This document shows, in pieces, positions 1-55,084 of a stretch of 55,084 bases of DNA; the first letter of the stretch is position 1, and each line of letters starts with the position of its first letter. The notes below the pieces were generated by a model. That model was given only the letters and a program-made list of their open reading frames with translations, did no database searches and was not told the DNA's origin. The stretch comes from Truepera sp. bin119 (GTDB lineage Bacteria; Deinococcota; Deinococci; Deinococcales; Trueperaceae). The stretch is taken from the NCBI GenBank assembly GCA_002239005.1, contig MPNL01000020.1, positions 1 through 55,084 of the forward strand, in the 5' to 3' direction. A program made the translations under genes and the position numbers.

Positions 1-2095
1 TTTGGCCTGCGAGTCCGACAGATATTCCTGCGACGTTTGCGGCGAGATCGAAGCGAGCTTGTTCGAGGTGATCGGGGTCAGCGGAGACCTCTCCGGTTAT
101 CGAGAGGGTATGGTCCGCTACGACTAGAGGTAGGCCTCGCATGGTCACCGCTATGCTCGTGTCCTCCCACCTAGCTGTGATGAACTCGCCAGCCAACTCG
201 AACTGGTCGAGTCGCTCGCTCACTCCGAACTGAGCCCTCGCTTCGACCGGGCCGAAGGTGACACCTCCGATCCGGCCGGCCTGGATCTGCGCGGTGCCGG
301 TTACGTCCAGCCGACCAGCCTCCCAGAGGAGCGAAGCTTGGCGGAGTCCGGCTCTGACCTCCGCCCCCCCTTCCAGCAGGACGGGTTCCAGGTCCATCTC
401 CGCCCGGACTGTGCGGCTCCTAAAGTCGATCTCGCTGCTAAAGCCGAGTGGCCCTAGGCGCCCGGCAAGTTCGCTGGGGCCCGATCGCCGGATGACGGCG
501 CGCACCGAGCCACGCGGGTCCGCGTGGACCCTCCAACCCTCCCACTCCGCCGAGATCACGCTCGTCCCTCCGACCGTGATTTCGACAGGGAGAGCCACCA
601 GTGGCCCGGCGGCGCCGACCGTGAGGTCGACCGGCTCGAGCAGGTAGGGGAGGCGGAGATCGTGAACCGACAGCTGCCCTGTCAGATTCGGGCCCTGGAC
701 GACCACGACCCCGTCTCCCCTGGCTCCCCGATCGTCGGCCGCCTCCACAGAGACCTGCCAGCCGGAGGGGGTAACGGAGGTGTCTATGCTGGCAGCGACC
801 ACCCTGTCGGCCAGCGCCATAAGGAGAAGGCCTCCGCCACTTGCCTGGCTATCCGGGCCACCCTGGAGGCTGAGTTCGGCGTTTACGAGGAGACCTGGCA
901 GTGGCTCGATGTGCTGCCCTGAGATGTCAAGCAGGAACCCATCGACCTCGGGTCGGAGCGACACCTCGAGCGCCCCCCCAGCCACTGTCGCTCTGGCCTC
1001 CACTATCGGACTCTGGCCCGTGGAGTAGGAGAATGAGGCGCCGAGCAGGTCGAAGCCTCGCTCCGCCAACCGACCGTGGCCCGAGACCTCACCCTTCAGG
1101 CTGACCTCTCTCCAATCGGAACCCTCGACCTCGACCCGAGCCCTGCCCTCCGCTTCTAGTGGGAGTCCGCGGAGATCGGGCCGGTCCAGGAGGTCGGCCA
1201 GCCAGTCGGCCCCCTGCTGCAGATCGGGCGAGCTGTGAAATGTAGCGCTCCAGTTCTTGCCGGAGATGTCGACGCCGCCACGGGCCGCTACCGCTCCGCC
1301 GAACACCTGCCCCGAGAGGTCGGCTTCGATATGCGGGAGGTCCAACCGGACGGGTCCCGAGATCGAGGTGACCCGGCGCCCCAGGATATCGGCCTTCCCT
1401 GAGAGGAGTTCAAAGTCGGCGCGTACCCCTGCGGGAGAGGCTGAGAGGTGACCGGTCACCGTTCCGGTGCCGGCCCCGCTCCACCAGTGGCGGGCCAGGG
1501 TGAGGTCGGCCCGGATCACCTCGAGTTCGAGGCTTCGAGCCCCGAGGTCTGCCGATCCTCTGAGCGCGGCACTCCCTTCCGCTGTCGACAGCTCCGCTTC
1601 GAAAGTGAAGCCCTCGAGAACGCCCTCGAGGCGGATATCCTCTAGCTCGAGATCGGGGATGGTGAAGGGGATAGCGTCGACCGCAAGGTCGACCCGGGAG
1701 AGGCTCGACGCTAGCAGCCGCAGGCGGGGAGACCCCGCTCCCCCTCCCTGCAACGCCTCGCTCGCCGCCACACTGCCTCTGAGACCGTCGGCCCAGAGCG
1801 CCAGCGGGAATTCGCCGGTCAGTTTGTGTATCAGCAGCGAGGGAAAGAAGTGGCGGATCTTGAGCTGCTCGGCCGCTATCTCGACGCCGTTGCCCCTGAT
1901 AGTGAAGTCCTCCAGGGTCACCCCGCCCCATGCCACCCCCCTGCTCGAGCGGTAGCTGGTCGTGTAGCCCGATCGGTCGAGGTCCAGGGCGACCTGTGAG
2001 AGGAGCCAGGTTCGTCCACCGGAGGTCGCCGGAACCACGACGATCAGCCCCACGATGGCGGTGAGGGCGATTAGCAGGCGCTGACGCCAGGTCAT
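1..2095 (-). CDS. tamB: TamB-like outer-membrane/envelope assembly protein (N-terminal part)
   Basis: The frame reads open from an ATG at 2095 to the left edge, so at least 698 codons are present and the C-terminus is missing. It begins MTWRQRLLIALTAIVGLIVV, a basic N-terminus plus one hydrophobic segment (about residues 6-25) that should anchor it in the inner membrane. After that come long stretches of alternating short strands with repeated patterns such as ADLTLARHWWSGAG and VSLKGEVSGHGRL, typical of the AsmA/TamB beta-taco fold that bridges the periplasm and moves lipid or assists outer-membrane protein assembly. No enzyme motif is seen. Family placement rests on architecture and composition, not on the C-terminal DUF490 domain, which lies outside the window. 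The gene is divergent from acyP with about 93 bp between starts. Confidence 0.7.
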   Translation of the reverse strand, partial: MTWRQRLLIALTAIVGLIVVVPATSGGRTWLLSQVALDLDRSGYTTSYRSSRGVAWGGVTLEDFTIRGNGVEIAAEQLKIRHFFPSLLIHKLTGEFPLALWADGLRGSVAASEALQGGGAGSPRLRLLASSLSRVDLAVDAIPFTIPDLELEDIRLEGVLEGFTFEAELSTAEGSAALRGSADLGARSLELEVIRADLTLARHWWSGAGTGTVTGHLSASPAGVRADFELLSGKADILGRRVTSISGPVRLDLPHIEADLSGQVFGGAVAARGGVDISGKNWSATFHSSPDLQQGADWLADLLDRPDLRGLPLEAEGRARVEVEGSDWREVSLKGEVSGHGRLAERGFDLLGASFSYSTGQSPIVEARATVAGGALEVSLRPEVDGFLLDISGQHIEPLPGLLVNAELSLQGGPDSQASGGGLLLMALADRVVAASIDTSVTPSGWQVSVEAADDRGARGDGVVVVQGPNLTGQLSVHDLRLPYLLEPVDLTVGAAGPLVALPVEITVGGTSVISAEWEGWRVHADPRGSVRAVIRRSGPSELAGRLGPLGFSSEIDFRSRTVRAEMDLEPVLLEGGAEVRAGLRQASLLWEAGRLDVTGTAQIQAGRIGGVTFGPVEARAQFGVSERLDQFELAGEFITARWEDTSIAVTMRGLPLVVADHTLSITGEVSADPDHLEQARFDLAANVAGISVGLAGQ

Positions 2096-2188
2096 GATTG
2101 CGCTTCGGGTGGTGTCATAAGGCCACCGAGCCGGCAGTGCAGCCAGCTGGTTCAAAGATAGCATTCGCTCGATGAGAAACGGGATAGC

Positions 2189-2482
2189 ATGGGGGTTATG
2201 GAGAGGGAGGAGGCGGCCCGGCGCCTCACCGCTTTGGTCTCCGGTAGGGTGCAGGGGGTCGGGTATCGAGCGTTCGTACGGCGCCACGCCCTGGACCTGG
2301 GGCTCGCGGGCTACGTGGAGAACCTTGCGGACGGGCGGGTGGAGGTGGTGGTGGAAGGCCGTCAGAGCGACCTTGATCACCTCATCGTCAAGCTTAGAAG
2401 GGGTCCTGCCCACGCCCAGGTGAGGGAGTTGGAGTGTAGCTGGGGAGGGACGGGCAACCTTGAAGGGTTCTACAGCTACTGA
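2189..2482 (+). CDS. acyP: Acylphosphatase
   Basis: A small cytoplasmic enzyme that hydrolyses acyl phosphates such as carbamoyl or acetyl phosphate. The 97-residue product has the family signature GRVQGVGYRAFVRRHA near residue 20 (phosphate-binding loop and catalytic Arg in GYR), followed by GYVENLADGRVEVVVEG, where the Asn of VEN is the expected catalytic Asn. Length matches the usual 90-100 residues. Two in-frame ATGs are possible (2189 and 2198); the second follows a purine-poor stretch, so the first is kept without strong support. It lies 24 bp upstream of trpC on the same strand and may be cotranscribed, though no functional link is obvious. Confidence 0.92.
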   Translation: MGVMEREEAARRLTALVSGRVQGVGYRAFVRRHALDLGLAGYVENLADGRVEVVVEGRQSDLDHLIVKLRRGPAHAQVRELECSWGGTGNLEGFYSY

Positions 2483-2506
2483 CCCAAGGGTCCGGGGGGC
2501 GGGGCC

Positions 2507-3319
2507 GTGGTGAGCGAGGCCGAGCCTCTCGGCCGCGAGGCGCTGCGGCGGATTCCGGGGGTCCTCGGGACTATCGCTCGGGAACGGGCCGGGAGCTACC
2601 GCGGGGCACCGGTCGTGATCGCCTCGGCCGAGGCGGTTAGGGCTCCGACAGGTTTCAGGGGGGCCCTGGTCGCCCCCGGCCTGAGCGTCATCGCCGAGGT
2701 GAAGCGGGCCAGCCCCTCTCAGGGCCTCATCGCCGACCTCGACCCTGTCGCCGCCGCCCGCGCCTACGCCGCCGGTGGTGCGGACGCGCTCAGCGTCCTC
2801 ACCGAACCGCGGCACTTCGGGGGCTCGCTCGACCACGTCCGGCGGGTTGCGGCCGGGGTAGGATTGCCGGTACTCAGGAAGGATTTCACCGTACACCCAT
2901 TCCAACTAGTCGAGGCCGCGGAGGCGAGGGCGCGGGCGGTTCTGCTTATTGTCGCGATCCTAGACGGGCAGACGGGGCCCTATCTGGAGGGGGCCTGGAG
3001 GCTAGGTCTGGACGCCCTGGTAGAGGTCCACGACGATAGGGAGCTCGAGCTGGCGCTGGGCTCCGGGGCGGACCTCATAGGGGTGAACAACCGTGACCTC
3101 GCCAGCCTGGAGGTCGACCTTGCGACCGCCCCCCGGCTCCTGACCCGGGCCCGCGACTGCGGCTTCGAAGGGGTGCTTGTAGCCGAATCTGGATACCGTA
3201 GCAGGGCCGATCTCGAGCCGATCATGGACTTGGCGGACGCTGTCCTGATCGGTACCAGCCTTGCGGGGAGCGCCGACCTCGCCGCCGCCGTGGCGGCCCT
3301 TAAGGGGAGGTCCGGTTGA
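2507..3319 (+). CDS. trpC: Indole-3-glycerol phosphate synthase
   Basis: Closes the indole ring in tryptophan synthesis, converting carboxyphenylaminodeoxyribulose phosphate to indole-3-glycerol phosphate. The 270-residue TIM barrel shows the diagnostic motifs in order: VIAEVKRASPSQG (catalytic Lys, substrate loop), ALSVLTEPRHFGGS, PVLRKDFTVHPFQL (catalytic Lys), GVNNRDLASLEVD and LVAESGYRS. Length is normal. The start is the first of two adjacent GTG codons; GTG at 2510 is equally possible. No other trp gene is in the window, so the pathway genes are scattered, at least here. About 190 bp follow before the next gene. Confidence 0.95.
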   Translation: MVSEAEPLGREALRRIPGVLGTIARERAGSYRGAPVVIASAEAVRAPTGFRGALVAPGLSVIAEVKRASPSQGLIADLDPVAAARAYAAGGADALSVLTEPRHFGGSLDHVRRVAAGVGLPVLRKDFTVHPFQLVEAAEARARAVLLIVAILDGQTGPYLEGAWRLGLDALVEVHDDRELELALGSGADLIGVNNRDLASLEVDLATAPRLLTRARDCGFEGVLVAESGYRSRADLEPIMDLADAVLIGTSLAGSADLAAAVAALKGRSG

Positions 3320-3495
3320 GCTACTCGTCGCCACCCCCTGATCACCGCTGCCGCGGGGCGGCGGTCGACCGGACCGGCTCGCTGCCGGGCGGAGACAGCA
3401 CCTCTGCAGGGGGATAGGGGTGGGAACCGGGGAGGGGCACCGCCGACCTGACCCGGCGGCTGAACTTCCCAACTGCTCTCAGCGTAGCCTGGAGT

Positions 3496-3501
3496 TATAC
3501 T
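3496..3501 (+). promoter_or_regulatory. Probable -10 box of the M16 peptidase operon
   Basis: TATACT ends 8 bp before the ATG at 3510, which would put transcription start at or within a base or two of the start codon. There is no Shine-Dalgarno sequence between the two. No clear -35 was found. Leaderless or near-leaderless mRNAs of this kind are common in Deinococcota. Confidence 0.45.
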
Positions 3502-3509
3502 CGGTATCC

Positions 3510-4828
3510 ATGTCAGATCCCGGCTTTTATACCCAGCGGCTCGATTCCGGACTTACCCTGATCTTCGAGCCGATGCCGCGGCTCGCTACGGCGAGTATGT
3601 CGCTGCTTGTTCCGGTCGGGGCGGTGACCGACCCCGAGGGGCTGGAGGGGAGTGCGGCCGTCCTCTATGACTGGCTGCAGCGGGGGACCGAGCGACTCGG
3701 CTCCCGGCTCTATTCCGACGCTCTGGATGCGCTCGGAGCCCGACGGAGCGGCTCCGCCGGTCGCGAGTTCACTACCTTCGGCGCTTCGTGTCTGGCAGAC
3801 TCTCTGCCCGAGGTACTGCTGCTCCTCGCCGAGGCTCTGACCCGGCCGGGCTTCGAAGAGTCGGAGTTCGAAGCGGCCAGATCGCTCGCCCTCCAGGAGC
3901 GGGCGGCCCTGGAAGACCAACCCGATCAGAAGCTGTTCGAGCATCTGGGCGATAGGTTCTTCCGCTCTGCGCACAGCCGGAGCCCCTGCGGAAGCGACCG
4001 GGGTCTCTCCGCCCTCACCCCCGAGCGGGTTCGCGAAGACTTCTCCCGCCGGGTCGGGCCCGAGGGTGCCATCCTCGGCGTGGCGGGCGGGGTCGGCTGG
4101 GGGGGGGCGGGCGGGGGCCGCCCGGCCCGCCTCCGCGCGCCGCGGGCGGGATCGGCGGGGAGGCGCTGGTCGAGGCCGCCGAGGCCGCCTTCGGCGACTG
4201 GCGGGGCGGCACCACGACCTCGCCAGCGGTCGAGGTGGAGGTGGGGGGCCACTACCACCTTGAGGAGGAGACGGCCCAGGTCCAGATCGGCCTGGCCTAC
4301 CGGGCGCTCGCCCCGACCGATCCCGACTGGTACCACCATGTGCTGGGCCTCAATGTGCTTAGCGGAGGTGCGGGCTCCCGGCTCCATACCGAGGTGAGGG
4401 AGCGGCGGGGCCTGGCCTACAGTGTGGGAGTCGGCAACCGTGCTCTCCGCGGCTTCGGCTACGTCGTCGGCTACGCCGGGACGAAGCCCGACCGGGCCGA
4501 ACAGACCCTGTCGGTATTCCGCACTGAGCTTCGCAGGCTCGGAGAGGGGGTCTCTGCCGCCGAGCTCGAGCGGGCTCGGACGGGCCTGCTCTCGAGTCTG
4601 GTCATGCAGGGCGAGTCGAGCGGAGCCCGCGCCAGCGCCCTGGTGCAGGACGGTTTCCTGCGGGGCGCTCCCCGCAGCTTGGGAGAGATCCAGGAGCGAC
4701 TCACTCGGCTCACCCTCGAGGAGGTCAACACTCACCTCGCTGATCGTCCAGATCCGCTCCCTACGGTGGTCACCCTCGGACCGGTGGCACCGGGTGCGGG
4801 GGCCACCCCGGTTCAGGGGGCGTCGTGA
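3510..4828 (+). CDS. M16 family peptidase, non-zinc subunit (frameshifted as assembled)
   Basis: First gene of an M16B pair. The opening matches the family (DSGLTLIFEPMPRLATASM), but the zinc motif HxxEH is absent; its place is taken by GSAAVLYDWLQRG. The substrate-binding Arg/Tyr stretch is intact in the second half as RERRGLAYSVGVG. This is the expected non-catalytic partner in heterodimeric M16B enzymes such as the Thermus pair. As written, the frame opened at 3510 is lost near 4100 and resumes in another frame from about 4142 through LVEAAEAAFGDW to the stop at 4828. The break coincides with a 59-bp duplication that has a G/C-run spacer (separate entry). Removing it gives a continuous protein of about 418 residues. 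The stop overlaps the next start (GTGA). Confidence 0.85.
4083..4168 (+). repeat. 59-bp direct duplication with degenerate G/C spacer inside the M16 gene
   Basis: GCGGGCGGGGTCGGCTGG at 4083 recurs at 4142 as GCGGGCGGGATCGGCGGGG. The first copy turns into a run of G and then C before the clean second copy continues into recognisable M16 sequence. The offset of 59 is not a multiple of three and accounts exactly for the frame change. Most likely an assembly join between a noisy read end and the true sequence. Confidence 0.7.
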
Positions 4829-6054
4829 ACGACGCGACCTTCCACTCCGCAACTCTGGAAAACGGGCTGACCCTGATCGGGGAGCACCTCCCCGGCGCCC
4901 GGAGCGTAGCGGTCGGCTACTTTGTCGGGACCGGAGCCAGGGACGAGGCTGCTGAGGTCTCCGGCGTCTCCCACTTCCTCGAGCACATGCTCTTTAAGGG
5001 GACCGACCGCCGGAGCGTCGACGACATCAATCGGGAATTCGACGAGCTCGGCGCCCGCTACAACGCCTACACCGGTGAGGAGCGGACCGTCTACTATGCG
5101 GTGGTCCTCCCCGAGCGGCTGGCGCAGGCCACCGACCTCCTCAGCGACATGATGAGGCCCGCCCTGCGCGACGCCGACTTCGCCGTCGAGCGCCAGGTCA
5201 TCCTCGAGGAGATCGCTATGTACCTCGACCGCCCTCACTTCCGGGTATTCGACGAGGGGAACAGTCACTACTTCGGCGGGCATCCGTTCGGCAACAGCGT
5301 CCTGGGCAGCCCGGAGACCATCGGCGCCCTCTCCCCTGAAGGGATGAGGAGCTACTTCGAGGAGGGCTACCGACCGGACAACCTGCTGCTGGCACTGGTG
5401 GGCGCCTTCGACTGGGATGCCGTCGTCGCTCAGGTCGCTCAGCTCGCCGGCTCCTGGCCCTCGGTAGCGAGCGGACCCCGGTCACTCCCCCCCTTTGTCG
5501 CCAAAGGAGGGGGGGGGAGGCTGGTCGATTCCGGTCTGAATCGGGTTCACGTCGCCGCCTATGCTCCGGGGGTGAGTGCGACCGATCCCGGCCGCTACGC
5601 CGCCGCGGTCCTCGCCGGGGTCATCGGAGACAGCGTCGGCAGTCGGCTCTACTGGGCGCTGGTCGACAAGGGGCTCGCCGACAGCGCCAGTCTCGCCCAC
5701 AGTGCGGCGCTCGGCTACGGGGCGTTTCTGGGCTACCTCTCGTGCGAACCGGAGCGGGAGGAGGAGGTGATGGGCCTGTTCAGGAGCGTCGTCGGAGAGG
5801 TTGCGGAGCAGGGCCCCCTCGCTGGGGAGTGGGAGCGGGCCCAGCGCAAGCTGGCGACCGGTCTGATGCTGGCCGGGGAGACGCCCTACGGTCGGCTGAT
5901 GTCGTTGGGGGTGAGCTACCAGCAGCTCGAGCTCTACCGGAGCCTGGACGAGGTCCTGGCCTCGGTGCAGAGCGCCACCCCCGCCGCTGCCAGATCGCTC
6001 CTCGAGGGGGGGGCGCTCGGCGACCTCTTCACCTTCACCTTGGGGCCCCGGTAG
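4825..6054 (+). CDS. M16 family zinc peptidase, catalytic subunit
   Basis: A 409-residue insulinase-type metallopeptidase. The inverted zinc motif HFLEH is present in VSHFLEHMLFKG (about residue 51), and the downstream Glu ligand is expected in VILEEIAMYLDRP. The Arg/Tyr substrate-binding motif of the C-terminal half is degenerate (WALVDKGLADSAS), the reverse of its neighbour. The two proteins are therefore complementary and most likely form one heterodimer active site. The start is GTG overlapping the preceding stop by 4 bp, which implies translational coupling. The natural substrate is unknown; related bacterial enzymes degrade peptides. A run of nine G near 5507 encodes KGGGGRL in frame and does not break the gene. 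Confidence 0.9.
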   Translation: MNDATFHSATLENGLTLIGEHLPGARSVAVGYFVGTGARDEAAEVSGVSHFLEHMLFKGTDRRSVDDINREFDELGARYNAYTGEERTVYYAVVLPERLAQATDLLSDMMRPALRDADFAVERQVILEEIAMYLDRPHFRVFDEGNSHYFGGHPFGNSVLGSPETIGALSPEGMRSYFEEGYRPDNLLLALVGAFDWDAVVAQVAQLAGSWPSVASGPRSLPPFVAKGGGGRLVDSGLNRVHVAAYAPGVSATDPGRYAAAVLAGVIGDSVGSRLYWALVDKGLADSASLAHSAALGYGAFLGYLSCEPEREEEVMGLFRSVVGEVAEQGPLAGEWERAQRKLATGLMLAGETPYGRLMSLGVSYQQLELYRSLDEVLASVQSATPAAARSLLEGGALGDLFTFTLGPR

Positions 6055-6057
6055 GGC

Positions 6058-6768
6058 ATGGTCCGGCGGCTGTCACCAGCGACTGCGGAGCGCTGCACCC
6101 CATGCGGTGCCGGGCGCGCCCCGAACTTCGCGGGCGTGGTGCTCCCCCTGCTGCTCCTGCTACTCTCCTCGGCCGGCGCTCAGGTCGATCCCTTCGCCGG
6201 CCTTACCATCGTCCCCTTCGGCGAGCAGATCTTCGACATCGCGACCGGGATGACGACCCTGCCGGATGGGGGTGAGGTGGTCGACCGCGCGACCGGTATC
6301 GTACTGAGCGCCCCCTACATCCTCTTGCAGGAGGGGGTATTCATCGAGGCCCGGGATGCGGAGGCCAGCGGCGACTTCGGGACCTTCCGGGCCGACACCC
6401 TCACCGTCGATCTGGGGCTGTCGCTGCTGCTAGCCGAGGGCGATCTGGAGGTGGTGAGGGAGGGGCAGGTCGTCCGGTCCGAGCAGCTCACCTACTTCGC
6501 GGAGGCCAGAGTCCTTAGGATCTCTGGCGGAGTCGTTGGGGAAAACCCCATGCTCAGCGCTACCGCCATCGTCCTCGATGTCGACTCAGGGGAGTCTCTC
6601 CTTGTGGGTCCCTACTCTTTCGAGGACGATCTCGTCACGTTACGCTCCAACCTTGAGGGCAGTCTGCTGGAGCTCACGCCGGTCGAGATCGATGGGCTCC
6701 TCACCTTCGACGCGGCCACCGAGGTAAGTCCCGAAACCCTCGCCCGCTTCGAACCGTACCTGCCATAG
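6058..6768 (+). CDS. LptA/OstA-like exported protein
   Basis: A 236-residue protein. After a Cys/Arg-rich start comes a strongly hydrophobic stretch, VVLPLLLLLLSSAGA (about residues 27-41), consistent with a signal peptide cleaved near AGAQ. The rest alternates short strands in the OstA pattern: ILLQEGVFIEARDAEASGDFGTFRADTLTVDL, ending with an LTYFAEARVLRISGGV segment. In the Lpt system such domains build the periplasmic bridge that carries lipid to the outer membrane. It follows the M16 gene by 3 bp and precedes an LptD-like gene by 10 bp, so all are probably cotranscribed. The assignment is by fold pattern and context. In lineages without LPS the cargo would be a different lipid. Confidence 0.55.
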   Translation: MVRRLSPATAERCTPCGAGRAPNFAGVVLPLLLLLLSSAGAQVDPFAGLTIVPFGEQIFDIATGMTTLPDGGEVVDRATGIVLSAPYILLQEGVFIEARDAEASGDFGTFRADTLTVDLGLSLLLAEGDLEVVREGQVVRSEQLTYFAEARVLRISGGVVGENPMLSATAIVLDVDSGESLLVGPYSFEDDLVTLRSNLEGSLLELTPVEIDGLLTFDAATEVSPETLARFEPYLP

Positions 6769-6778
6769 GTAGCCGAAG

Positions 6779-8800
6779 GTGAGCCGACGCCTAGCGGTGG
6801 CCATCGCTGCCACCATCATCTCGAGCCTCGGTCTGGCCCAGTGCCCCCACCCGGAGCTCGCTGTGGGGGAGTACCTGGTAGCGGGTATCGGTACCACCTA
6901 TTTCGGCAACTTCCGGACCGATCGTGGGCGGGGCACGATCGAGTTCTACGACGGCGTCTGCATGATCGGCTTCAGCGCCAGCTGGACGGTCCTGGCGGAG
7001 CGGGTTGTGCTCCGAGGTATCGATTCCGAGATGGGCCTCGAACTCGACATACCCGCGCCGACCGTGGTGATAGAGTCGTGGCTCATCAGAGCGGAGCGAC
7101 TCCGGTCCCAGGATAGTGATCTGCTCCTCGGGGGGGTCCGTTTCGAGGGGCTCGACCTCTCCGGCACCAGCCGGGAGGCTCAGCTCAGCTTGACCGGGGA
7201 GGGCGTGGTCTTTCGGGAGGTGTCGATCACCGGCCCCCAGTATATCGCCCAGGGTGCTGTTGGGAGACTGGCGGGGGATAGACTGACCCTGGAGGGTGCC
7301 ATCCTCACCACCTGCGTTTGCGAAGGTGATCCCTTCTACCGACTCCTCTCCGAAGAGATCGACTTCGAGCTCGGAATCGAGGAGTTGGTGATTCGACACG
7401 GGGTGATCGAGGCGGGACCGATCCGCTACCCCCTCGGTGCAGAGTTGAAGGTCACGGCGGACTCCCTTAAGGAGCTGGTACCCCCGATCGAGATCAGCTA
7501 CGTCGGTCCCGACCCGGAGACAGGCAAGCCGAGGACCGGCCTGGAGGTGACGGTGTCCCGGCTCGGCCTTACCGAGGGTGTCGACCTCAGCTTGGGCGCC
7601 AGGGGGCTCGACCGAGGTCTCGCCGCGCAGGGCTTCGGCCTCCTTCAGGCGGAGTCGGACTCGGCCGAGCTCGAGTTCGGTCTGGATTCCGGTATTCCGA
7701 GGTTCACCTTCGCCCTAAGCAGGCAGCTCACCGACGACCTCGCTGCCCGGTTCGAGGTCCGCAACCTCGAGCAGAAGGGGAGGGACTTCCTCCACGAGGC
7801 CCTCGTCGGTCTCAACGCCACCCTCTTCGAAGGTCCTGCGGCGGGCCTGGCCAGGGCCGGACTCACGGTCGGTGGCTTCGCCGCGATCAGCAGCCAGCGG
7901 CCTGCGGGCGGATCGGTTTCGGGGGCTCGGCTCGGGGTCGAACTCGGGGGGAGGATAGAGTCCCGCGAGACGGCGGTCGGTCGCTTCACGCTTAGCGGCC
8001 AGGCCCAGGCTACCGAGTACCCCGGTTTCGGGGTGCGACAGTTCGGTCTCGGCCTGGTTTCGACCTGGTCCCTCTCCCGCGAACCGTTCACCCTGCAGGC
8101 CCGCTACTTGGGGGTCCTCACCGACTCCGGCTCCCCCTTTTCGACCCGCCTCGACCGCCTGGTGCCGAGGAGCCGCCTGACCGGATCGGCGACGATCAGG
8201 GGCGCACTAGGACCCGACCTGGAGGGTCGGTTCAGGGTAACCGCCTCCTACGACCTGCGCGACAGCGGGAAGGGGCTCGACCTGACCGGAGTCGCGACGG
8301 TCGAGGGTGCACTAGGACCCGACCTGGAGGGTCGGTTCGGGATAACCGCCTCCTACGACCTGCTCGGCAACGAGGAGGGGCTCGACCGGTTGGATTTCGA
8401 CGGTCGGCTCGACCTCGCTGTCCGGGAGTCGGCCCTGTACGGGGTTGCTTGGGCCAAGCTGGTCGGCCTGCTCGTTCCTGGTCAGGATGTAGTGGTCGGG
8501 GCGGCGGCCGGATTCCAGCGTAACAGGCTCGATATCGGCCTCCGGGCGGCGTATGAGTTCGGTCCCGACCCCGGCTGGGAGGAGGTCGGGGTGAGGCTGG
8601 CGCTTCCGTTCGCAGGGGGGGAGCTGACCGTGACCCCTTCGCTCACCCTGAACTTTGTGCCGCTGATCAGGGGGGGGGAGGGGGCGTTCCTCACGAGTCA
8701 CGGCGTCGGGGTGGAGTGGGCCTCCTGCTGCGGCACCCTGATACTGGGCTACCAGATGGAGAAGGGTCGGCTCACCGCCTTCGTCGACCTCCGACTCTAG
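6779..8800 (+). CDS. LptD-like outer-membrane beta-barrel protein
   Basis: 673 residues with a signal peptide (MSRRLAVAIAATIISSLGLA, then QCPHP). The N-terminal half has OstA-like strands (RGTIEFYDGVCMIGFSASW; LRSQDSDLLLGGVRF). The second half is rich in alternating polar/hydrophobic strands ending in an aromatic-poor terminal strand, GRLTAFVDLRL, as in outer-membrane barrels. Several Cys occur in the middle (TTCVCEG) and near the end (WASCCGTLI), reminiscent of LptD disulfides but not proven. It is about 100 residues shorter than E. coli LptD. The start is GTG. Two neighbouring hairpins have been tandemly copied (separate entry). Together with the upstream LptA-like gene it looks like a lipid export module. 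Confidence 0.55.
   Translation: MSRRLAVAIAATIISSLGLAQCPHPELAVGEYLVAGIGTTYFGNFRTDRGRGTIEFYDGVCMIGFSASWTVLAERVVLRGIDSEMGLELDIPAPTVVIESWLIRAERLRSQDSDLLLGGVRFEGLDLSGTSREAQLSLTGEGVVFREVSITGPQYIAQGAVGRLAGDRLTLEGAILTTCVCEGDPFYRLLSEEIDFELGIEELVIRHGVIEAGPIRYPLGAELKVTADSLKELVPPIEISYVGPDPETGKPRTGLEVTVSRLGLTEGVDLSLGARGLDRGLAAQGFGLLQAESDSAELEFGLDSGIPRFTFALSRQLTDDLAARFEVRNLEQKGRDFLHEALVGLNATLFEGPAAGLARAGLTVGGFAAISSQRPAGGSVSGARLGVELGGRIESRETAVGRFTLSGQAQATEYPGFGVRQFGLGLVSTWSLSREPFTLQARYLGVLTDSGSPFSTRLDRLVPRSRLTGSATIRGALGPDLEGRFRVTASYDLRDSGKGLDLTGVATVEGALGPDLEGRFGITASYDLLGNEEGLDRLDFDGRLDLAVRESALYGVAWAKLVGLLVPGQDVVVGAAAGFQRNRLDIGLRAAYEFGPDPGWEEVGVRLALPFAGGELTVTPSLTLNFVPLIRGGEGAFLTSHGVGVEWASCCGTLILGYQMEKGRLTAFVDLRL
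8204..8413 (+). repeat. In-frame tandem duplication (2 x 105 bp) within the LptD-like barrel
   Basis: The block starting at 8204 recurs at 8309, an offset of exactly 105 bp (35 codons). Each copy encodes GALGPDLEGRF followed by TASYDL. The two units have diverged downstream (RDSGKGLDL versus LGNEEGLDR), and there is no G/C-run spacer, so this looks like a genuine gain of a beta-hairpin rather than an assembly fault. Confidence 0.8.
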
Positions 8801-9131
8801 ATGGCGGTCGTTGCCCTGGGCTCTGGCTGAGCGCTATGTCAATGCACAAGCTCGAAGAGTTCGACCTCTTGCCCCCAGAACACCTCAAGATCGGACAGGG
8901 GTGGCTCAGCGCCATCACCAGCCAGGATCAGGAGCGAGACCGGCCCCGGCCAGAGTGACCCTAACCCCAGCGATGAGTTCGGTGGCCATCCTGCTCTGAT
9001 GCTGTTGCCTAGGCGTCAGTCTCTAGCTGTAAGTAGGTAAGGACTCTCTGGTTAAGTCGCCATTGCCGGTTCGTTAGTCGGTGGCGTCCGCTCCCGACCT
9101 CAGGATGGCTCCCAGGCTCGCCTGGATGTTC
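8801..9131. other. Intergenic, nothing recognised
   Basis: Separates the plus-strand envelope operon from a convergent methyltransferase. No convincing terminator hairpin, RNA gene or conserved ORF was seen. Confidence 0.5.
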
Positions 9132-9938
9132 TTAGACAGAGCCTGATCTTATGGCTGTGAATAGACACCTGCTTTGTTTCCTGTAATACCCATCTGTAGC
9201 TACCATCGAGCGTGCAATTTCGTGACCCAGAGAGTCGTACTGTTCAAATACCAGATCGAAACCGCACTTCCCCAGGATATCTAGAAGATACTCTTTGCGT
9301 AACCAAAAGGATCTCCTGTTATCCCAAGATGAATGACGAGCTCGTGGTCGGAGACGGTTTTTTGCCACTAGGAATTCGGTGAACCAACGACCTCTCACGC
9401 CCTCATTTTCACACTCGTCCGATAGCCTGTATGGATTAGCTCCAAGCTCTTCAGGCGCGAAATGCGTATGCAACAGGAGCAGTTTTGAGGTAAAAGAGGA
9501 GATATAGTCGAGGAACTTCTTGGGTTTGTCGAGGTGATATAACAGTCCAGAACAGAATGTTACGTCAAATGGTCCATACTTGTGGGCGTTCCAGGCATTG
9601 TCTAGTTTGAAAGATAGATTGGGAAGATTGACATTCTCTTTCACAAAGATACAGGTTTTATAGTTGATAGATCTGACCTCTATTCCAGTGGTTGCAAATC
9701 CCATACGTGCAAAACCGACGCTATATCCGCCGTCTAGACATCCCAAATCCACGAGTCGAAGAGTCTCTTTTTCGTGTGGAAAGACAAGCTCAATCGTTCT
9801 GCTTGCTGCCTTAAAGACGTTATGAGACTCTATTGTGGGTGATCCGGGTTTGGTGAGAGTGCCGTCATCAAGAAGAATGTTGTGAGCGGCGAAGGAGGGC
9901 CTCGGGTTCGTACCGGCCCGGTTGCTGTGACCCTGCAT
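9132..9938 (-). CDS. Class I SAM-dependent methyltransferase, probably horizontally acquired
   Basis: About 268 residues. SAM-binding motif I is LVDLGCLDGGYSVGFARMGF, with an acidic residue ending the second strand (TGIEVR). The post-motif DVTFCSGLLYHLDKPKKFL resembles small-molecule, lipid or glycan methyltransferases. The substrate is unknown. The gene is visibly AT-richer than everything around it (codons such as AAA, AAT, TTT), and it sits beside an IS3 remnant, which suggests transfer. The open frame can be extended upstream to a TTG at 9980, but the added 14 residues look unnatural; ATG at 9938 is preferred although no strong ribosome-binding site precedes it. It lacks any partner gene and may be the relic of a larger island. 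Confidence 0.7.
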   Translation of the reverse strand: MQGHSNRAGTNPRPSFAAHNILLDDGTLTKPGSPTIESHNVFKAASRTIELVFPHEKETLRLVDLGCLDGGYSVGFARMGFATTGIEVRSINYKTCIFVKENVNLPNLSFKLDNAWNAHKYGPFDVTFCSGLLYHLDKPKKFLDYISSFTSKLLLLHTHFAPEELGANPYRLSDECENEGVRGRWFTEFLVAKNRLRPRARHSSWDNRRSFWLRKEYLLDILGKCGFDLVFEQYDSLGHEIARSMVATDGYYRKQSRCLFTAIRSGSV

Positions 9939-10059
9939 GTCCAGCGGAATGTACCACAATAGGACGGCTGCCACGGACAATGTCAGTTAATCCCTTCTCG
10001 GTGTTGACCTCCTTTCCGTGCCATTTTTCATCGAGATGCCGGGGAACGAGCAGCAGGTG

Positions 10060-10340
10060 TGACCTTTCCCCAGAATTAGGGCCACACAATACTGGAATTT
10101 AAGGACGGACGAAGGCGGCTTCGTTGGACCCGTAGAGTCCGTACCCCCAGCGGGGGACCCCGGCTTTGACTGTTTTTGCTTCGGGTCCGGCTTGTGAACT
10201 GTAGGGAGCACCAGCGCTTGAACCTGTTGCGGGCTCGGCAGGGCGGTTGCCATGAATTCGCTAGGGCTCCGGTAGCCTAGTGCCGAATGCGGACGTTCGC
10301 CGTTGTGGATGCCACCAGCGGGCAATCTCTTGGCGCCCAT
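10060..10340 (-). mobile_element. IS3-family insertion sequence remnant (3' end of transposase and right end)
   Basis: The minus-strand reading contains HNGERPHSALGYRSPSEFMA, the hallmark C-terminus of IS3-family OrfB (integrase core). Everything upstream of it, including the DDE catalytic region, is missing. The reading then continues without a stop into unrelated sequence, so the gene is dead. The element probably ends at the TGACCTTTCCCC at 10060, consistent with the TG...CA termini of this family. Part of its 3' region is repeated twice more in the window. Confidence 0.7.
10115..10189 (-). repeat. 75-bp interspersed repeat, copy 1 (IS3 3' region)
   Basis: Nearly identical to blocks at 41311-41380 (opposite orientation) and 42451-42530. 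It includes the palindrome CCCCCAGCGGGGG, which can form a hairpin. On the minus strand it encodes KPGSPAGGTDSTG in the extension of the transposase remnant. Confidence 0.8.
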
Positions 10341-10645
10341 GACCGATCGGGTGGAACCGATGCTGATTCAGGCAGAGCGTTGGAACTCACCACAGAGTGG
10401 TCGGGGTCGCTTAATCCCTGGCCTTCGGGAACGCCATCTCGAGCGTGCAGTGCCGGGCGTCTCGGCCGCTACCCTCTGCGTCGGCAAGGGTGTGGGTATC
10501 GGCTGAGAACTTCCCGGCAGTTCGTGTGGTGATCGAGGGATGAGCGGTCATGGCATGGTCCATCGCTCGTCGGTAGGCTCCACGCCTCGGCAGGAGCCAA
10601 GGGTTTTATCAGGCGGTTTCTAAGATTGAACTTTTCGGTCTGGGT
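10341..10645. other. Intergenic, nothing recognised
   Basis: Lies between the IS3 remnant and repeat element A. No conserved coding sequence or RNA was recognised. The open frames here have no family resemblance. Confidence 0.45.
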
Positions 10646-10873
10646 CGTATCTCTACCCCCCAGAGGAGGGAGGCCCGTCCTGGTGCATCCTGCACCATGT
10701 GAAAAAGATAGACCTCCCGTAGCAAGCCTAGCCTGCGTCGATCATGAGTGCCCTAGCTACGGCCAGACAGGACGAGGCAACCTCAAAGGAGGGATTAGTC
10801 GGGAGTTGCTAAGGGACGGATTCGCCGGATTCGCTCGCCTACGTATCCGGGTAGGGGGGTGAGATAATCTCAC
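10646..10873 (+). repeat. Small interspersed element A (MITE-like)
   Basis: About 228 bp. The block from about 10665 to 10830 is strongly similar to 54945-55084 at the right edge of the window, including GGAGGCCCGTCCTGGTGCAT. The left end reads ATCTCTACCCCCC and the right end GGGGGGTGAGATAATCTCAC, which are imperfect inverted copies of each other. No transposase is encoded. The right end carries the perfect 15-bp palindrome GTGAGATAATCTCAC at 10859-10873. It lies immediately upstream of the lptF/G-like promoter. Confidence 0.7.
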
Positions 10874-10894
10874 ATCACTACCCGGGTCTGTGGG

Positions 10895-10924
10895 TTGGCA
10901 TAATTTTCAGCTGGGGCCTAGTAT
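10895..10924 (+). promoter_or_regulatory. Candidate promoter of the lptF/G-rel region
   Basis: TTGGCA (10895-10900), an 18-bp gap, then TAGTAT (10919-10924), followed 12 bp later by the ATG at 10937. An overlapping TATAGT at 10922 is an alternative -10. The palindrome ending at 10873 is 21 bp upstream of this -35. Confidence 0.4.
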
Positions 10925-10936
10925 AGTAAGGCGGGT

Positions 10937-12076
10937 ATGCTGCTCTTTCGTCGTCTCGATCGCTACTTGCTTCGGGAGAGCCTGCCCCCCTTTCTGTTCG
11001 GCCTCTCCCTGTTCAGCGGGCTCGCGGTTGTCAGCCTCGTCTTGCCGAGGTTGCCCTGGATCGTGGGCGTCCCCATCCTCGAACTGTTGCAGTGGTTCTC
11101 ACTCATGCTGCCCGGTACCCTGGTCCAGGCGCTGCCCGTGGCCCTGGTGTTCGCTGTGCTGCTCGGGGTGGGTCGCCTCGCCACCGCCAACGAACTGGTT
11201 GCGATCCAGATCGGTGGCATCTCGTTTCGCCGGCTCGTGGTCGGCCTGCTGCTGCTCGCACTAGTCAGTGCGGCCCTCGGCTTAGCCCTCAGCGAGTGGG
11301 TCGTTCCCGGCGCTAATCGGGCGGTTGGGACGATGTACTGGCGACTCTCCTCCGGTAGCGGGGGCGGCCTCTTCAGGCTGATCCGGCACGAGGTGCCGAT
11401 CGGGAACTTTACCCTCCACTTCGAGGGGGTGGACAGGCGGACGGACACCCTGCAGGAGGTGCGGGTCCAGCGCTGGGAGGGGAAGCGCCTCACCGTCCTG
11501 TTTGCCGACCATGCTGTGTTTGAAGAGGCCGGACTCCGGCTCTTCGACTATGAGGTTGTGATCATCGATGTTGCCGCCTTAGGGGCCCCGGTGACCGACG
11601 CCGCCGAACGAATCGGCAACCTGGTTCCGGCGCACAACCGACCGGGGTCGGCGGATCAGAGTCTGTTGCTCACCGCCGACTTCGATCTCGACGAAATCAT
11701 CGCCCGCTTCAGCGGTGGCGGCTTCGACGATTCGAGGTCGATCAGTCGTCTGTGGGCAGACGCTCGCAGTTCGGAACTCGGCTTTAATCACCAGCACCGG
11801 GCGCTGGTCATCCTGCACCGCAGGCTTGCAGAGTCGGTCGCGAATCTGACGCTGCTGCTGGCCGCACTCCCGCTGAGCGTCCTCTACGCCCGGAGTCGTG
11901 GCGTGGCCTTCGGGCTTTCCCTGGTGGCCACCCTGGTCTGGTACCTGCTCCTGACGCTGGGCCAACTCTTCGCCCAGACCGGCGTCGTCCCCGTCTGGTT
12001 CGGCCTCTGGTTCGGCAACCTGGCGCTGGGCGCTTCGGGCTTCTACCTCTTCCTCAGGCGCACTCGGTTCCGTTAG
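10937..12076 (+). CDS. LptF/LptG (YjgP/YjgQ) family permease
   Basis: A 379-residue inner-membrane protein. Transmembrane segments are visible at about residues 15-40 (FLFGLSLFSGLAVVSLVL), 55-85 and 95-120, then a periplasmic domain of about 160 residues, and three C-terminal segments (LTLLLAALPLSVLY, GLSLVATLVWYLLLTLGQ, FGNLALGASGFYLFL). The conserved cytoplasmic NELVAIQIGGISFRRL loop and the LSEWVVPGANR stretch are typical. In LPS-making bacteria LptF and LptG with LptB extract LPS from the inner membrane; only one such gene is seen here. It fits functionally with the LptA/LptD-like genes 2 kb upstream. The rel gene follows 31 bp downstream. Confidence 0.85.
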   Translation: MLLFRRLDRYLLRESLPPFLFGLSLFSGLAVVSLVLPRLPWIVGVPILELLQWFSLMLPGTLVQALPVALVFAVLLGVGRLATANELVAIQIGGISFRRLVVGLLLLALVSAALGLALSEWVVPGANRAVGTMYWRLSSGSGGGLFRLIRHEVPIGNFTLHFEGVDRRTDTLQEVRVQRWEGKRLTVLFADHAVFEEAGLRLFDYEVVIIDVAALGAPVTDAAERIGNLVPAHNRPGSADQSLLLTADFDLDEIIARFSGGGFDDSRSISRLWADARSSELGFNHQHRALVILHRRLAESVANLTLLLAALPLSVLYARSRGVAFGLSLVATLVWYLLLTLGQLFAQTGVVPVWFGLWFGNLALGASGFYLFLRRTRFR

Positions 12077-12107
12077 CCGCCTCAGGTGCTACACTGTTGG
12101 CCTCTGG

Positions 12108-14297
12108 ATGGACGGTCTGCTAAAGAGCCTGCAGGATAGAACCGCTTATCTCGAGCCGGCCGATCGAAGGCGGATAGCTGAGGCGCTGGTGATGGCGGAG
12201 CGGGCCCACTCTGGAATGCGGCGGCGGTCCAGTGAGCCCTTTATCACCCATCCTGTGGCGGTAGCTGCGCTGCTGGCCGAGATGCGCCTCGACGCCGACG
12301 CGCTCATTGCGGGGCTCTTGCACGATACGGTCGAGGACACCTCGGTGACGTTCGACGAGATCGAGTCGCGGTTCGGGGCAAGTGTCCGTCGCATTGTCGA
12401 GGGTGAGACCAAGATCGGCAAGCTTGCGGTCCGGGTCTACGAGGATGAGCAGGCGGAGAACCTGAGGCAGATGCTGCTGGCGATGGTGGGGGATGTGCGG
12501 ATCATCCTGGTCAAACTGGCCGATCGGCTCCACAACATGCGGACGCTCGCCGCCATGCCTCCGGAGAAGCAGATAAGAATATCGCGCGAGACGCTCGAGA
12601 TCTTCGCTCCGCTGGCGCATCGTCTGGGGATCTGGCACATCAAGAGCGAGCTCGAGAACCTCAGTTTTGCCTACCTGGAGCCGGAGCGGGCCGCCTCACT
12701 GCAGCGACAGGTCAAGATGCGCCACACCGAACGCGAGGCCTACGTGGCCGGATCGATCGCGCTGCTTAAGGAGCGCTTGGCCGATGAGGGCTTGCGCTTC
12801 GAGATCGTGGGCCGGAGCAAGGATCTCTACAGCATCTACCGCAAGATGCACCGGGACAGCAGGAGCCTCGACCAGATCTTCGACCTCATGGCCGTGCGGG
12901 TGATTATCGACCCGGAGGGCAAGACCGAGGTCGGGGATGAGCAGGAGAAGGCGGTCTGTTACCGGGCCCTCGGCATAGTTCACAGCCTCTGGACCCCGAT
13001 CCCGGGACGATTCAAGGACTACGTCGCAGTACCGAAGCAGAACGACTACCAGTCGCTCCACACCACGGTGATCGCCCAGGTCGGTCAGCCGCTCGAGGTG
13101 CAGATTCGGACCCGAAGGATGCACCGGGTCGCGGAGTACGGCGTTGCCGCTCACTGGGCCTACCAGCAGGGTCTGGAGGATACCGACGAGATTCGGCAGA
13201 GACTCTCTTGGATGGAACAACTCCTCGCTGTCGATCAGGAGGAAGAGAGTGCCGGGGGCTTCCTCGAGACCGTGAAGAGTGATCTCCTGTCGGAGCGGGT
13301 CTACGTCTTCACGCCGGCCGGAGATGTCATCAATCTCCCACACAGTTCGACCCCGCTCGACTTCGCCTATCATGTTCACACCGAGGTCGGGCACCGCTGT
13401 ATCGGTGCCCGCGTGAATGGCGAGATCGTCCCCCTCCACTATCAGCTGAGTACCGGTGACCGGGTGGAGATCCTTACAAACCGTGGTGCCCGGTACGGCC
13501 CCTCCCCGGACTGGTTGAGCGTCGTCGTCACGCGCAGCGCCAAGCAGAAGATCCGCCAGTACTTCCGGCAGCAGGAGCGTCAGGACCAGCTCGAGACCGG
13601 GCGCCGCATCCTGGAGCGGGCGCTGCGGAGGCGCCAACTCCCGATCTCCCGCTATACCACCAAGGCGAAGCTCGAGGGGGTCGCTAGGTCGCTCCTGAAA
13701 TCTGATTTGCTCGACGACCTGTTTCTGGCCCTAGCCAGTCGCCGACTCCTCGGCAAGCAGGTGGTGGAGTCGCTGGTGCCGGAGCTAGCCAGCTCCGAGC
13801 GGAGTCGGCCTGCGGAGCCGGCACCGGTCAGGCGGGGGGTAAACGGCATCTTCGTTAACGGCCTGGACGCCCCTGCCAAGTTGGCACAGTGCTGCTTGCC
13901 CGTTCGCGGTGACGACGTACTCGGCTACATCACCCGTGGCCGGGGGGTTTCGGTGCACCGCGTCGACTGTCCGAACGCCAGGCATCTCATAAGCCAGGAC
14001 GGGGGCCGCATCGTCAATGTGACCTGGGACGCCCCGTCGGGCGAGGTGTTTCCCGTCGACTTCGAGATCACCGCTGTGGATAGGCCCGGCTTGCTCAAAG
14101 ATGTCCTGAACGTGATCGCCGCCATGAACAAGTCGGCCTCGAGGGTGAACGCCGCCGTTCAGGGTACCTCCTTCGCCCGGATTCACTTCCGGGTGGATGT
14201 CAAGGACCAGGGGGAGGTCGATTTCATTAAGGACAACATTGAGCGCATCGCCGATGTCACCCGCATCTACCGTGCTAAGCCGGGGCTCAAGGCCTGA
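12108..14297 (+). CDS. rel: Bifunctional (p)ppGpp synthetase/hydrolase, Rel/SpoT family
   Basis: The stringent-response enzyme, 729 residues with the complete long-RSH architecture. The N-terminal HD hydrolase domain has HPVAVAALL (His ligand) and GLLHDTVEDT (HD plus ED), so hydrolysis should be intact. The synthetase domain has KDLYSIYRKMH, FDLMAVRVI and GRFKDYVAVPKQNDYQSLH; the RFKD sequence is the bifunctional-type signature, unlike the acidic version in RelA. A TGS domain (VYVFTPAGDVINLP, residue about 400) and a C-terminal ACT domain (DFEITAVDRPGLLKDVLNVI) complete it. The ATG at 12108 lies close downstream of a TACACT -10-like box. SRP RNA is encoded on the opposite strand just beyond its stop. 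Confidence 0.96.
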   Translation: MDGLLKSLQDRTAYLEPADRRRIAEALVMAERAHSGMRRRSSEPFITHPVAVAALLAEMRLDADALIAGLLHDTVEDTSVTFDEIESRFGASVRRIVEGETKIGKLAVRVYEDEQAENLRQMLLAMVGDVRIILVKLADRLHNMRTLAAMPPEKQIRISRETLEIFAPLAHRLGIWHIKSELENLSFAYLEPERAASLQRQVKMRHTEREAYVAGSIALLKERLADEGLRFEIVGRSKDLYSIYRKMHRDSRSLDQIFDLMAVRVIIDPEGKTEVGDEQEKAVCYRALGIVHSLWTPIPGRFKDYVAVPKQNDYQSLHTTVIAQVGQPLEVQIRTRRMHRVAEYGVAAHWAYQQGLEDTDEIRQRLSWMEQLLAVDQEEESAGGFLETVKSDLLSERVYVFTPAGDVINLPHSSTPLDFAYHVHTEVGHRCIGARVNGEIVPLHYQLSTGDRVEILTNRGARYGPSPDWLSVVVTRSAKQKIRQYFRQQERQDQLETGRRILERALRRRQLPISRYTTKAKLEGVARSLLKSDLLDDLFLALASRRLLGKQVVESLVPELASSERSRPAEPAPVRRGVNGIFVNGLDAPAKLAQCCLPVRGDDVLGYITRGRGVSVHRVDCPNARHLISQDGGRIVNVTWDAPSGEVFPVDFEITAVDRPGLLKDVLNVIAAMNKSASRVNAAVQGTSFARIHFRVDVKDQGEVDFIKDNIERIADVTRIYRAKPGLKA

Positions 14298-14398
14298 GCA
14301 CCCCTCGAGTGCCCAGATCGTGCTGCTCGCATTCAAGGACTGAGGAGACCCCATTCGCGCTGGCAGTGTGGGGACGCGCCGGTGCCGAGGCCTGAAAG

Positions 14399-14499
14399 GC
14401 CCCGCCGGGACCCAGCGGCACCTGACGATCACCCCTTAAGGCTGCTCCTTCCGGCCTGACCTGGTTCAGGGGTCGCCACCGCGCTGAACCGACGGGGGC
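14399..14499 (-). ncRNA. ffs: Signal recognition particle RNA (4.5S, small bacterial type)
   Basis: Read on the minus strand, the segment contains the domain IV core CCAGGTCAGGCCGGAAGGAG followed by CAGCC, which holds the GGAA tetraloop and the asymmetric internal loop bound by Ffh. The flanks pair: the 5' end GCCCCCGTCGG with the 3' end CCGGCGGGGC, giving a single long hairpin of about 100 nt as in E. coli 4.5S RNA. A TATCTT box lies just upstream at about 14507-14512. A short GGCCTTTCAGGCC hairpin lies just past the 3' end. Boundaries are set by the terminal pairing and may be off by a few bases. Confidence 0.88.
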
Positions 14500-14698
14500 G
14501 TTTGGCAAGATACCACAGGAGCCGAAGCAGCGGTCGCGAGGGGCGAAGCGGGCTGGCAAGAATCCTCTATAGCCTATAGATCCTTTCATCACTCATGAAC
14601 CCTCATCAGCTTAAGCGGGGGCGGCAGCTCTACCTGGATTGAGCGATCCTCAGAGTGGGCCCAGGCAGTGCCTTGGGTAGCTATGAGAAGCCACCGAC

Positions 14699-14733
14699 AC
14701 AGAAGGAGACCCCGAGTCGGGGTCTCCTTCTGT
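14699..14733. terminator. Perfect 17-bp hairpin, likely bidirectional terminator
   Basis: ACAGAAGGAGACCCCGA is followed by one base and its exact reverse complement. It sits between the SRP RNA gene and the 3' end of the DUF4340 gene (stop at 14753), so it most likely ends the minus-strand ABC operon. Neither side has a strong T-run, so termination would rest on the stem. Confidence 0.7.
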
Positions 14734-14752
14734 ACCTGAGGTCCGCCACGAT

Positions 14753-15784
14753 TCAGGGGGAGGCGACCCCATCCGCCGCCCCGCCGGCCTCCTCTAATTC
14801 CCTTAAGTAATCCTGGCGGGTCTTGTTGAGGAAATCCCTGGCGGTGAAATCGGTGATGGTGATGTAGAAGGGCGAGGTGGAGCTGTGGAACACGTGATTG
14901 CCCTCCTCATCTTCCGCCCCGACGAGGAGGGTGATAGCCTGCTCGGTCACCTCACCACTCTCTTCATCGGTCTGGCGGGTGATGACGGTCACTCGGGCCA
15001 GGGGATCGTCGAGCCCGAACCACTCCTCCCGGGTCGCCCCTAGCGGCTCGACCATGCGGACCGAGGAGATCCGGATCGCGAGGGTGTTGACGTTGGCGGT
15101 GAGGAGTTCCTCACCCTCCTGAAGGCCCTCGAGGGTCCAGGTCCCCTGTTCGTCCCGGTTAAAGGTCAGGTCGGCGTTGGCGTTCTGCAGCCGGATGGAG
15201 GCCAGCGAACTCCGGTCGACGCGGAGGTAGATGGGGTCGATCCACGAGGTGACCCGCGGGGTGACCTGGTACGAGGCCAGATCGCTCCCCAGGTAGGTCT
15301 CACCCCGTCCGTCTAGGCGGATGTGGGTGGCATTGGAACGGGGTGAGGAGCCTAAGTATAGCTGCTGGGTTGCGCCGGCTTCGGTCTCCAGCTCGATTCT
15401 GCGGACGAAATCGTCGGTGGCTACCCGCAACCGTTCGTGACTCCGTTCGGTGCGGGCGATGAGGCGGTCGGTCCGGAGCTGAGCTACCGCCTCCAGGACG
15501 TTCTGGATCTTCTCCTCACTCGCAGGATAGCCGCTCTCTAGGAGGATCCAGCCCTCCTCACCTCGCTCGAAACTCACCTCGCCCCCTTCGCCGTCGCTGA
15601 CCGCTAAGCCGACCAGGCCGCCGATGTCCAGACCCGCTAACAGGGGGCCGCCTCCCCTTGAGGCGGGCTCCCTGGGCCAGAGCACGAAGGCGACGACGAC
15701 CAGTTGGAGGGCGAGCAACGCCAGGAGGATCCAGTTGATCGGATTCAGGCCGCCCCTGCTAACGTCCGTCTCTGTTCTAACCAC
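14753..15784 (-). CDS. DUF4340 domain protein of the gliding-type ABC operon
   Basis: 343 residues. A single N-terminal membrane anchor (NPINWILLALLALQLVVVAFVLWP) is followed by a periplasmic domain with the DUF4340 pattern: GWILLESGYPASEEKIQNVLEAVAQLRTDRLIARTE, then EWFGLDDPLARVTV and a FYITITDF strand near the end. DUF4340 proteins habitually accompany GldA/GldF/GldG-like ABC systems, as here. The GTG start overlaps the end of the upstream permease-GldG gene by 8 bp, so translation is probably coupled. Its molecular role is not established; it may be an accessory periplasmic subunit. Confidence 0.8.
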   Translation of the reverse strand: MVRTETDVSRGGLNPINWILLALLALQLVVVAFVLWPREPASRGGGPLLAGLDIGGLVGLAVSDGEGGEVSFERGEEGWILLESGYPASEEKIQNVLEAVAQLRTDRLIARTERSHERLRVATDDFVRRIELETEAGATQQLYLGSSPRSNATHIRLDGRGETYLGSDLASYQVTPRVTSWIDPIYLRVDRSSLASIRLQNANADLTFNRDEQGTWTLEGLQEGEELLTANVNTLAIRISSVRMVEPLGATREEWFGLDDPLARVTVITRQTDEESGEVTEQAITLLVGAEDEEGNHVFHSSTSPFYITITDFTARDFLNKTRQDYLRELEEAGGAADGVASP

Positions 15785-18671
15785 GGCTCCCCTCCACTTC
15801 GGCCTCTCCCTGACTGGTCAGGGTCATAGGCTTGGCGCGACGACTCCAGAGGTTCCCGGTGAGCCCTATCACTAGCAGGGCGATCAGGGCGAAGGCGTAA
15901 TTCAGGCTCTCCCATACGGTCTGCTCGCTACGTTCCAGGGCTCTCAGGACCTGGGTATGGGTCCCGCGTGAACGGATGCTGAGCAGGTCGGTATCTTCGA
16001 CCGACCAGCCGATCACGTTCTGCATCAGTTGGAGGCGCTGCAACCGGGTGTCGACGCTGCCCACGATCGAGAGGTCGAAGACTAAATCGTTAAGGAAGTC
16101 GACGCTTCCAAAGACCACCAGCCGGGTGGTCTCTGGTGAGGTCTCGAGGGTGCCGTAGGGCAGCTCCTCAGGTCCGACCGCCCCTTCCGCTTCGTCCGTA
16201 GCTTCGAGCAGCGGATTCGGCTTGTCTTTGAAGAAGCTCTCCAGGCTACCCTGGATGGCGACGGCCAGGGTCTGCTGCCGCCGCTCCCCCTCTACCGGGA
16301 AGCCGTACTCGGGATAGGTCTCCAAGTCGGGTTGGGCGTTGGTGTCGCTGCGGACCCAGGACTCCTCGCCGGAGCGCAGCAACGTGGTGACGCTCAGGCC
16401 CTGTGACTTCGTCTCGTCGATTGTGAGTGGCGAGCTCCAGTTCAGCACGACGGCCTGGAGACCGGCCAGAATGGGGCTGTCGCTGGCCATACCGTCCCGG
16501 CGGACATCGACGAAATAGGGGTAGTCGAGGGCCTGAATCTCGCGAACCGGGAAGCCGCCCACGTTCCGGACCACCGGTACGGGGAAGGCTTCATTCTGAG
16601 GATCCAGCACCATCCCCTCTTCGACAGTGACCCCGTAGTGGCTAAGGAGTTGCTGCACTCCCCCTTCGAGGGGGCTGAGACCGACACTGCCGAACGCCAC
16701 GTCCAACTGATGGCTTCCCCCGGCGACCACTACGGAGCCGCCCCGCATGAGGTACTGGTCGACGGCGTAGAGCTCCACATCGCCCAGACCCTGGGGAGCG
16801 AGGAGCACCAGGATGTCGATATCGTCGGCGACCCTGCCGCCACTTAGATCGAGGTCGCGGACCTCATACTCCTGCCGCAGTCGATCGGTGAGCGTGAGGA
16901 AGCGGTACGAGGGGGCGGTGGTCTGGCCGAAGGCGTCGGTGGTCGGCGTCTGGGGGGGTTGCCACAGTCCCACCACCTTGAGGAAACCGGGGGAGGCGCG
17001 TTTCAACCCGGCCTCGATGGCGGTGCGGATCTCGGCTTCGGCCGGTTCGCCTGAGGGGAAGAGTAGCTGGGTCCGCTCCCCGACCTCGAGGAGCATGTGC
17101 AGGTAGTAGGTCTCCGGAGAGAAGAGCGACGCCGCAATCGGCCTGAGGTTGTACTGCTCGAACAGGGCTTGGCGGTCGAGGCGAGCCCCCTCGCCATCCG
17201 GATCGAGGGTCTCGAAGAGGAACTTGCCGTCCGCCTCTGTCTGGAGCTGCTCGGCCACACTCTCGATGGTGCTCTGCACCTCCGCCAGGTCGGCCGGGAG
17301 GGTTTCGGGTGTGACGATCAGGGTGAGCCCGGCCGGTTGGGGCAGCGCCTCGAGGACAGCTCCGACACTCTGGAAGCCGAATACGATCTTCCTTAGGCTC
17401 CTCGTCAGGTCGTACTCGAGGTTGCGCAGGCGCACGTCCAACTCCCCGCTGCGGAACGACTCGACCTCGATCAGTTCCTGGAAGCCGAGGACCGTGCTCT
17501 GATCGCCGTAACGGAGCAGGATGTCGAAGTAGGCGCTGACCACAGCGTCCTCGTAGCGGTCCGCTACCCGGAACGGGGAGGGGCGAATCCCGTAGCTCTC
17601 GGTCGCTTCGCGCTCCAGTTCGGGGTCGCGCGTAGGATCGACGAAGTCGACCTCGATCATTCCGCCCGAGGCGATCTCGTACTCCCGCAGGGTGTCCTGG
17701 ACCCGCGGAATAAGGGGGGCTAAGAGGGGGTGGGTGCGCTCGCTAAGGTAGCCCCGGATAAGTAGCGGCTCCTCGAGGTTGCCGATAAGATCTCTGGTGG
17801 CCTGTGAGAGGCTGAACTCCCGTCCCTGGGTCAGATCGACCCGGACCGGCCTAAGGGGTTGCAGCCAGATGTTCAGGAGCACCAGGTTGGCGGCGACGAG
17901 GGTGGTGCCGAGGATAGCGTTGCGGCGATAGGAGGCCGTGTGAGCTCCGGCGCTCCAGCGCTTGCTGTCGAGTGAGAGGACGTTGAGGGTAAGAAACAGC
18001 AGGGTCAGGGTGAGGTAATAGACTAGGTCGCGCAGGTCGATGACGCCACGTTCGATGCTCTCGAAGTGGCTGCCGGTAGCTAGCCCGCGCAGGATCTCAC
18101 CGAGGGTGGTGCCGGTGAACTCGGTGAGGCCCCGAGTGCCCAGGAAGTAGAGTAGGCCGGCCACGGCGACCGTCAGGATCAGTGCCACGATCTGGTTGTC
18201 GGTGCGCGACGAGATGAATAGCCCGGTGGCGGTGTAGGCTGCGGCCAGCAGGAGGGCGGCCAGATAGCCGCCGGCTACCGGGCCCCAGTCTAAGTTGCCG
18301 AGGACCGCGGCGGTGATGGGCAGGTTGAGGGTGAGCAGCAGCGCTACGCCGACCAGTGCTAGGACAGCCAGGAACTTCCCGAGCACAGGCTGCCAGGTCC
18401 TGAGCGGGAGGGTGAGCAGGATCTCGAGGGTACCGGAGTGCTCCTCTTCGCTCCACTGCCGCATGGTCAGCGAGGCCACCAGGAAGATCAGCAGTAGCGG
18501 CAGCCAGCGGAATAGCGGTCTCACATCGGCGAGGCCGCGGGCGAAGAAGGTGTCGATCCAGAAGAAGGTGAACATGGTCACAGCCAGGAAGACACCGACA
18601 AAGATCAGCGCCATCGGCGATCCGAAGTAGCCGCGAAGTTCCTTCTGGGTGATTACCAGGATCTGCTTCAT
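15777..18671 (-). CDS. ABC-2 permease fused to GldG-like auxiliary domain
   Basis: 964 residues. The first about 240 residues are an ABC-2 permease: KELRGYFGSPMALIFVGVFL, WLPLLLIFLVASLTMRQWSEEEHSGTLEILLTLP and four further membrane segments. A further helix near residue 265 (NAILGTTLVAANLVLLNIWL) leads into a large extracytoplasmic GldG/IFT52-like domain (FSLSQATRDLIGNLEEPLLI; later DDIDILVLLAPQGLGDVELYAVDQYLMRGGSVVV). A final helix (YAFALIALLVIGLTGNLW) closes it. In Bacteroidetes GldF and GldG are separate proteins; the fusion is known in many other phyla where gliding is absent. The exported substrate is unknown. It lies 19 bp after the ATPase gene in one operon. Confidence 0.85.
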   Translation of the reverse strand: MKQILVITQKELRGYFGSPMALIFVGVFLAVTMFTFFWIDTFFARGLADVRPLFRWLPLLLIFLVASLTMRQWSEEEHSGTLEILLTLPLRTWQPVLGKFLAVLALVGVALLLTLNLPITAAVLGNLDWGPVAGGYLAALLLAAAYTATGLFISSRTDNQIVALILTVAVAGLLYFLGTRGLTEFTGTTLGEILRGLATGSHFESIERGVIDLRDLVYYLTLTLLFLTLNVLSLDSKRWSAGAHTASYRRNAILGTTLVAANLVLLNIWLQPLRPVRVDLTQGREFSLSQATRDLIGNLEEPLLIRGYLSERTHPLLAPLIPRVQDTLREYEIASGGMIEVDFVDPTRDPELEREATESYGIRPSPFRVADRYEDAVVSAYFDILLRYGDQSTVLGFQELIEVESFRSGELDVRLRNLEYDLTRSLRKIVFGFQSVGAVLEALPQPAGLTLIVTPETLPADLAEVQSTIESVAEQLQTEADGKFLFETLDPDGEGARLDRQALFEQYNLRPIAASLFSPETYYLHMLLEVGERTQLLFPSGEPAEAEIRTAIEAGLKRASPGFLKVVGLWQPPQTPTTDAFGQTTAPSYRFLTLTDRLRQEYEVRDLDLSGGRVADDIDILVLLAPQGLGDVELYAVDQYLMRGGSVVVAGGSHQLDVAFGSVGLSPLEGGVQQLLSHYGVTVEEGMVLDPQNEAFPVPVVRNVGGFPVREIQALDYPYFVDVRRDGMASDSPILAGLQAVVLNWSSPLTIDETKSQGLSVTTLLRSGEESWVRSDTNAQPDLETYPEYGFPVEGERRQQTLAVAIQGSLESFFKDKPNPLLEATDEAEGAVGPEELPYGTLETSPETTRLVVFGSVDFLNDLVFDLSIVGSVDTRLQRLQLMQNVIGWSVEDTDLLSIRSRGTHTQVLRALERSEQTVWESLNYAFALIALLVIGLTGNLWSRRAKPMTLTSQGEAEVEGSRG

Positions 18672-18690
18672 ATCCTCATACCTCGCCGAG

Positions 18691-19611
18691 TCAGGCCGTG
18701 GTTGCGAGCCGATTGAAGATGGTTTCGAGCGTCTGGGTATCCCGCTTCAGTTCGCGCAGGGGCCAGCTACGTTGCTGCGCCAGTTCGAAGATAGCGGGAC
18801 AGATATCGTCGCCGTTCTCCCCCAGGATGCGGAAGGTCGGGTAGCTCCCCCCCTGATCGATGGCCTCTACCTCCCGGATGTGGGGGAGGTTGCGGATCTC
18901 TCGTTCCAGATCCGGTATTTCGCTCTGCAGTACCAGGATGGCGTTGTGGGTGGTCGCTAAGTCGGAGAGCCTCGCGTCGGCTCGGATCTCGCCGCTTATT
19001 AGGATGATGACCCGATCACAAAGCGCCTCCACCTCGGACAGGATATGGGTTGAGAAGAGGATGGTGGTATGGTCTGCCAGCCGCCGGATGAGATCGCGCA
19101 TGGCCACGACCTGAGTAGGATCTAGACCGATGGTCGGCTCGTCCAAGATGAGCAGCTTCGGTTTCGCCAGGATCGCCTGAGCCAGCCCGACCCGCTGGCG
19201 GTAGCCCTTGCTTAGCTGGCCGATCGGTCGGGTCAACTGATCGGTCAACCCGGTGGCGTAGACCGCCTCGGAGATGGCGGCGTCCCGCCGATCCGGCGGG
19301 ACCTGCCGGAGGTCGGCCATCATCTTCAGGTAGTCCTGCACGGAGAGTTCGGGGTAGAGCGGGGTGTTCTCCGGGAGGTAGCCGATCCGGGTCTGAATCT
19401 CCTTGCGGTGACTAAGGACGTCCAAACCGTCGACGGTCACCCTGCCGCCGCCGGGTTGCAGATAGCCGGTGAGGGTTTTGATGACAGTCGTCTTCCCGGC
19501 CCCATTGGGTCCCAGAAGACCGACGATCTCGTTGGCGCCGATATCAAAGCTGACACCTTTCAGCGCCTGAACGGTCCGGTAGCTCTTGCTAAGGTCTCTA
19601 ACTGTGATCAA
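18691..19611 (-). CDS. ABC transporter ATP-binding protein, GldA-like
   Basis: About 306 residues; the ATPase of the operon. Walker A is GPNGAGKTT, the signature LSKGYRQRVGLAQAIL, Walker B LLILDEPTIGLDP, and the switch His is in STHILSEVE. A C-terminal regulatory extension of about 80 residues (RILGENGDDICPAIFELAQQRSW) is typical for ABC-2 exporters. The open frame extends upstream to 19653, but the TTG at 19611 is preferred because AGGAGG precedes it by about 10 bases and the product then begins LITVRDLSKSY, as family members do. Confidence 0.92.
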   Translation of the reverse strand: MITVRDLSKSYRTVQALKGVSFDIGANEIVGLLGPNGAGKTTVIKTLTGYLQPGGGRVTVDGLDVLSHRKEIQTRIGYLPENTPLYPELSVQDYLKMMADLRQVPPDRRDAAISEAVYATGLTDQLTRPIGQLSKGYRQRVGLAQAILAKPKLLILDEPTIGLDPTQVVAMRDLIRRLADHTTILFSTHILSEVEALCDRVIILISGEIRADARLSDLATTHNAILVLQSEIPDLEREIRNLPHIREVEAIDQGGSYPTFRILGENGDDICPAIFELAQQRSWPLRELKRDTQTLETIFNRLATTA

Positions 19612-20055
19612 AGTCGGTCCCCCTCCTGTGGATATCGGACAAGGCCAACGCAAGGGTTGGGCGGAGCCTCGGTGGTGAGAGGCCCTCTGTGAACTGCGGC
19701 TGCCCCGTTAACCCCCTGACTAAAGACATGAAAGACATGGTTGTGAGCCTCTATGCTCCTGGTTTGTGGTCTCCAGCCCGTCGAGTCTCGTCGTGGTCTG
19801 GAGCCAGTACATCCAATACATCATGAGCCAAAGCTTTGTCAAGCTTGCAGCGTAGGGCGCTCGAGTCTTTCCCTGCGGTATTCCGACTTCACAGTCGTGA
19901 CGGGGCTCGCCCCCAGGCTTCCTGCGGGTGCCTTGGGGAGCTCGGGAGACAGCAGCGCGCAAGACCCCGGACTCAGGGGTTTCGAGGCCCGGACTGAGGG
20001 GGCCGCTTCCAGCTTGAACCGCCTGCATGGTGAGCAAGCCGAGTTGCGCTAACCG
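19612..20055. other. Intergenic, nothing recognised
   Basis: Holds the unmapped promoter region of the minus-strand ABC operon. Overlapping open frames exist on both strands around 19720-20050, but neither resembles a known family and their composition is unremarkable. Confidence 0.45.
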
Positions 20056-20300
20056 GTGGAAGTCGGTGGGGATCGGGTGGTGGTGCTGATCGGCGCGCCC
20101 CGGCCGCTGGTAGAGCCGACGAGTACCCGAACCTGCACTCCGTTCGTCATGACAGCTACGGCCGCCACCCCCTTCGGCACCCCACCCCGCCCCTCTCTTC
20201 GTTCATCGAGACCTCAGGCGACGGCAGTTCCGGCCTCCAGATCCGCTTCCTGCCGACCGCTCGTGCCGTACCCTTACAGTATTGGGAGCGCAGCGGTCCC
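20056..20300 (+). pseudogene. Decayed coding remnant upstream of the enolase-superfamily gene
   Basis: Two adjacent readings look protein-like but lie in different frames: VGGDRVVVLIGAP in the frame beginning at 20056, then from about 20118 DEYPNLHSVRHDSYGRHP and later FIETSGDGSSGLQIRFLP in the frame shared with the next gene. The second reading runs without a stop straight into the ATG at 20301. It is most likely the 3' end of a neighbouring catabolic gene with a deletion and frameshift. The family is not recognised. Confidence 0.35.
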
Positions 20301-21436
20301 ATGTCTGATGGTCTGAATATCGCCCGGATCCGCGCCTATGCGGTCGCACCTGCCCAGGCACCGCCGGTGCGCTACACCGGTCGCGACGACGGTTTCGTGC
20401 AGATGAATGTCGAGGTCGTGCGCCTGACGCTGCAAGACGGCAGCGAGGGGACGGCCTCGTCCTTCAGTGGCTGGCTAGTCTCCGACGGTGGTAGTGTCGT
20501 TCGCGAGATTGGCCGGCTGGCCGGCGATGTCCTTGGTGAGAGCGTGGCGCACCGCGCCGCGTTGACGGAGGTACTCCTAGAGAGTGCAGGCGAGGGACCT
20601 TGGCCGGCGATCTCGATAATCGACGGTGCCATGTGGGATGCCTACGCCCGGTCTGCGGGGCTGCCGCTATGGCAGCTCCTAGGCGGCTATCGCGCCTGCA
20701 TTCCGGCCTATGCCAGCACGCCCGCCCATCTGACGATCGAGGCCTACTTAGACGATGTCAGGCGCTTCGCGGCCATGGGGTGGCTATCAAGTTGCACATG
20801 AATACCGATCCCGATTTCGACCCGGAATTGGTGCGGGCGGTTACCGGGGCCCACGGTGCGACGGGGCTGCGCTTCATGGTCGACTTAGAGCAACTCTACA
20901 GCTTCGATGATGCCGTTCGGCTCGGCGAGGCGTTGAGCAGGCTCCCTTTCGACTGGATGGAGGCACCGTTGCCCGACACCGACCTTGGTGCCTACGGGGA
21001 GCTCAACGAGGCGGTGGACATCGACATTCTGGCGGCCAGCAACACGCTGGTCGGGCTGGAGAACTGGGCCGAAGGCCTGGGCCGCGGCGCCTGGTCGCGC
21101 CTGCGCTGCGATGCCTGCAATGCTGGCGGGGTGACCACCCTGGTCAAGGCCATGGGTTTGGCCCGCGCCATGGCGGTGCCGTTGGAGATCCAGTCGTTCG
21201 GATTCCAGCCGTCCCAGCACGTCAATTTGCACGTGATGCTGGGGATGGCCGGCTGCACCTGGTTTGAGCATCCAGCACCCCAGGCACCCTACAACTACGC
21301 TGCCCGGAACCCACTCTCGCTCACTGCCCGGGGCTGTGTCGCTGCGGCGGAAGGTGCTGGGCTCGGCTTGGTAGTGAATTGGGACGAGGTCGACACCGAT
21401 GCGTTTGCCCGCTTTGACAGCGCCACCTCGGGTTGA
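20301..21436 (+). pseudogene. Mandelate racemase/muconate lactonizing enzyme family protein, frameshifted
   Basis: An enolase-superfamily sugar-acid dehydratase or racemase relative in two frames. The first part (20301 to about 20783) has the capping domain and ISIIDGAMWDAYARSAGLPLWQLLGG. The catalytic barrel resumes one frame over as VAIKLHMNTDPDFD (catalytic Lys) and carries MVDLEQLYSFDDA and FDWMEAPLPDTDL metal ligands, then EIQSFGFQPSQHVNLHVM. A single missing base near 20783 (GCC ATG GGG TG GCT ATC) would restore a protein of about 378 residues. Whether this is a real mutation or a sequencing error cannot be told from sequence. The substrate cannot be assigned; the degraded fragment upstream suggests a decaying sugar-acid locus. 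Confidence 0.8.
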
Positions 21437-21690
21437 GGCGACGGGTCGTCGATCTCCAAACCGAGCGTAAGGCGGCTAGGTGTGAGGCGTCGGCGACCGG
21501 GGGCTAAGCCTGTCCAGGCGAAGGTCGCGGCTCGCTCGACCCGCCGCCGTGGCTGCTGCCCGAGAATGCAAGGTCTTTCTCCTGCTAGGTGGCGCTCGGG
21601 TTTCGCCTGCTGCGAGCTATCGAGGCAGATCGGATTGCGATGGGGCTAAGTGCTATCGAGAACTGCTACCCGACGACCGCTACCTGCAGG

Positions 21691-22776
21691 TCAGACATTG
21701 AACAGGATATGCAGCACATCTCCGTCCTGGACCAGGTATTCCTTGCCCTCGGTGCGCAGCCAGCCTCGAGCGCGGGCGGCCGCTAGGCCGCCCACCTCGA
21801 CCAGCCTATCCCAGGCGATCACTTCGGCCCGGATGAAGCCGCGCTCGAAGTCGGTGTGGACCTCGGCAGCGGCCTGCGGAGCCCGATTACCTTGGCGGGT
21901 GGTCCAGGCATGGACCTCCCTCGCGTTGCCGGTGAAGAAGGTGATGAGGCCTAGCGTCTGGTGGCCGATTCGGATCAGTCGATTGAGACCCGGCTCCTCC
22001 AGTCCGAGATCGACGAGAAACTCCGCAGCCTCCTCCGGCGCCAGGTCGCTGAGCTCCTGCTCGATCCGGGCGGAGACGATGACGACCTCCCCCCCCTCCT
22101 CTGCAGCGATCTCCTGCACCGCTCGCACGTGCGGGTTGCTGCCGGATATCCCGTCCTCGGCGACGTTGCAGACGTAGATCACGGGCTTGGCCGTGAGCAG
22201 GTCGAAGTCGGCGGGCAGGTCGATGTCGCTCGCTCGGGCCGGTACCCCGGCCGAGAGGCTGTCGATCATCGCCGCCACCGCCTCGACCAGGGCTGCCTCT
22301 CCCTTGCTCCCCTTCGCGCTGCGCCGCAGCTTCTCAAGGCGCCTCTCCAGGTTGGCGATGTCGGCCAAGGCCAGTTCGCTCCCGACGATCTCGATATCGC
22401 CAGCCGGGTCGATTCTGCCGTCGACATGAACGACGTTCGGATCCTCGAAACAGCGGACCACATGCGCCACGGCCGCGGCCTCGCGGATGTGGGCCAGGAA
22501 CTGATTACCCAACCCCTCGCCCTTGCTGGCGCCGCGTACCAGGCCGGCAATGTCGACCAACTCGACCGTGGTCGGCACCAGCGCGGGGAGCCTGTCCCCC
22601 TTGCCGAAGAGGGGGCGGAGGGCCGCTAGGCGTGGGTCCGGCACCGGCACCACCCCGATATTCTTCTCGATCGTAGCGAAGGGGTAGTTGGCCGCTTCGA
22701 CCCGGGCACGAGTGAGGGCGTTGAACAGCGTGCTCTTGCCCACGTTGGGCAGGCCTACGATTCCGATTCCCAGCAT
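21691..22776 (-). CDS. ychF: Redox-regulated ATPase YchF (Obg-like ATPase)
   Basis: 361 residues, the normal length. The P-loop is in LGIGIVGLPNVGKSTLFNALT, with the family stretch NYPFATIEKNIGVVPVPDPRL immediately after, DIAGLVRGASKGEGLGNQFLAHIREAAAV (G3 region), and the C-terminal TGS domain ending GKEYLVQDGDVLHILFNV. YchF binds ribosomes and hydrolyses ATP; it is linked to translation and oxidative-stress response. The start chosen, ATG at 22776, is preceded by GAGGTGG at good spacing; the open frame extends further upstream without homology. It is divergent from hom, with 80 bp between starts. Confidence 0.96.
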   Translation of the reverse strand: MLGIGIVGLPNVGKSTLFNALTRARVEAANYPFATIEKNIGVVPVPDPRLAALRPLFGKGDRLPALVPTTVELVDIAGLVRGASKGEGLGNQFLAHIREAAAVAHVVRCFEDPNVVHVDGRIDPAGDIEIVGSELALADIANLERRLEKLRRSAKGSKGEAALVEAVAAMIDSLSAGVPARASDIDLPADFDLLTAKPVIYVCNVAEDGISGSNPHVRAVQEIAAEEGGEVVIVSARIEQELSDLAPEEAAEFLVDLGLEEPGLNRLIRIGHQTLGLITFFTGNAREVHAWTTRQGNRAPQAAAEVHTDFERGFIRAEVIAWDRLVEVGGLAAARARGWLRTEGKEYLVQDGDVLHILFNV

Positions 22777-22856
22777 GGCAGCACCACCTCGGGCCGATGC
22801 GGACCGGCCCGAAGGCGGAGTATAGCAGGGGGGCGGGCCGTGGTATCCTCGCGGGC

Positions 22857-23912
22857 ATGACATCGCCTGACTCCCCCCTCATCCGGGTCGGTCTCCTGGG
22901 TGCGGGTACCGTCGGCGCAACCCTCTTGGGGCTGATCGGGTCCCGCCCGGGACTCGGTCTGCGCCCGACCCGAGCCCTGGTGCGGGATCTCGCGCGGCCC
23001 CGGACGGTCGCGCGACCGCAGGAGCTTCTCACCACCGATCCGGGAGAGGTGCTCGACAGCTGCGATCTGCTGGTGGAGGTGATGGGGGGCACCGGCCTGG
23101 CGGTGGAGTTGATGCTGCGGGCTCTCGGGCGGGGGCTACCGGTCGTCACCGCCAACAAGGCCGCCCTAGCCGAGCGGTGGGACGCGTTCGAGCCCTACGT
23201 CCGGGGGGGTAGGGTGCACTTCGAGGCCGCGGTCATGGCGGGGACGCCCATCGTCGGCTCGCTGAGCCGTGCCCTCCGGGGGTCGCAGCCGCTGGAATTG
23301 CACGCCATCCTTAATGGGACCTGCAACTACATCCTGGGCCAGTTGGAGTTCGGGATCGACTACGCTGAAGCGTTGGCCGAGGCGCAGCGGCTCGGTTTCA
23401 CGGAGGCCGATCCGTCACTCGATGTGGAGGGGTACGACGCCGCCCACAAGCTCACCCTGCTCGCCCGGCTCGCCTTCACCCCGGAGGTGGCTTGGGACGA
23501 GGTAAGCGCCGCTACCCAGGGCATCGCCCACCTCACCCCCGCCATTGTCCGCGAGGCGATGGAGGATGGCGGGCGGGTCCGGCTCGTAGGCAGCGTGTTT
23601 CCCCAGGACGGCCGCTGGCAGTTGGCGGTCCGCCCTGTCTACCTCCCCGCAGATCACCCGCTCATCTCCGCTTCGGGCGGCCGGAACGGGCTGCTATTCC
23701 GCGGCGACCCCGTCGGGGAGGTGATGATCTCTGGACGTGGGGCGGGTGGAGGACCTACCGCGAGCGCCTTGCTGGCCGATGTCATCGCTGCGGCTCGAGG
23801 CCTGCCCGGGCCCCCCCCCCTCCCCCACTCCCCGCCCTGCCCGGCCCCCCCCCGCTCCTCATCTCCGCGCCGGTACCGGCCGATCATCGTCCCGAGGACC
23901 TCGGCGAGCTGA
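22857..23912 (+). CDS. hom: Homoserine dehydrogenase (3' end altered by duplication)
   Basis: Reduces aspartate semialdehyde to homoserine. The NAD(P)-binding motif is VGLLGAGTVGATLLGL, followed by TANKAALAE, EAAVMAGTPIVGSLSRAL, HAILNGTCNYILGQLE and FTEADPSLDVEGYDAAHKL, which hold catalytic and substrate-binding residues. The C-terminal GRGAGGGPTASALLADVI is canonical. Just after, at 23801-23845, a 35-bp duplication with C-runs shifts the frame, so the frame as given ends at 23912. Removing it gives a tail LLISAPVPADHRPEDL and a stop at 23923 that overlaps the thrC GTG by 4 bp (GTGA), a typical operon join. No ACT domain is evident. Confidence 0.93.
   Translation: MTSPDSPLIRVGLLGAGTVGATLLGLIGSRPGLGLRPTRALVRDLARPRTVARPQELLTTDPGEVLDSCDLLVEVMGGTGLAVELMLRALGRGLPVVTANKAALAERWDAFEPYVRGGRVHFEAAVMAGTPIVGSLSRALRGSQPLELHAILNGTCNYILGQLEFGIDYAEALAEAQRLGFTEADPSLDVEGYDAAHKLTLLARLAFTPEVAWDEVSAATQGIAHLTPAIVREAMEDGGRVRLVGSVFPQDGRWQLAVRPVYLPADHPLISASGGRNGLLFRGDPVGEVMISGRGAGGGPTASALLADVIAAARGLPGPPPLPHSPPCPAPPRSSSPRRYRPIIVPRTSAS
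23801..23845 (+). repeat. 35-bp duplication with C-run spacer at the end of hom
   Basis: CCTGCCCGGG at 23801 recurs at 23836 as CCTGCCCGGC, each followed by long C runs. The second copy leads into clean sequence (CTCCTCATCTCCGCG). The offset of 35 shifts the frame. Same signature as four other sites in the window. Confidence 0.6.
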
Positions 23913-23919
23913 GGAGGGG

Positions 23920-25298
23920 GTGAGCGCTCCAGGCTACCGGAGCACCCGACGCCGATCCCCCACCGTCCCCTTCGGCGAAGCGCTGCTCGCAGGGCTCGCA
24001 CCCGACGGGGGACTGTACCTGCCGGAGCGGATCCTCCCCCTGCCCACCGATTGGGAGGGGGTGGAGACCCCCGGTGAGCTCGCCGTCAGGGTCTTAGGCC
24101 CCTACCTCGGTCCGGGAGGCGCCCCCCCCGGACTCTTCGAGGAGGCCCTCGACTTCCCGCTGCCGGTGGTCCCGCTCTCCCGAGACCGCTACCTCCTCGA
24201 GCTGTTTCACGGGCCCACGCTGGCCTTCAAGGATCTGGGGGCCCGTACTATGGCCCGGCTCATGAGCAGGGTGCTCGAGTGGGACCAGCGAGTCACCGTG
24301 CTGGTGGCGACCTCGGGCGACACCGGCAGCGCCGTGGCCGCCGCCTTCGCCGGGCTGCCTCAGTTCGAGGTCGTCCTGCTCTACCCGAAGGGTATGGTTA
24401 GCGAACTGCAGGAGCGACAGTTGATCACCGCGAGGCCCGGGGTGCGGACCTTCGCGGTGAGCGGAACCTTCGACGACTGCCAGCGGCTGGTCAAGCGAGC
24501 GTTCGCCGAGCCGCGGCTCAGCGAACGGCGGCTCACCAGCGCCAACTCCATCAACATCGGGCGACTTCTGCCCCAGGCGCTCTACTACCTCTGGGCCGCC
24601 CTCCAGGTGGCGCGGCTGCGGGGGGGAGAGTGGGGCGAGCTGGTGGTGAGCGTTCCCAGCGGCAATCTCGGGAACCTCACCGGGGGCATTCTGGCGCTGC
24701 AGATGGGGCTCCCGGTACGACGCTTCGTGGCGGCTCACAACCGTAACGACTTCTTCCCCGAGTTCCTGCGGGGTGTGCGACCAGCCTTCGACTTCAAGTC
24801 GACGGTGACCACGCCATCGAACGCCATGGATGTCGGTGCTCCCAGCAACTTCGAGAGGCTGCACGCACTGCTGGCTGCCGGGTTGGCCGAGCGGATCTCG
24901 GGCGAATCTGTCGACGATGCCGCCACCCTGGAGCGGATCCGGGTCACCGCCGAGGAGGAGGGCTACCTGGCCTGCCCGCACACCGCGGTCGGCCTCGAGG
25001 CGGGCGCGCGGGATCGGGGCCGGGGGGGCGGGGGTGCCCCCACCCCCGGGCCCGCGGCCGGCCCACCCCCCCCGCGGTCGGCCTCGAGGCGGGCGAACGG
25101 TATCGGGGCCGGAGTTGCGACGCTGCACCCACCCTGGTGCTGGCGACCGCACACCCGGCCAAGTTTCCCGACATCATGGAGCGGGCGCTCGGTCGCCCCC
25201 CTCCGCGGAGCGCGGCGCTGGAACGGCTCCGCGACGCCCCCACCCAGGTCGAGCCGCTCGTGCCGAGTATCGACGCCCTAGTGGAGGCCTTGGGCTAG
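23920..25298 (+). CDS. thrC: Threonine synthase (C-terminus frameshifted as assembled)
   Basis: PLP enzyme converting O-phosphohomoserine to threonine. The N-terminus (FGEALLAGLAPDGGLYLPERI) and the PLP lysine in FHGPTLAFKDLGARTMARL are clear, with the phosphate-binding SGDTGSAVAAAF and the late substrate loop SNFERLHALL. The GTG start overlaps the hom stop (after correction of hom). The frame as written is carried past 25010 into junk and stops at 25281. Skipping an 89-bp duplication at 24983 joins PHTAVGLEAG to ERYRGRSCDAAPTLVLATA and ends at the TAG at 25298. The corrected protein, about 430 residues, is normal. It is convergent with the MBL gene, overlapping by 4 bp. Confidence 0.93.
24983..25112 (+). 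repeat. 89-bp direct duplication with G-run/C-run spacer inside thrC
   Basis: A 24-bp block at 24983-25006 (CCGCGGTCGGCCTCGAGGCG then GGCG) recurs exactly at 25072-25095, and the similarity continues downstream. The first copy degrades into G runs, then C runs lead into the clean second copy. This G-then-C order fits a noisy forward read end joined to a noisy reverse read end. The 89-bp offset shifts the frame. Confidence 0.75.
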
Positions 25299-26137
25299 GG
25301 GTCTGCGCTGTAGGGCCCCTCCTGATCCGCACCGAGGTGAATGGCCCTGAACTCGGTTATGAGCTTCGCGAGGTGGGCGAGGAGGGTGCTGTCGACGGTG
25401 CTGCGCAACTCCTCGCTCACCCCGGGGTAGAGGGCGCCCCGCAGTCCGGTCAGGGTCTGGGGCCCACCCTTAAGGATCGCCAGGATCTGCGCCTCCCGCC
25501 GGAGGCGGTGCGCCTTTGCCCAGCGCAACCTCGTGGCGGGGTTGCGCGGGATGGGGCCGTGCCCCGGCCCCAGGATCGCCGGCTTAAGCTCGAGCAGGCG
25601 ATCGAGGCTCGCCAGGTAGGCGCCGATATCTCCCTCGGGGAGCCCTACCCAGGTCGACCCCACGCCCGCGACCAGGTCGCCGGCGAGTACCGCCCCCTCG
25701 CTGGGGAGCTCGAAGCTGAGGTGACCCGGGCTGTGCCCCGGGGTGTGGAGGGCTCGTGCGGTGGCGTTTCCCACCGTGAGGGTCCGGCCCTCCTGGAGGG
25801 CCCGTGGGGAGAGTTCCGACCCGAGCCGGTGCCACTCGGCGGGGTGGGCGTAGACGGCCGAGTCGCTGCGGCTCTCAAGGAGGGCAGGGAGGCCGGCGGC
25901 GTGATCGGCGTGGCCGTGGGTGAGCAGCACCCCCTTAAGCAGGCGGACCCCGGCCGCCTCTAGGAGGCTCTCGACGGCACCGAGCGAGGAGCGGTCCGAG
26001 AAGCCGGGATCGACGAGCAGACCCACCCCGCTATCGGCGACGAGGTAACAGTTGGTGGTGCGGCTGGGTGCCAAGGTTCTGCTTGGGAGCTCGAGCCGCC
26101 AGAGCCGAGTGGAGATCTGCTCGGCGGGGCCCGCCAT
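25295..26137 (-). CDS. MBL-fold metallo-hydrolase (LACTB2-like)
   Basis: 280 residues. The zinc-binding motifs are complete: LLTHGHADHAAGLP (HxHxDH), HTPGHSPGHLSFEL, LAGDLVAG (bridging Asp) and LGPGHGPIPRNP. After the fold, a C-terminal winged-helix-like tail (REAQILAILKGGPQTLTGLRGALYPGVSEELRSTVDSTLLAHL) is typical of the LACTB2/beta-lactamase-like protein 2 group, whose members cut single-stranded RNA or hydrolyse small thioesters. The substrate is not predictable. Its start overlaps the stop of the upstream S41 gene by 1 bp (26137), so it belongs to the same transcript. Confidence 0.88.
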   Translation of the reverse strand: MAGPAEQISTRLWRLELPSRTLAPSRTTNCYLVADSGVGLLVDPGFSDRSSLGAVESLLEAAGVRLLKGVLLTHGHADHAAGLPALLESRSDSAVYAHPAEWHRLGSELSPRALQEGRTLTVGNATARALHTPGHSPGHLSFELPSEGAVLAGDLVAGVGSTWVGLPEGDIGAYLASLDRLLELKPAILGPGHGPIPRNPATRLRWAKAHRLRREAQILAILKGGPQTLTGLRGALYPGVSEELRSTVDSTLLAHLAKLITEFRAIHLGADQEGPYSADP

Positions 26138-27045
26138 CAGCGGCCCTCGAAGAAGCGCAGGGCGGCCGAGACCGCTTCGCTGGGGGGGGCGGTGATGTCG
26201 GGCACTACCCCACGCCCCTCCCAGGTGGGGCCTCTGATCGGGGCGAGAACCCCGGTCGCGATCCAGGCCTGCGAGCCGTCCCGCAGGCAGAAGGGGAGCA
26301 CCGCCTCGACGTTGCCGGCACTCCGCTCGCCGATCACGGTGGCGCGTCCCCGCTGCTGCAGGGCGCCGGCCAGACCCTCGGCGGCACTGTTGACCCCCCC
26401 GTCGATCAGCACCACGAGGGGCAGTTCGGTCTCGACCGCCCCGATGGCGGGATAGGGGATGGGCAGGGTCCAGTTGGTCAGGGTGCGCCAGAGGAAGCCG
26501 CGGGTGAAGATGCCGGCCACCTGCATCATGGTGAGCAGCCGCCCGCCGGGGTTGCCGCGGAGGTCGAGGATCAGGCCTGAGGCTCTCCGTCGGACGAGCT
26601 CCCGCACCGCCCGGCGCACATTGTCCGCGACCCCCGGGGAGACCAGGTCGGGCAGCTCGATATAGCCGGTACCGCCCCGGAGCATCCGGTAACGGATGCT
26701 TCCGAGCCGCGAACCCGCCTGCGAGAAGATGCCGAGGCAGGGGAGGTCGCCAAGGCTGTCCCGAAACTCCTCGACCCGGGCCGGGGGGACGAAGACCGTG
26801 TGGTCATCACCCAGTTCGGTGTACATCTCCTCGAGGAAGGAGTAGAAGGTGTCGTCGTCGACGGCGGCGAGGGCCAGAGGTCGGTAGCGCTCGCGAACCC
26901 CCTGCCAGTCGACATCGAGCCGCTCGAGATTCCAGTAGCGCTCAGCCACCAGCCGCCAAGCCGTCTCGAAGCGGGCCGAGTAGTCGGCTTGGCCGAGCGC
27001 GGTAGCGGCGGCGAGGAGGACCAGGGTGATCAGGGAGGATCTCAC
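26137..27045 (-). CDS. S41 family peptidase, exported
   Basis: 302 residues with a signal peptide (MRSSLITLVLLAAATALGQA). The S41 core is recognisable: LGDDHTVFVPP (N-terminal cap), GTGYIELPDL, GLILDLRGNPGGRL and the nucleophile region LIDGGVNSAAEGLAGALQQRGRAT. The Ser of NSAAE is the expected nucleophile. At +25, where CtpA/Prc carry the catalytic Lys, this protein has Asn (IGERSAGNV). S41 members closer to the tricorn/nisin-resistance group also use a GExxAG motif without that Lys, so it may be active by another arrangement. There is no obvious PDZ insertion, which fits that group. GTG start preceded by GGGAGC. Confidence 0.85.
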   Translation of the reverse strand: MRSSLITLVLLAAATALGQADYSARFETAWRLVAERYWNLERLDVDWQGVRERYRPLALAAVDDDTFYSFLEEMYTELGDDHTVFVPPARVEEFRDSLGDLPCLGIFSQAGSRLGSIRYRMLRGGTGYIELPDLVSPGVADNVRRAVRELVRRRASGLILDLRGNPGGRLLTMMQVAGIFTRGFLWRTLTNWTLPIPYPAIGAVETELPLVVLIDGGVNSAAEGLAGALQQRGRATVIGERSAGNVEAVLPFCLRDGSQAWIATGVLAPIRGPTWEGRGVVPDITAPPSEAVSAALRFFEGR

Positions 27046-27053
27046 GCTCCCAG

Positions 27054-27149
27054 TCTAGCCCCTCCTCAGCTGGGACCTGCTTATCCAGCCGGCTCCCCCG
27101 CCCCCAGCTCTAGCCCCCCCTCGGCGGGGCCCTGCTTAGCGAGCCGGCT
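27054..27149 (-). repeat. 55-bp near-duplication between the pfkB-type and S41 genes
   Basis: The block TCTAGCCCC...CCTGCTTA...AGCCGGCTC occurs twice, at 27054-27094 and about 27109-27149, 55 bp apart and separated by C-rich sequence. One copy differs by changes toward G/C. Without it the intergenic gap would be about 35 bp. Same signature as the four duplications found inside genes. Confidence 0.55.
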
Positions 27150-28092
27150 CGCACCCTACCCAGTCGATCTCGGCGGCGCGCTGCCTGAGGGTCTGGGCGT
27201 CGATCCGGTAGCCTTGGGCCCCGATCACCGTCGTGTTGAGACCTCCGGCGACGTTGCCGAAGCGGGCGGCGTGGAGGAGGTCGTAGCCGTTCATGATGCC
27301 GTAGGCGAAGGCCGCTGTGTAGTAGTCCCCCGCCCCGGTGGAGTCGACCACATCGTCGATATCCAAGGCCTCCACGAGTTCGGTCAGTTCAGGGGTGATC
27401 ACGATCGAACCCATCGCCCCCACCTTGACCACCAGGTGCTCAATCCCCTGGGATTTGAGCCCGGAGACGGCGTCGGAGATGGTGTGCTCACCGGTCAGCG
27501 CGTAGAGCTCCTTCACGTTCATAAGGACGTAGTCGATCTCGCGGATCAGCGAGAGGACCCGGTCTTGGAGCGCGTTCATCGCCCCGCTCCCCATGTCGAT
27601 GAAGGTGGTGAGCCCGGCCCTCCTCGCATGCTCCAGGGCCCGGACGGCGTACTCCCGCTGGCGCCCGCCGACCAGGGAGTAGGCGCTGATGACGAGCGCG
27701 TTGCAGGCGGCGACATCTTCGAAGTGCAGCTCCGCGGAGTCCAGGTTCCGGCTCGCCCCGGCAGCACTGATCATGGTTCGCTGGGTGTCTGGCGTGATCA
27801 GGAGGGTGACACTGCTGGTCTGCAGGTGCTCGTCGACCTGGACGAGGTCGGTTTCGACGCCGGCCTCGCGCACATTTCGCAGGGCCAGTTCCGCGAAGGG
27901 GCCGGTCCCGACCCGGGTGGCGATGGTGACCGAACCGGGGAACCTCGCCAGTACCGTGGCGACGGTGCCGCCGGCCCCCCCCGGCTCCATCACTGTCCTG
28001 AGTGCTGTGCGCTCCCCTCCTGGCTCGGGCAACTCCTCTACAAAGTACATTTGGTCGACGGTTACATCACCGACAACGAAGAACTTACACAT
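27136..28092 (-). CDS. PfkB family carbohydrate/nucleoside kinase
   Basis: 318 residues. Opens with FVVGDVTVDQMYFVEELPEPGG and the family's GG hinge (VMEPGGAGGTVATVLARF, signature 1 region). The C-terminal signature 2 is DVVDSTGAGDYYTAAFAYG, containing the catalytic Asp of GAGD and the anion hole. The substrate could be ribose, fructose, adenosine or a pseudouridine-type compound; nothing in the sequence or neighbours decides. It lies 47 bp downstream of ksgA on the same strand. Confidence 0.9.
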   Translation of the reverse strand: MCKFFVVGDVTVDQMYFVEELPEPGGERTALRTVMEPGGAGGTVATVLARFPGSVTIATRVGTGPFAELALRNVREAGVETDLVQVDEHLQTSSVTLLITPDTQRTMISAAGASRNLDSAELHFEDVAACNALVISAYSLVGGRQREYAVRALEHARRAGLTTFIDMGSGAMNALQDRVLSLIREIDYVLMNVKELYALTGEHTISDAVSGLKSQGIEHLVVKVGAMGSIVITPELTELVEALDIDDVVDSTGAGDYYTAAFAYGIMNGYDLLHAARFGNVAGGLNTTVIGAQGYRIDAQTLRQRAAEIDWVGCEPAR

Positions 28093-28139
28093 CTTCCCTC
28101 TCCGGATGCGAAGGTTAGGTCGGAATGAATTTGTTTGGT

Positions 28140-28991
28140 TCAGTATAACCGATTTCGCGGCGGTCGGTCGGAGCAGGTGTGCAACTGCTCGGCGAGGTTG
28201 CGGAAGTCGGCGAGTGCTAGCTCTTCGGCCCTCGCCCGCTCATCGATGCTGGCGGCTTCGAGGACCGATCTCACCACGGCCTTCGGGTGTCCGGCGCGGA
28301 CGAGGTTGCCTGTTAGCGTCTTGCGGCGGTGGCGGAAGGCGTCACGGATGAGTTCGAAGAGGGCGGGATCGACTCTGACCCCCGGACGGAGGTCGAGTCG
28401 CACCAGACTGCTGGTCACCCCGGGGGGGGGTAGGAAGCAGCTGGGGGGCACATCTCTGATCCGCTCCGCATCGCCGTAGTGCTCGCGCACGAGGCTAAGG
28501 ACGCCGTAGCTCCTGCTGCCGGGCCGCGCCACCAGACGGTCGGCGACCTCCCGCTGGAGGAGGACTACCGCCCGTCGGAAGCGACCGGACTCGAGGACCC
28601 GCCGGAGGATGGGGGTGGCTAGGTTGTAGGGGGGATTCGAGATGAAGAGGCTGCCGGCCGGCAGCCTCTTCATCTCGAAGGTGAGGGCGTCGCCGCAGAT
28701 CAGTTCGACATTCGCGACCCCCTCGAGGGTCTCGGTCAGCGCCGGCAGGAGCCGCGGGTCCGCCTCGATAGCCGTCACCGCCCCCGCCCCCGCGGCCAAT
28801 TCCCGGGTCAGGACGCCGAGGCCCGGCCCCACCTCGAGGACGCTGTCGCTCGCACCGATGCCGGCGGCCTCGACGGTGGCGGCGAGCACCGCCCGGTCGA
28901 TCAGGAAGTTCTGCCCGAAGGCCCGGTCGGGCGACAGCCGGTAGCGCCTGAGCAGCTCTGCGACCTGCGAGGGTGCGTAGAGTGGGCGCAC
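28140..28991 (-). CDS. rsmA: 16S rRNA (adenine1518/1519-N6)-dimethyltransferase
   Basis: KsgA/RsmA dimethylates two adjacent adenines near the 3' end of 16S rRNA during 30S maturation. About 283 residues: RAFGQNFLIDRAVLAATVEAAG (N-terminal motif X), SVLEVGPGLGVLTRELAAGA (motif I), VTAIEADPRL (motif II), ICGDALTF and the catalytic SNPPYNLATPILRRVL (usually NLPYN). The C-terminal DAFRHRRKTLTGNL is typical. The long upstream open frame overlaps carD and is not real; GTG at 28991, 15 bp after the carD stop, gives VRPLYAPSQVAELL and a normal length. Confidence 0.95.
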   Translation of the reverse strand: MRPLYAPSQVAELLRRYRLSPDRAFGQNFLIDRAVLAATVEAAGIGASDSVLEVGPGLGVLTRELAAGAGAVTAIEADPRLLPALTETLEGVANVELICGDALTFEMKRLPAGSLFISNPPYNLATPILRRVLESGRFRRAVVLLQREVADRLVARPGSRSYGVLSLVREHYGDAERIRDVPPSCFLPPPGVTSSLVRLDLRPGVRVDPALFELIRDAFRHRRKTLTGNLVRAGHPKAVVRSVLEAASIDERARAEELALADFRNLAEQLHTCSDRPPRNRLY

Positions 28992-29005
28992 CGTGGGGTG
29001 CCGGT

Positions 29006-29524
29006 TCAGCCGATCTTTGCGGCTATGAGGGACTCCAACATCTCGGCGGCCCCTTCGAGGTCGAGGCCCTGAACCACCGCCAGTTCGCTCGAGAGCATGC
29101 CCTTGGCATCTTCGAGCACCTCGCGCTCGGAGGCGGCGAGACTCTTTTCGAGGCTGCGCCGGACCAGTACGCCGATAAGCCTGGCCAGGTCGTAGGCGTT
29201 CCCCTTCGCCAGGATCCCCTGTTCGGCGCGGTGGCGGGAGGGCCACTGACTGGGGAGGTTGAGGTCGCCCCTGGCCATGGTCTCGGTCAGCTGGCCGATC
29301 TCTTCGCTGCCTATGGTATGCCGGAGGCCCACCTCCTCATCCCGCTTGAGGGGGACCAGGATCTCCATGTTGCCCCGGATAAGGACGATCTTCAGATACT
29401 CTGCTTGCGACCCGAACACCTCGCGGGTCGTCTTCTCCGCGATGACGCCCGCCCCCTGGGGGGGATAGACTACCTGATCGCCGACCTCAAAAGCCACCGA
29501 CTCCTCCAGCGGTAAGGGTACCAT
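29006..29524 (-). CDS. carD: CarD/CdnL family RNA polymerase-binding regulator
   Basis: 172 residues. The N-terminal RNA-polymerase-interacting domain (AFEVGDQVVYPPQGAGVIAEK, then YLKIVLIRGNMEILVPL) is followed by a helical C-terminal domain with RAEQGILAKGNAYDLARLIGVLVRR and a conserved Trp region (PSQWPSRHRAEQ). CarD stabilises open promoter complexes, especially at rRNA promoters, and is studied in Thermus and mycobacteria. It is common in Deinococcota and supports the taxonomic guess. It lies between a membrane protein gene and ksgA in a close run of minus-strand genes. Confidence 0.93.
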   Translation of the reverse strand: MVPLPLEESVAFEVGDQVVYPPQGAGVIAEKTTREVFGSQAEYLKIVLIRGNMEILVPLKRDEEVGLRHTIGSEEIGQLTETMARGDLNLPSQWPSRHRAEQGILAKGNAYDLARLIGVLVRRSLEKSLAASEREVLEDAKGMLSSELAVVQGLDLEGAAEMLESLIAAKIG

Positions 29525-29552
29525 GCCCGCGGCCGCTCTCTGGTTCGGGCCC

Positions 29553-31082
29553 TCAGCCGATCCGGCCCCAGACCTCGGACCAGGTCTGGAAGTGGATGAA
29601 AACCAGAACGGTCAGCGAGGTCGCCGTGTTGAGGCAGGCGCTCACCAGGATGCCGATCTGGATTTCGCTATCTGCCCGGCGCCTTAGGAGCCAGGTGAGG
29701 AGTGCGCCGGCGGTGAGGGCTGCGGCGATCTCGAGCGGTGCCCCGGTAAGCGCTCGGCCGCTGTCCGGGCCGAGGGCGTTCCCGAGGGGGAGGAGGGAGG
29801 CCAGCGCGATCAGGCAGCCGCCGCTTATCAGGATCCCCGGAGCCGTGCCGCTGCCTATCCTGCCCCGGCGACTCACCAGCAGCGACAGCAGCCAGAACAG
29901 GGGGGTGAGCGCCAGGGCCACCAGCAGTCCGGCGAGCAGGCTTGCGAGGAGCTGGCCACCCAGGGCCGGCCAGAATGCCCACGGATGCCAACCCATCCGG
30001 GCCGCGATCCGGTCGCGCAGACCGAGCCTGATGGGGGAGAGGTCGTGGGCGGCGCGCAAGGCGTAACCACCTCCGGCGGCGGGACCGTACCAGGCGAGGA
30101 AGTGATCCCCTCCGCTCGCTACCAGGATCGCCAGCTCGGGCGTATTGGGTGACCATGCGACGTTCGTCGGCTCCGATCCGACCCGGTCGAGGGGGAGCCT
30201 GCGGATCGACCTCCCCTCGGTCCAGTAGACCTGGCCGTCGGCGATGCCGAGCGCGGTGCCCGGTCCGAGCGCGGTCGGCTCCTGTCCGGGTACCGCCACC
30301 ACGAGTCGCCCCCCCGGGGTCGGCCACTGCACCACCGGGGTGGCGCCGGCTAAGCCGACGCGAGACCGGAAGGTCGGCCCCGGGTTCGTCGCCTCGCCGA
30401 GGATCACGACCGCTCCCGGCCTCCCGTCGGCCGCCACCCTCAGGTAGTAGGCGGTCCACTTCGAGGAGGCGACCCCTACGGCCCGGGGGTCGTTGAACCC
30501 CTCGAGCCAACTGATGTGCACCGCTCCGCTTGAGTCGACGGCCAGGCTGTAGCGGGAGACCGTCTCGCTCGAGCTGTGCAGGACGCGTTCAGGGGCCCCC
30601 CACGGTTTCAGGATCAGGACGCTTCGGCCCCTGATGCCGCGGGCGTAGAGTGTCAGCGGGCCCTCCGGGCTGCCGGCCAGCTCGAGCTGATAGGCCTGTC
30701 CGGCTTCCAGGAGTTCCACCTCCCGCCCGCGCCAGCGGAGGCGGTGGGTGGTGCGTCCGCTGCCCGGCTCTCGTCTCACCCAGGCGAGGGCCAGGTCTCC
30801 TCCCGCCGAGGTGGCGTGGACGGTCCGGAAGCCGCGCCCCTCGAGGAGGCGGACCGGGAGTTCGGCGGGCCTAGAGAGCGAGGCCTGTACGATCCCCTCG
30901 CCGTCGTCCCAGAAGGCGAAGACCCCGCCGCGATCTTCGGCGGCAGCGATGCCCGGCAGCGTCTGGGTCCGCCCCAGCAGGAAGGGGCGGTCGAAACCGC
31001 CGGCCGCAGCGTAGGGTTGGGCCAGCCCTGCGGCCGGGGCGATGACGAGTACCGCCCCCACCACCAGGGAGCCTATGGTCAT
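29553..31082 (-). CDS. Exported propeller-like protein with C-terminal membrane domain, unknown function
   Basis: 509 residues. A signal peptide or first helix (GSLVVGAVLVIAPAAGLAQP) precedes about 320 residues of short repeated strands with HISWLEGF, VYWTEGRSIRRLPL and FLAWYGPAAGGGY-type turns, like a sensor beta-propeller. Five or so membrane helices follow (QLLASLLAGLLVALALTPLFWLL; GILISGGCLIALASLLPLG; APLEIAAALTAGALLTWLL; ILVSACLNTATSLTVLVFI). The order extracellular propeller then membrane bundle suggests a sensor or transporter accessory. No family is recognised. It sits 28 bp from carD and about 50 bp from uvrB on the same strand. Confidence 0.75.
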   Translation of the reverse strand: MTIGSLVVGAVLVIAPAAGLAQPYAAAGGFDRPFLLGRTQTLPGIAAAEDRGGVFAFWDDGEGIVQASLSRPAELPVRLLEGRGFRTVHATSAGGDLALAWVRREPGSGRTTHRLRWRGREVELLEAGQAYQLELAGSPEGPLTLYARGIRGRSVLILKPWGAPERVLHSSSETVSRYSLAVDSSGAVHISWLEGFNDPRAVGVASSKWTAYYLRVAADGRPGAVVILGEATNPGPTFRSRVGLAGATPVVQWPTPGGRLVVAVPGQEPTALGPGTALGIADGQVYWTEGRSIRRLPLDRVGSEPTNVAWSPNTPELAILVASGGDHFLAWYGPAAGGGYALRAAHDLSPIRLGLRDRIAARMGWHPWAFWPALGGQLLASLLAGLLVALALTPLFWLLSLLVSRRGRIGSGTAPGILISGGCLIALASLLPLGNALGPDSGRALTGAPLEIAAALTAGALLTWLLRRRADSEIQIGILVSACLNTATSLTVLVFIHFQTWSEVWGRIG

Positions 31083-31133
31083 CTGACGCGGGATGGGTTC
31101 TCGGCCTCCGTCCTCGGGTAGACGCTGCCTCGA

Positions 31134-33167
31134 CTAGACCTTGAGGCCCTCGAACCTTCCCGCCCGATCGAGCAGGGTGGGGAGGGGGAGATCGTGACCG
31201 GCGAGCTTGGCCTCCAACTCGCGGATGCGGTCGCGGATGGCCGCGGCCCGCTCGAAGTCGAGGGCTCCCGAGGCGGACCACATCTCGTTGGCGAGTTCGG
31301 CCAACTCCTGACGGATGTCGTCGAGGGCGAGCTCCCGCTCCCAGGGGGCCAGTTGCTCTTCGGCTGCGGGCTCCCCCTCCCCGCCCCGAATGACTTCGCG
31401 GATCCCCTTGCGGATCGACTCCGGCGTGATGCCGTGCTCATCGTTGTAGGCGAGCTGCTTCTGGCGGCGCCGCCGGGTCTCTTCGGTGGCGGCGTTCATG
31501 GCCTCGCTCAGTTCGTCGGCGTACAGGAATACCTCGCCCCGCACATTCCTGGCCGCCCGCCCGATCGTCTGGATCAGGCTCCGTTCACTCCGCAGGAAGC
31601 CGGTCTTGTCGGCATCCAGGATCGCCACCAGCGATACCTCCGGCAGGTCCAGCCCTTCGCGGAGCAGATTGATGCCGACGAGCACATCGAAGTGGCCGAG
31701 TCTCAGGTCGCGGATGATCACCTGGCGCTCGAAGGCGTCGATCTCCGAGTGCAGGTAGCGCACCCGGATCCCCTGCCCGGCGAAGTGCTCGGTAAGATCC
31801 TCCGCCATCCTCTTGGTCAGGGTGGTGACCAGGACGCGCTCGCTGCGCTCGGCCCGTTCCCGGATGGCGAACAGCAGGTCGTCGATCTGCCCGCGGCTCG
31901 GCTTGACCCGGATCTCCGGGTCCACCAGGCCCGTCGGACGAATCACCTGCTCGACGACCTGATCGCTAAGCCGCAACTCCTCCTCGGCGGGGGTGGCGGA
32001 TACGAATACCAGCTGTCCTACCCGCTCGAAGAACTCCTCCTGCTTGAGGGGTCGGTTGTCGAGGGCTGCGGGCAGCCGGAACCCGTAGTCGACCAGGGTC
32101 TGCTTGCGCGAACGGTCGCCGTTATACATGCCCCGGATCTGGGGCACCATCACGTGCGACTCGTCGGCGAAGACCAGGAGGTCGTCGGGGAAGTAGTCGA
32201 GCAGGGTATGGGGCGGTTCGCCGACTTCGCGACCGTCGAGGTAACGGGAGTAGTTCTCGATCCCGCTGCAGTAACCGAGCGTCCCCAGCATCTCGATGTC
32301 GTAGCGGGCGCGCTCCTTAAGCCGCTGCCTCTCGAGCAGCTTGCCCGCCCTCTCGAAGTAGTCGAGACGGCGCTCGAGGTCCCGCTCGATCTGCTCGATG
32401 ACGGGCTTGAGCTTTTCGAAGGGGGTCACGTAGTGCCTAGCCGGGAAGATGGTCGTGCTCTCCAGTTCGCTGAGCCCCTGACCTGTCACCGGGTCGACCA
32501 GGGTGAGGCGATCGATCTCGTCCCCCCACAGTTCGACCCGGAGCGGGTTCTGCTCATAGGCGGCCCAGATCTCGACCACATCCCCCTTGGCTCGAAACCG
32601 CCCCGGTGCCAGCTCGATGTCGTTGCGCTCGTACTGCTGGGTCACCAGCCTGCCGAGTAGCTCATCCCGGGGCAACTCCGTGCCCACGGCCAGGATCAGG
32701 TTGAGATTGCGGTAGGTTTCGGGCGACCCCAGTCCGTAGATGGCGGAGACCGAGGCCACCACGATCACATCCCGCCGCGTCAGCAGGCTCCGGGTCGTGG
32801 AATGTCTGAGCCGCTCGAGCTCCATGTTGATGCTGGCATCTTTCTCGATGAACAGATCCCGGGCCGGCACGTACGCCTCCGGCTGGTAATAGTCGTAGTA
32901 GCTGATGAAGAACTCGACCGCGGCGTCGGGGAAGAACTCGCGAAACTCGACCGCCAGCTGGGCGGTCAGGATCTTGTTGGGGGCCAGAACCAGTGCGGGG
33001 CGCTGAACCGCTTCGATCACCTTGGCCATGGTATAGGTCTTGCCCGTCCCGGTCGCCCCCAGAAGGGTCTGGTAGCGCAGGCCGTCGTGGCATCCCGCGA
33101 CCAAGCTGGCGATCGCCTGCGGCTGGTCACCCTTGGGGCTGAAGGGGGAGTGAACGGTGAGGGGCAT
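31134..33167 (-). CDS. uvrB: Excinuclease ABC subunit B
   Basis: Nucleotide excision repair helicase that verifies damage and loads UvrC. 677 residues, normal length: Walker [16 protein letters not shown], damage-probing beta-hairpin region [33 protein letters not shown] (DESH helicase motif II), [11 protein letters not shown], and motifs [23 protein letters not shown] and [12 protein letters not shown]. The C-terminal UVR domain ([18 protein letters not shown]) that contacts UvrC is present. ATG start at 33167. Confidence 0.97.
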
Positions 33168-33240
33168 ACCTTCGAATTGTAACCGAACCGAGAGGGGGTA
33201 TCGGGTGACCGAAGTGGGGTGGTGGCCAGCCCCGTACGCT

Positions 33241-35064
33241 TCAGGAGGAGGGCACCTCGGAGGCTCTGAACTGTTGCTCGTAAAGCCCCTGATAGACTCC
33301 GGACGCCTCGACGAGTTGGGCGTGGCTTCCGACTTGGACGATACGACCCCGGTCGAGGACTACGATCCGATCTGCCCCCAGAACCGTGGAGAGGCGGTGA
33401 GCGATCACGAAGGTGGTGCGGCCGCGCATCAACCGCTCCAGGGCGGCTTGTACCAGGGCCTCCGACTCACTGTCGAGGGAGCTTGTGGCCTCATCGAGGA
33501 TGAGGATGCGTGGATCCTTGAGGAGGGCCCGGGCGATGGCGACGCGCTGACGCTGACCCCCAGAGAGCTTGATCCCTCGCTCACCGACTACGGTCTGGTA
33601 GCCAGCGGGGAACTCGCTGATGAAGTCGTGAGCGTTGGCCGAGTCGGCCGCCGCCCTCACCTCGTCGGCGGTGGCGCCGGGCCGGCCGTAGCGGATATTC
33701 TCGGCGATGGTTCCCGAGAAGAGCAGGGTCTCTTGGGGGACGATGCCGATGTGACTCCTCAGGTCGCCGGTTTCGAACTCCCGCAGGTCGACCCCGTCGA
33801 TTCGGATGGCACCCTCGGTGGGGTCGTAGAAGCGGGGGATCAGGGTGACGAGTGTACTCTTGCCTGCACCTGAGGGACCCACGAGTGCGACGACCTCCCC
33901 GGGGCGGGCCTCGTACTCCACCCCGTCGAGAACCAGCGCCTCATTACGGTCGACGTAGTGGAAAGAGACTCGGTCGAAGGTCACTCGGCCCTCGACCCGC
34001 TCGAGTCGGCGCGGCGCGACCGGCTCGGGCAGGTCGGTCCCGGTGTCGAGCAGTTCGAAGATACGTTTGGAGGCGCCGAGCCCCTCCTGGAGCTGTGCAT
34101 AGAGGCCGGTGAAGGCGCCGACCGAGCCGGCCACGAAGAGCGTCAGGAATAAGAAGGCGATCAGGTCGCCCGGCTGCAGGTTGCCCGCCACCACCTGGCG
34201 CCCGCCGAACCAGAGCACCACGGTGATGCCGGTGAACATCGCCAGGATGATGCTGGGGACGAAGAAGGCCCTCACCAGCGCCCGGAGCTTCCCCAGGTGG
34301 TAGGAGCGGTCGATAAGGTGGCCGTAGCGCCGGCGTTCGAGGGTCTCGGCCGTGAACGACTTGACCACCCGGATACCTGCAATCGCCTCCTCGGCGCTCG
34401 CATTGGCCTCGGCCACACTATCCTGGAAGTTGGTGCTGATACGGCGTAGGCGGCGCCCGAAGTAGGCACCGGCAACGATGACGGCCGGGATGATAGTGAG
34501 CATCACCAGGGTGAGCTCTAAGTCGATGATGAAGAGCACAACTGCACCGCCGACCAGCGTGATGAGCTGGCCGATGAACTGAGCGAGCGCCTGTGAGACG
34601 AGGCTCTGCACCGTACTGATGTCCGATGTGAGTCGCGACGTGATCTCGCCGGTCTTGCGGGTTTCGAAAAAGCTCACCGAGAGGCCTAGGAGATGTCCGT
34701 AGAGGGCCTTGCGCAGGTCGGCCACCACCCCTTCACCGACCAGACCCAGGAAGTAGACCCGAATGAAGTTGAAGCCCGCCTGGAGCAGGAAGATGGCGAT
34801 CAGTACCAGAGCGATCCGGTTCAGGCTGGCAGCGGCGCCGCTGCCGATCGTGCCGAAGGCGCTGTTGAAGAGGTCGCGGGTCAGTAGTGGGAAGGCGAGT
34901 TGAAAGCCGCTGGCGATGATGACGGCTATAACTCCGGTGAAGAGTTGCCAGCGGTAAGGCCTGGTGAAGCTGAGTAGCCGCCGAGCCTGGGCGAGGTCGA
35001 GGCGGCTCGGCGGGCCCTGTCGCCTAGCCTGGTCGGGGCCGAAGGGACGTGAACGTATAAACAC
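33241..35064 (-). CDS. ABC exporter, MsbA/multidrug-like half transporter
   Basis: 607 residues: an N-terminal six-helix exporter domain ([23 protein letters not shown] to about residue 320) with the conserved [20 protein letters not shown] coupling helix region, then the nucleotide-binding domain with Walker [12 protein letters not shown], signature [16 protein letters not shown], Walker [15 protein letters not shown] and switch FVIAHRLST. It should work as a homodimer. Such proteins export lipids or drugs; with the Lpt-like genes nearby, lipid flipping is a reasonable guess but not shown. About 70 bp upstream of uvrB on the same strand. Confidence 0.93.
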
Positions 35065-35531
35065 ACCGCAGTCTACTGGACGCTGCCACCCTGGGCTCTG
35101 CCCGCTTTCCTGCTCGGTCTCGCAACTGTACCTGCCGGCCGCCGGCTAGGGCATGGTGCCGGCGGGGACCGATCCATGCCTCGCTTGATGAAGTGTCCCG
35201 AACGCCGGTGGTCGCGGTTCCTGACCGATGCGGAGTTCGTGTGGCGGGGCCGGGTGCTGGACGAGGTGGAGACCGATCGGGCGCGAGTGCGGTGATCGGT
35301 CTGCGGGTGAGGTGCCGGCTGAACGAGGCCCTGATATTGCGCTGGAGGACGCTTATTTCTGAGGAGCCCTGCGGGCAGTGCCGCTCTCGCCTTCGGCGGT
35401 AGGCTGCAGCACGGACTCCGGTCGGCATAGTGCTGGCGATCACTCCGCGCCTAGCCCGGTCATGGCAGATAGCTATGAAGGGCGGAATTCAAAGCGGGCT
35501 CCTTCGGTGTCGCCACTTGTTGATTAAGGGC
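35065..35531. other. Intergenic, nothing recognised
   Basis: Separates the minus-strand run from the XRE cassette. A 39-codon reading from 35176 (beginning MPRLMKCPERRWSRFL) has no known family. No RNA gene was recognised. Confidence 0.45.
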
Positions 35532-35560
35532 TTGACATTGATTGAAATGTGTAGTAAATA
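35532..35560 (+). promoter_or_regulatory. Strong sigma-70-type promoter of the XRE cassette, leaderless
   Basis: TTGACA (35532-35537), exactly 17 bp, then TAAATA (35555-35560). The ATG of the regulator begins 7 bp after the -10 box, so transcription should start at or within a base of the start codon. The AT-rich spacer stands out from the surrounding GC-rich DNA. Confidence 0.8.
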
Positions 35561-35566
35561 GGACAC

Positions 35567-35920
35567 ATGACACACTTTGGCAGCGCCATCCGAAACCGGC
35601 GCGAGCATCTGCGCCAGAAGGACAGGCGCTATTCCTTGCGCCAGGTTGCCCTGCGAATCGGGATCGAGCCGGCCTATCTGAGCAAGATCGAGCGGTGCGA
35701 CGTGGCGCCACCTTCGGAGGCCACGACGATCCGGCTAGCGCGGGAACTCGGCGAGGACCCAGACGTGCTCTTGGCCCTGGCGGGGAAGGTCTCGAGCGAT
35801 CTTCAGGAGATCATCCGCAAGCGCCCCCGGCTGTTCGCGGAACTGATCAGGCAACTCAAGGAAGTCCCGGACCACGCCATTCTCCGTGTTGTGCGTGAGG
35901 TGCGGGACGGCGAGTGGTAG
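35567..35920 (+). CDS. XRE-family helix-turn-helix transcriptional regulator
   Basis: 117 residues. The HTH is at about residues 22-45: YSLRQVALRIGIEPAYLSKIER, with the recognition helix containing AYLSKIER, followed by the typical APPSEATTIRLARELGEDPDVLLALAGK. The C-terminal helix region (LQEIIRKRPRLFAELIRQLKEVPDHAI) probably dimerises. Starts at an ATG that coincides with the predicted transcription start, so it is read without a Shine-Dalgarno sequence. It is the first gene of a two-gene cassette with the unknown protein 10 bp downstream, and likely regulates the cassette itself. No inverted-repeat operator was identified with confidence. Confidence 0.92.
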   Translation: MTHFGSAIRNRREHLRQKDRRYSLRQVALRIGIEPAYLSKIERCDVAPPSEATTIRLARELGEDPDVLLALAGKVSSDLQEIIRKRPRLFAELIRQLKEVPDHAILRVVREVRDGEW

Positions 35921-35930
35921 GGAGGGATCG

Positions 35931-36944
35931 ATGATCACGCTCGAAAACGACAGGCTGGTGCTTCGCTTCTCCGATATCCATGGTGACGCACGCTGCGCGA
36001 TCGAGTTCCAGCGAACCTTGCGCATCCCGGACGACGACAGAGACTACCCGCTGCCGCCGGGTCTCGGTCGCTTCCCGTTGCGGCATCTAGACGACCATGC
36101 ACCGCGCTTACCGGAGCAATGGCGTCGCCGGGGTGGCGTGATCGCGCCCATCCACCAGGCCGAGGCCATGTGGATCAACTTCGAGGCCGACTCCGGCTAT
36201 CCGTTCGCGGTGAAGATCGCGACCGGCAAGATCTGCGCGCTCACCGGCGACGGCTGGGTCGATCACCTGAACAGCGATCCGCAGGACTACGTCGTGCTGC
36301 CCGAACAGCCATGGCTCGACGGATATTGTGTGGAGAGGGGAGTGATCCGCCAGTTCGTCGCCATGCCCCTGGGCGACGGCTACACGGTCGAGGAACAGCT
36401 TACGGGCGCGGCCCGGCACGGCGGCCTTCAGATCGTCGTCTATCCGATGAAGCGGGAACGATACCGGCAGCTGCTGGCTCGAGATCTCGATCGCTCTCGG
36501 CCGCTTTCCGCTGAGGCGCCAATACTTCAGGCACCTTCCGCCATCGGGCTCGCGCCCGGCGGCCGGATGAAACAGGAGGTCTATGACGACCCGCATGGTC
36601 TGGATGCCTGGGACCAGCGGCATGGCGCCCGCTGTTTCATCACCCTTGCCAATTCCACCCAGTGGCTGGCGATCACAGGTGAGCGACCGCCGACTGTCCC
36701 ACCGACAGCGAAGCAGTACACCGAAGCGGGTTTTCCCTGGTTCGAGTGGTATGGCGGCGATGCCGTGGCGGTCGCTGGCGCGGAGAAGTTCAAGTCGCTT
36801 GCGAGCGTGACGCAGCTTGGCAAGGCAAAGGGTGAGGAGCCGCTGCCGGAAAACGAAACGACTGAGGTGCCCCACATTATCGGGCTGGGGTCCGGCGGTG
36901 TCCGCCCCGTGCGGGAGTATCCTGCCGACGAGACCGGGGGCTAG
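35931..36944 (+). CDS. Conserved protein of unknown function linked to an XRE regulator
   Basis: 337 residues starting at ATG 35931, preceded by AGGGAGGGATCG (good Shine-Dalgarno). The sequence is soluble-looking, with notable blocks DYPLPPGLGRFPLRHLDD, DYVVLPEQPWLDGYCVE, IRQFVAMPLGDGYTVEEQLT, LAPGGRMKQEVYDDPHGLDAWD and TAKQYTEAGFPWFEWY. I recall closely similar hypothetical proteins in Proteobacteria, which would make this a mobile two-gene cassette; this needs a search. No catalytic motif, signal peptide or membrane segment is recognised, and no function is assigned. Its composition and AT-rich promoter differ slightly from the chromosome. Flanked at 37061 by a piece of the palindromic repeat. 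Confidence 0.75.
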   Translation: MITLENDRLVLRFSDIHGDARCAIEFQRTLRIPDDDRDYPLPPGLGRFPLRHLDDHAPRLPEQWRRRGGVIAPIHQAEAMWINFEADSGYPFAVKIATGKICALTGDGWVDHLNSDPQDYVVLPEQPWLDGYCVERGVIRQFVAMPLGDGYTVEEQLTGAARHGGLQIVVYPMKRERYRQLLARDLDRSRPLSAEAPILQAPSAIGLAPGGRMKQEVYDDPHGLDAWDQRHGARCFITLANSTQWLAITGERPPTVPPTAKQYTEAGFPWFEWYGGDAVAVAGAEKFKSLASVTQLGKAKGEEPLPENETTEVPHIIGLGSGGVRPVREYPADETGG

Positions 36945-37060
36945 ACCGGGAGTTGATGAGTTCATGCCCCTGTCCCGCTGGCAGTTAGGATGGTAGGCAA
37001 GTGGTCTGCCCCGGTGTTGGTACGAGCGCCGAGGTCTGGCACGCAGCTCCGCTGGTCGGG

Positions 37061-37091
37061 GTGCGGGGTAATCTCACATCACTAGCCGGGT
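37061..37091 (+). repeat. End fragment of the palindromic interspersed element
   Basis: GGGGTAATCTCACATCACTA followed by GCCGGGT matches the right side of element A and the sequence just beyond it (10866-10886). Half of the palindrome GTGAGATAATCTCAC is kept (TAATCTCAC, 37069-37077). It lies 27 bp upstream of the candidate -35 of ppk, a spacing close to that seen before the lptF/G-like gene. Confidence 0.65.
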
Positions 37092-37104
37092 GATTCCCTA
37101 AGTA

Positions 37105-37133
37105 TTGAGGGGGGCTTGCGAGGTCGCTAGAAT
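37105..37133 (+). promoter_or_regulatory. Candidate ppk promoter
   Basis: TTGAGG (37105-37110), 17 bp, TAGAAT (37128-37133). The GTG/ATG start pair at 37144/37150 follows 10-16 bp later, so the leader is very short. Confidence 0.5.
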
Positions 37134-37149
37134 CAGGTAGAGGGTGCCG

Positions 37150-39393
37150 ATGAACCAGACTCGCCCAGAACGAGGTGTACTCGAGGCCGACCTGCCCACG
37201 GCGGTCTCACCCCGGCCGGTTCCTGAGGGGGCGGCTCTCGACCACCCCTCGCTCTACTTCAACCGCGAACTGGGGGATATCGACTTCAACTGGCGGGTGC
37301 TGTGGCAGGCGATGGACGACCGGGTCCCGCTGCTCGAGCGGGTCCGTTACCTGGCCATCACCTCGAGCAACCTCGACGAGCTCTTTCAGAAACGGGTCGG
37401 AGGCCTGCGCCGGCAGGAGGAGGCGAGGGTGGTCGAGCCCTCCCCCGATGGCCGCAGCCCGAGCGAACAGCTCGAGCTGATCCGCAACGCCAGCCGCCCC
37501 CTCTACAGTCGCCTAAGCGCGCTGTGGCGGCACACCCTGGAACCGCTGCTCGAGCGCAAGGCGAAGGTACGGATCCTGAACCGGTATGAGCTTAGTAAGA
37601 CGCAGCGGCAGCGGATGGCGCGGCACTTCCGCTCGAACATCTACCCGATCGTGACCCCGCTGGCGGTCGACTCGGGGCGGCCGTTCCCCTTTATCAGCAA
37701 CCTTAGTCTGTCGCTGGCGGTGACGCTCCGGCGCTGCGAGGGTGAAGAGTCACTCTTTGTGCGGATCAAGATACCGGTCTCTATGGGCCGCTGGTATGAG
37801 GTGCAGCCGGGGGTGTTCGTGCCGCTCGAGCAGCTGCTAAAGGAGCATGTCACCGCCTTCTTCCCAGGTATGGAGGTGACCGGAGCCTACGCCTTCCGGG
37901 TGACCCGCAACGCCGACATCCGCTTCGATGAGGAGGAGGCCGAAGACCTTATTGCAGCGATCAGCGAGGATCTCCGGGAGCGGAGGTTTGCACCGGTGGT
38001 CCGCCTGGAGGTCGAGCACGACATGCCCTCGGAGGTGAGGAGCTTCCTGGCTGAGAACCTGGCGATCCATGAGGAGGATATCTTCGAGGCGTCGAGCCTG
38101 CTGGGTCTCGCAGACTGTGGCTTCTTCGCCGACCTGCCCCTGCCCGATCTCACCTTCGGGCGGTGGAGTGGGGTCACCGCTCCGGCGATTGCGGAGCACA
38201 ACCGGGTCACCGAGAATCCCCCCCTGTTCGACCTGATCCGCCAGCACGATGTGCTGGTCCACCACCCCTATGAGTCGTTCTCAACCAGCGTCCAGCGCTT
38301 CATCGAAGAGGCGAGCGCGGAACCCCCAGGCCCCCCCCTCCCGCAAACCCCCCCCCACCACCCCTATGAGTCGTTCTCAACCAGCGTCCAGCGCTTCATC
38401 GAAGAGGCGAGCGAGGACCCTCAGGTCCTCGCCATCAAGCAGACCCTCTACCGGACCTCGGATGAGAGCCCGACCGTGGCCGCGCTGGTCCGGGCGGCGG
38501 AACTGGGCAAGCAGGTGGCGGTCCTGGTCGAGGTCAAGGCCCGCTTCGACGAACAGAACAATATCGAGTGGGGTGGGCGCCTCGAGGCCGCAGGGGTGCA
38601 TGTGAGCTACGGCTTCGCCCACCTCAAGATCCATACCAAGATCGTGCTGGTCGTCCGCCAGGAGAGGGATGGTATCCGCACCTACTGTCATATCGGCACC
38701 GGCAACTACAACAGCACCACCGCAAGGCTCTACACCGACCTGGGCCTTTTTACCTGCGACCCCGAGATCGGTGAGGACCTGGTCAACCTCTTCCACCACA
38801 TCACCGGCTACGCGCCGGAGCAGAACTACCGGGCCCTCCTGGTGGCCCCCTGGCACATGCGGGTGAGGATCCTGGAGATGATCGACCGCGAGATTGCCCA
38901 CCAACTCGAACATGGTGACGGTCGCATCATCGCCAAGCTGAATGGGCTCGACGATCTGCCCGTGATCCAGGCGCTCTACCGGGCCTCGCAGGCCGGGGTA
39001 CCGGTCGACCTGATCATCCGCGGGCACTCGCGGCTCAGGCCCGGTCTCAAGGGCTACAGCGAGAATATCCGGGTCATCAGCATCATCGGCCGCTTCCTCG
39101 AGCACGACCGCATCTTCTACTTCCACAACGGCGGCGATTCCGAGATCTTCATCGGTAGCGCCGACTGGAAGCGGCGCAACCTTACCGACCGGATCGAAGC
39201 GGCGGTTCCGGTGCGCCGGTCGGAGTTGAAGAGGCGGCTCCTGGCTATCCTCGAGGCGGCGCTCGCCGACAACCGCCTCGCCTGGGATCTGAGCCCCGAC
39301 GGCAGCTACCGGCAGCGCCTGCCGGTCGCAAGGGAGGGGGAGAGGGGCCTGCAGCAGGTGCTGATGGAGAGGGTGTCTAAGGGCGGCCCGTAG
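37150..39393 (+). CDS. ppk1: Polyphosphate kinase 1 (with 32-residue insertion)
   Basis: Makes and breaks inorganic polyphosphate from ATP. All PPK1 landmarks are present: YFNRELGDIDFNWRVL (N-domain), GRPFPFISNLSLSLAV, HHPYESFSTSVQRFIEEA, LAIKQTLYRTSDESP, HLKIHTKIVLVVR, the phosphohistidine region HIGTGNYN and the second conserved His in RFLEHDRIFYFHN, then IGSADWKRRNLTDRIEA. A GTG start at 37144 is also possible. An insertion duplicates HHPYESFSTSVQRFIEEAS plus a P-rich run (38261-38356); without it the protein is 715 residues, near family length. The stop overlaps the convergent quinate-dehydrogenase-like gene by 17 bp. Confidence 0.95.
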   Translation: MNQTRPERGVLEADLPTAVSPRPVPEGAALDHPSLYFNRELGDIDFNWRVLWQAMDDRVPLLERVRYLAITSSNLDELFQKRVGGLRRQEEARVVEPSPDGRSPSEQLELIRNASRPLYSRLSALWRHTLEPLLERKAKVRILNRYELSKTQRQRMARHFRSNIYPIVTPLAVDSGRPFPFISNLSLSLAVTLRRCEGEESLFVRIKIPVSMGRWYEVQPGVFVPLEQLLKEHVTAFFPGMEVTGAYAFRVTRNADIRFDEEEAEDLIAAISEDLRERRFAPVVRLEVEHDMPSEVRSFLAENLAIHEEDIFEASSLLGLADCGFFADLPLPDLTFGRWSGVTAPAIAEHNRVTENPPLFDLIRQHDVLVHHPYESFSTSVQRFIEEASAEPPGPPLPQTPPHHPYESFSTSVQRFIEEASEDPQVLAIKQTLYRTSDESPTVAALVRAAELGKQVAVLVEVKARFDEQNNIEWGGRLEAAGVHVSYGFAHLKIHTKIVLVVRQERDGIRTYCHIGTGNYNSTTARLYTDLGLFTCDPEIGEDLVNLFHHITGYAPEQNYRALLVAPWHMRVRILEMIDREIAHQLEHGDGRIIAKLNGLDDLPVIQALYRASQAGVPVDLIIRGHSRLRPGLKGYSENIRVISIIGRFLEHDRIFYFHNGGDSEIFIGSADWKRRNLTDRIEAAVPVRRSELKRRLLAILEAALADNRLAWDLSPDGSYRQRLPVAREGERGLQQVLMERVSKGGP
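38261..38413 (+). repeat. 96-bp in-frame duplication with C-run spacer inside ppk
   Basis: 57 bp at 38261-38317 recur exactly at 38357-38413. What lies between is a recognisable but corrupted copy of what follows the second block: GCGAGCGCGGAACCCCCAGG in place of GCGAGCGAGGACCCTCAGG, decaying to C. This gradual decay argues for low-quality read ends rather than an insertion. Confidence 0.8.
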
Positions 39394-40300
39394 GCTGGTC
39401 GTTCAGATCGAGAGTGTCTGGCTCCAGGCCGCTCCGCTCCAGCAGGTCGAGGTAGGCCTTAGGGCCCCTGTCCAGCTTGCCAGCGACGGCTATGAAGGCC
39501 GCCTCGAGCAGGTTGGTCGACAGGCTCCGACCTTCGAAGCGGGGGGTGGTGGTGATGAGCCGCCTGACCCCGCGGCGCCTGAGCAACTCCACATCCTCGG
39601 CTGTGGTGGTGTTGGTCAGTACGACCTTACCGGTCAGCTCCTCGGGGGCGTAGCGCTTAAGGAGGTGGAAGTCGCCAGCGATCACCTCGGCCCGTTCGAA
39701 GTAGCGCGCCCGCCAGCCAGAGACGCCGGCCTCCTGGCTGCTTCCGGTCGGGTAGATCCAGCGTATCGGGAGCTTGGTGACGATAGGCGCCAGCAGCTTG
39801 GCCGTCAGGGCGACCGCCCCGAGGCTCCGCAGTGGAATTGGCAGGCCCAGGAGGAAGACTAGGTCGCCGCAGAGCAGCTCGGCCCCGGCTGCGGCGAGCG
39901 TCTCGGCCATGCCATAGCGGTCGACCGCTGACAGCATCAGCACCCTCTTGCCGCGCCAGCCGAGGTCGCGGTCGAGGCCCCTGACCACGTTCCGCTCCAG
40001 GGTGTCCTTCAGTCCGGCGCCACAGACTACCGGTGTGCTCTTGGCGTTGCGGGCCAGCCGGACGCTGTCACGCACGTAGTAGCGTCGGTCGCCGGCCACA
40101 ACGTAGAGGTCGGTGCCGCCCAGACCTATGGCATCGACCTTGCCGTCGAGTTCGCGGATGGCGGCCGCCGCTCGGTCCAGGTCGCCATCGGTGCCGCGTC
40201 GCTCGAGGACGATGCGTTGGCCCAAGATCTCCGTTTCGATGTAGGCGTCGCGGGTGCTTGAGCCGAGTGAGATGCTTACTACCCGCTTGGTCCCGGCCAT
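39377..40300 (-). CDS. 'Quinate 5-dehydrogenase' family protein
   Basis: About 307 residues beginning MAGTKRVVSISLGSSTRDAY. Family features seen: VERRGTDGDLDRAA-like start of an acidic helix (read here as LERRGTDGDLDRAAAAI), DAIGLGGTDLYVVAGDRRYYVRD, and a central RGKRVLMLSAVDRYGMAETLAAAGAELLCGDLVFLLGLP. The name comes from database annotation of relatives in Thermus, Deinococcus and Chloroflexi; quinate oxidation is not established and no classic Rossmann GxGxxG is obvious. The frame extends upstream to 40435 with no homology, so ATG 40300 (with GAGGG just before) is used; GTG 40312 is an alternative. Convergent with ppk. Confidence 0.7.
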   Translation of the reverse strand: MAGTKRVVSISLGSSTRDAYIETEILGQRIVLERRGTDGDLDRAAAAIRELDGKVDAIGLGGTDLYVVAGDRRYYVRDSVRLARNAKSTPVVCGAGLKDTLERNVVRGLDRDLGWRGKRVLMLSAVDRYGMAETLAAAGAELLCGDLVFLLGLPIPLRSLGAVALTAKLLAPIVTKLPIRWIYPTGSSQEAGVSGWRARYFERAEVIAGDFHLLKRYAPEELTGKVVLTNTTTAEDVELLRRRGVRRLITTTPRFEGRSLSTNLLEAAFIAVAGKLDRGPKAYLDLLERSGLEPDTLDLNDQPTGRP

Positions 40301-40501
40301 CACCCTCGCCCGCACGATCCCGCGCTGCGGTGTCCCACTTCCCTGGGTAGCTGAACGCCTCGCGACTGCGAACAGCAGTCGCGTCCCGGGTGCCCACGCG
40401 TCCCGGCTAGAGGGGGGGGGCGACGGGATGGCCACAGGCTCAGCCTGCGGATCGGTTCCCGCGAGGTACCCTCAGGCGCCGGACCGCAATCGTTCCCGAT
40501 C

Positions 40502-40990
40502 TTACGCCTCCCGCCAGGTCGGCGGTACCCGGACCGCCACGACCTCGGCCGCGACCCGGTCCTCCCCCTCGGAGCTGAGGTGGCAGCGCAGCACCGTCTT
40601 GCGCGCTCCCGCCTCGAGGATCTCGGCTCGCAGGGTCACCGGCCTGTCGATAGGGGTGGGGCGTAGGTAGCGGATGTTCAACTGCGCCGTAGCGTACCAG
40701 AGTTCGGGGGGGTCGCCTATTGCCCGGCCCTCGCGGGTGTAGGCGTCGGCGATGGCGGTGCAGACCGTGTGGCAGTCGATCACGGTGGCGATGATCCCGC
40801 CGTTGAGGATCTGGCGGGGGCCGGCTATATGATGGGGGCTCGGCTTCCAGGTGCACACTGCGGAGCCGTCGGCCCAGTGGCTCTTGATGTGGAGCCCGTC
40901 GGGGTTGAGGGTGCCGCAGCCGAAGCAGTAGTTGTTGGGGATATCGTCCTGGAAGGCCCTTGGGGCAGCGGGGTGGGGGGCCCGGTTCAT
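40502..40990 (-). CDS. PaaI-like hotdog-fold thioesterase
   Basis: 162 residues. The central helix motif LNGGIIATVIDCHTVCTA is the hotdog-fold hallmark, where the Asp (VID) is a common catalytic residue. N-terminal CFGCGTLNPDGLHIKSHW and the closing strands (VTLRAEILEAGARKTVLRCHLSSEGEDRVAAEVVAVRV) agree. Such enzymes hydrolyse acyl-CoA thioesters; the substrate is unknown. About 200 bp upstream of the quinate-dehydrogenase-like gene on the same strand, possibly cotranscribed. Confidence 0.9.
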   Translation of the reverse strand: MNRAPHPAAPRAFQDDIPNNYCFGCGTLNPDGLHIKSHWADGSAVCTWKPSPHHIAGPRQILNGGIIATVIDCHTVCTAIADAYTREGRAIGDPPELWYATAQLNIRYLRPTPIDRPVTLRAEILEAGARKTVLRCHLSSEGEDRVAAEVVAVRVPPTWREA

Positions 40991-41132
40991 GGGCCCAGTG
41001 TACTCGGCGGGCCGACACCGACCGTTACCTGTGTAGCTGCCCCCGTCGCTCGGCTGCGCAGCGCTAAGCTAGAGCAGGGATCGGCGCACCGGCGGCTTTC
41101 CTCGCGCTCAACGAAGGTCAGGGTATCAACCC

Positions 41133-41246
41133 TGGCGACGGCGCATCGCCGAGGCCTTTGACGTGAGCATGGATATGTTGCTGCGGATGCAGGCCTGGTG
41201 CGATGCCTCGCAGGCGGGTGCCCGCACAGGCGGGATCACCGTCTAG
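41133..41246 (+). pseudogene. HigA-type antitoxin C-terminal fragment
   Basis: A 37-codon reading ending in a stop: RIAEAFDVSMDMLLRMQAWC then DASQAGARTGGITV. This closely follows the C-terminus of HigA/VapI antitoxins (AFGVS...LLRMQA.YD). The helix-turn-helix that should precede it is absent and no toxin is nearby, so it is a remnant of a toxin-antitoxin locus. Confidence 0.5.
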
Positions 41247-41310
41247 CACTACCCGACAGGGTAGCGCGGTCGACCATCGCCCCGATCTCTTTGTCCACGT
41301 CGTTGGCTGG

Positions 41311-41380
41311 TGGACCCGAAGCAAAAACAGTCAAAGCCGGGGTCCCCCGCTGGGGATACGGACTCTACGGGTCCAATGAA
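41311..41380 (+). repeat. 75-bp interspersed repeat, copy 3 (inverted)
   Basis: Reverse complement of the block at 10115-10189, including CCCCCGCTGGGG. Together with copy 2 at 42451 it brackets about 1.1 kb in inverted orientation, with an integrase fragment between. Confidence 0.8.
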
Positions 41381-41774
41381 GTCACACTTGTCGGTCTTTG
41401 GCAACCTTTGCCTGGCTAGGTCGCTGTCGTCTGGCTAGGTCTCCGAACAGATCGTAGTGAGTTCGATGGTGTGGGTGACGCTGGCTGTGTACCAGTTCCC
41501 GATGCGGCGAGTTGCCATCCGAAGAGTCGGTCTTTGGAGCCTAGGCGATGGAAAGCACTTGGAGATCCTCTTCGGTATGACTTGGGAAACAGACTCTAGA
41601 AGTCTTGTGCAGGGAGGTGGTGGGCTACACAAGGTCGTCCCTCTAAGCGCCGTTTGCCTGCTTGCCACCCTTGGCTTGGTCCAGGCCCTAGCGGACTCGT
41701 TGGAAGCAGGTTGCCCGGATTGGGAGTGGTGGTCCGTTACCTCTCCAAGCTGACCCCGAAGATGAAAATCGCCG
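41381..41774. other. Mobile-element debris, no intact gene
   Basis: Open frames on both strands around 41435-41750 resemble no family with confidence. The sequence is AT-richer than the chromosome, consistent with decayed transposon DNA. Confidence 0.4.
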
Positions 41775-42041
41775 TCAGGCGGCGGTTTTGCGCTCCTCGG
41801 TCTCCCAGCACCCCAGGAATCTCGTAGTGCTCGGCCAGTGAATCTTCCCAGTCCGATACCTTACGGCGGCTAAGATTTTGCGGCAGTGAGCGAGGCTGCA
41901 GCCCTCCGCACGTTGTGAGTGAAGGTAGGCAACCAGGGATTTATCGCTGATGTCCACGTAGGCACTGCTGGCAATCCAGGTCGCGAGTCGCTCCCAAAGA
42001 CGGTGATAATCGCGCACAGTGCCGGTGTTCGATGCGGACAT
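41775..42041 (-). pseudogene. Tyrosine recombinase (integrase) N-terminal fragment
   Basis: About 88 residues: TVRDYHRLWERLATWIASSA, then LVAYLHSQRAEGCSLAHCRKILAAVRY. This is the helical SAM-like core-binding domain of phage/transposon integrases (patterns such as W..F..W and YL...G.S..TI...LSAIR). The catalytic domain with R-H-R-Y is missing; the reading ends FLGCWETEERKTAA. It can only be a truncated remnant. Confidence 0.6.
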
Positions 42042-42450
42042 GAAGACCACATTAATGCACGGGATAAGTGGATTCCCCATAACATTTCTCACGACTTTCA
42101 GGGGGACGGTGGGGTTGTCGCTGAGCACGGCGTCGATCCAGGGCGCACTGACTAGGCTGTTCCCGGGCCGCCGGGCGGAACAGTGGGTTGGGCTGGGGGC
42201 CCTCCTCCTGGGATCGGGGTCGATGGTCCTTATCCTGATCGATCGGTTAAGCGAAGCGCTTATCAGCGACACTACCCTGGACAGGGCAGAGGGGAGGCGG
42301 TCGCTGATGAGCGCCGGGCCGATCCGCCTGTGCGCGAGGCGGGTCGGCGGCCGCTCAGCTGCGGCTGAGCAACCTGCCCTATCCCATCGGGGGGGCAGTG
42401 AGCGAGTTCGCCACCCGTACCCCCGTTGAGTTCGAGCAAGACCGGACCAG

Positions 42451-42530
42451 GGCGGCTTCGTTGGGCCCGTAGACCCGTAGAGTCCGTACCCCCAGCGGGG
42501 GACCCCGGCTTTAGACTGTTTTTGCTGCGG
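42451..42530 (-). repeat. 75-bp interspersed repeat, copy 2
   Basis: Same orientation as the copy at 10115, with a small internal duplication (CCCGTAGACCCGTAGAG). Contains CCCCCAGCGGGGG. Confidence 0.8.
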
Positions 42531-42986
42531 ATCCTATAACGGACTCTGCCGGGTCTGAAGGTGAGCGAAGAACCGCTCGATCTTCTGCTGTCAAGGTCAG
42601 GGTTTCGGGCCCGGTATCGCCTTGACCTCCGACCATCCTGCATCTGCCCAAGAACTGCCAGCCGCATAGGCTCTTGCTAGACATACCCCGAGACTGCCCT
42701 TGCTCGGCCAGTGAATCAGGCCTCATTCTTAAGGCTGGAACCGGTTCGATCTCATGAGCCGAGTCGCTTTTGGATCGCGTGGGACAGGTTGCAGCTTCCC
42801 GATACGATCCGGACCATCCCTTCGGGGCAAGAGCCGACTCGCAGCGGCGAACGGGTGACGGCTCCACCTGCCGGTACTCAAGCATAGGGTCTCTGGGTTA
42901 CGGCGTCCATCAGCCGGTGGGGCTGGGCCGTCAGGGGTGGCTGTGGCTTGCTGGCAATGGCGTGTGGTAGCTGGAGTTGCGTTCGC
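42531..42986. other. Intergenic, nothing recognised
   Basis: Between the IS-derived repeat and the 3' end of the sensor kinase. No conserved coding sequence or terminator was identified. Confidence 0.4.
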
Positions 42987-44363
42987 CTAGCCACTGTCTG
43001 GAAGCGGATTCGCCGAGACCGGTAGGGAGATTGTTATCTCCGTATATTCTCCGGGGTCGGAGAGGGCCGTTATCGATCCACCGTGCTGCCTGACTATGTC
43101 GTTGGCGAGGCTGAGGCCGAGTCCCGTGCCTTTGCCAGGGGGTTTGGTAGTGAAGAATGGATCGAATATCTTGGTAATGATGTCTGGGGAGATGCCGCTG
43201 CCGTTATCCCGGATATGTATTTCGATGGTGTCGTCCTGTCGCTTCGTCTTGAGCCAGAGGGTTGGCGTATAGGCTTCGCCGGTACCGGCGAGCGTTCGGC
43301 GCTTCTCGTCGGTGGCGTAGCATGCGTTGTCTATCATATTGAGGAACGCACGGCCCATATCCTCGGAGGTGATGGACACTTCGCCCATGTTCGGGTCGAA
43401 GTCGTCTCTTATGTCGAGTTGGAAATCCTGATCGAGCGTACGGGCGCTCTGGTAGGCGAACAGTGCACGGTCTCCGAGCAGGTTGTTGATATCCGTCGGT
43501 CGGAATTCGCCGCCGCCTTGGCCTAACAAGAGCATGTCGTGGACGATGCGATCAGCGCGGTCGCTGTGGGAGCGGATGTGTTCCATGTTTTCGGCTAGGT
43601 CCTGGGATATTGCGGTGATAAGCCTCCTCTTGTCGTCGTCGAGATCACTGGCGCTGTCGTCGAGGGTCTCCAGCAGTTCGTCGAGCAGCTCCTCGGAGGC
43701 TTCGGAGAAGTTCTTCACGAAATTCAGCGGGTTTCTGATCTCGTGGGCGACGCTGGCGGTGAGTTCACCGAGTGCGGCAAGTTTCTGACGCAGGACTATC
43801 TGGTCCTGGGTCTGGCGCAACTCCAGGAGAACTCGCTCGAGCTCTTCGTTCTTCTCCTGAAGATCTTGGGATAGCTTTTGGACGAGATCCAACTGCAAAG
43901 CCTGGATGGAACGCTGTCTGAGCTCCTCGAGGGCGATGGCGAGTTTGGTGATCTCGTCCTTGCTGGACATCTCTACTCTGTAGTCCAGATCGCCGGCGCC
44001 CATGCGGCGTATCCAGACTTCCAGAGCGATGGAGCGTCGTCCGACGGTGATGAGTTGAAAAGTGGTGAATACTGCGAAGAAGGTGGTGGCGACCCCTATG
44101 ATCAGTAGCTGGCTGCGGCCCGTTGCAATAGCCTGTGCGGTTCGGTGCATGGTGTCATCAGTAGCGGCCGTCCCTGTGTACTGGAGCAGCTCCGCTAGAT
44201 CGCTCTGCACGGCCCCCTGGACGCTACTGAAAGAGTGGTGACTTGCGATGTTGATCAGGATGGCCAGCAAAGTGACCAGCAGCATGCTCAGGTTTATCTG
44301 GGTCGACTTGCGGCGGATGCTGAAACGGGGTAACGCGAACTCTTTGTCTGGGGGTGAGGACAT
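42987..44363 (-). CDS. Membrane sensor histidine kinase
   Basis: 458 residues. Two membrane helices (LSMLLVTLLAILINIAS, about 27-43; SQLLIIGVATTFFAVFTTF, about 83-101) flank a small periplasmic loop, then a HAMP-like linker (WIRRMGAGDLDYRVEMSSKDEITKLA), a coiled coil, and the kinase core: H-box VAHEIRNPLNFVKNF, N-box FLNMIDNACYATDEK, G1 IRDNGSGISPD, and FDPFFTTKPPGKGTGLGLSL. It belongs to the NtrB-like group that senses stress. No response regulator gene adjoins it, so it is an orphan. The start ATG overlaps a 36-bp repeat; GAGG lies upstream at good spacing. Confidence 0.9.
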   Translation of the reverse strand: MSSPPDKEFALPRFSIRRKSTQINLSMLLVTLLAILINIASHHSFSSVQGAVQSDLAELLQYTGTAATDDTMHRTAQAIATGRSQLLIIGVATTFFAVFTTFQLITVGRRSIALEVWIRRMGAGDLDYRVEMSSKDEITKLAIALEELRQRSIQALQLDLVQKLSQDLQEKNEELERVLLELRQTQDQIVLRQKLAALGELTASVAHEIRNPLNFVKNFSEASEELLDELLETLDDSASDLDDDKRRLITAISQDLAENMEHIRSHSDRADRIVHDMLLLGQGGGEFRPTDINNLLGDRALFAYQSARTLDQDFQLDIRDDFDPNMGEVSITSEDMGRAFLNMIDNACYATDEKRRTLAGTGEAYTPTLWLKTKRQDDTIEIHIRDNGSGISPDIITKIFDPFFTTKPPGKGTGLGLSLANDIVRQHGGSITALSDPGEYTEITISLPVSANPLPDSG

Positions 44364-44469
44364 GCTCTACCTCATTAACATGGCGAGGGTTGCTTGGCGC
44401 GATCGACATCGTCACTCCGGCCGGGGAGCTCGAATGCTCTACCTCATTAACATGGCGAGGGTTGCTTGG
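44362..44469. repeat. Two 36-bp direct repeats with a 36-bp spacer at the kinase start
   Basis: The 36-bp block at 44362-44397 recurs exactly at 44434-44469; the 36 bp between them differ. Copy 1 holds the kinase's ribosome-binding site and the first bases of its start codon (the reverse strand of GCTCTACCTC). The geometry resembles a minimal CRISPR array, but no cas genes or further repeats are present. Duplication of a promoter or operator region is more likely. Confidence 0.75.
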
Positions 44470-44902
44470 CTGTATGTCGCCATGCGCCGCCCGGTCCGGC
44501 AGGTGGCGGTTGGGCCTTCGGCAATTGCGGAGGCGTCGCACGTAATCCTTGCCCACCCCGGAGGAACGCCCTGCTACCGCCCGCTGGAGCGAGGGAGGGT
44601 CGGACACCGAATCCTTCCCAGCTTGAACAGCCGCGCTGGCCGAGTGTCGCCGGCGCGGCAGCCGTCTAGGAGTGCGGGGGCGGCCTTGTTCGAGCCGACA
44701 TTTCGGTCATGGGTATACGGACCGTGGTACCGGTCCCTCAAGCGTGGGTTCGGGCCTGTTCCTGCAGCTGGAGCAGCGGCTCCTTTAAGAAGGCCCTCAG
44801 CAGCAGGCGATCTGGGCGTCGTCATCCAGAATCTGGGACCTGGAAGCGATGCTCATTGGGGCCGGCTCGTCGCCGCCCGCTGGGGGGCAGGGGCTTGGGC
44901 CC
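44470..44902. other. Intergenic, nothing recognised
   Basis: Upstream of the kinase and past the 3' end of the DinB gene. Open frames here lack any family resemblance; no RNA gene was seen. Confidence 0.45.
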
Positions 44903-45409
44903 CTAGGGCGCGAGGTCGAAGGTCGCTCCCCGCTGGGAGCCCACGAACGAGGGGACCGGGTAGCCGAGCAACTTGTGAACCACCGAGATCTGGCCGATGT
45001 GGAAGTAGACGTGGTGGGTCGTCCGGGTCAGGAGTGAACCTACATTCTCCCGTTCGAAGACTCCTCCTCCGGGCAGATGCTGCAACAGATCCTCGGCGGT
45101 GAGGGTGTCGAGCCAGGGGTCGACCGCCTCAGCGACGGCCCGCTTGAATTCCAGGAGCATCTCGATATCGTGCAAGGGCTCGAGCATGACCGGTGCCCCG
45201 GAGCCGTAGGGACTCAGGTCCGCGACCTCGGGCTCCCCCCGCGGGGTCAGGAAGAGGCGCTGCTCCTGCTGGGTTAGGTGTCCGACGACCCAGGTGGGGC
45301 TGTTGAGCCCCCCAAGCCTCAGGTCGACAGCGGTGGGGTCCAGGCCGTCGAGGGCCCGGAGCAGTTCGCGCCGCGCGTGCTTCAGGTAGCGTACCAGGTG
45401 ATGGGCCAC
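44903..45409 (-). CDS. DinB family protein (DUF664-like)
   Basis: 168 residues forming a predicted four-helix bundle. Metal-binding histidines are in SPTWVVGHLTQQEQRLF and in HHVYFHIGQISVVHKLLG, the usual DinB three-His pattern. DinB-like proteins are abundant in Deinococcus and Bacillus, and several act as thiol-transferases or stress proteins; the exact reaction here is unknown. It lies on the same strand as the DtxR gene but about 115 bp from it. Confidence 0.85.
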   Translation of the reverse strand: MAHHLVRYLKHARRELLRALDGLDPTAVDLRLGGLNSPTWVVGHLTQQEQRLFLTPRGEPEVADLSPYGSGAPVMLEPLHDIEMLLEFKRAVAEAVDPWLDTLTAEDLLQHLPGGGVFERENVGSLLTRTTHHVYFHIGQISVVHKLLGYPVPSFVGSQRGATFDLAP

Positions 45410-45523
45410 GTCCTTAACTCTCCTCTGTCCTAGATCTTGAAATCAAGCTACACCCCGATCCCGTCAGAGGAGCATCCTAGCCGTAGCTAGCCGACGACCG
45501 GTTCAGCCGACGGTGCGCCCGGT

Positions 45524-46198
45524 TCAAGCTAGGATCTCTCCGCGGATGAGCATCGCCAGCTCCTTCGAGAGGACCTCCTGCCGGTCGCCGAAGCAGATAT
45601 GGACGAGCCCGCCTACGGGTTCGCGCTTGGTGACGCGGAGGCGACGGCCGGGCTGCACCCCAAGCAGCGCTAGGTAGCTCAGGGCGTCGGTCGCCTGGGT
45701 CATCAGCCGGGAGACCACCAGGGTCTGTCCGACTTCCACCTTGGCCAGCGGCGTGCTCGGCGTCTTCGGAAAGGCGCCGTCGGGGCCGGGGATCGGGTCG
45801 CCGTGAGGGTCGTGGGTAGGGTGGCCGAGCAGTTCGGCTAGTCGCTCGGTGAAGCGTTCGCTGACGGCATGCTCGAGCCGCTCGGCCTCGTCGTGAACCT
45901 CGTCCCAGTTGTAGCCGAGGTGCTCGAGCAGGAAGGTCTCAATCAGCCGGTGCCCGCGCAACAGGCGCAGCGCCTGGCGAACTCCCGATTCTGTGAGGCG
46001 GACGCCCCGGTAGCGTTCGTGCTCCACGAAGCCGAGGGACTGGAGCTTTCCCAGCATCGATGAGACGGAGGGAGCGGCTACGCCGAGCTGTTCGGCCAGC
46101 GCGTTGGTCGATGCGGCCTCGCGCTTGGCGATGAGCCAGATCGCTTTGAGATGGTCCTCCACCGAGCTGGAGACCTTGTCGCCTTTTACGTTGGGCAT
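45524..46198 (-). CDS. DtxR/MntR family metal-dependent regulator
   Basis: About 224 residues. The N-terminal winged helix (SSSVEDHLKAIWLIAKRE, then SVSSMLGKLQSLGFVEHERYRGVRLTESG) and the dimerisation/metal domain (HRLIETFLLEHLGYNWDEVHDEAERLEHAVSERFTERLAELLGHPTHDPHGDPIP) are canonical; the H/E residues of the latter bind Fe2+ or Mn2+. A C-terminal SH3-like FeoA domain is present. It represses metal uptake genes when metal is plentiful; its targets are not visible here. The frame also permits a GTG start at 46207. Confidence 0.93.
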   Translation of the reverse strand: MPNVKGDKVSSSVEDHLKAIWLIAKREAASTNALAEQLGVAAPSVSSMLGKLQSLGFVEHERYRGVRLTESGVRQALRLLRGHRLIETFLLEHLGYNWDEVHDEAERLEHAVSERFTERLAELLGHPTHDPHGDPIPGPDGAFPKTPSTPLAKVEVGQTLVVSRLMTQATDALSYLALLGVQPGRRLRVTKREPVGGLVHICFGDRQEVLSKELAMLIRGEILA

Positions 46199-46462
46199 AG
46201 CCAGCACGATATCAGGAACCCCATGAGCGTTGGGCTGGCCCGACTGTCCCCCCCGTGCGGTCTGGGGGCGGCTTGAGGACTCTGGAGGAGGGAGTGGTCT
46301 CGGTCGACAGCGGCTCGGTCTCGTGGCTGACGACGGGCGACCGCTTTAAAGCCTCTGTGAAGCCCTGGTCGGTGCTGAGGCGTTACCCTTGTCCTGGCCC
46401 CTGCTCGAGTTCGACCCGGTCGTCCCACCCCGATTCGGTAGTAACCTGGAGCAGGAGCCAGC

Positions 46463-46468
46463 TATAAT
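46463..46468 (+). promoter_or_regulatory. Candidate -10 box for xylA
   Basis: TATAAT 52 bp before the xylA ATG, in the 312-bp gap shared with dtxR. No convincing -35 at standard spacing. GAGGAGG at about 46506-46512 supports the start at 46521. Nothing else was recognised in 46208-46520. Confidence 0.4.
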
Positions 46469-46520
46469 CCCATACCGAGCGATCGGCTGTCGAAAACCGG
46501 CTGTGAGGAGGTCCCTTGAG

Positions 46521-47687
46521 ATGAGCGACTACCAGCCTCGCCCTGAGGACAAGTTCACCTTCGGCCTGTGGACGGTCGGCAACCCGGGCCGTGACCCCTT
46601 CGGCGAGCCTACCCGCCCCCGACTCGAGCCGACCTATATCGTCGAGAGGCTGGCGGCCCTGGGTGCCTGGGGTGTGAACCTGCACGACAACGATCTGGTT
46701 CCCCTAGATGCGACCGCCCGCGAGCGCGACGCCATCGTCCGGGAGTTCAAGCAGGCCCTTGACGACCACGGCCTGGTAGTCCCGATGGCCACCACCAACC
46801 TGTTCTCCGACCCCGTCTTCAAGGATGGGGCCTTCACTAGCGCCGATGCCCGGGTGCGTGCCTACGCCCTGCAGAAGACCCTCGACGCGATCGATCTCGG
46901 CGTCGAGCTAGGGGCCACCACCTACGTGTTCTGGGGGGGGCGTGAGGGGGCCGAGGTGGATGGCGGTGGCAATGCTCTCGCCGGCCTTGCCCACTTCCGC
47001 GAGGCACTCAACTTCCTCTGCGCCTACGTGCGCGACCAGGGCCTGGAGCTGCGCTTCGCCCTCGAGCCCAAGCCGAACGAGCCGCGCGGCGACCTCTACC
47101 TGCCGACGGTCGGCTCGATGCTCGGCTTCATCGCCACCCTGGAGTATCCGGAGATGGTGGGTCTCAACCCCGAATTCGCCCACGAGACCATGGCCGGCCT
47201 CTCCTTCGTGCACGCGGTCGCCCAGGCTATCGACGCCGGCAAGCTCTTCCATATCGACCTGAACGACCAGAAGATGAGCCGCTTCGACCAGGACCTGCGC
47301 TTCGGCGCGGAGAACCTCAAGGCCGCCTTCTTCCTGGTCAGGCTGCTCGAGAGTTCGGGCTACGCCGGGCCGCGCCACTTCGACGCCCACGCGCTGCGCA
47401 CCGAGGATGAGGAGGGGGTGTGGGCCTTCGCGAGCGGCTGCATGCGCACCTACCTGATCCTTAAGGAGCGGGCGGCCCGCTTCGACGCCGACCCCGAGAT
47501 CGGCGCGGCCCTCGAGGCCTACCGGGTCGAGGATGCCGAACTGGCGGCGCTCACCGGCTCCTACAGCCGGGAGAGCCTCGAGGCCTTACGGGGCCGGGAA
47601 TTCGACCGGATAGCGCTCGGCCGTCGCGGCCCGGGCCTGGAACGGCTCGATCAGCTCACCGTGGAGTTGCTCCTGGGCCTCCGCTGA
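46521..47687 (+). CDS. xylA: Xylose isomerase
   Basis: Interconverts D-xylose and D-xylulose (and glucose/fructose). 388 residues, the short class I length found in Actinobacteria and Thermus. Motifs: [33 protein letters not shown] (catalytic His), [24 protein letters not shown] (metal Glu/Lys), [14 protein letters not shown] (metal His) and [20 protein letters not shown] (metal Asp). No xylulokinase adjoins it. The start is fixed by GAGGAGG 8 bp upstream; the frame remains open to 46389 without homology. Its stop abuts that of the convergent aminotransferase. Confidence 0.97.
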
Positions 47688-48866
47688 TCAGGAGGCGACG
47701 GCCAGGCTCTCGGTGAGGACCGCGCCCAGGGTGGCGACGCCCCGCTCGATCAGCTCGAGGGAGGCGACCGAGTACGACAGCCGCAGGGTGTTGAGCCCCG
47801 AACCGTCGGCGAAGAACGGCGCGCCGGGCACGTAGGCCACCCCCCGCCGCGCCGCGCTCTGGAGGAGTTCCAAGCCGTCGCTCCCTACGGGCAGGGTCAG
47901 CCACAGGAACATGCCCCCCTCCGGGCGGGTGGAGTGGACGCTGCTCGGGAGGTGGGTGTCGAGTGCGGCGAGCATGGCGTCGCGCTGCCGGTGGTAGTAG
48001 CTCCGGATGCGGGGGAGCTGCTCGGCCAAGAAGTCGCCTTCGACCACGGCGTGGGCCACCATCTGGCCCAGGGTCGAGGTGTGGAGGTCGGCCGCCTGCT
48101 TGATCCGGGTGAGCTGTTCGAGTAGCTCCGGCGCCGCCACCAGCCAGGCGATCCGCAGCCCCGGCGCCACCGTTTTGGAGAGGGTGCTCGAGTAGACGAC
48201 CCGGTCGGGCGCCAGTTCGAAGAGGCTCGGCAGCGGCTCCCCCTCGAAACGGAGCTGCCCGTAGGGGTCGTCTTCGAAGATGAGGACGCCGTAGCGGTCC
48301 GCCGACTCGATCAGGTTCCTGCGGCGCTCCAGACTCATGGTGGTCCCCCTGGGGTTATCGAAGTTGGGGATCACGTAGACGAGCTTGGGGGACCTTTTGA
48401 GGGCGGCCTCCAGGCTGTCTGGAAGCAACCCATCTTCGTCACTGGCGACCGTGAGGTATTCGGGTTGGTAGGGGTCGAAGGCGCGCAGGGCCCCCATATA
48501 GGTCGGGGCGGCTAGCACCACCCGGTCGCCGGGATCGAGTAGCGCCTTGGCGACCAGATCGAGCGCCTGTTGCGAGCCGGAGACGATCTGTACCCGCTCG
48601 GCGTCGGTGCCGGGGAGCTGCTCGGCGGCCCAGGCCCGGAGCGGCGGGTAGCCCTCGGTGGTGCTGTACTGGAGCGCGCGCTCGCCCTGCTGCGCCAGTA
48701 CCCGGTCACTGGCCTCGCGGATGCGCTCGATGGGAAACAGTGCCGGGGCGGGCAGGCCGCCGGCGAACGAGATGACCTCACCACCCTGGGTGAGCTTGAG
48801 GATCTCCCGAATGGCGGAGGGTTGGATCTTCTCGGTGCGGCGGGCGAAGAGTGACGACCAGTCCAT
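47688..48866 (-). CDS. PLP-dependent aminotransferase, LysN/2-aminoadipate type
   Basis: 392 residues, fold-type I class I aminotransferase. The PLP lysine is in SSTLSKTVAPGLRIAWL; FDNPRGTTMS and IFEDDPYGQLRF hold cofactor-binding residues; the C-terminal EGGMFLWLTLP and RLSYS (substrate carboxylate Arg) are canonical. The N-terminus ISFAGGLPAPALFPIERI matches LysN and other broad-specificity enzymes lacking a MocR HTH. In Thermus LysN works in lysine synthesis via 2-aminoadipate; other substrates (aromatic or branched-chain) are possible. Confidence 0.85.
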   Translation of the reverse strand: MDWSSLFARRTEKIQPSAIREILKLTQGGEVISFAGGLPAPALFPIERIREASDRVLAQQGERALQYSTTEGYPPLRAWAAEQLPGTDAERVQIVSGSQQALDLVAKALLDPGDRVVLAAPTYMGALRAFDPYQPEYLTVASDEDGLLPDSLEAALKRSPKLVYVIPNFDNPRGTTMSLERRRNLIESADRYGVLIFEDDPYGQLRFEGEPLPSLFELAPDRVVYSSTLSKTVAPGLRIAWLVAAPELLEQLTRIKQAADLHTSTLGQMVAHAVVEGDFLAEQLPRIRSYYHRQRDAMLAALDTHLPSSVHSTRPEGGMFLWLTLPVGSDGLELLQSAARRGVAYVPGAPFFADGSGLNTLRLSYSVASLELIERGVATLGAVLTESLAVAS

Positions 48867-49182
48867 GAGACCTCCCGTAGATCCTGCCCGGTGGGGCGAT
48901 CGACTCCCTCAACCATACTCCCATTCGCCGTCAGGCGGGTCGGCTACCGGCTGGCGGCCCCAAGCTTTTTGCTTGAGTGTGGGGCTGCATGGGATCTAAG
49001 AGTTTAACGAAAAGTCATTTTCCCGGGACCGACACTCCAATCGGCTGGCTTCTTGCTGCGCGCCGCATCATGAACCAGCGGGTAGCTCGGAACCTGAGCA
49101 GCGGAGAGCACCTGGCGACTCTCGGCGTGACTTGTGGGACTCTGAAGGCACGCACCTCGGGCCCGCAGGCAGATGCGCAACG
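48867..49182. other. Intergenic, nothing recognised
   Basis: Between the aminotransferase start and the 3' end of the broken patatin gene. Somewhat AT-richer around 48960-49040. No gene or RNA recognised. Confidence 0.4.
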
Positions 49183-50957
49183 TCATGGGAATCCGTCGGG
49201 TGTCAAGGGATAAGGGTCCGGCCACAGGCGGGTGCGGACCCCCAGCGTCACCACCCCTGTCTGCAAGCCGAAGCCGACATCCATTTCAATAGTGAAGGGC
49301 AGGTATCCGAGAAGCTCCCCGGAGACTCCACCGGCGAGTCCGACCGAGAAGGCTGCGATCGGTGAGAGGTCGGGGGCGTAGCCTGCGTCGAGGAAGCCCC
49401 AGAGGCCGGGTCGGACCAGCACCAAGTTCGAAACTGCGAACCCCACACTGGGCTGCCAGCCGAGTTCAATGTTGCCTATGAGCACGCTCGTGGTGAGCGT
49501 GGGAGGCGCTACGCCACGAAGGAGCACCGGCGACCCGAAGTCGAACTGTGCCTCCCGGGGCGCAGGCGTCAGCAGTCCACCGGCGAATGCCCGGGCGCGC
49601 ACGACAGCGTCGCCGACCCTGACCGCCCCTCGAAGGTCGATGGCGACCCGGGTAAAGGCGCCTGTTACGCCTTCCGTGCGTACCGTCAAGCCTGGCCACT
49701 CGAGCGCACTGGTGACCATCACCAGGCCGGTGGGAACAACCAGCGTCAGTGCGGTTTCGGAGTGGAAGGTCAGGAAATCGGAGTGGCGGAAGGTGACGCC
49801 GCCGAACCCGCTCCAGCGGTCAGCCAGCGTCTTCTCGGCGCCCAACTCGAACCCCAGTGGGTAGCTGGGGCGATAGCTGGCCCGCACGGAGAACTCGGTT
49901 GCGCTGGACGAGGGGCTGTACCCGACCGTGGCGCCTATGCCGAATGGGTTCAGTGGGCCGCCGAAGATGTCGAGGCCGACCCGAGCCACGCTTAACGACG
50001 CCGAATGGTAAGGGGTGAAGGCTCCCTGGTAGTGGCTCGGCCCCAGCCCGACCTCCGGTACGACCGTCAGCGGGAGGGCGCGCTCGGCAATCCGTCGCCT
50101 TCCCTCTCCCAGCCGCTCCCGCCAGCCGTTGTTCAAGGGGTTGTCAGCGTGAGGATCTCCCGGCTCCCGAAGGGGCACGCCGAGCGCCTCGAGGCTGGCC
50201 ACAAGCTCCGGGAGAGCCCTCAGGGTCTGTTCGTAACTGAACTGGATATGATCGCGAACGCGGTCGTAGGATGTCGACCTCTCGAAGCTGGTCCTCGTTG
50301 AACGGAAGGCGGAGGTCGCGAAGCAGGAGTCTGAAGGCCCCGATCACATCTCCTGGACTGGAGGTCAGGTTCGGCGAGGCATCGACCCCGATGATCACCT
50401 CGGCGCCCAGAGCCCTGGCGGCGGTTGCCTGGACGGCCGCCTTGACTCCACCATCGAGGTGGGGAGTGCCACCGATCTCGACCGGTCTGATCAGCACCGG
50501 CATCGCTATCGAGGCGTGAATGCCGGTGGCCAGATTGCCGCTGGTAAGTGCAGTGCAATCGGTGCCATCGAGGGGACAGGTCACGGCAGCGAAGGGGAGG
50601 GCCGTGTCGTCGATGTCGATACCATTCAGGAGTTCGTCGAGCAGGAGTTCGATGGGGAACGGCATCGAGTAGACCGCCCTGGAAGGGGAAGCGGAGGTCC
50701 ATGACGGAGGGGACCTCAATCTCAATCATGATCGCTTCGAGAACCTCGGTGTTGAACCCGGCGGCGTACAGCCCCCCGATAATGGAACCCATCGATGCTC
50801 CAGTGATGAGGTGGATGGGTACTCCGGCCTGATTGAGGGCCCTCAATACGCCGACATGGCCCACGGCGCTTGCGGCTCCACCGCCCAGAACCAGTGCCAC
50901 CCTTGGTGGCGCCTCTGCCTGGGTGAGTCCGGGGCCGAGGAGACCACAGAGCATCAT
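49183..50957 (-). pseudogene. Patatin-like phospholipase with C-terminal beta-barrel, two frameshifts
   Basis: Three consecutive frames make one protein of about 590 residues. Frame 1 (from ATG 50957): signal peptide then [21 protein letters not shown] and [14 protein letters not shown] (nucleophile GASMG). Frame 2: [19 protein letters not shown] and [18 protein letters not shown] (catalytic Asp of DGG). Frame 3 (from about 50255): PELVASLEALGVP, then about 280 residues of outer-membrane-barrel-like strands. The first shift fits an extra base in the GGGG at 50654-50657 (DAVP joined to IELLLDELL); the second lies near 50255-50262. Patatin plus Omp85-like barrels (PlpD type) secrete the lipase domain or act at the outer membrane. 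Either a pseudogene or two single-base errors. Confidence 0.8.
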
Positions 50958-51401
50958 CAGGGAAAACGCCGGTCGGAATAGCTATCGATACCTCATGCTC
51001 ATGAGTCGCATAGCCTCAGTCTATGGCTCGGTCGGACTGGGGTTGGGCTAGAGGAAAACGTCCTGAAGACGGGCTCGAAGCCAGCAGCCCAGTGAGTATC
51101 CGGTGGCTGGTGCGATGAGAGAGCGTTGCGCACGCTGAGAGTCTGTTCCATAAGTCAAGCCAAAAGGGTTCCCAGGCACTCTCCGTTGCTCAGGCTCTGA
51201 GGCAGCTTCCTCGGTGAGATCTGAGGCGGATAGCGCCGGAAGAGCCCCGCACCCGCTCCCAGGACGCTCTGGAGAGGCGTGTGTCCGGCTGCACAACACT
51301 TCTTCGGTCGTGCCCTCGCGGGGACGACCGGACTTCAGGTCTTCGGCCCAGCCGCACCGCTAGACGGTCGGGCGCCGGCCCGTTCGGCGCGGCGCTCCAG
51401 A
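50958..51401. other. Intergenic, nothing recognised
   Basis: Between the patatin gene and the deaminase, both on the minus strand. No conserved coding sequence seen. Confidence 0.4.
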
Positions 51402-51875
51402 CTAATCCCAGAAGCCTTCGTGCACGGCCCGCGCCTCCTCCTCGAGGAGCGGACCGATCACTCTGAGCGGTCGCTGCCCGCGGGCGAAGACCTCCCGGCA
51501 GGGGAGGTCGAGAGTGGGGTTTTCGGGGTTGGCGCCGGTCAGCATGAGGAGCTCCCGCTCGCTCAGGCCGTACACCACCTGGCCGACCCCGCCCCAATAG
51601 ATGGCTCCGGCGCACATGGCGCACGGCTCGGCGCTGCTGTAGAGTGTCGCCGCGGCGAGGGTCTTGCGGGGGAACCTCCGGGAGGCGGAGCGCATCAGGT
51701 TGGTCTCGGCGTGACCTGTGCAGTCCCCGGTGGTGCCGACGCTGTTCTCTGCCTCGTGCAGGATCGTGCCGTCTGCAGCGGCGAGCAGCGCCCCGAACGG
51801 GTGGTTGCCGCTCTGGTGGGCGCTCCAGGCGAGTTCGATGGCGCGGCGGATGAGACGCCTGTGATCGGCGCTCAC
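51402..51875 (-). CDS. Nucleoside/nucleobase deaminase
   Basis: 157 residues, cytidine deaminase fold. The zinc site is complete: CTGHAETNLMRSA (His and catalytic Glu) and YSSAEPCAMCAGAIYWGGVGQVVYGL (two Cys). The N-terminal HPFGALLAAADGTILHEAEN is typical. The late EEEARAVHEGFWD resembles the C-terminus of guanine deaminase (GuaD/YkoA) more than TadA, so guanine or a related base is the more likely substrate. The start overlaps the stop of the upstream EcsC-like gene by 4 bp. Confidence 0.9.
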   Translation of the reverse strand: MSADHRRLIRRAIELAWSAHQSGNHPFGALLAAADGTILHEAENSVGTTGDCTGHAETNLMRSASRRFPRKTLAAATLYSSAEPCAMCAGAIYWGGVGQVVYGLSERELLMLTGANPENPTLDLPCREVFARGQRPLRVIGPLLEEEARAVHEGFWD

Positions 51876-52450
51876 GAGGGTCGGTCGGCAGGGAGTGCTG
51901 CGGCCTCGGTGTGGTGCCGCAGGAGGCGAGCTGTCCGTCGGCCTAGCAGGTAGGTCGTCAGGGCGTTGCCGCCTGAGGCCGCAGCCACCCCCACGAGGGG
52001 GAGGGCGCGCGTCAGCCCGCGCTGAGCGATCCGGTCACCGAGGCGGGTCGTCAGCGCCCGTCCGGCCAGGGCGCTGCCGCCGACGCTGGCGACCGCTAGG
52101 AGCGGCCGGCGCCGCCCCTCGGTCGAGAGTCGTAGCTGGTGGAGCGCCGCCAGTTCGAGAACCATCTCGGCCTGAATCCGGGCGGTGGCGGTCAGGTCGG
52201 CTGCTAGCCCCAGGGTCAGCGCCGCCAGCGTGCCCGCTCCCGGGAGCAGCGCCACACTCGCGGCGGCCGCGCCAACCGCCGCGCTCCGGCGACTGGCCCG
52301 GCCTATGATGCGCTGCGCGAGCTCCTCGGTCGACACCTCTGGATTTGCGCGCCTGAGGCGTTCGGCCCGTACCGTAGCCGCTGCGCTGTCGCTGCGGCGC
52401 AGAACCTCGAGGGCGCGGTCGATGGTAGTGCGCAGCCGGGCCGCACTCAT
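51872..52450 (-). CDS. EcsC-like family protein
   Basis: About 192 residues from ATG 52450 (the frame extends further upstream without homology). A polar helix (TTIDRALEVLRRSDSA) precedes hydrophobic helices AVGAAAASVALLPGAGTLAALTLGLAADLTATARIQAEMVLELAALHQL, with proline/glycine breaks, and a second hydrophobic cluster (LPLVGVAAASGGNALTTYLLG). This helix-and-ADL pattern resembles EcsC. The function is not known; a membrane-associated role is likely. Coupled to the deaminase gene by an overlapping start/stop. Confidence 0.5.
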   Translation of the reverse strand: MSAARLRTTIDRALEVLRRSDSAAATVRAERLRRANPEVSTEELAQRIIGRASRRSAAVGAAAASVALLPGAGTLAALTLGLAADLTATARIQAEMVLELAALHQLRLSTEGRRRPLLAVASVGGSALAGRALTTRLGDRIAQRGLTRALPLVGVAAASGGNALTTYLLGRRTARLLRHHTEAAALPADRPS

Positions 52451-53020
52451 GGGATCACCTCCGGGCTCGGTTTCGCAAACGTCCCCCTGGGTCGGACAGG
52501 GCACCGAGTCGAACCTGTTCCGGGTCGAGCGGCGTTCCGGCCTCGGGTTCATGCTCGCCGGGCGACCTCCTGGGTTCTGCGCACAGGGCGTTGGTTCAGA
52601 GCCACCTCGAGCGCAGGCAGGATCGCGCGGCGCAGCCGACGGAATGCGTCAGCGCCCGATTCGCTGCCTCACCGATCGACCTCCCCGACTCCCCTCATTA
52701 TCGCACGAGTCTAGGTCTTTAGAACTCTTTGAGATGTTCCCTGACGGAAGAGAGTGGTTGGAGGATATTCGCCGGGGTGAAACGGGCGGTAGTGACGTGA
52801 AATGATCCCGCACCCCAACCAGATCCAGTGAATCCGTCCTTGGGGGTGCACACTAGACCTTGGCAGGACCCGTGGTTTCGAGATCGGTGCCGGTAGAGGC
52901 CATAATGGGGAGCGAAGGGGCGGTTCTCAGACGGGATTTACCGATACCGATGCTTGGGGAGGTGAAGAATCACCGAGAGATCGCTTTCCAGAGGGGGGTA
53001 ACTTCTGGAGAACGATTTGA
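52451..53020. other. Intergenic, nothing recognised except a repeat end downstream
   Basis: No coding sequence or RNA gene recognised. The palindromic element end begins at its right border. Confidence 0.4.
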
Positions 53021-53027
53021 AGGGGGT

Positions 53028-53042
53028 AAGAGATAATCTCAC
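53028..53042 (+). repeat. Palindromic element end upstream of the EEP gene
   Basis: AAGAGATAATCTCAC, 13 of 15 identical to the palindrome at 10859, preceded by GGGGG as there. The bases after it (GTTAAGACCT) match the left flank of element B read in reverse (GTTACGACCT), so the element end extends beyond the palindrome. It lies 26 bp upstream of the ATG at 53069. Confidence 0.65.
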
Positions 53043-53111
53043 GTTAAGACCTGTTCCTGGAGGCGACCATGAAAACGAGACCGATCACCCACACTCTATA
53101 TTCTGGTCCTA

Positions 53112-54227
53112 TTGTCCCTTGGGTTAAGTGCCCAGGCCAATGGTTCCGGTTCGAGAACGGGTCAGTGGCCTTTTCAGACCGAGCTTAGAGTGATGACCTT
53201 TAATCTCTATGTTGGGGCCGATTTCAATAAGCTGTTTGCAGCGAGAAGCCCCGAAGAGATTCCAGTCTTGGTTGCCGAGATCTATCAGATGATCAGGGAG
53301 GCGAATTTTACTATACGGGCCCAGGCTCTTGCGGACGCGATCGAACGTGGTGCCCCGGATCTTATTGGGCTCCAAGAAGTTTCACTGATTAGGCGCCAGC
53401 GTCCCGGGGACTTCTTGGTCGGCAATCCCATTGCGGCTCGCGCTGTCGAGCTTGACTATCTGCAGATTCTCATGGACGCCCTCGAGGCCAGGGGACTCGA
53501 ATACGGGGTGGTAGCGATAAGTCATGAGTCGGATATTGAGTTGCCGATGCTTGTCGGTGGGAGTGCGGAGTCTCCTGAACTGGATGATGCCCGCTTAACC
53601 ATTCGCAATGTGATCCTTAAGCGAGTGGGTGTCGAAACCCGCGATGTACAGGAGGGCAACTTTACAAATAACCTGGTGTTTGCTCTGGCCGGTGTACAGG
53701 TTGAAGTTACTAGGGGATACGCATCAGTAGTTGCGAAGGTTCATGGTCGTGAGTACAAGTTTGTCAATGTTCACTTGGAAACTGCTGGAAATTTCTTTTC
53801 AAGGGCTATGCAGTCTCTGCAAGCTTCGGAGCTGGTGGAAATATTGGAGGCTGAGGGGGAGTTACCGATTATTTTGGTGGGGGATTTCAATTCACCACCG
53901 GAGAGTGGGCAAACTAGCCCCTACCATATTCTGGTGGCTGCCGGTTTTGTCGATGCCTGGACTCAGAGGTCCTATGCCTTTAATAACAGGTTGGGACCCA
54001 CTTGCTGTCAGAGTGAGGGACTGACCAATGGTGAGTCTCTGTTAGACGAAAGGATCGATCAAGTTTGGGTCAGGCTTCCCGGTGGGGGCTCAAGGTCGGA
54101 CTCTTCGGGTCAGATCGGTTATACGAGAGTGAGCCTGTTGGGGGACAGCCCCGAGGACATGCTTCAGGGCCTCTGGCCGTCAGACCATGCGGGGGTCTTG
54201 GCGGAGCTCAGAATACCTGGGCAGTGA
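53112..54227 (+). CDS. Secreted endonuclease/exonuclease/phosphatase-family protein
   Basis: 371 residues from the TTG at 53112, but the true start is probably ATG 53069, which has GGAGG at good spacing and is one base out of frame. One A fewer in the AAAA run (53072-53075) would give a proper signal peptide ending SAQA. The EEP fold is clear: VMTFNLYVGADF, DLIGLQEVSLI (metal Glu), YKFVNVHLET, LPIILVGDFNSPPES (catalytic Asp-Phe-Asn) and SDHAGVLAEL (catalytic His). The family includes phosphodiesterases, nucleases and sphingomyelinases; no closer call is made. AT-richer than most of the window, suggesting transfer. Confidence 0.88.
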   Translation: MSLGLSAQANGSGSRTGQWPFQTELRVMTFNLYVGADFNKLFAARSPEEIPVLVAEIYQMIREANFTIRAQALADAIERGAPDLIGLQEVSLIRRQRPGDFLVGNPIAARAVELDYLQILMDALEARGLEYGVVAISHESDIELPMLVGGSAESPELDDARLTIRNVILKRVGVETRDVQEGNFTNNLVFALAGVQVEVTRGYASVVAKVHGREYKFVNVHLETAGNFFSRAMQSLQASELVEILEAEGELPIILVGDFNSPPESGQTSPYHILVAAGFVDAWTQRSYAFNNRLGPTCCQSEGLTNGESLLDERIDQVWVRLPGGGSRSDSSGQIGYTRVSLLGDSPEDMLQGLWPSDHAGVLAELRIPGQ

Positions 54228-54290
54228 CAGATTACTGATGGTTCCCTTACTAGTTCCGGGTCAGGATCGGGTGACGCGCTAGGCGGGTGT

Positions 54291-54312
54291 GCAGGCCGTT
54301 TACTAGGCCTGC
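54291..54312 (+). terminator. Possible terminator hairpin after the EEP gene
   Basis: GCAGGCC, an 8-base loop and GGCCTGC form a 7-bp stem, about 65 bp past the stop. Only TT follows, so it is a weak candidate. Confidence 0.35.
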
Positions 54313-54403
54313 TTGGCGGTATGAACCGTGCCTACGATTCGCGGATTGAGCCGTTCTGAAGCTTCCCGACTGCCCGAACCTCTGACCGCCGCCTTGATTT
54401 GCC

Positions 54404-54910
54404 ATGATTGAACACGCCCTGCTGTCGGCCGGCACGCTCATCATCGTCGCGAAGCTGGCCGAGGGGGTTCTGCGGCGCTTTCGATTGAACGCTATCGTCG
54501 CCTACACGGCGACGGGAATACTGCTGGGGCCGGTTACCGGAATCGTCGAGCCCGCCGGTGACCTGGACGTGCTTCTGGGCATCGGCATCTTCCTTTTCTT
54601 CTTCCTCATCGGCCTGGACGAACTCGACGTTCCCGGCGTCATCGCGGCCATCCGCGGGCGATTCTTCATCGCTGCGATCATAGCGGCCGTGATACCGCTC
54701 GTGACCACGCTAGTCGTCACTTTCAATATCGGTTACGACTTCGCGTTGGGTCTGACCTTCACGGAGGCACTGTGCCTCGCCGGGATACTTTCTCTGACCA
54801 GTCTGGGCGTGGTGACCAAGGTGCTGGTAGACGAGAACCGCCTACGGGAAGCCATCGGCATTCAGATATTCACGACTACGCTTATCGCCGAATTGCTACT
54901 TCTAGGTCGT
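54404..54910 (+). pseudogene. CPA2-type cation:proton antiporter, 3' end lost to an inserted element
   Basis: About 165 residues of a KefB/NapA-like antiporter: VAKLAEGVLRRFRLNAIVAYTATGILLGPVTGI, GIGIFLFFFLIGLDELDVPG, and LGLTFTEALCLAGILSLTSLGVVTKVLVDE (family core helices), then IQIFTTTLIAELL. Homology stops at about 54905, where the sequence becomes repeat element B; the frame then runs into it and stops at 55024. A full protein has 380-600 residues, so most of the transport domain is missing unless it resumes beyond the edge. Confidence 0.8.
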
Positions 54911-55084
54911 AACGTGAGATTATCTCTGCCCCCCCAAGGGGGGAGGCCCGTCCTGGTGCATCCTGCACCATGTGAAAAATACAGACAGACCTCCCCTAGC
55001 AAGTCTAGCCTGTACCAATCATGAGTGCCCCAGTTACGGCCGGGCAGGACAAGGTAACCTCAGAGAAGGACGGGTTCGCTGGAC
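54911..55084 (+). repeat. Small interspersed element B (right edge, incomplete)
   Basis: Begins AACGTGAGATTATCTC at 54911 and continues with about 140 bp strongly similar to element A (10665-10830). The palindrome is imperfect (GTGAGATTATCTCTG). The element interrupts the antiporter and runs past the window end. Confidence 0.75.

What the first reader, a model, noticed from the sequence alone, without database searches (positions are those of the whole stretch)
35532..36944. Two-gene XRE/unknown cassette with a leaderless consensus promoter
The best promoter in the window (TTGACA, 17 bp, TAAATA) ends 7 bp before the regulator's ATG. The second gene encodes a 337-residue protein with very well-ordered conserved-looking blocks but no recognisable fold. 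Its composition and isolated position suggest acquisition as a unit. This is the strongest candidate for an uncharacterised system: a stress, defence or signalling pair in which the regulator controls the unknown protein.
Basis: partly seen in the sequence, partly recalled or inferred. Interest (0 to 1): 0.65.

Follow-up and report, generated by a model that had tools for sequence, protein, structure and literature searches.

The report
Mobile self-regulated repressor and unknown partner
A small DNA-binding repressor and a 337-residue protein of no described family sit together as a self-regulated gene pair found across more than fifteen bacterial phyla, megaplasmids and giant phages; both proteins carry the same short tail at their end, which suggests an undescribed way for an effector and its repressor to find each other.

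Summary
The pair is real and conserved. R (35567-35920) is a SinR/CapH-class XRE repressor. U (35931-36944) matches no Pfam, NCBIfam, PADLOC, PHROG or PDB sequence. Of 80 GTDB loci encoding U, 71 have an R homologue immediately upstream, and R and U distances correlate (Mantel r 0.83). The cassette is patchy: 1 clear copy in 111 genomes of its own phylum.

TTGACA lies exactly 35 nt before the ATG here and in most relatives. A palindromic operator, consensus GTGTAGTATATACTACAC, covers the -10 and abuts the ATG. It occurs once in the window's 3.2-Mb genome. So R is very probably a leaderless, dedicated autorepressor. This promoter is not the window's best, and composition does not mark the cassette as foreign.

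U folds confidently (pLDDT 89, pTM 0.86), without a PDB match but with clear giant-virus relatives. New here: every adjacent R ends in V-R-[DE]-G-x-W, and many U proteins end in the same kind of tail. R-like proteins lacking the tail are not next to U; one sits beside an IrrE/ImmA peptidase. I propose that U binds R through this tail as anti- or co-repressor plus effector, like ImmA or CapP without a peptidase motif. The contact is inferred; a co-fold did not show it.

The parts
35532..35537 (+). -35 hexamer TTGACA, exactly 35 nt upstream of the R start codon
   Evidence: same geometry in most homologous loci
35555..35560 (+). -10 position TAAATA (3 of 6 to TATAAT; relatives often have TATATA here), 17 nt after the -35
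35549..35566 (.). Operator-like imperfect palindrome GTGTAGTAAATAGGACAC covering the -10 and abutting the ATG; consensus GTGTAGTATATACTACAC
   Evidence: 62 of 71 loci within 5 mismatches; 4 hits in 946,171 background positions; only copy in the 3.2-Mb genome at up to 2 mismatches
35567..35920 (+). R: 117-aa XRE-family regulator (SinR/CapH/DdrO class HTH plus helical C-terminal part), predicted leaderless autorepressor
   Evidence: Pfam HTH_31 1.1e-6, HTH_3 2.4e-6; PADLOC capH 5.4e-7; SinR profile hit 4.6e-7; fold hits SinR, ClgR, DdrO, CapH
35900..35917 (+). R C-terminal tail VRDGEW (residues 112-117)
   Evidence: present in all 71 R proteins next to U; absent from R-like proteins away from U, with few exceptions
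35921..35926 (+). GGAGGG, Shine-Dalgarno-like site of U
   Evidence: sequence
35931..36944 (+). U: 337-aa protein of unknown function, two ordered parts (about 1-186 and 203-320), disordered linker 187-202 and tail
   Evidence: no match in Pfam, NCBIfam, PADLOC, PHROGs or PDB
36489..36536 (+). U linker (residues 187-202, pLDDT below 50), near the place where some jumbo-phage members carry inserts
36909..36920 (+). U tail motif VREY (residues 327-330), sponge-clade form of the shared VRE-G-x-W/F tail
   Evidence: VRE within the last 30 residues in 54 of 80 U proteins, 3.4 expected after shuffling the tails (relatedness not removed)

Best explanation
R and U form a transferable, self-limiting two-gene module. 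Step 1 (strongly supported by sequence, not by experiment): R binds one operator that covers the -10 and reaches the ATG. It represses its own leaderless transcript, and U with it, and has no other close-matching site in this genome. Step 2 (inferred): U binds R, using the C-terminal tail that both proteins share; R in effect presents a copy of U's own tail. U thereby acts as anti-repressor or co-repressor, so the operon responds to the amount or state of U. Step 3 (inferred): U is the effector or sensor, probably in a conflict between the cell and mobile DNA, since the module recurs in jumbo phages and megaplasmids and related R proteins head defence-like operons. This would work like ImmR-ImmA or CapH-CapP, with a peptidase replaced by a protein of a new fold family.
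For: Co-occurrence 71 of 80, gap mostly 8-32 nt. R and U distance matrices agree, Mantel r 0.825, best permutation 0.31. Operator conserved in 62 of 71 loci and single in the genome. R class is SinR/DdrO/CapH. Of 11,201 ORF segments in the held loci, those ending in the tail motif are only R, U, or one different, weakly NikA-like protein in the R position (L096). In six phage records the only V-R-[DE]-G-x-W-stop coding site is R. R-like proteins away from U mostly lack the tail (L149, L150, L154, L162-L168), and one of these, L162, is followed by an IrrE/ImmA-type peptidase. In Desulfonatronospira a tail-bearing R, an Hsp70-like gene and a UvrD helicase appear to lead into the U gene, joined by a near-identical overlap of about 140 nt between two contigs.
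Against: An R-U single-chain co-fold (L050, stop read through) gave pTM 0.78 with both tails unstructured, so no docking of the tail on U is predicted. The fusion hides R's free C-terminus and tests only 1:1 contact. U keeps its tail in several loci without R (L085, L087, L095, L100), so the tail is not only an R-U device. Tail-bearing R also occurs without a visible U (L152, and short viral fragments L160/L161). Genome neighbourhoods are mostly ordinary. Nothing here is experimental.
Confidence: 0.42

Rival explanations
1. The shared C-terminal tail is a degron or adaptor signal: one host or phage protease (for example a Clp machine) recognises both R and U, so both are short-lived and the module switches when that protease is diverted. 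R and U need not touch.
For: The motif is at the extreme C-terminus, exposed and disordered in both models. It is kept on U even without R. A protein with a different fold carries it in L096. One fold neighbour of R is ClgR, the regulator of clp genes. In L095 a ClpP-like gene lies 28 nt upstream of a U without R.
Against: Tail-less R relatives are those away from U, which fits U recognition better. In the sponge clade U has residues beyond the VRE motif. One ClpP neighbour is an anecdote.
Confidence: 0.25
2. A toxin-antitoxin module: R is the antitoxin and autorepressor, U a toxin, with co-repression by the complex.
For: Two-gene operon, autoregulation, mobility and weak HigA-like similarity of R (TIGR02607, E 0.011).
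Against: U is large, matches no toxin family, occurs without R in a minority of loci and lacks obvious catalytic motifs; R is more conserved than U (mean distance 0.32 against 0.42), unusual for an antitoxin.
Confidence: 0.12
3. An anti-phage defence or anti-mobile-element module proper, with U sensing or blocking an invader.
For: Patchy occurrence across phyla; R resembles CapH; tail-bearing R precedes a SNF2 helicase close to DrmD/BrxH/DpdE models; single U neighbours match defence-associated models (DpdF, SoFic, PsyrT, a PD-T4-6-like kinase); a vWA fusion in L074.
Against: Most loci are not in defence islands; jumbo phages carry the module too, which suits counter-defence or competition between mobile elements as well.
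Confidence: 0.15

Closest known systems
ImmR-ImmA (ICEBs1, TnSmu1), DdrO-IrrE and CapH-CapP repressor-peptidase pairs
   Same: Small XRE repressor of the same class (capH model E 5.4e-7; CapH and DdrO among fold hits) with a co-transcribed partner; a tail-less relative of R in L162 is followed by a Peptidase_M78 gene. The ImmR/ImmA, CapH/CapP and DdrO/IrrE logic is described in PMC10233336.
   Different: U has no HExxH motif except a chance-like occurrence in L040 and no match to a peptidase; the C-terminal tail is absent from the tail-less relatives.
C (controller) proteins of restriction-modification systems
   Same: Small autoregulating XRE proteins; C.BclI and C.AhdI are fold hits; some are leaderless (my own knowledge).
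   Different: No methyltransferase or nuclease in the operon; R has about 45 extra C-terminal residues including the tail.
SinR-SinI
   Same: R's best profile and fold hits are SinR; SinR is controlled by a small partner protein (established knowledge).
   Different: U is 337 aa, unrelated to SinI, and R is tied to one operon.
Giant-virus uncharacterised proteins (Harvfovirus; Hyperionvirus 'ubiquitin-like domain-containing')
   Same: U fold, Foldseek E 2.3e-21 and 3.2e-20 (21-22% identity) and 2.4e-9.
   Different: Longer proteins (449-613 aa) of unknown function. That eukaryotic relatives carry a ubiquitin domain inside this fold is a recollection, not tested.

Membership tests
XRE/HTH_3 superfamily regulator (R) | HTH domain above curated cut-off | tested here: met
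   PF13560 29.3 bits (cut-off 27), PF01381 27.9 (cut-off 23)
Repressor-peptidase pair (ImmR-ImmA, CapH-CapP, DdrO-IrrE) | partner with HExxH / Peptidase_M78 or CapP domain | tested here: not met
   U matches no Pfam or PADLOC family and HExxH appears in 1 of 80 U proteins
Repressor-peptidase pair (ImmR-ImmA, CapH-CapP, DdrO-IrrE) | repressor of the same class controlling the operon | tested here: inconclusive
   class matches and operator is on its own promoter; repression not measured
Type II toxin-antitoxin | recognised toxin fold or family | tested here: not met
Type II toxin-antitoxin | toxicity neutralised by the antitoxin | not testable with these tools
   needs an expression experiment
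Restriction-modification controller (C protein) | linked methyltransferase and endonuclease | tested here: not met
   window ORFs and neighbour scans show no recurring partner other than U
Leaderless autorepressed operon | promoter at -35/-10 of the start codon and operator over it | tested here: met
   transcript start itself not mapped
Known anti-phage defence system | match to a described defence protein | tested here: not met
   PADLOC: U no hit; R only generic HTH and capH

The most novel reading that the evidence does not exclude
U founds a new class of repressor partner that recognises its repressor through a C-terminal peptide (V-R-[DE]-G-x-W) which the repressor copies from U itself; the fold is shared by bacteria, jumbo phages and giant viruses of eukaryotes and serves in conflicts between mobile elements and hosts.
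Probability: 0.25. Interest if true: 0.78.

Novelty: new variant of a known kind. Interest (0 to 1): 0.6.

Why it matters
An undescribed protein family without an experimental structure or a curated model is tied, over more than fifteen phyla plus jumbo phages and megaplasmids, to one type of leaderless autorepressor. The shared C-terminal tail gives a single short peptide to mutate, so the question of what U does and how it meets R becomes directly testable. If the giant-virus structural match reflects common descent, U is also a bacterial relative of unexplained giant-virus proteins.

Tried and rejected
Family searches for U in four libraries, singly and (Pfam, PHROGs) for all 65 members: nothing significant. 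PDB by sequence, profile and fold: nothing. A conserved third gene: none across unrelated loci; only lineage synteny and DUF932 behind U in four loci. Defence-island membership: not general. A clean empty site in relatives: not shown; the PPK neighbour is conserved but the ABC-transporter neighbour is not beside it in the closest relatives held. Terminal repeats of a mobile element: only weak repeats. RNA families at the locus and tRNA genes in the window: none. Tail docking in an R-U co-fold: not seen. Giant-virus U in IMG/VR by DNA pattern: only already known phage-type contigs. Exact motif strings in the literature: no papers. I first thought that the R tail never occurs without adjacent U; L152 and L160/L161 contradict that. 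One search was a meaningless query and is not used. The Fisher test is biased by how loci were collected and is not relied on.

Full report
What is there. R (35567-35920, 117 aa) and U (35931-36944, 337 aa) are co-directional, 10 nt apart, between an ABC transporter on the other strand and a polyphosphate kinase. R is an XRE regulator: Pfam HTH_31 and HTH_3 above cut-off, capH model 5.4e-7, SinR as best PDB relative by profile, and SinR, ClgR, DdrO, CapH and C proteins by fold. U has no match in Pfam, NCBIfam, PADLOC, PHROGs or PDB.

Promoter and operator. TTGACA begins exactly 35 nt before the ATG, with a 17-nt spacer. The -10, TAAATA, is weak (3 of 6), so the site was not listed by the consensus scan and is not a 'best promoter'. 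Comparison of 71 loci shows why the spot matters: TTGACA is kept within one mismatch in 56 of 71, and a perfect-palindrome consensus, GTGTAGTATATACTACAC, is found within five mismatches in 62 of 71 upstream regions, against 4 hits in 946,171 background positions; in 37 it ends directly at the start codon. In the window it is GTGTAGTAAATAGGACAC, 35549-35566, and is the only match at up to 2 mismatches in the 3.2-Mb genome. Steric autorepression of a leaderless message is the straightforward reading; U has its own Shine-Dalgarno-like GGAGGG.

Distribution. One genome-collection scan gave 80 loci with U, from at least sixteen NCBI phyla, many from sponge metagenomes by their record titles. R lies immediately upstream in 71; two of the nine others are cut by the contig start. 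R and U distances correlate at 0.825, permutation maximum 0.31. R is more conserved than U (mean distance 0.32 against 0.42). In the window's own phylum 1 of 111 genomes has a clear copy (a second match at E 2.5e-4 is doubtful), and the nearest relatives are acidobacterial and gemmatimonad. The phylum labels cluster on the U tree and many branches are weak, so transfer is suggested mainly by patchiness. U also occurs on megaplasmids, in a phage record and in 15 IMG/VR contigs up to 543 kb, 10 of them with R. Among 72,556 plasmids R occurs in two, both next to U.

Fold. AlphaFold2 on 65 sequences: pLDDT 88.8, pTM 0.86, two ordered parts, disordered linker 187-202 and tail. No PDB fold match (best E 0.088). 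BFVD matches Harvfovirus proteins at 2.3e-21 and 3.2e-20 and a Hyperionvirus ubiquitin-like-domain protein at 2.4e-9. Some jumbo-phage members carry inserts near the linker.

Shared tail. R ends in V-R-[DE]-G-x-W; many U proteins end in V-R-E-G-x-F or, in phages, V-x-[DN]-G-K-W. In the sponge clade, to which the window belongs, VRE is kept but followed by further residues; VRE lies within the last 30 residues in 54 of 80 U proteins, 3.4 expected after shuffling (relatedness not removed). Among 11,201 six-frame segments the end motif marks only R, U, and one other protein that replaces R in L096; the latter has a weak NikA-like hit below cut-off. In phage records the V-R-[DE]-G-x-W-stop pattern found only R. 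R-like proteins without the tail were not next to U; one, L162, precedes a Peptidase_M78 gene, the partner type of ImmR- and DdrO-like repressors (PMC10233336). Exceptions: L152 (tail, then a SNF2 helicase near DrmD), L153 (tail, Hsp70, UvrD, probably leading to U), and short viral pieces L160/L161.

Mechanism. Shown by sequence comparison: linked pair, conserved operator and promoter geometry, shared tail. Inferred: repression, leaderlessness, R-U contact through the tail, role in conflicts. The co-fold test was negative or uninformative. The main rival is a common degron.

Verdict. It is an uncharacterised, broadly distributed regulatory-effector module: like repressor-antirepressor pairs in layout, not a member of any of them by the partner test.

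Noticed in passing
window 38259-38446: The polyphosphate kinase gene next to the cassette carries an in-frame 96-bp tandem duplication (92 nt at 87% identity) that repeats HHPYESFSTSVQRFIEEAS; matches of relatives break at this point.
   Followed up: partly
window 44362-44470: Two perfect 37-nt direct repeats 72 nt apart at the start of a sensor histidine kinase gene.
   Followed up: no
L074:8001-9551: A U homologue fused to a von Willebrand A domain (PF00092, 3.7e-7).
   Followed up: partly
L023 and L037, C-terminal extensions of U: Two further U fusions (about 246 and 184 extra residues) without Pfam match.
   Followed up: partly
L044, L047, L056, L060; L154: DUF932 gene directly behind U in four loci, and behind a tail-less R paralogue in L154.
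   Followed up: partly
L152, L153 (Desulfonatronospira MAG): Tail-bearing R copies head a SNF2-helicase operon and an Hsp70-UvrD operon.
   Followed up: partly
L055:81-788, L081, L078: A 236-aa protein family with no Pfam match recurs next to U in three loci.
   Followed up: partly
L095:5380-5973: ClpP-like gene 28 nt upstream of a U gene without R on a 194-kb viral contig.
   Followed up: no
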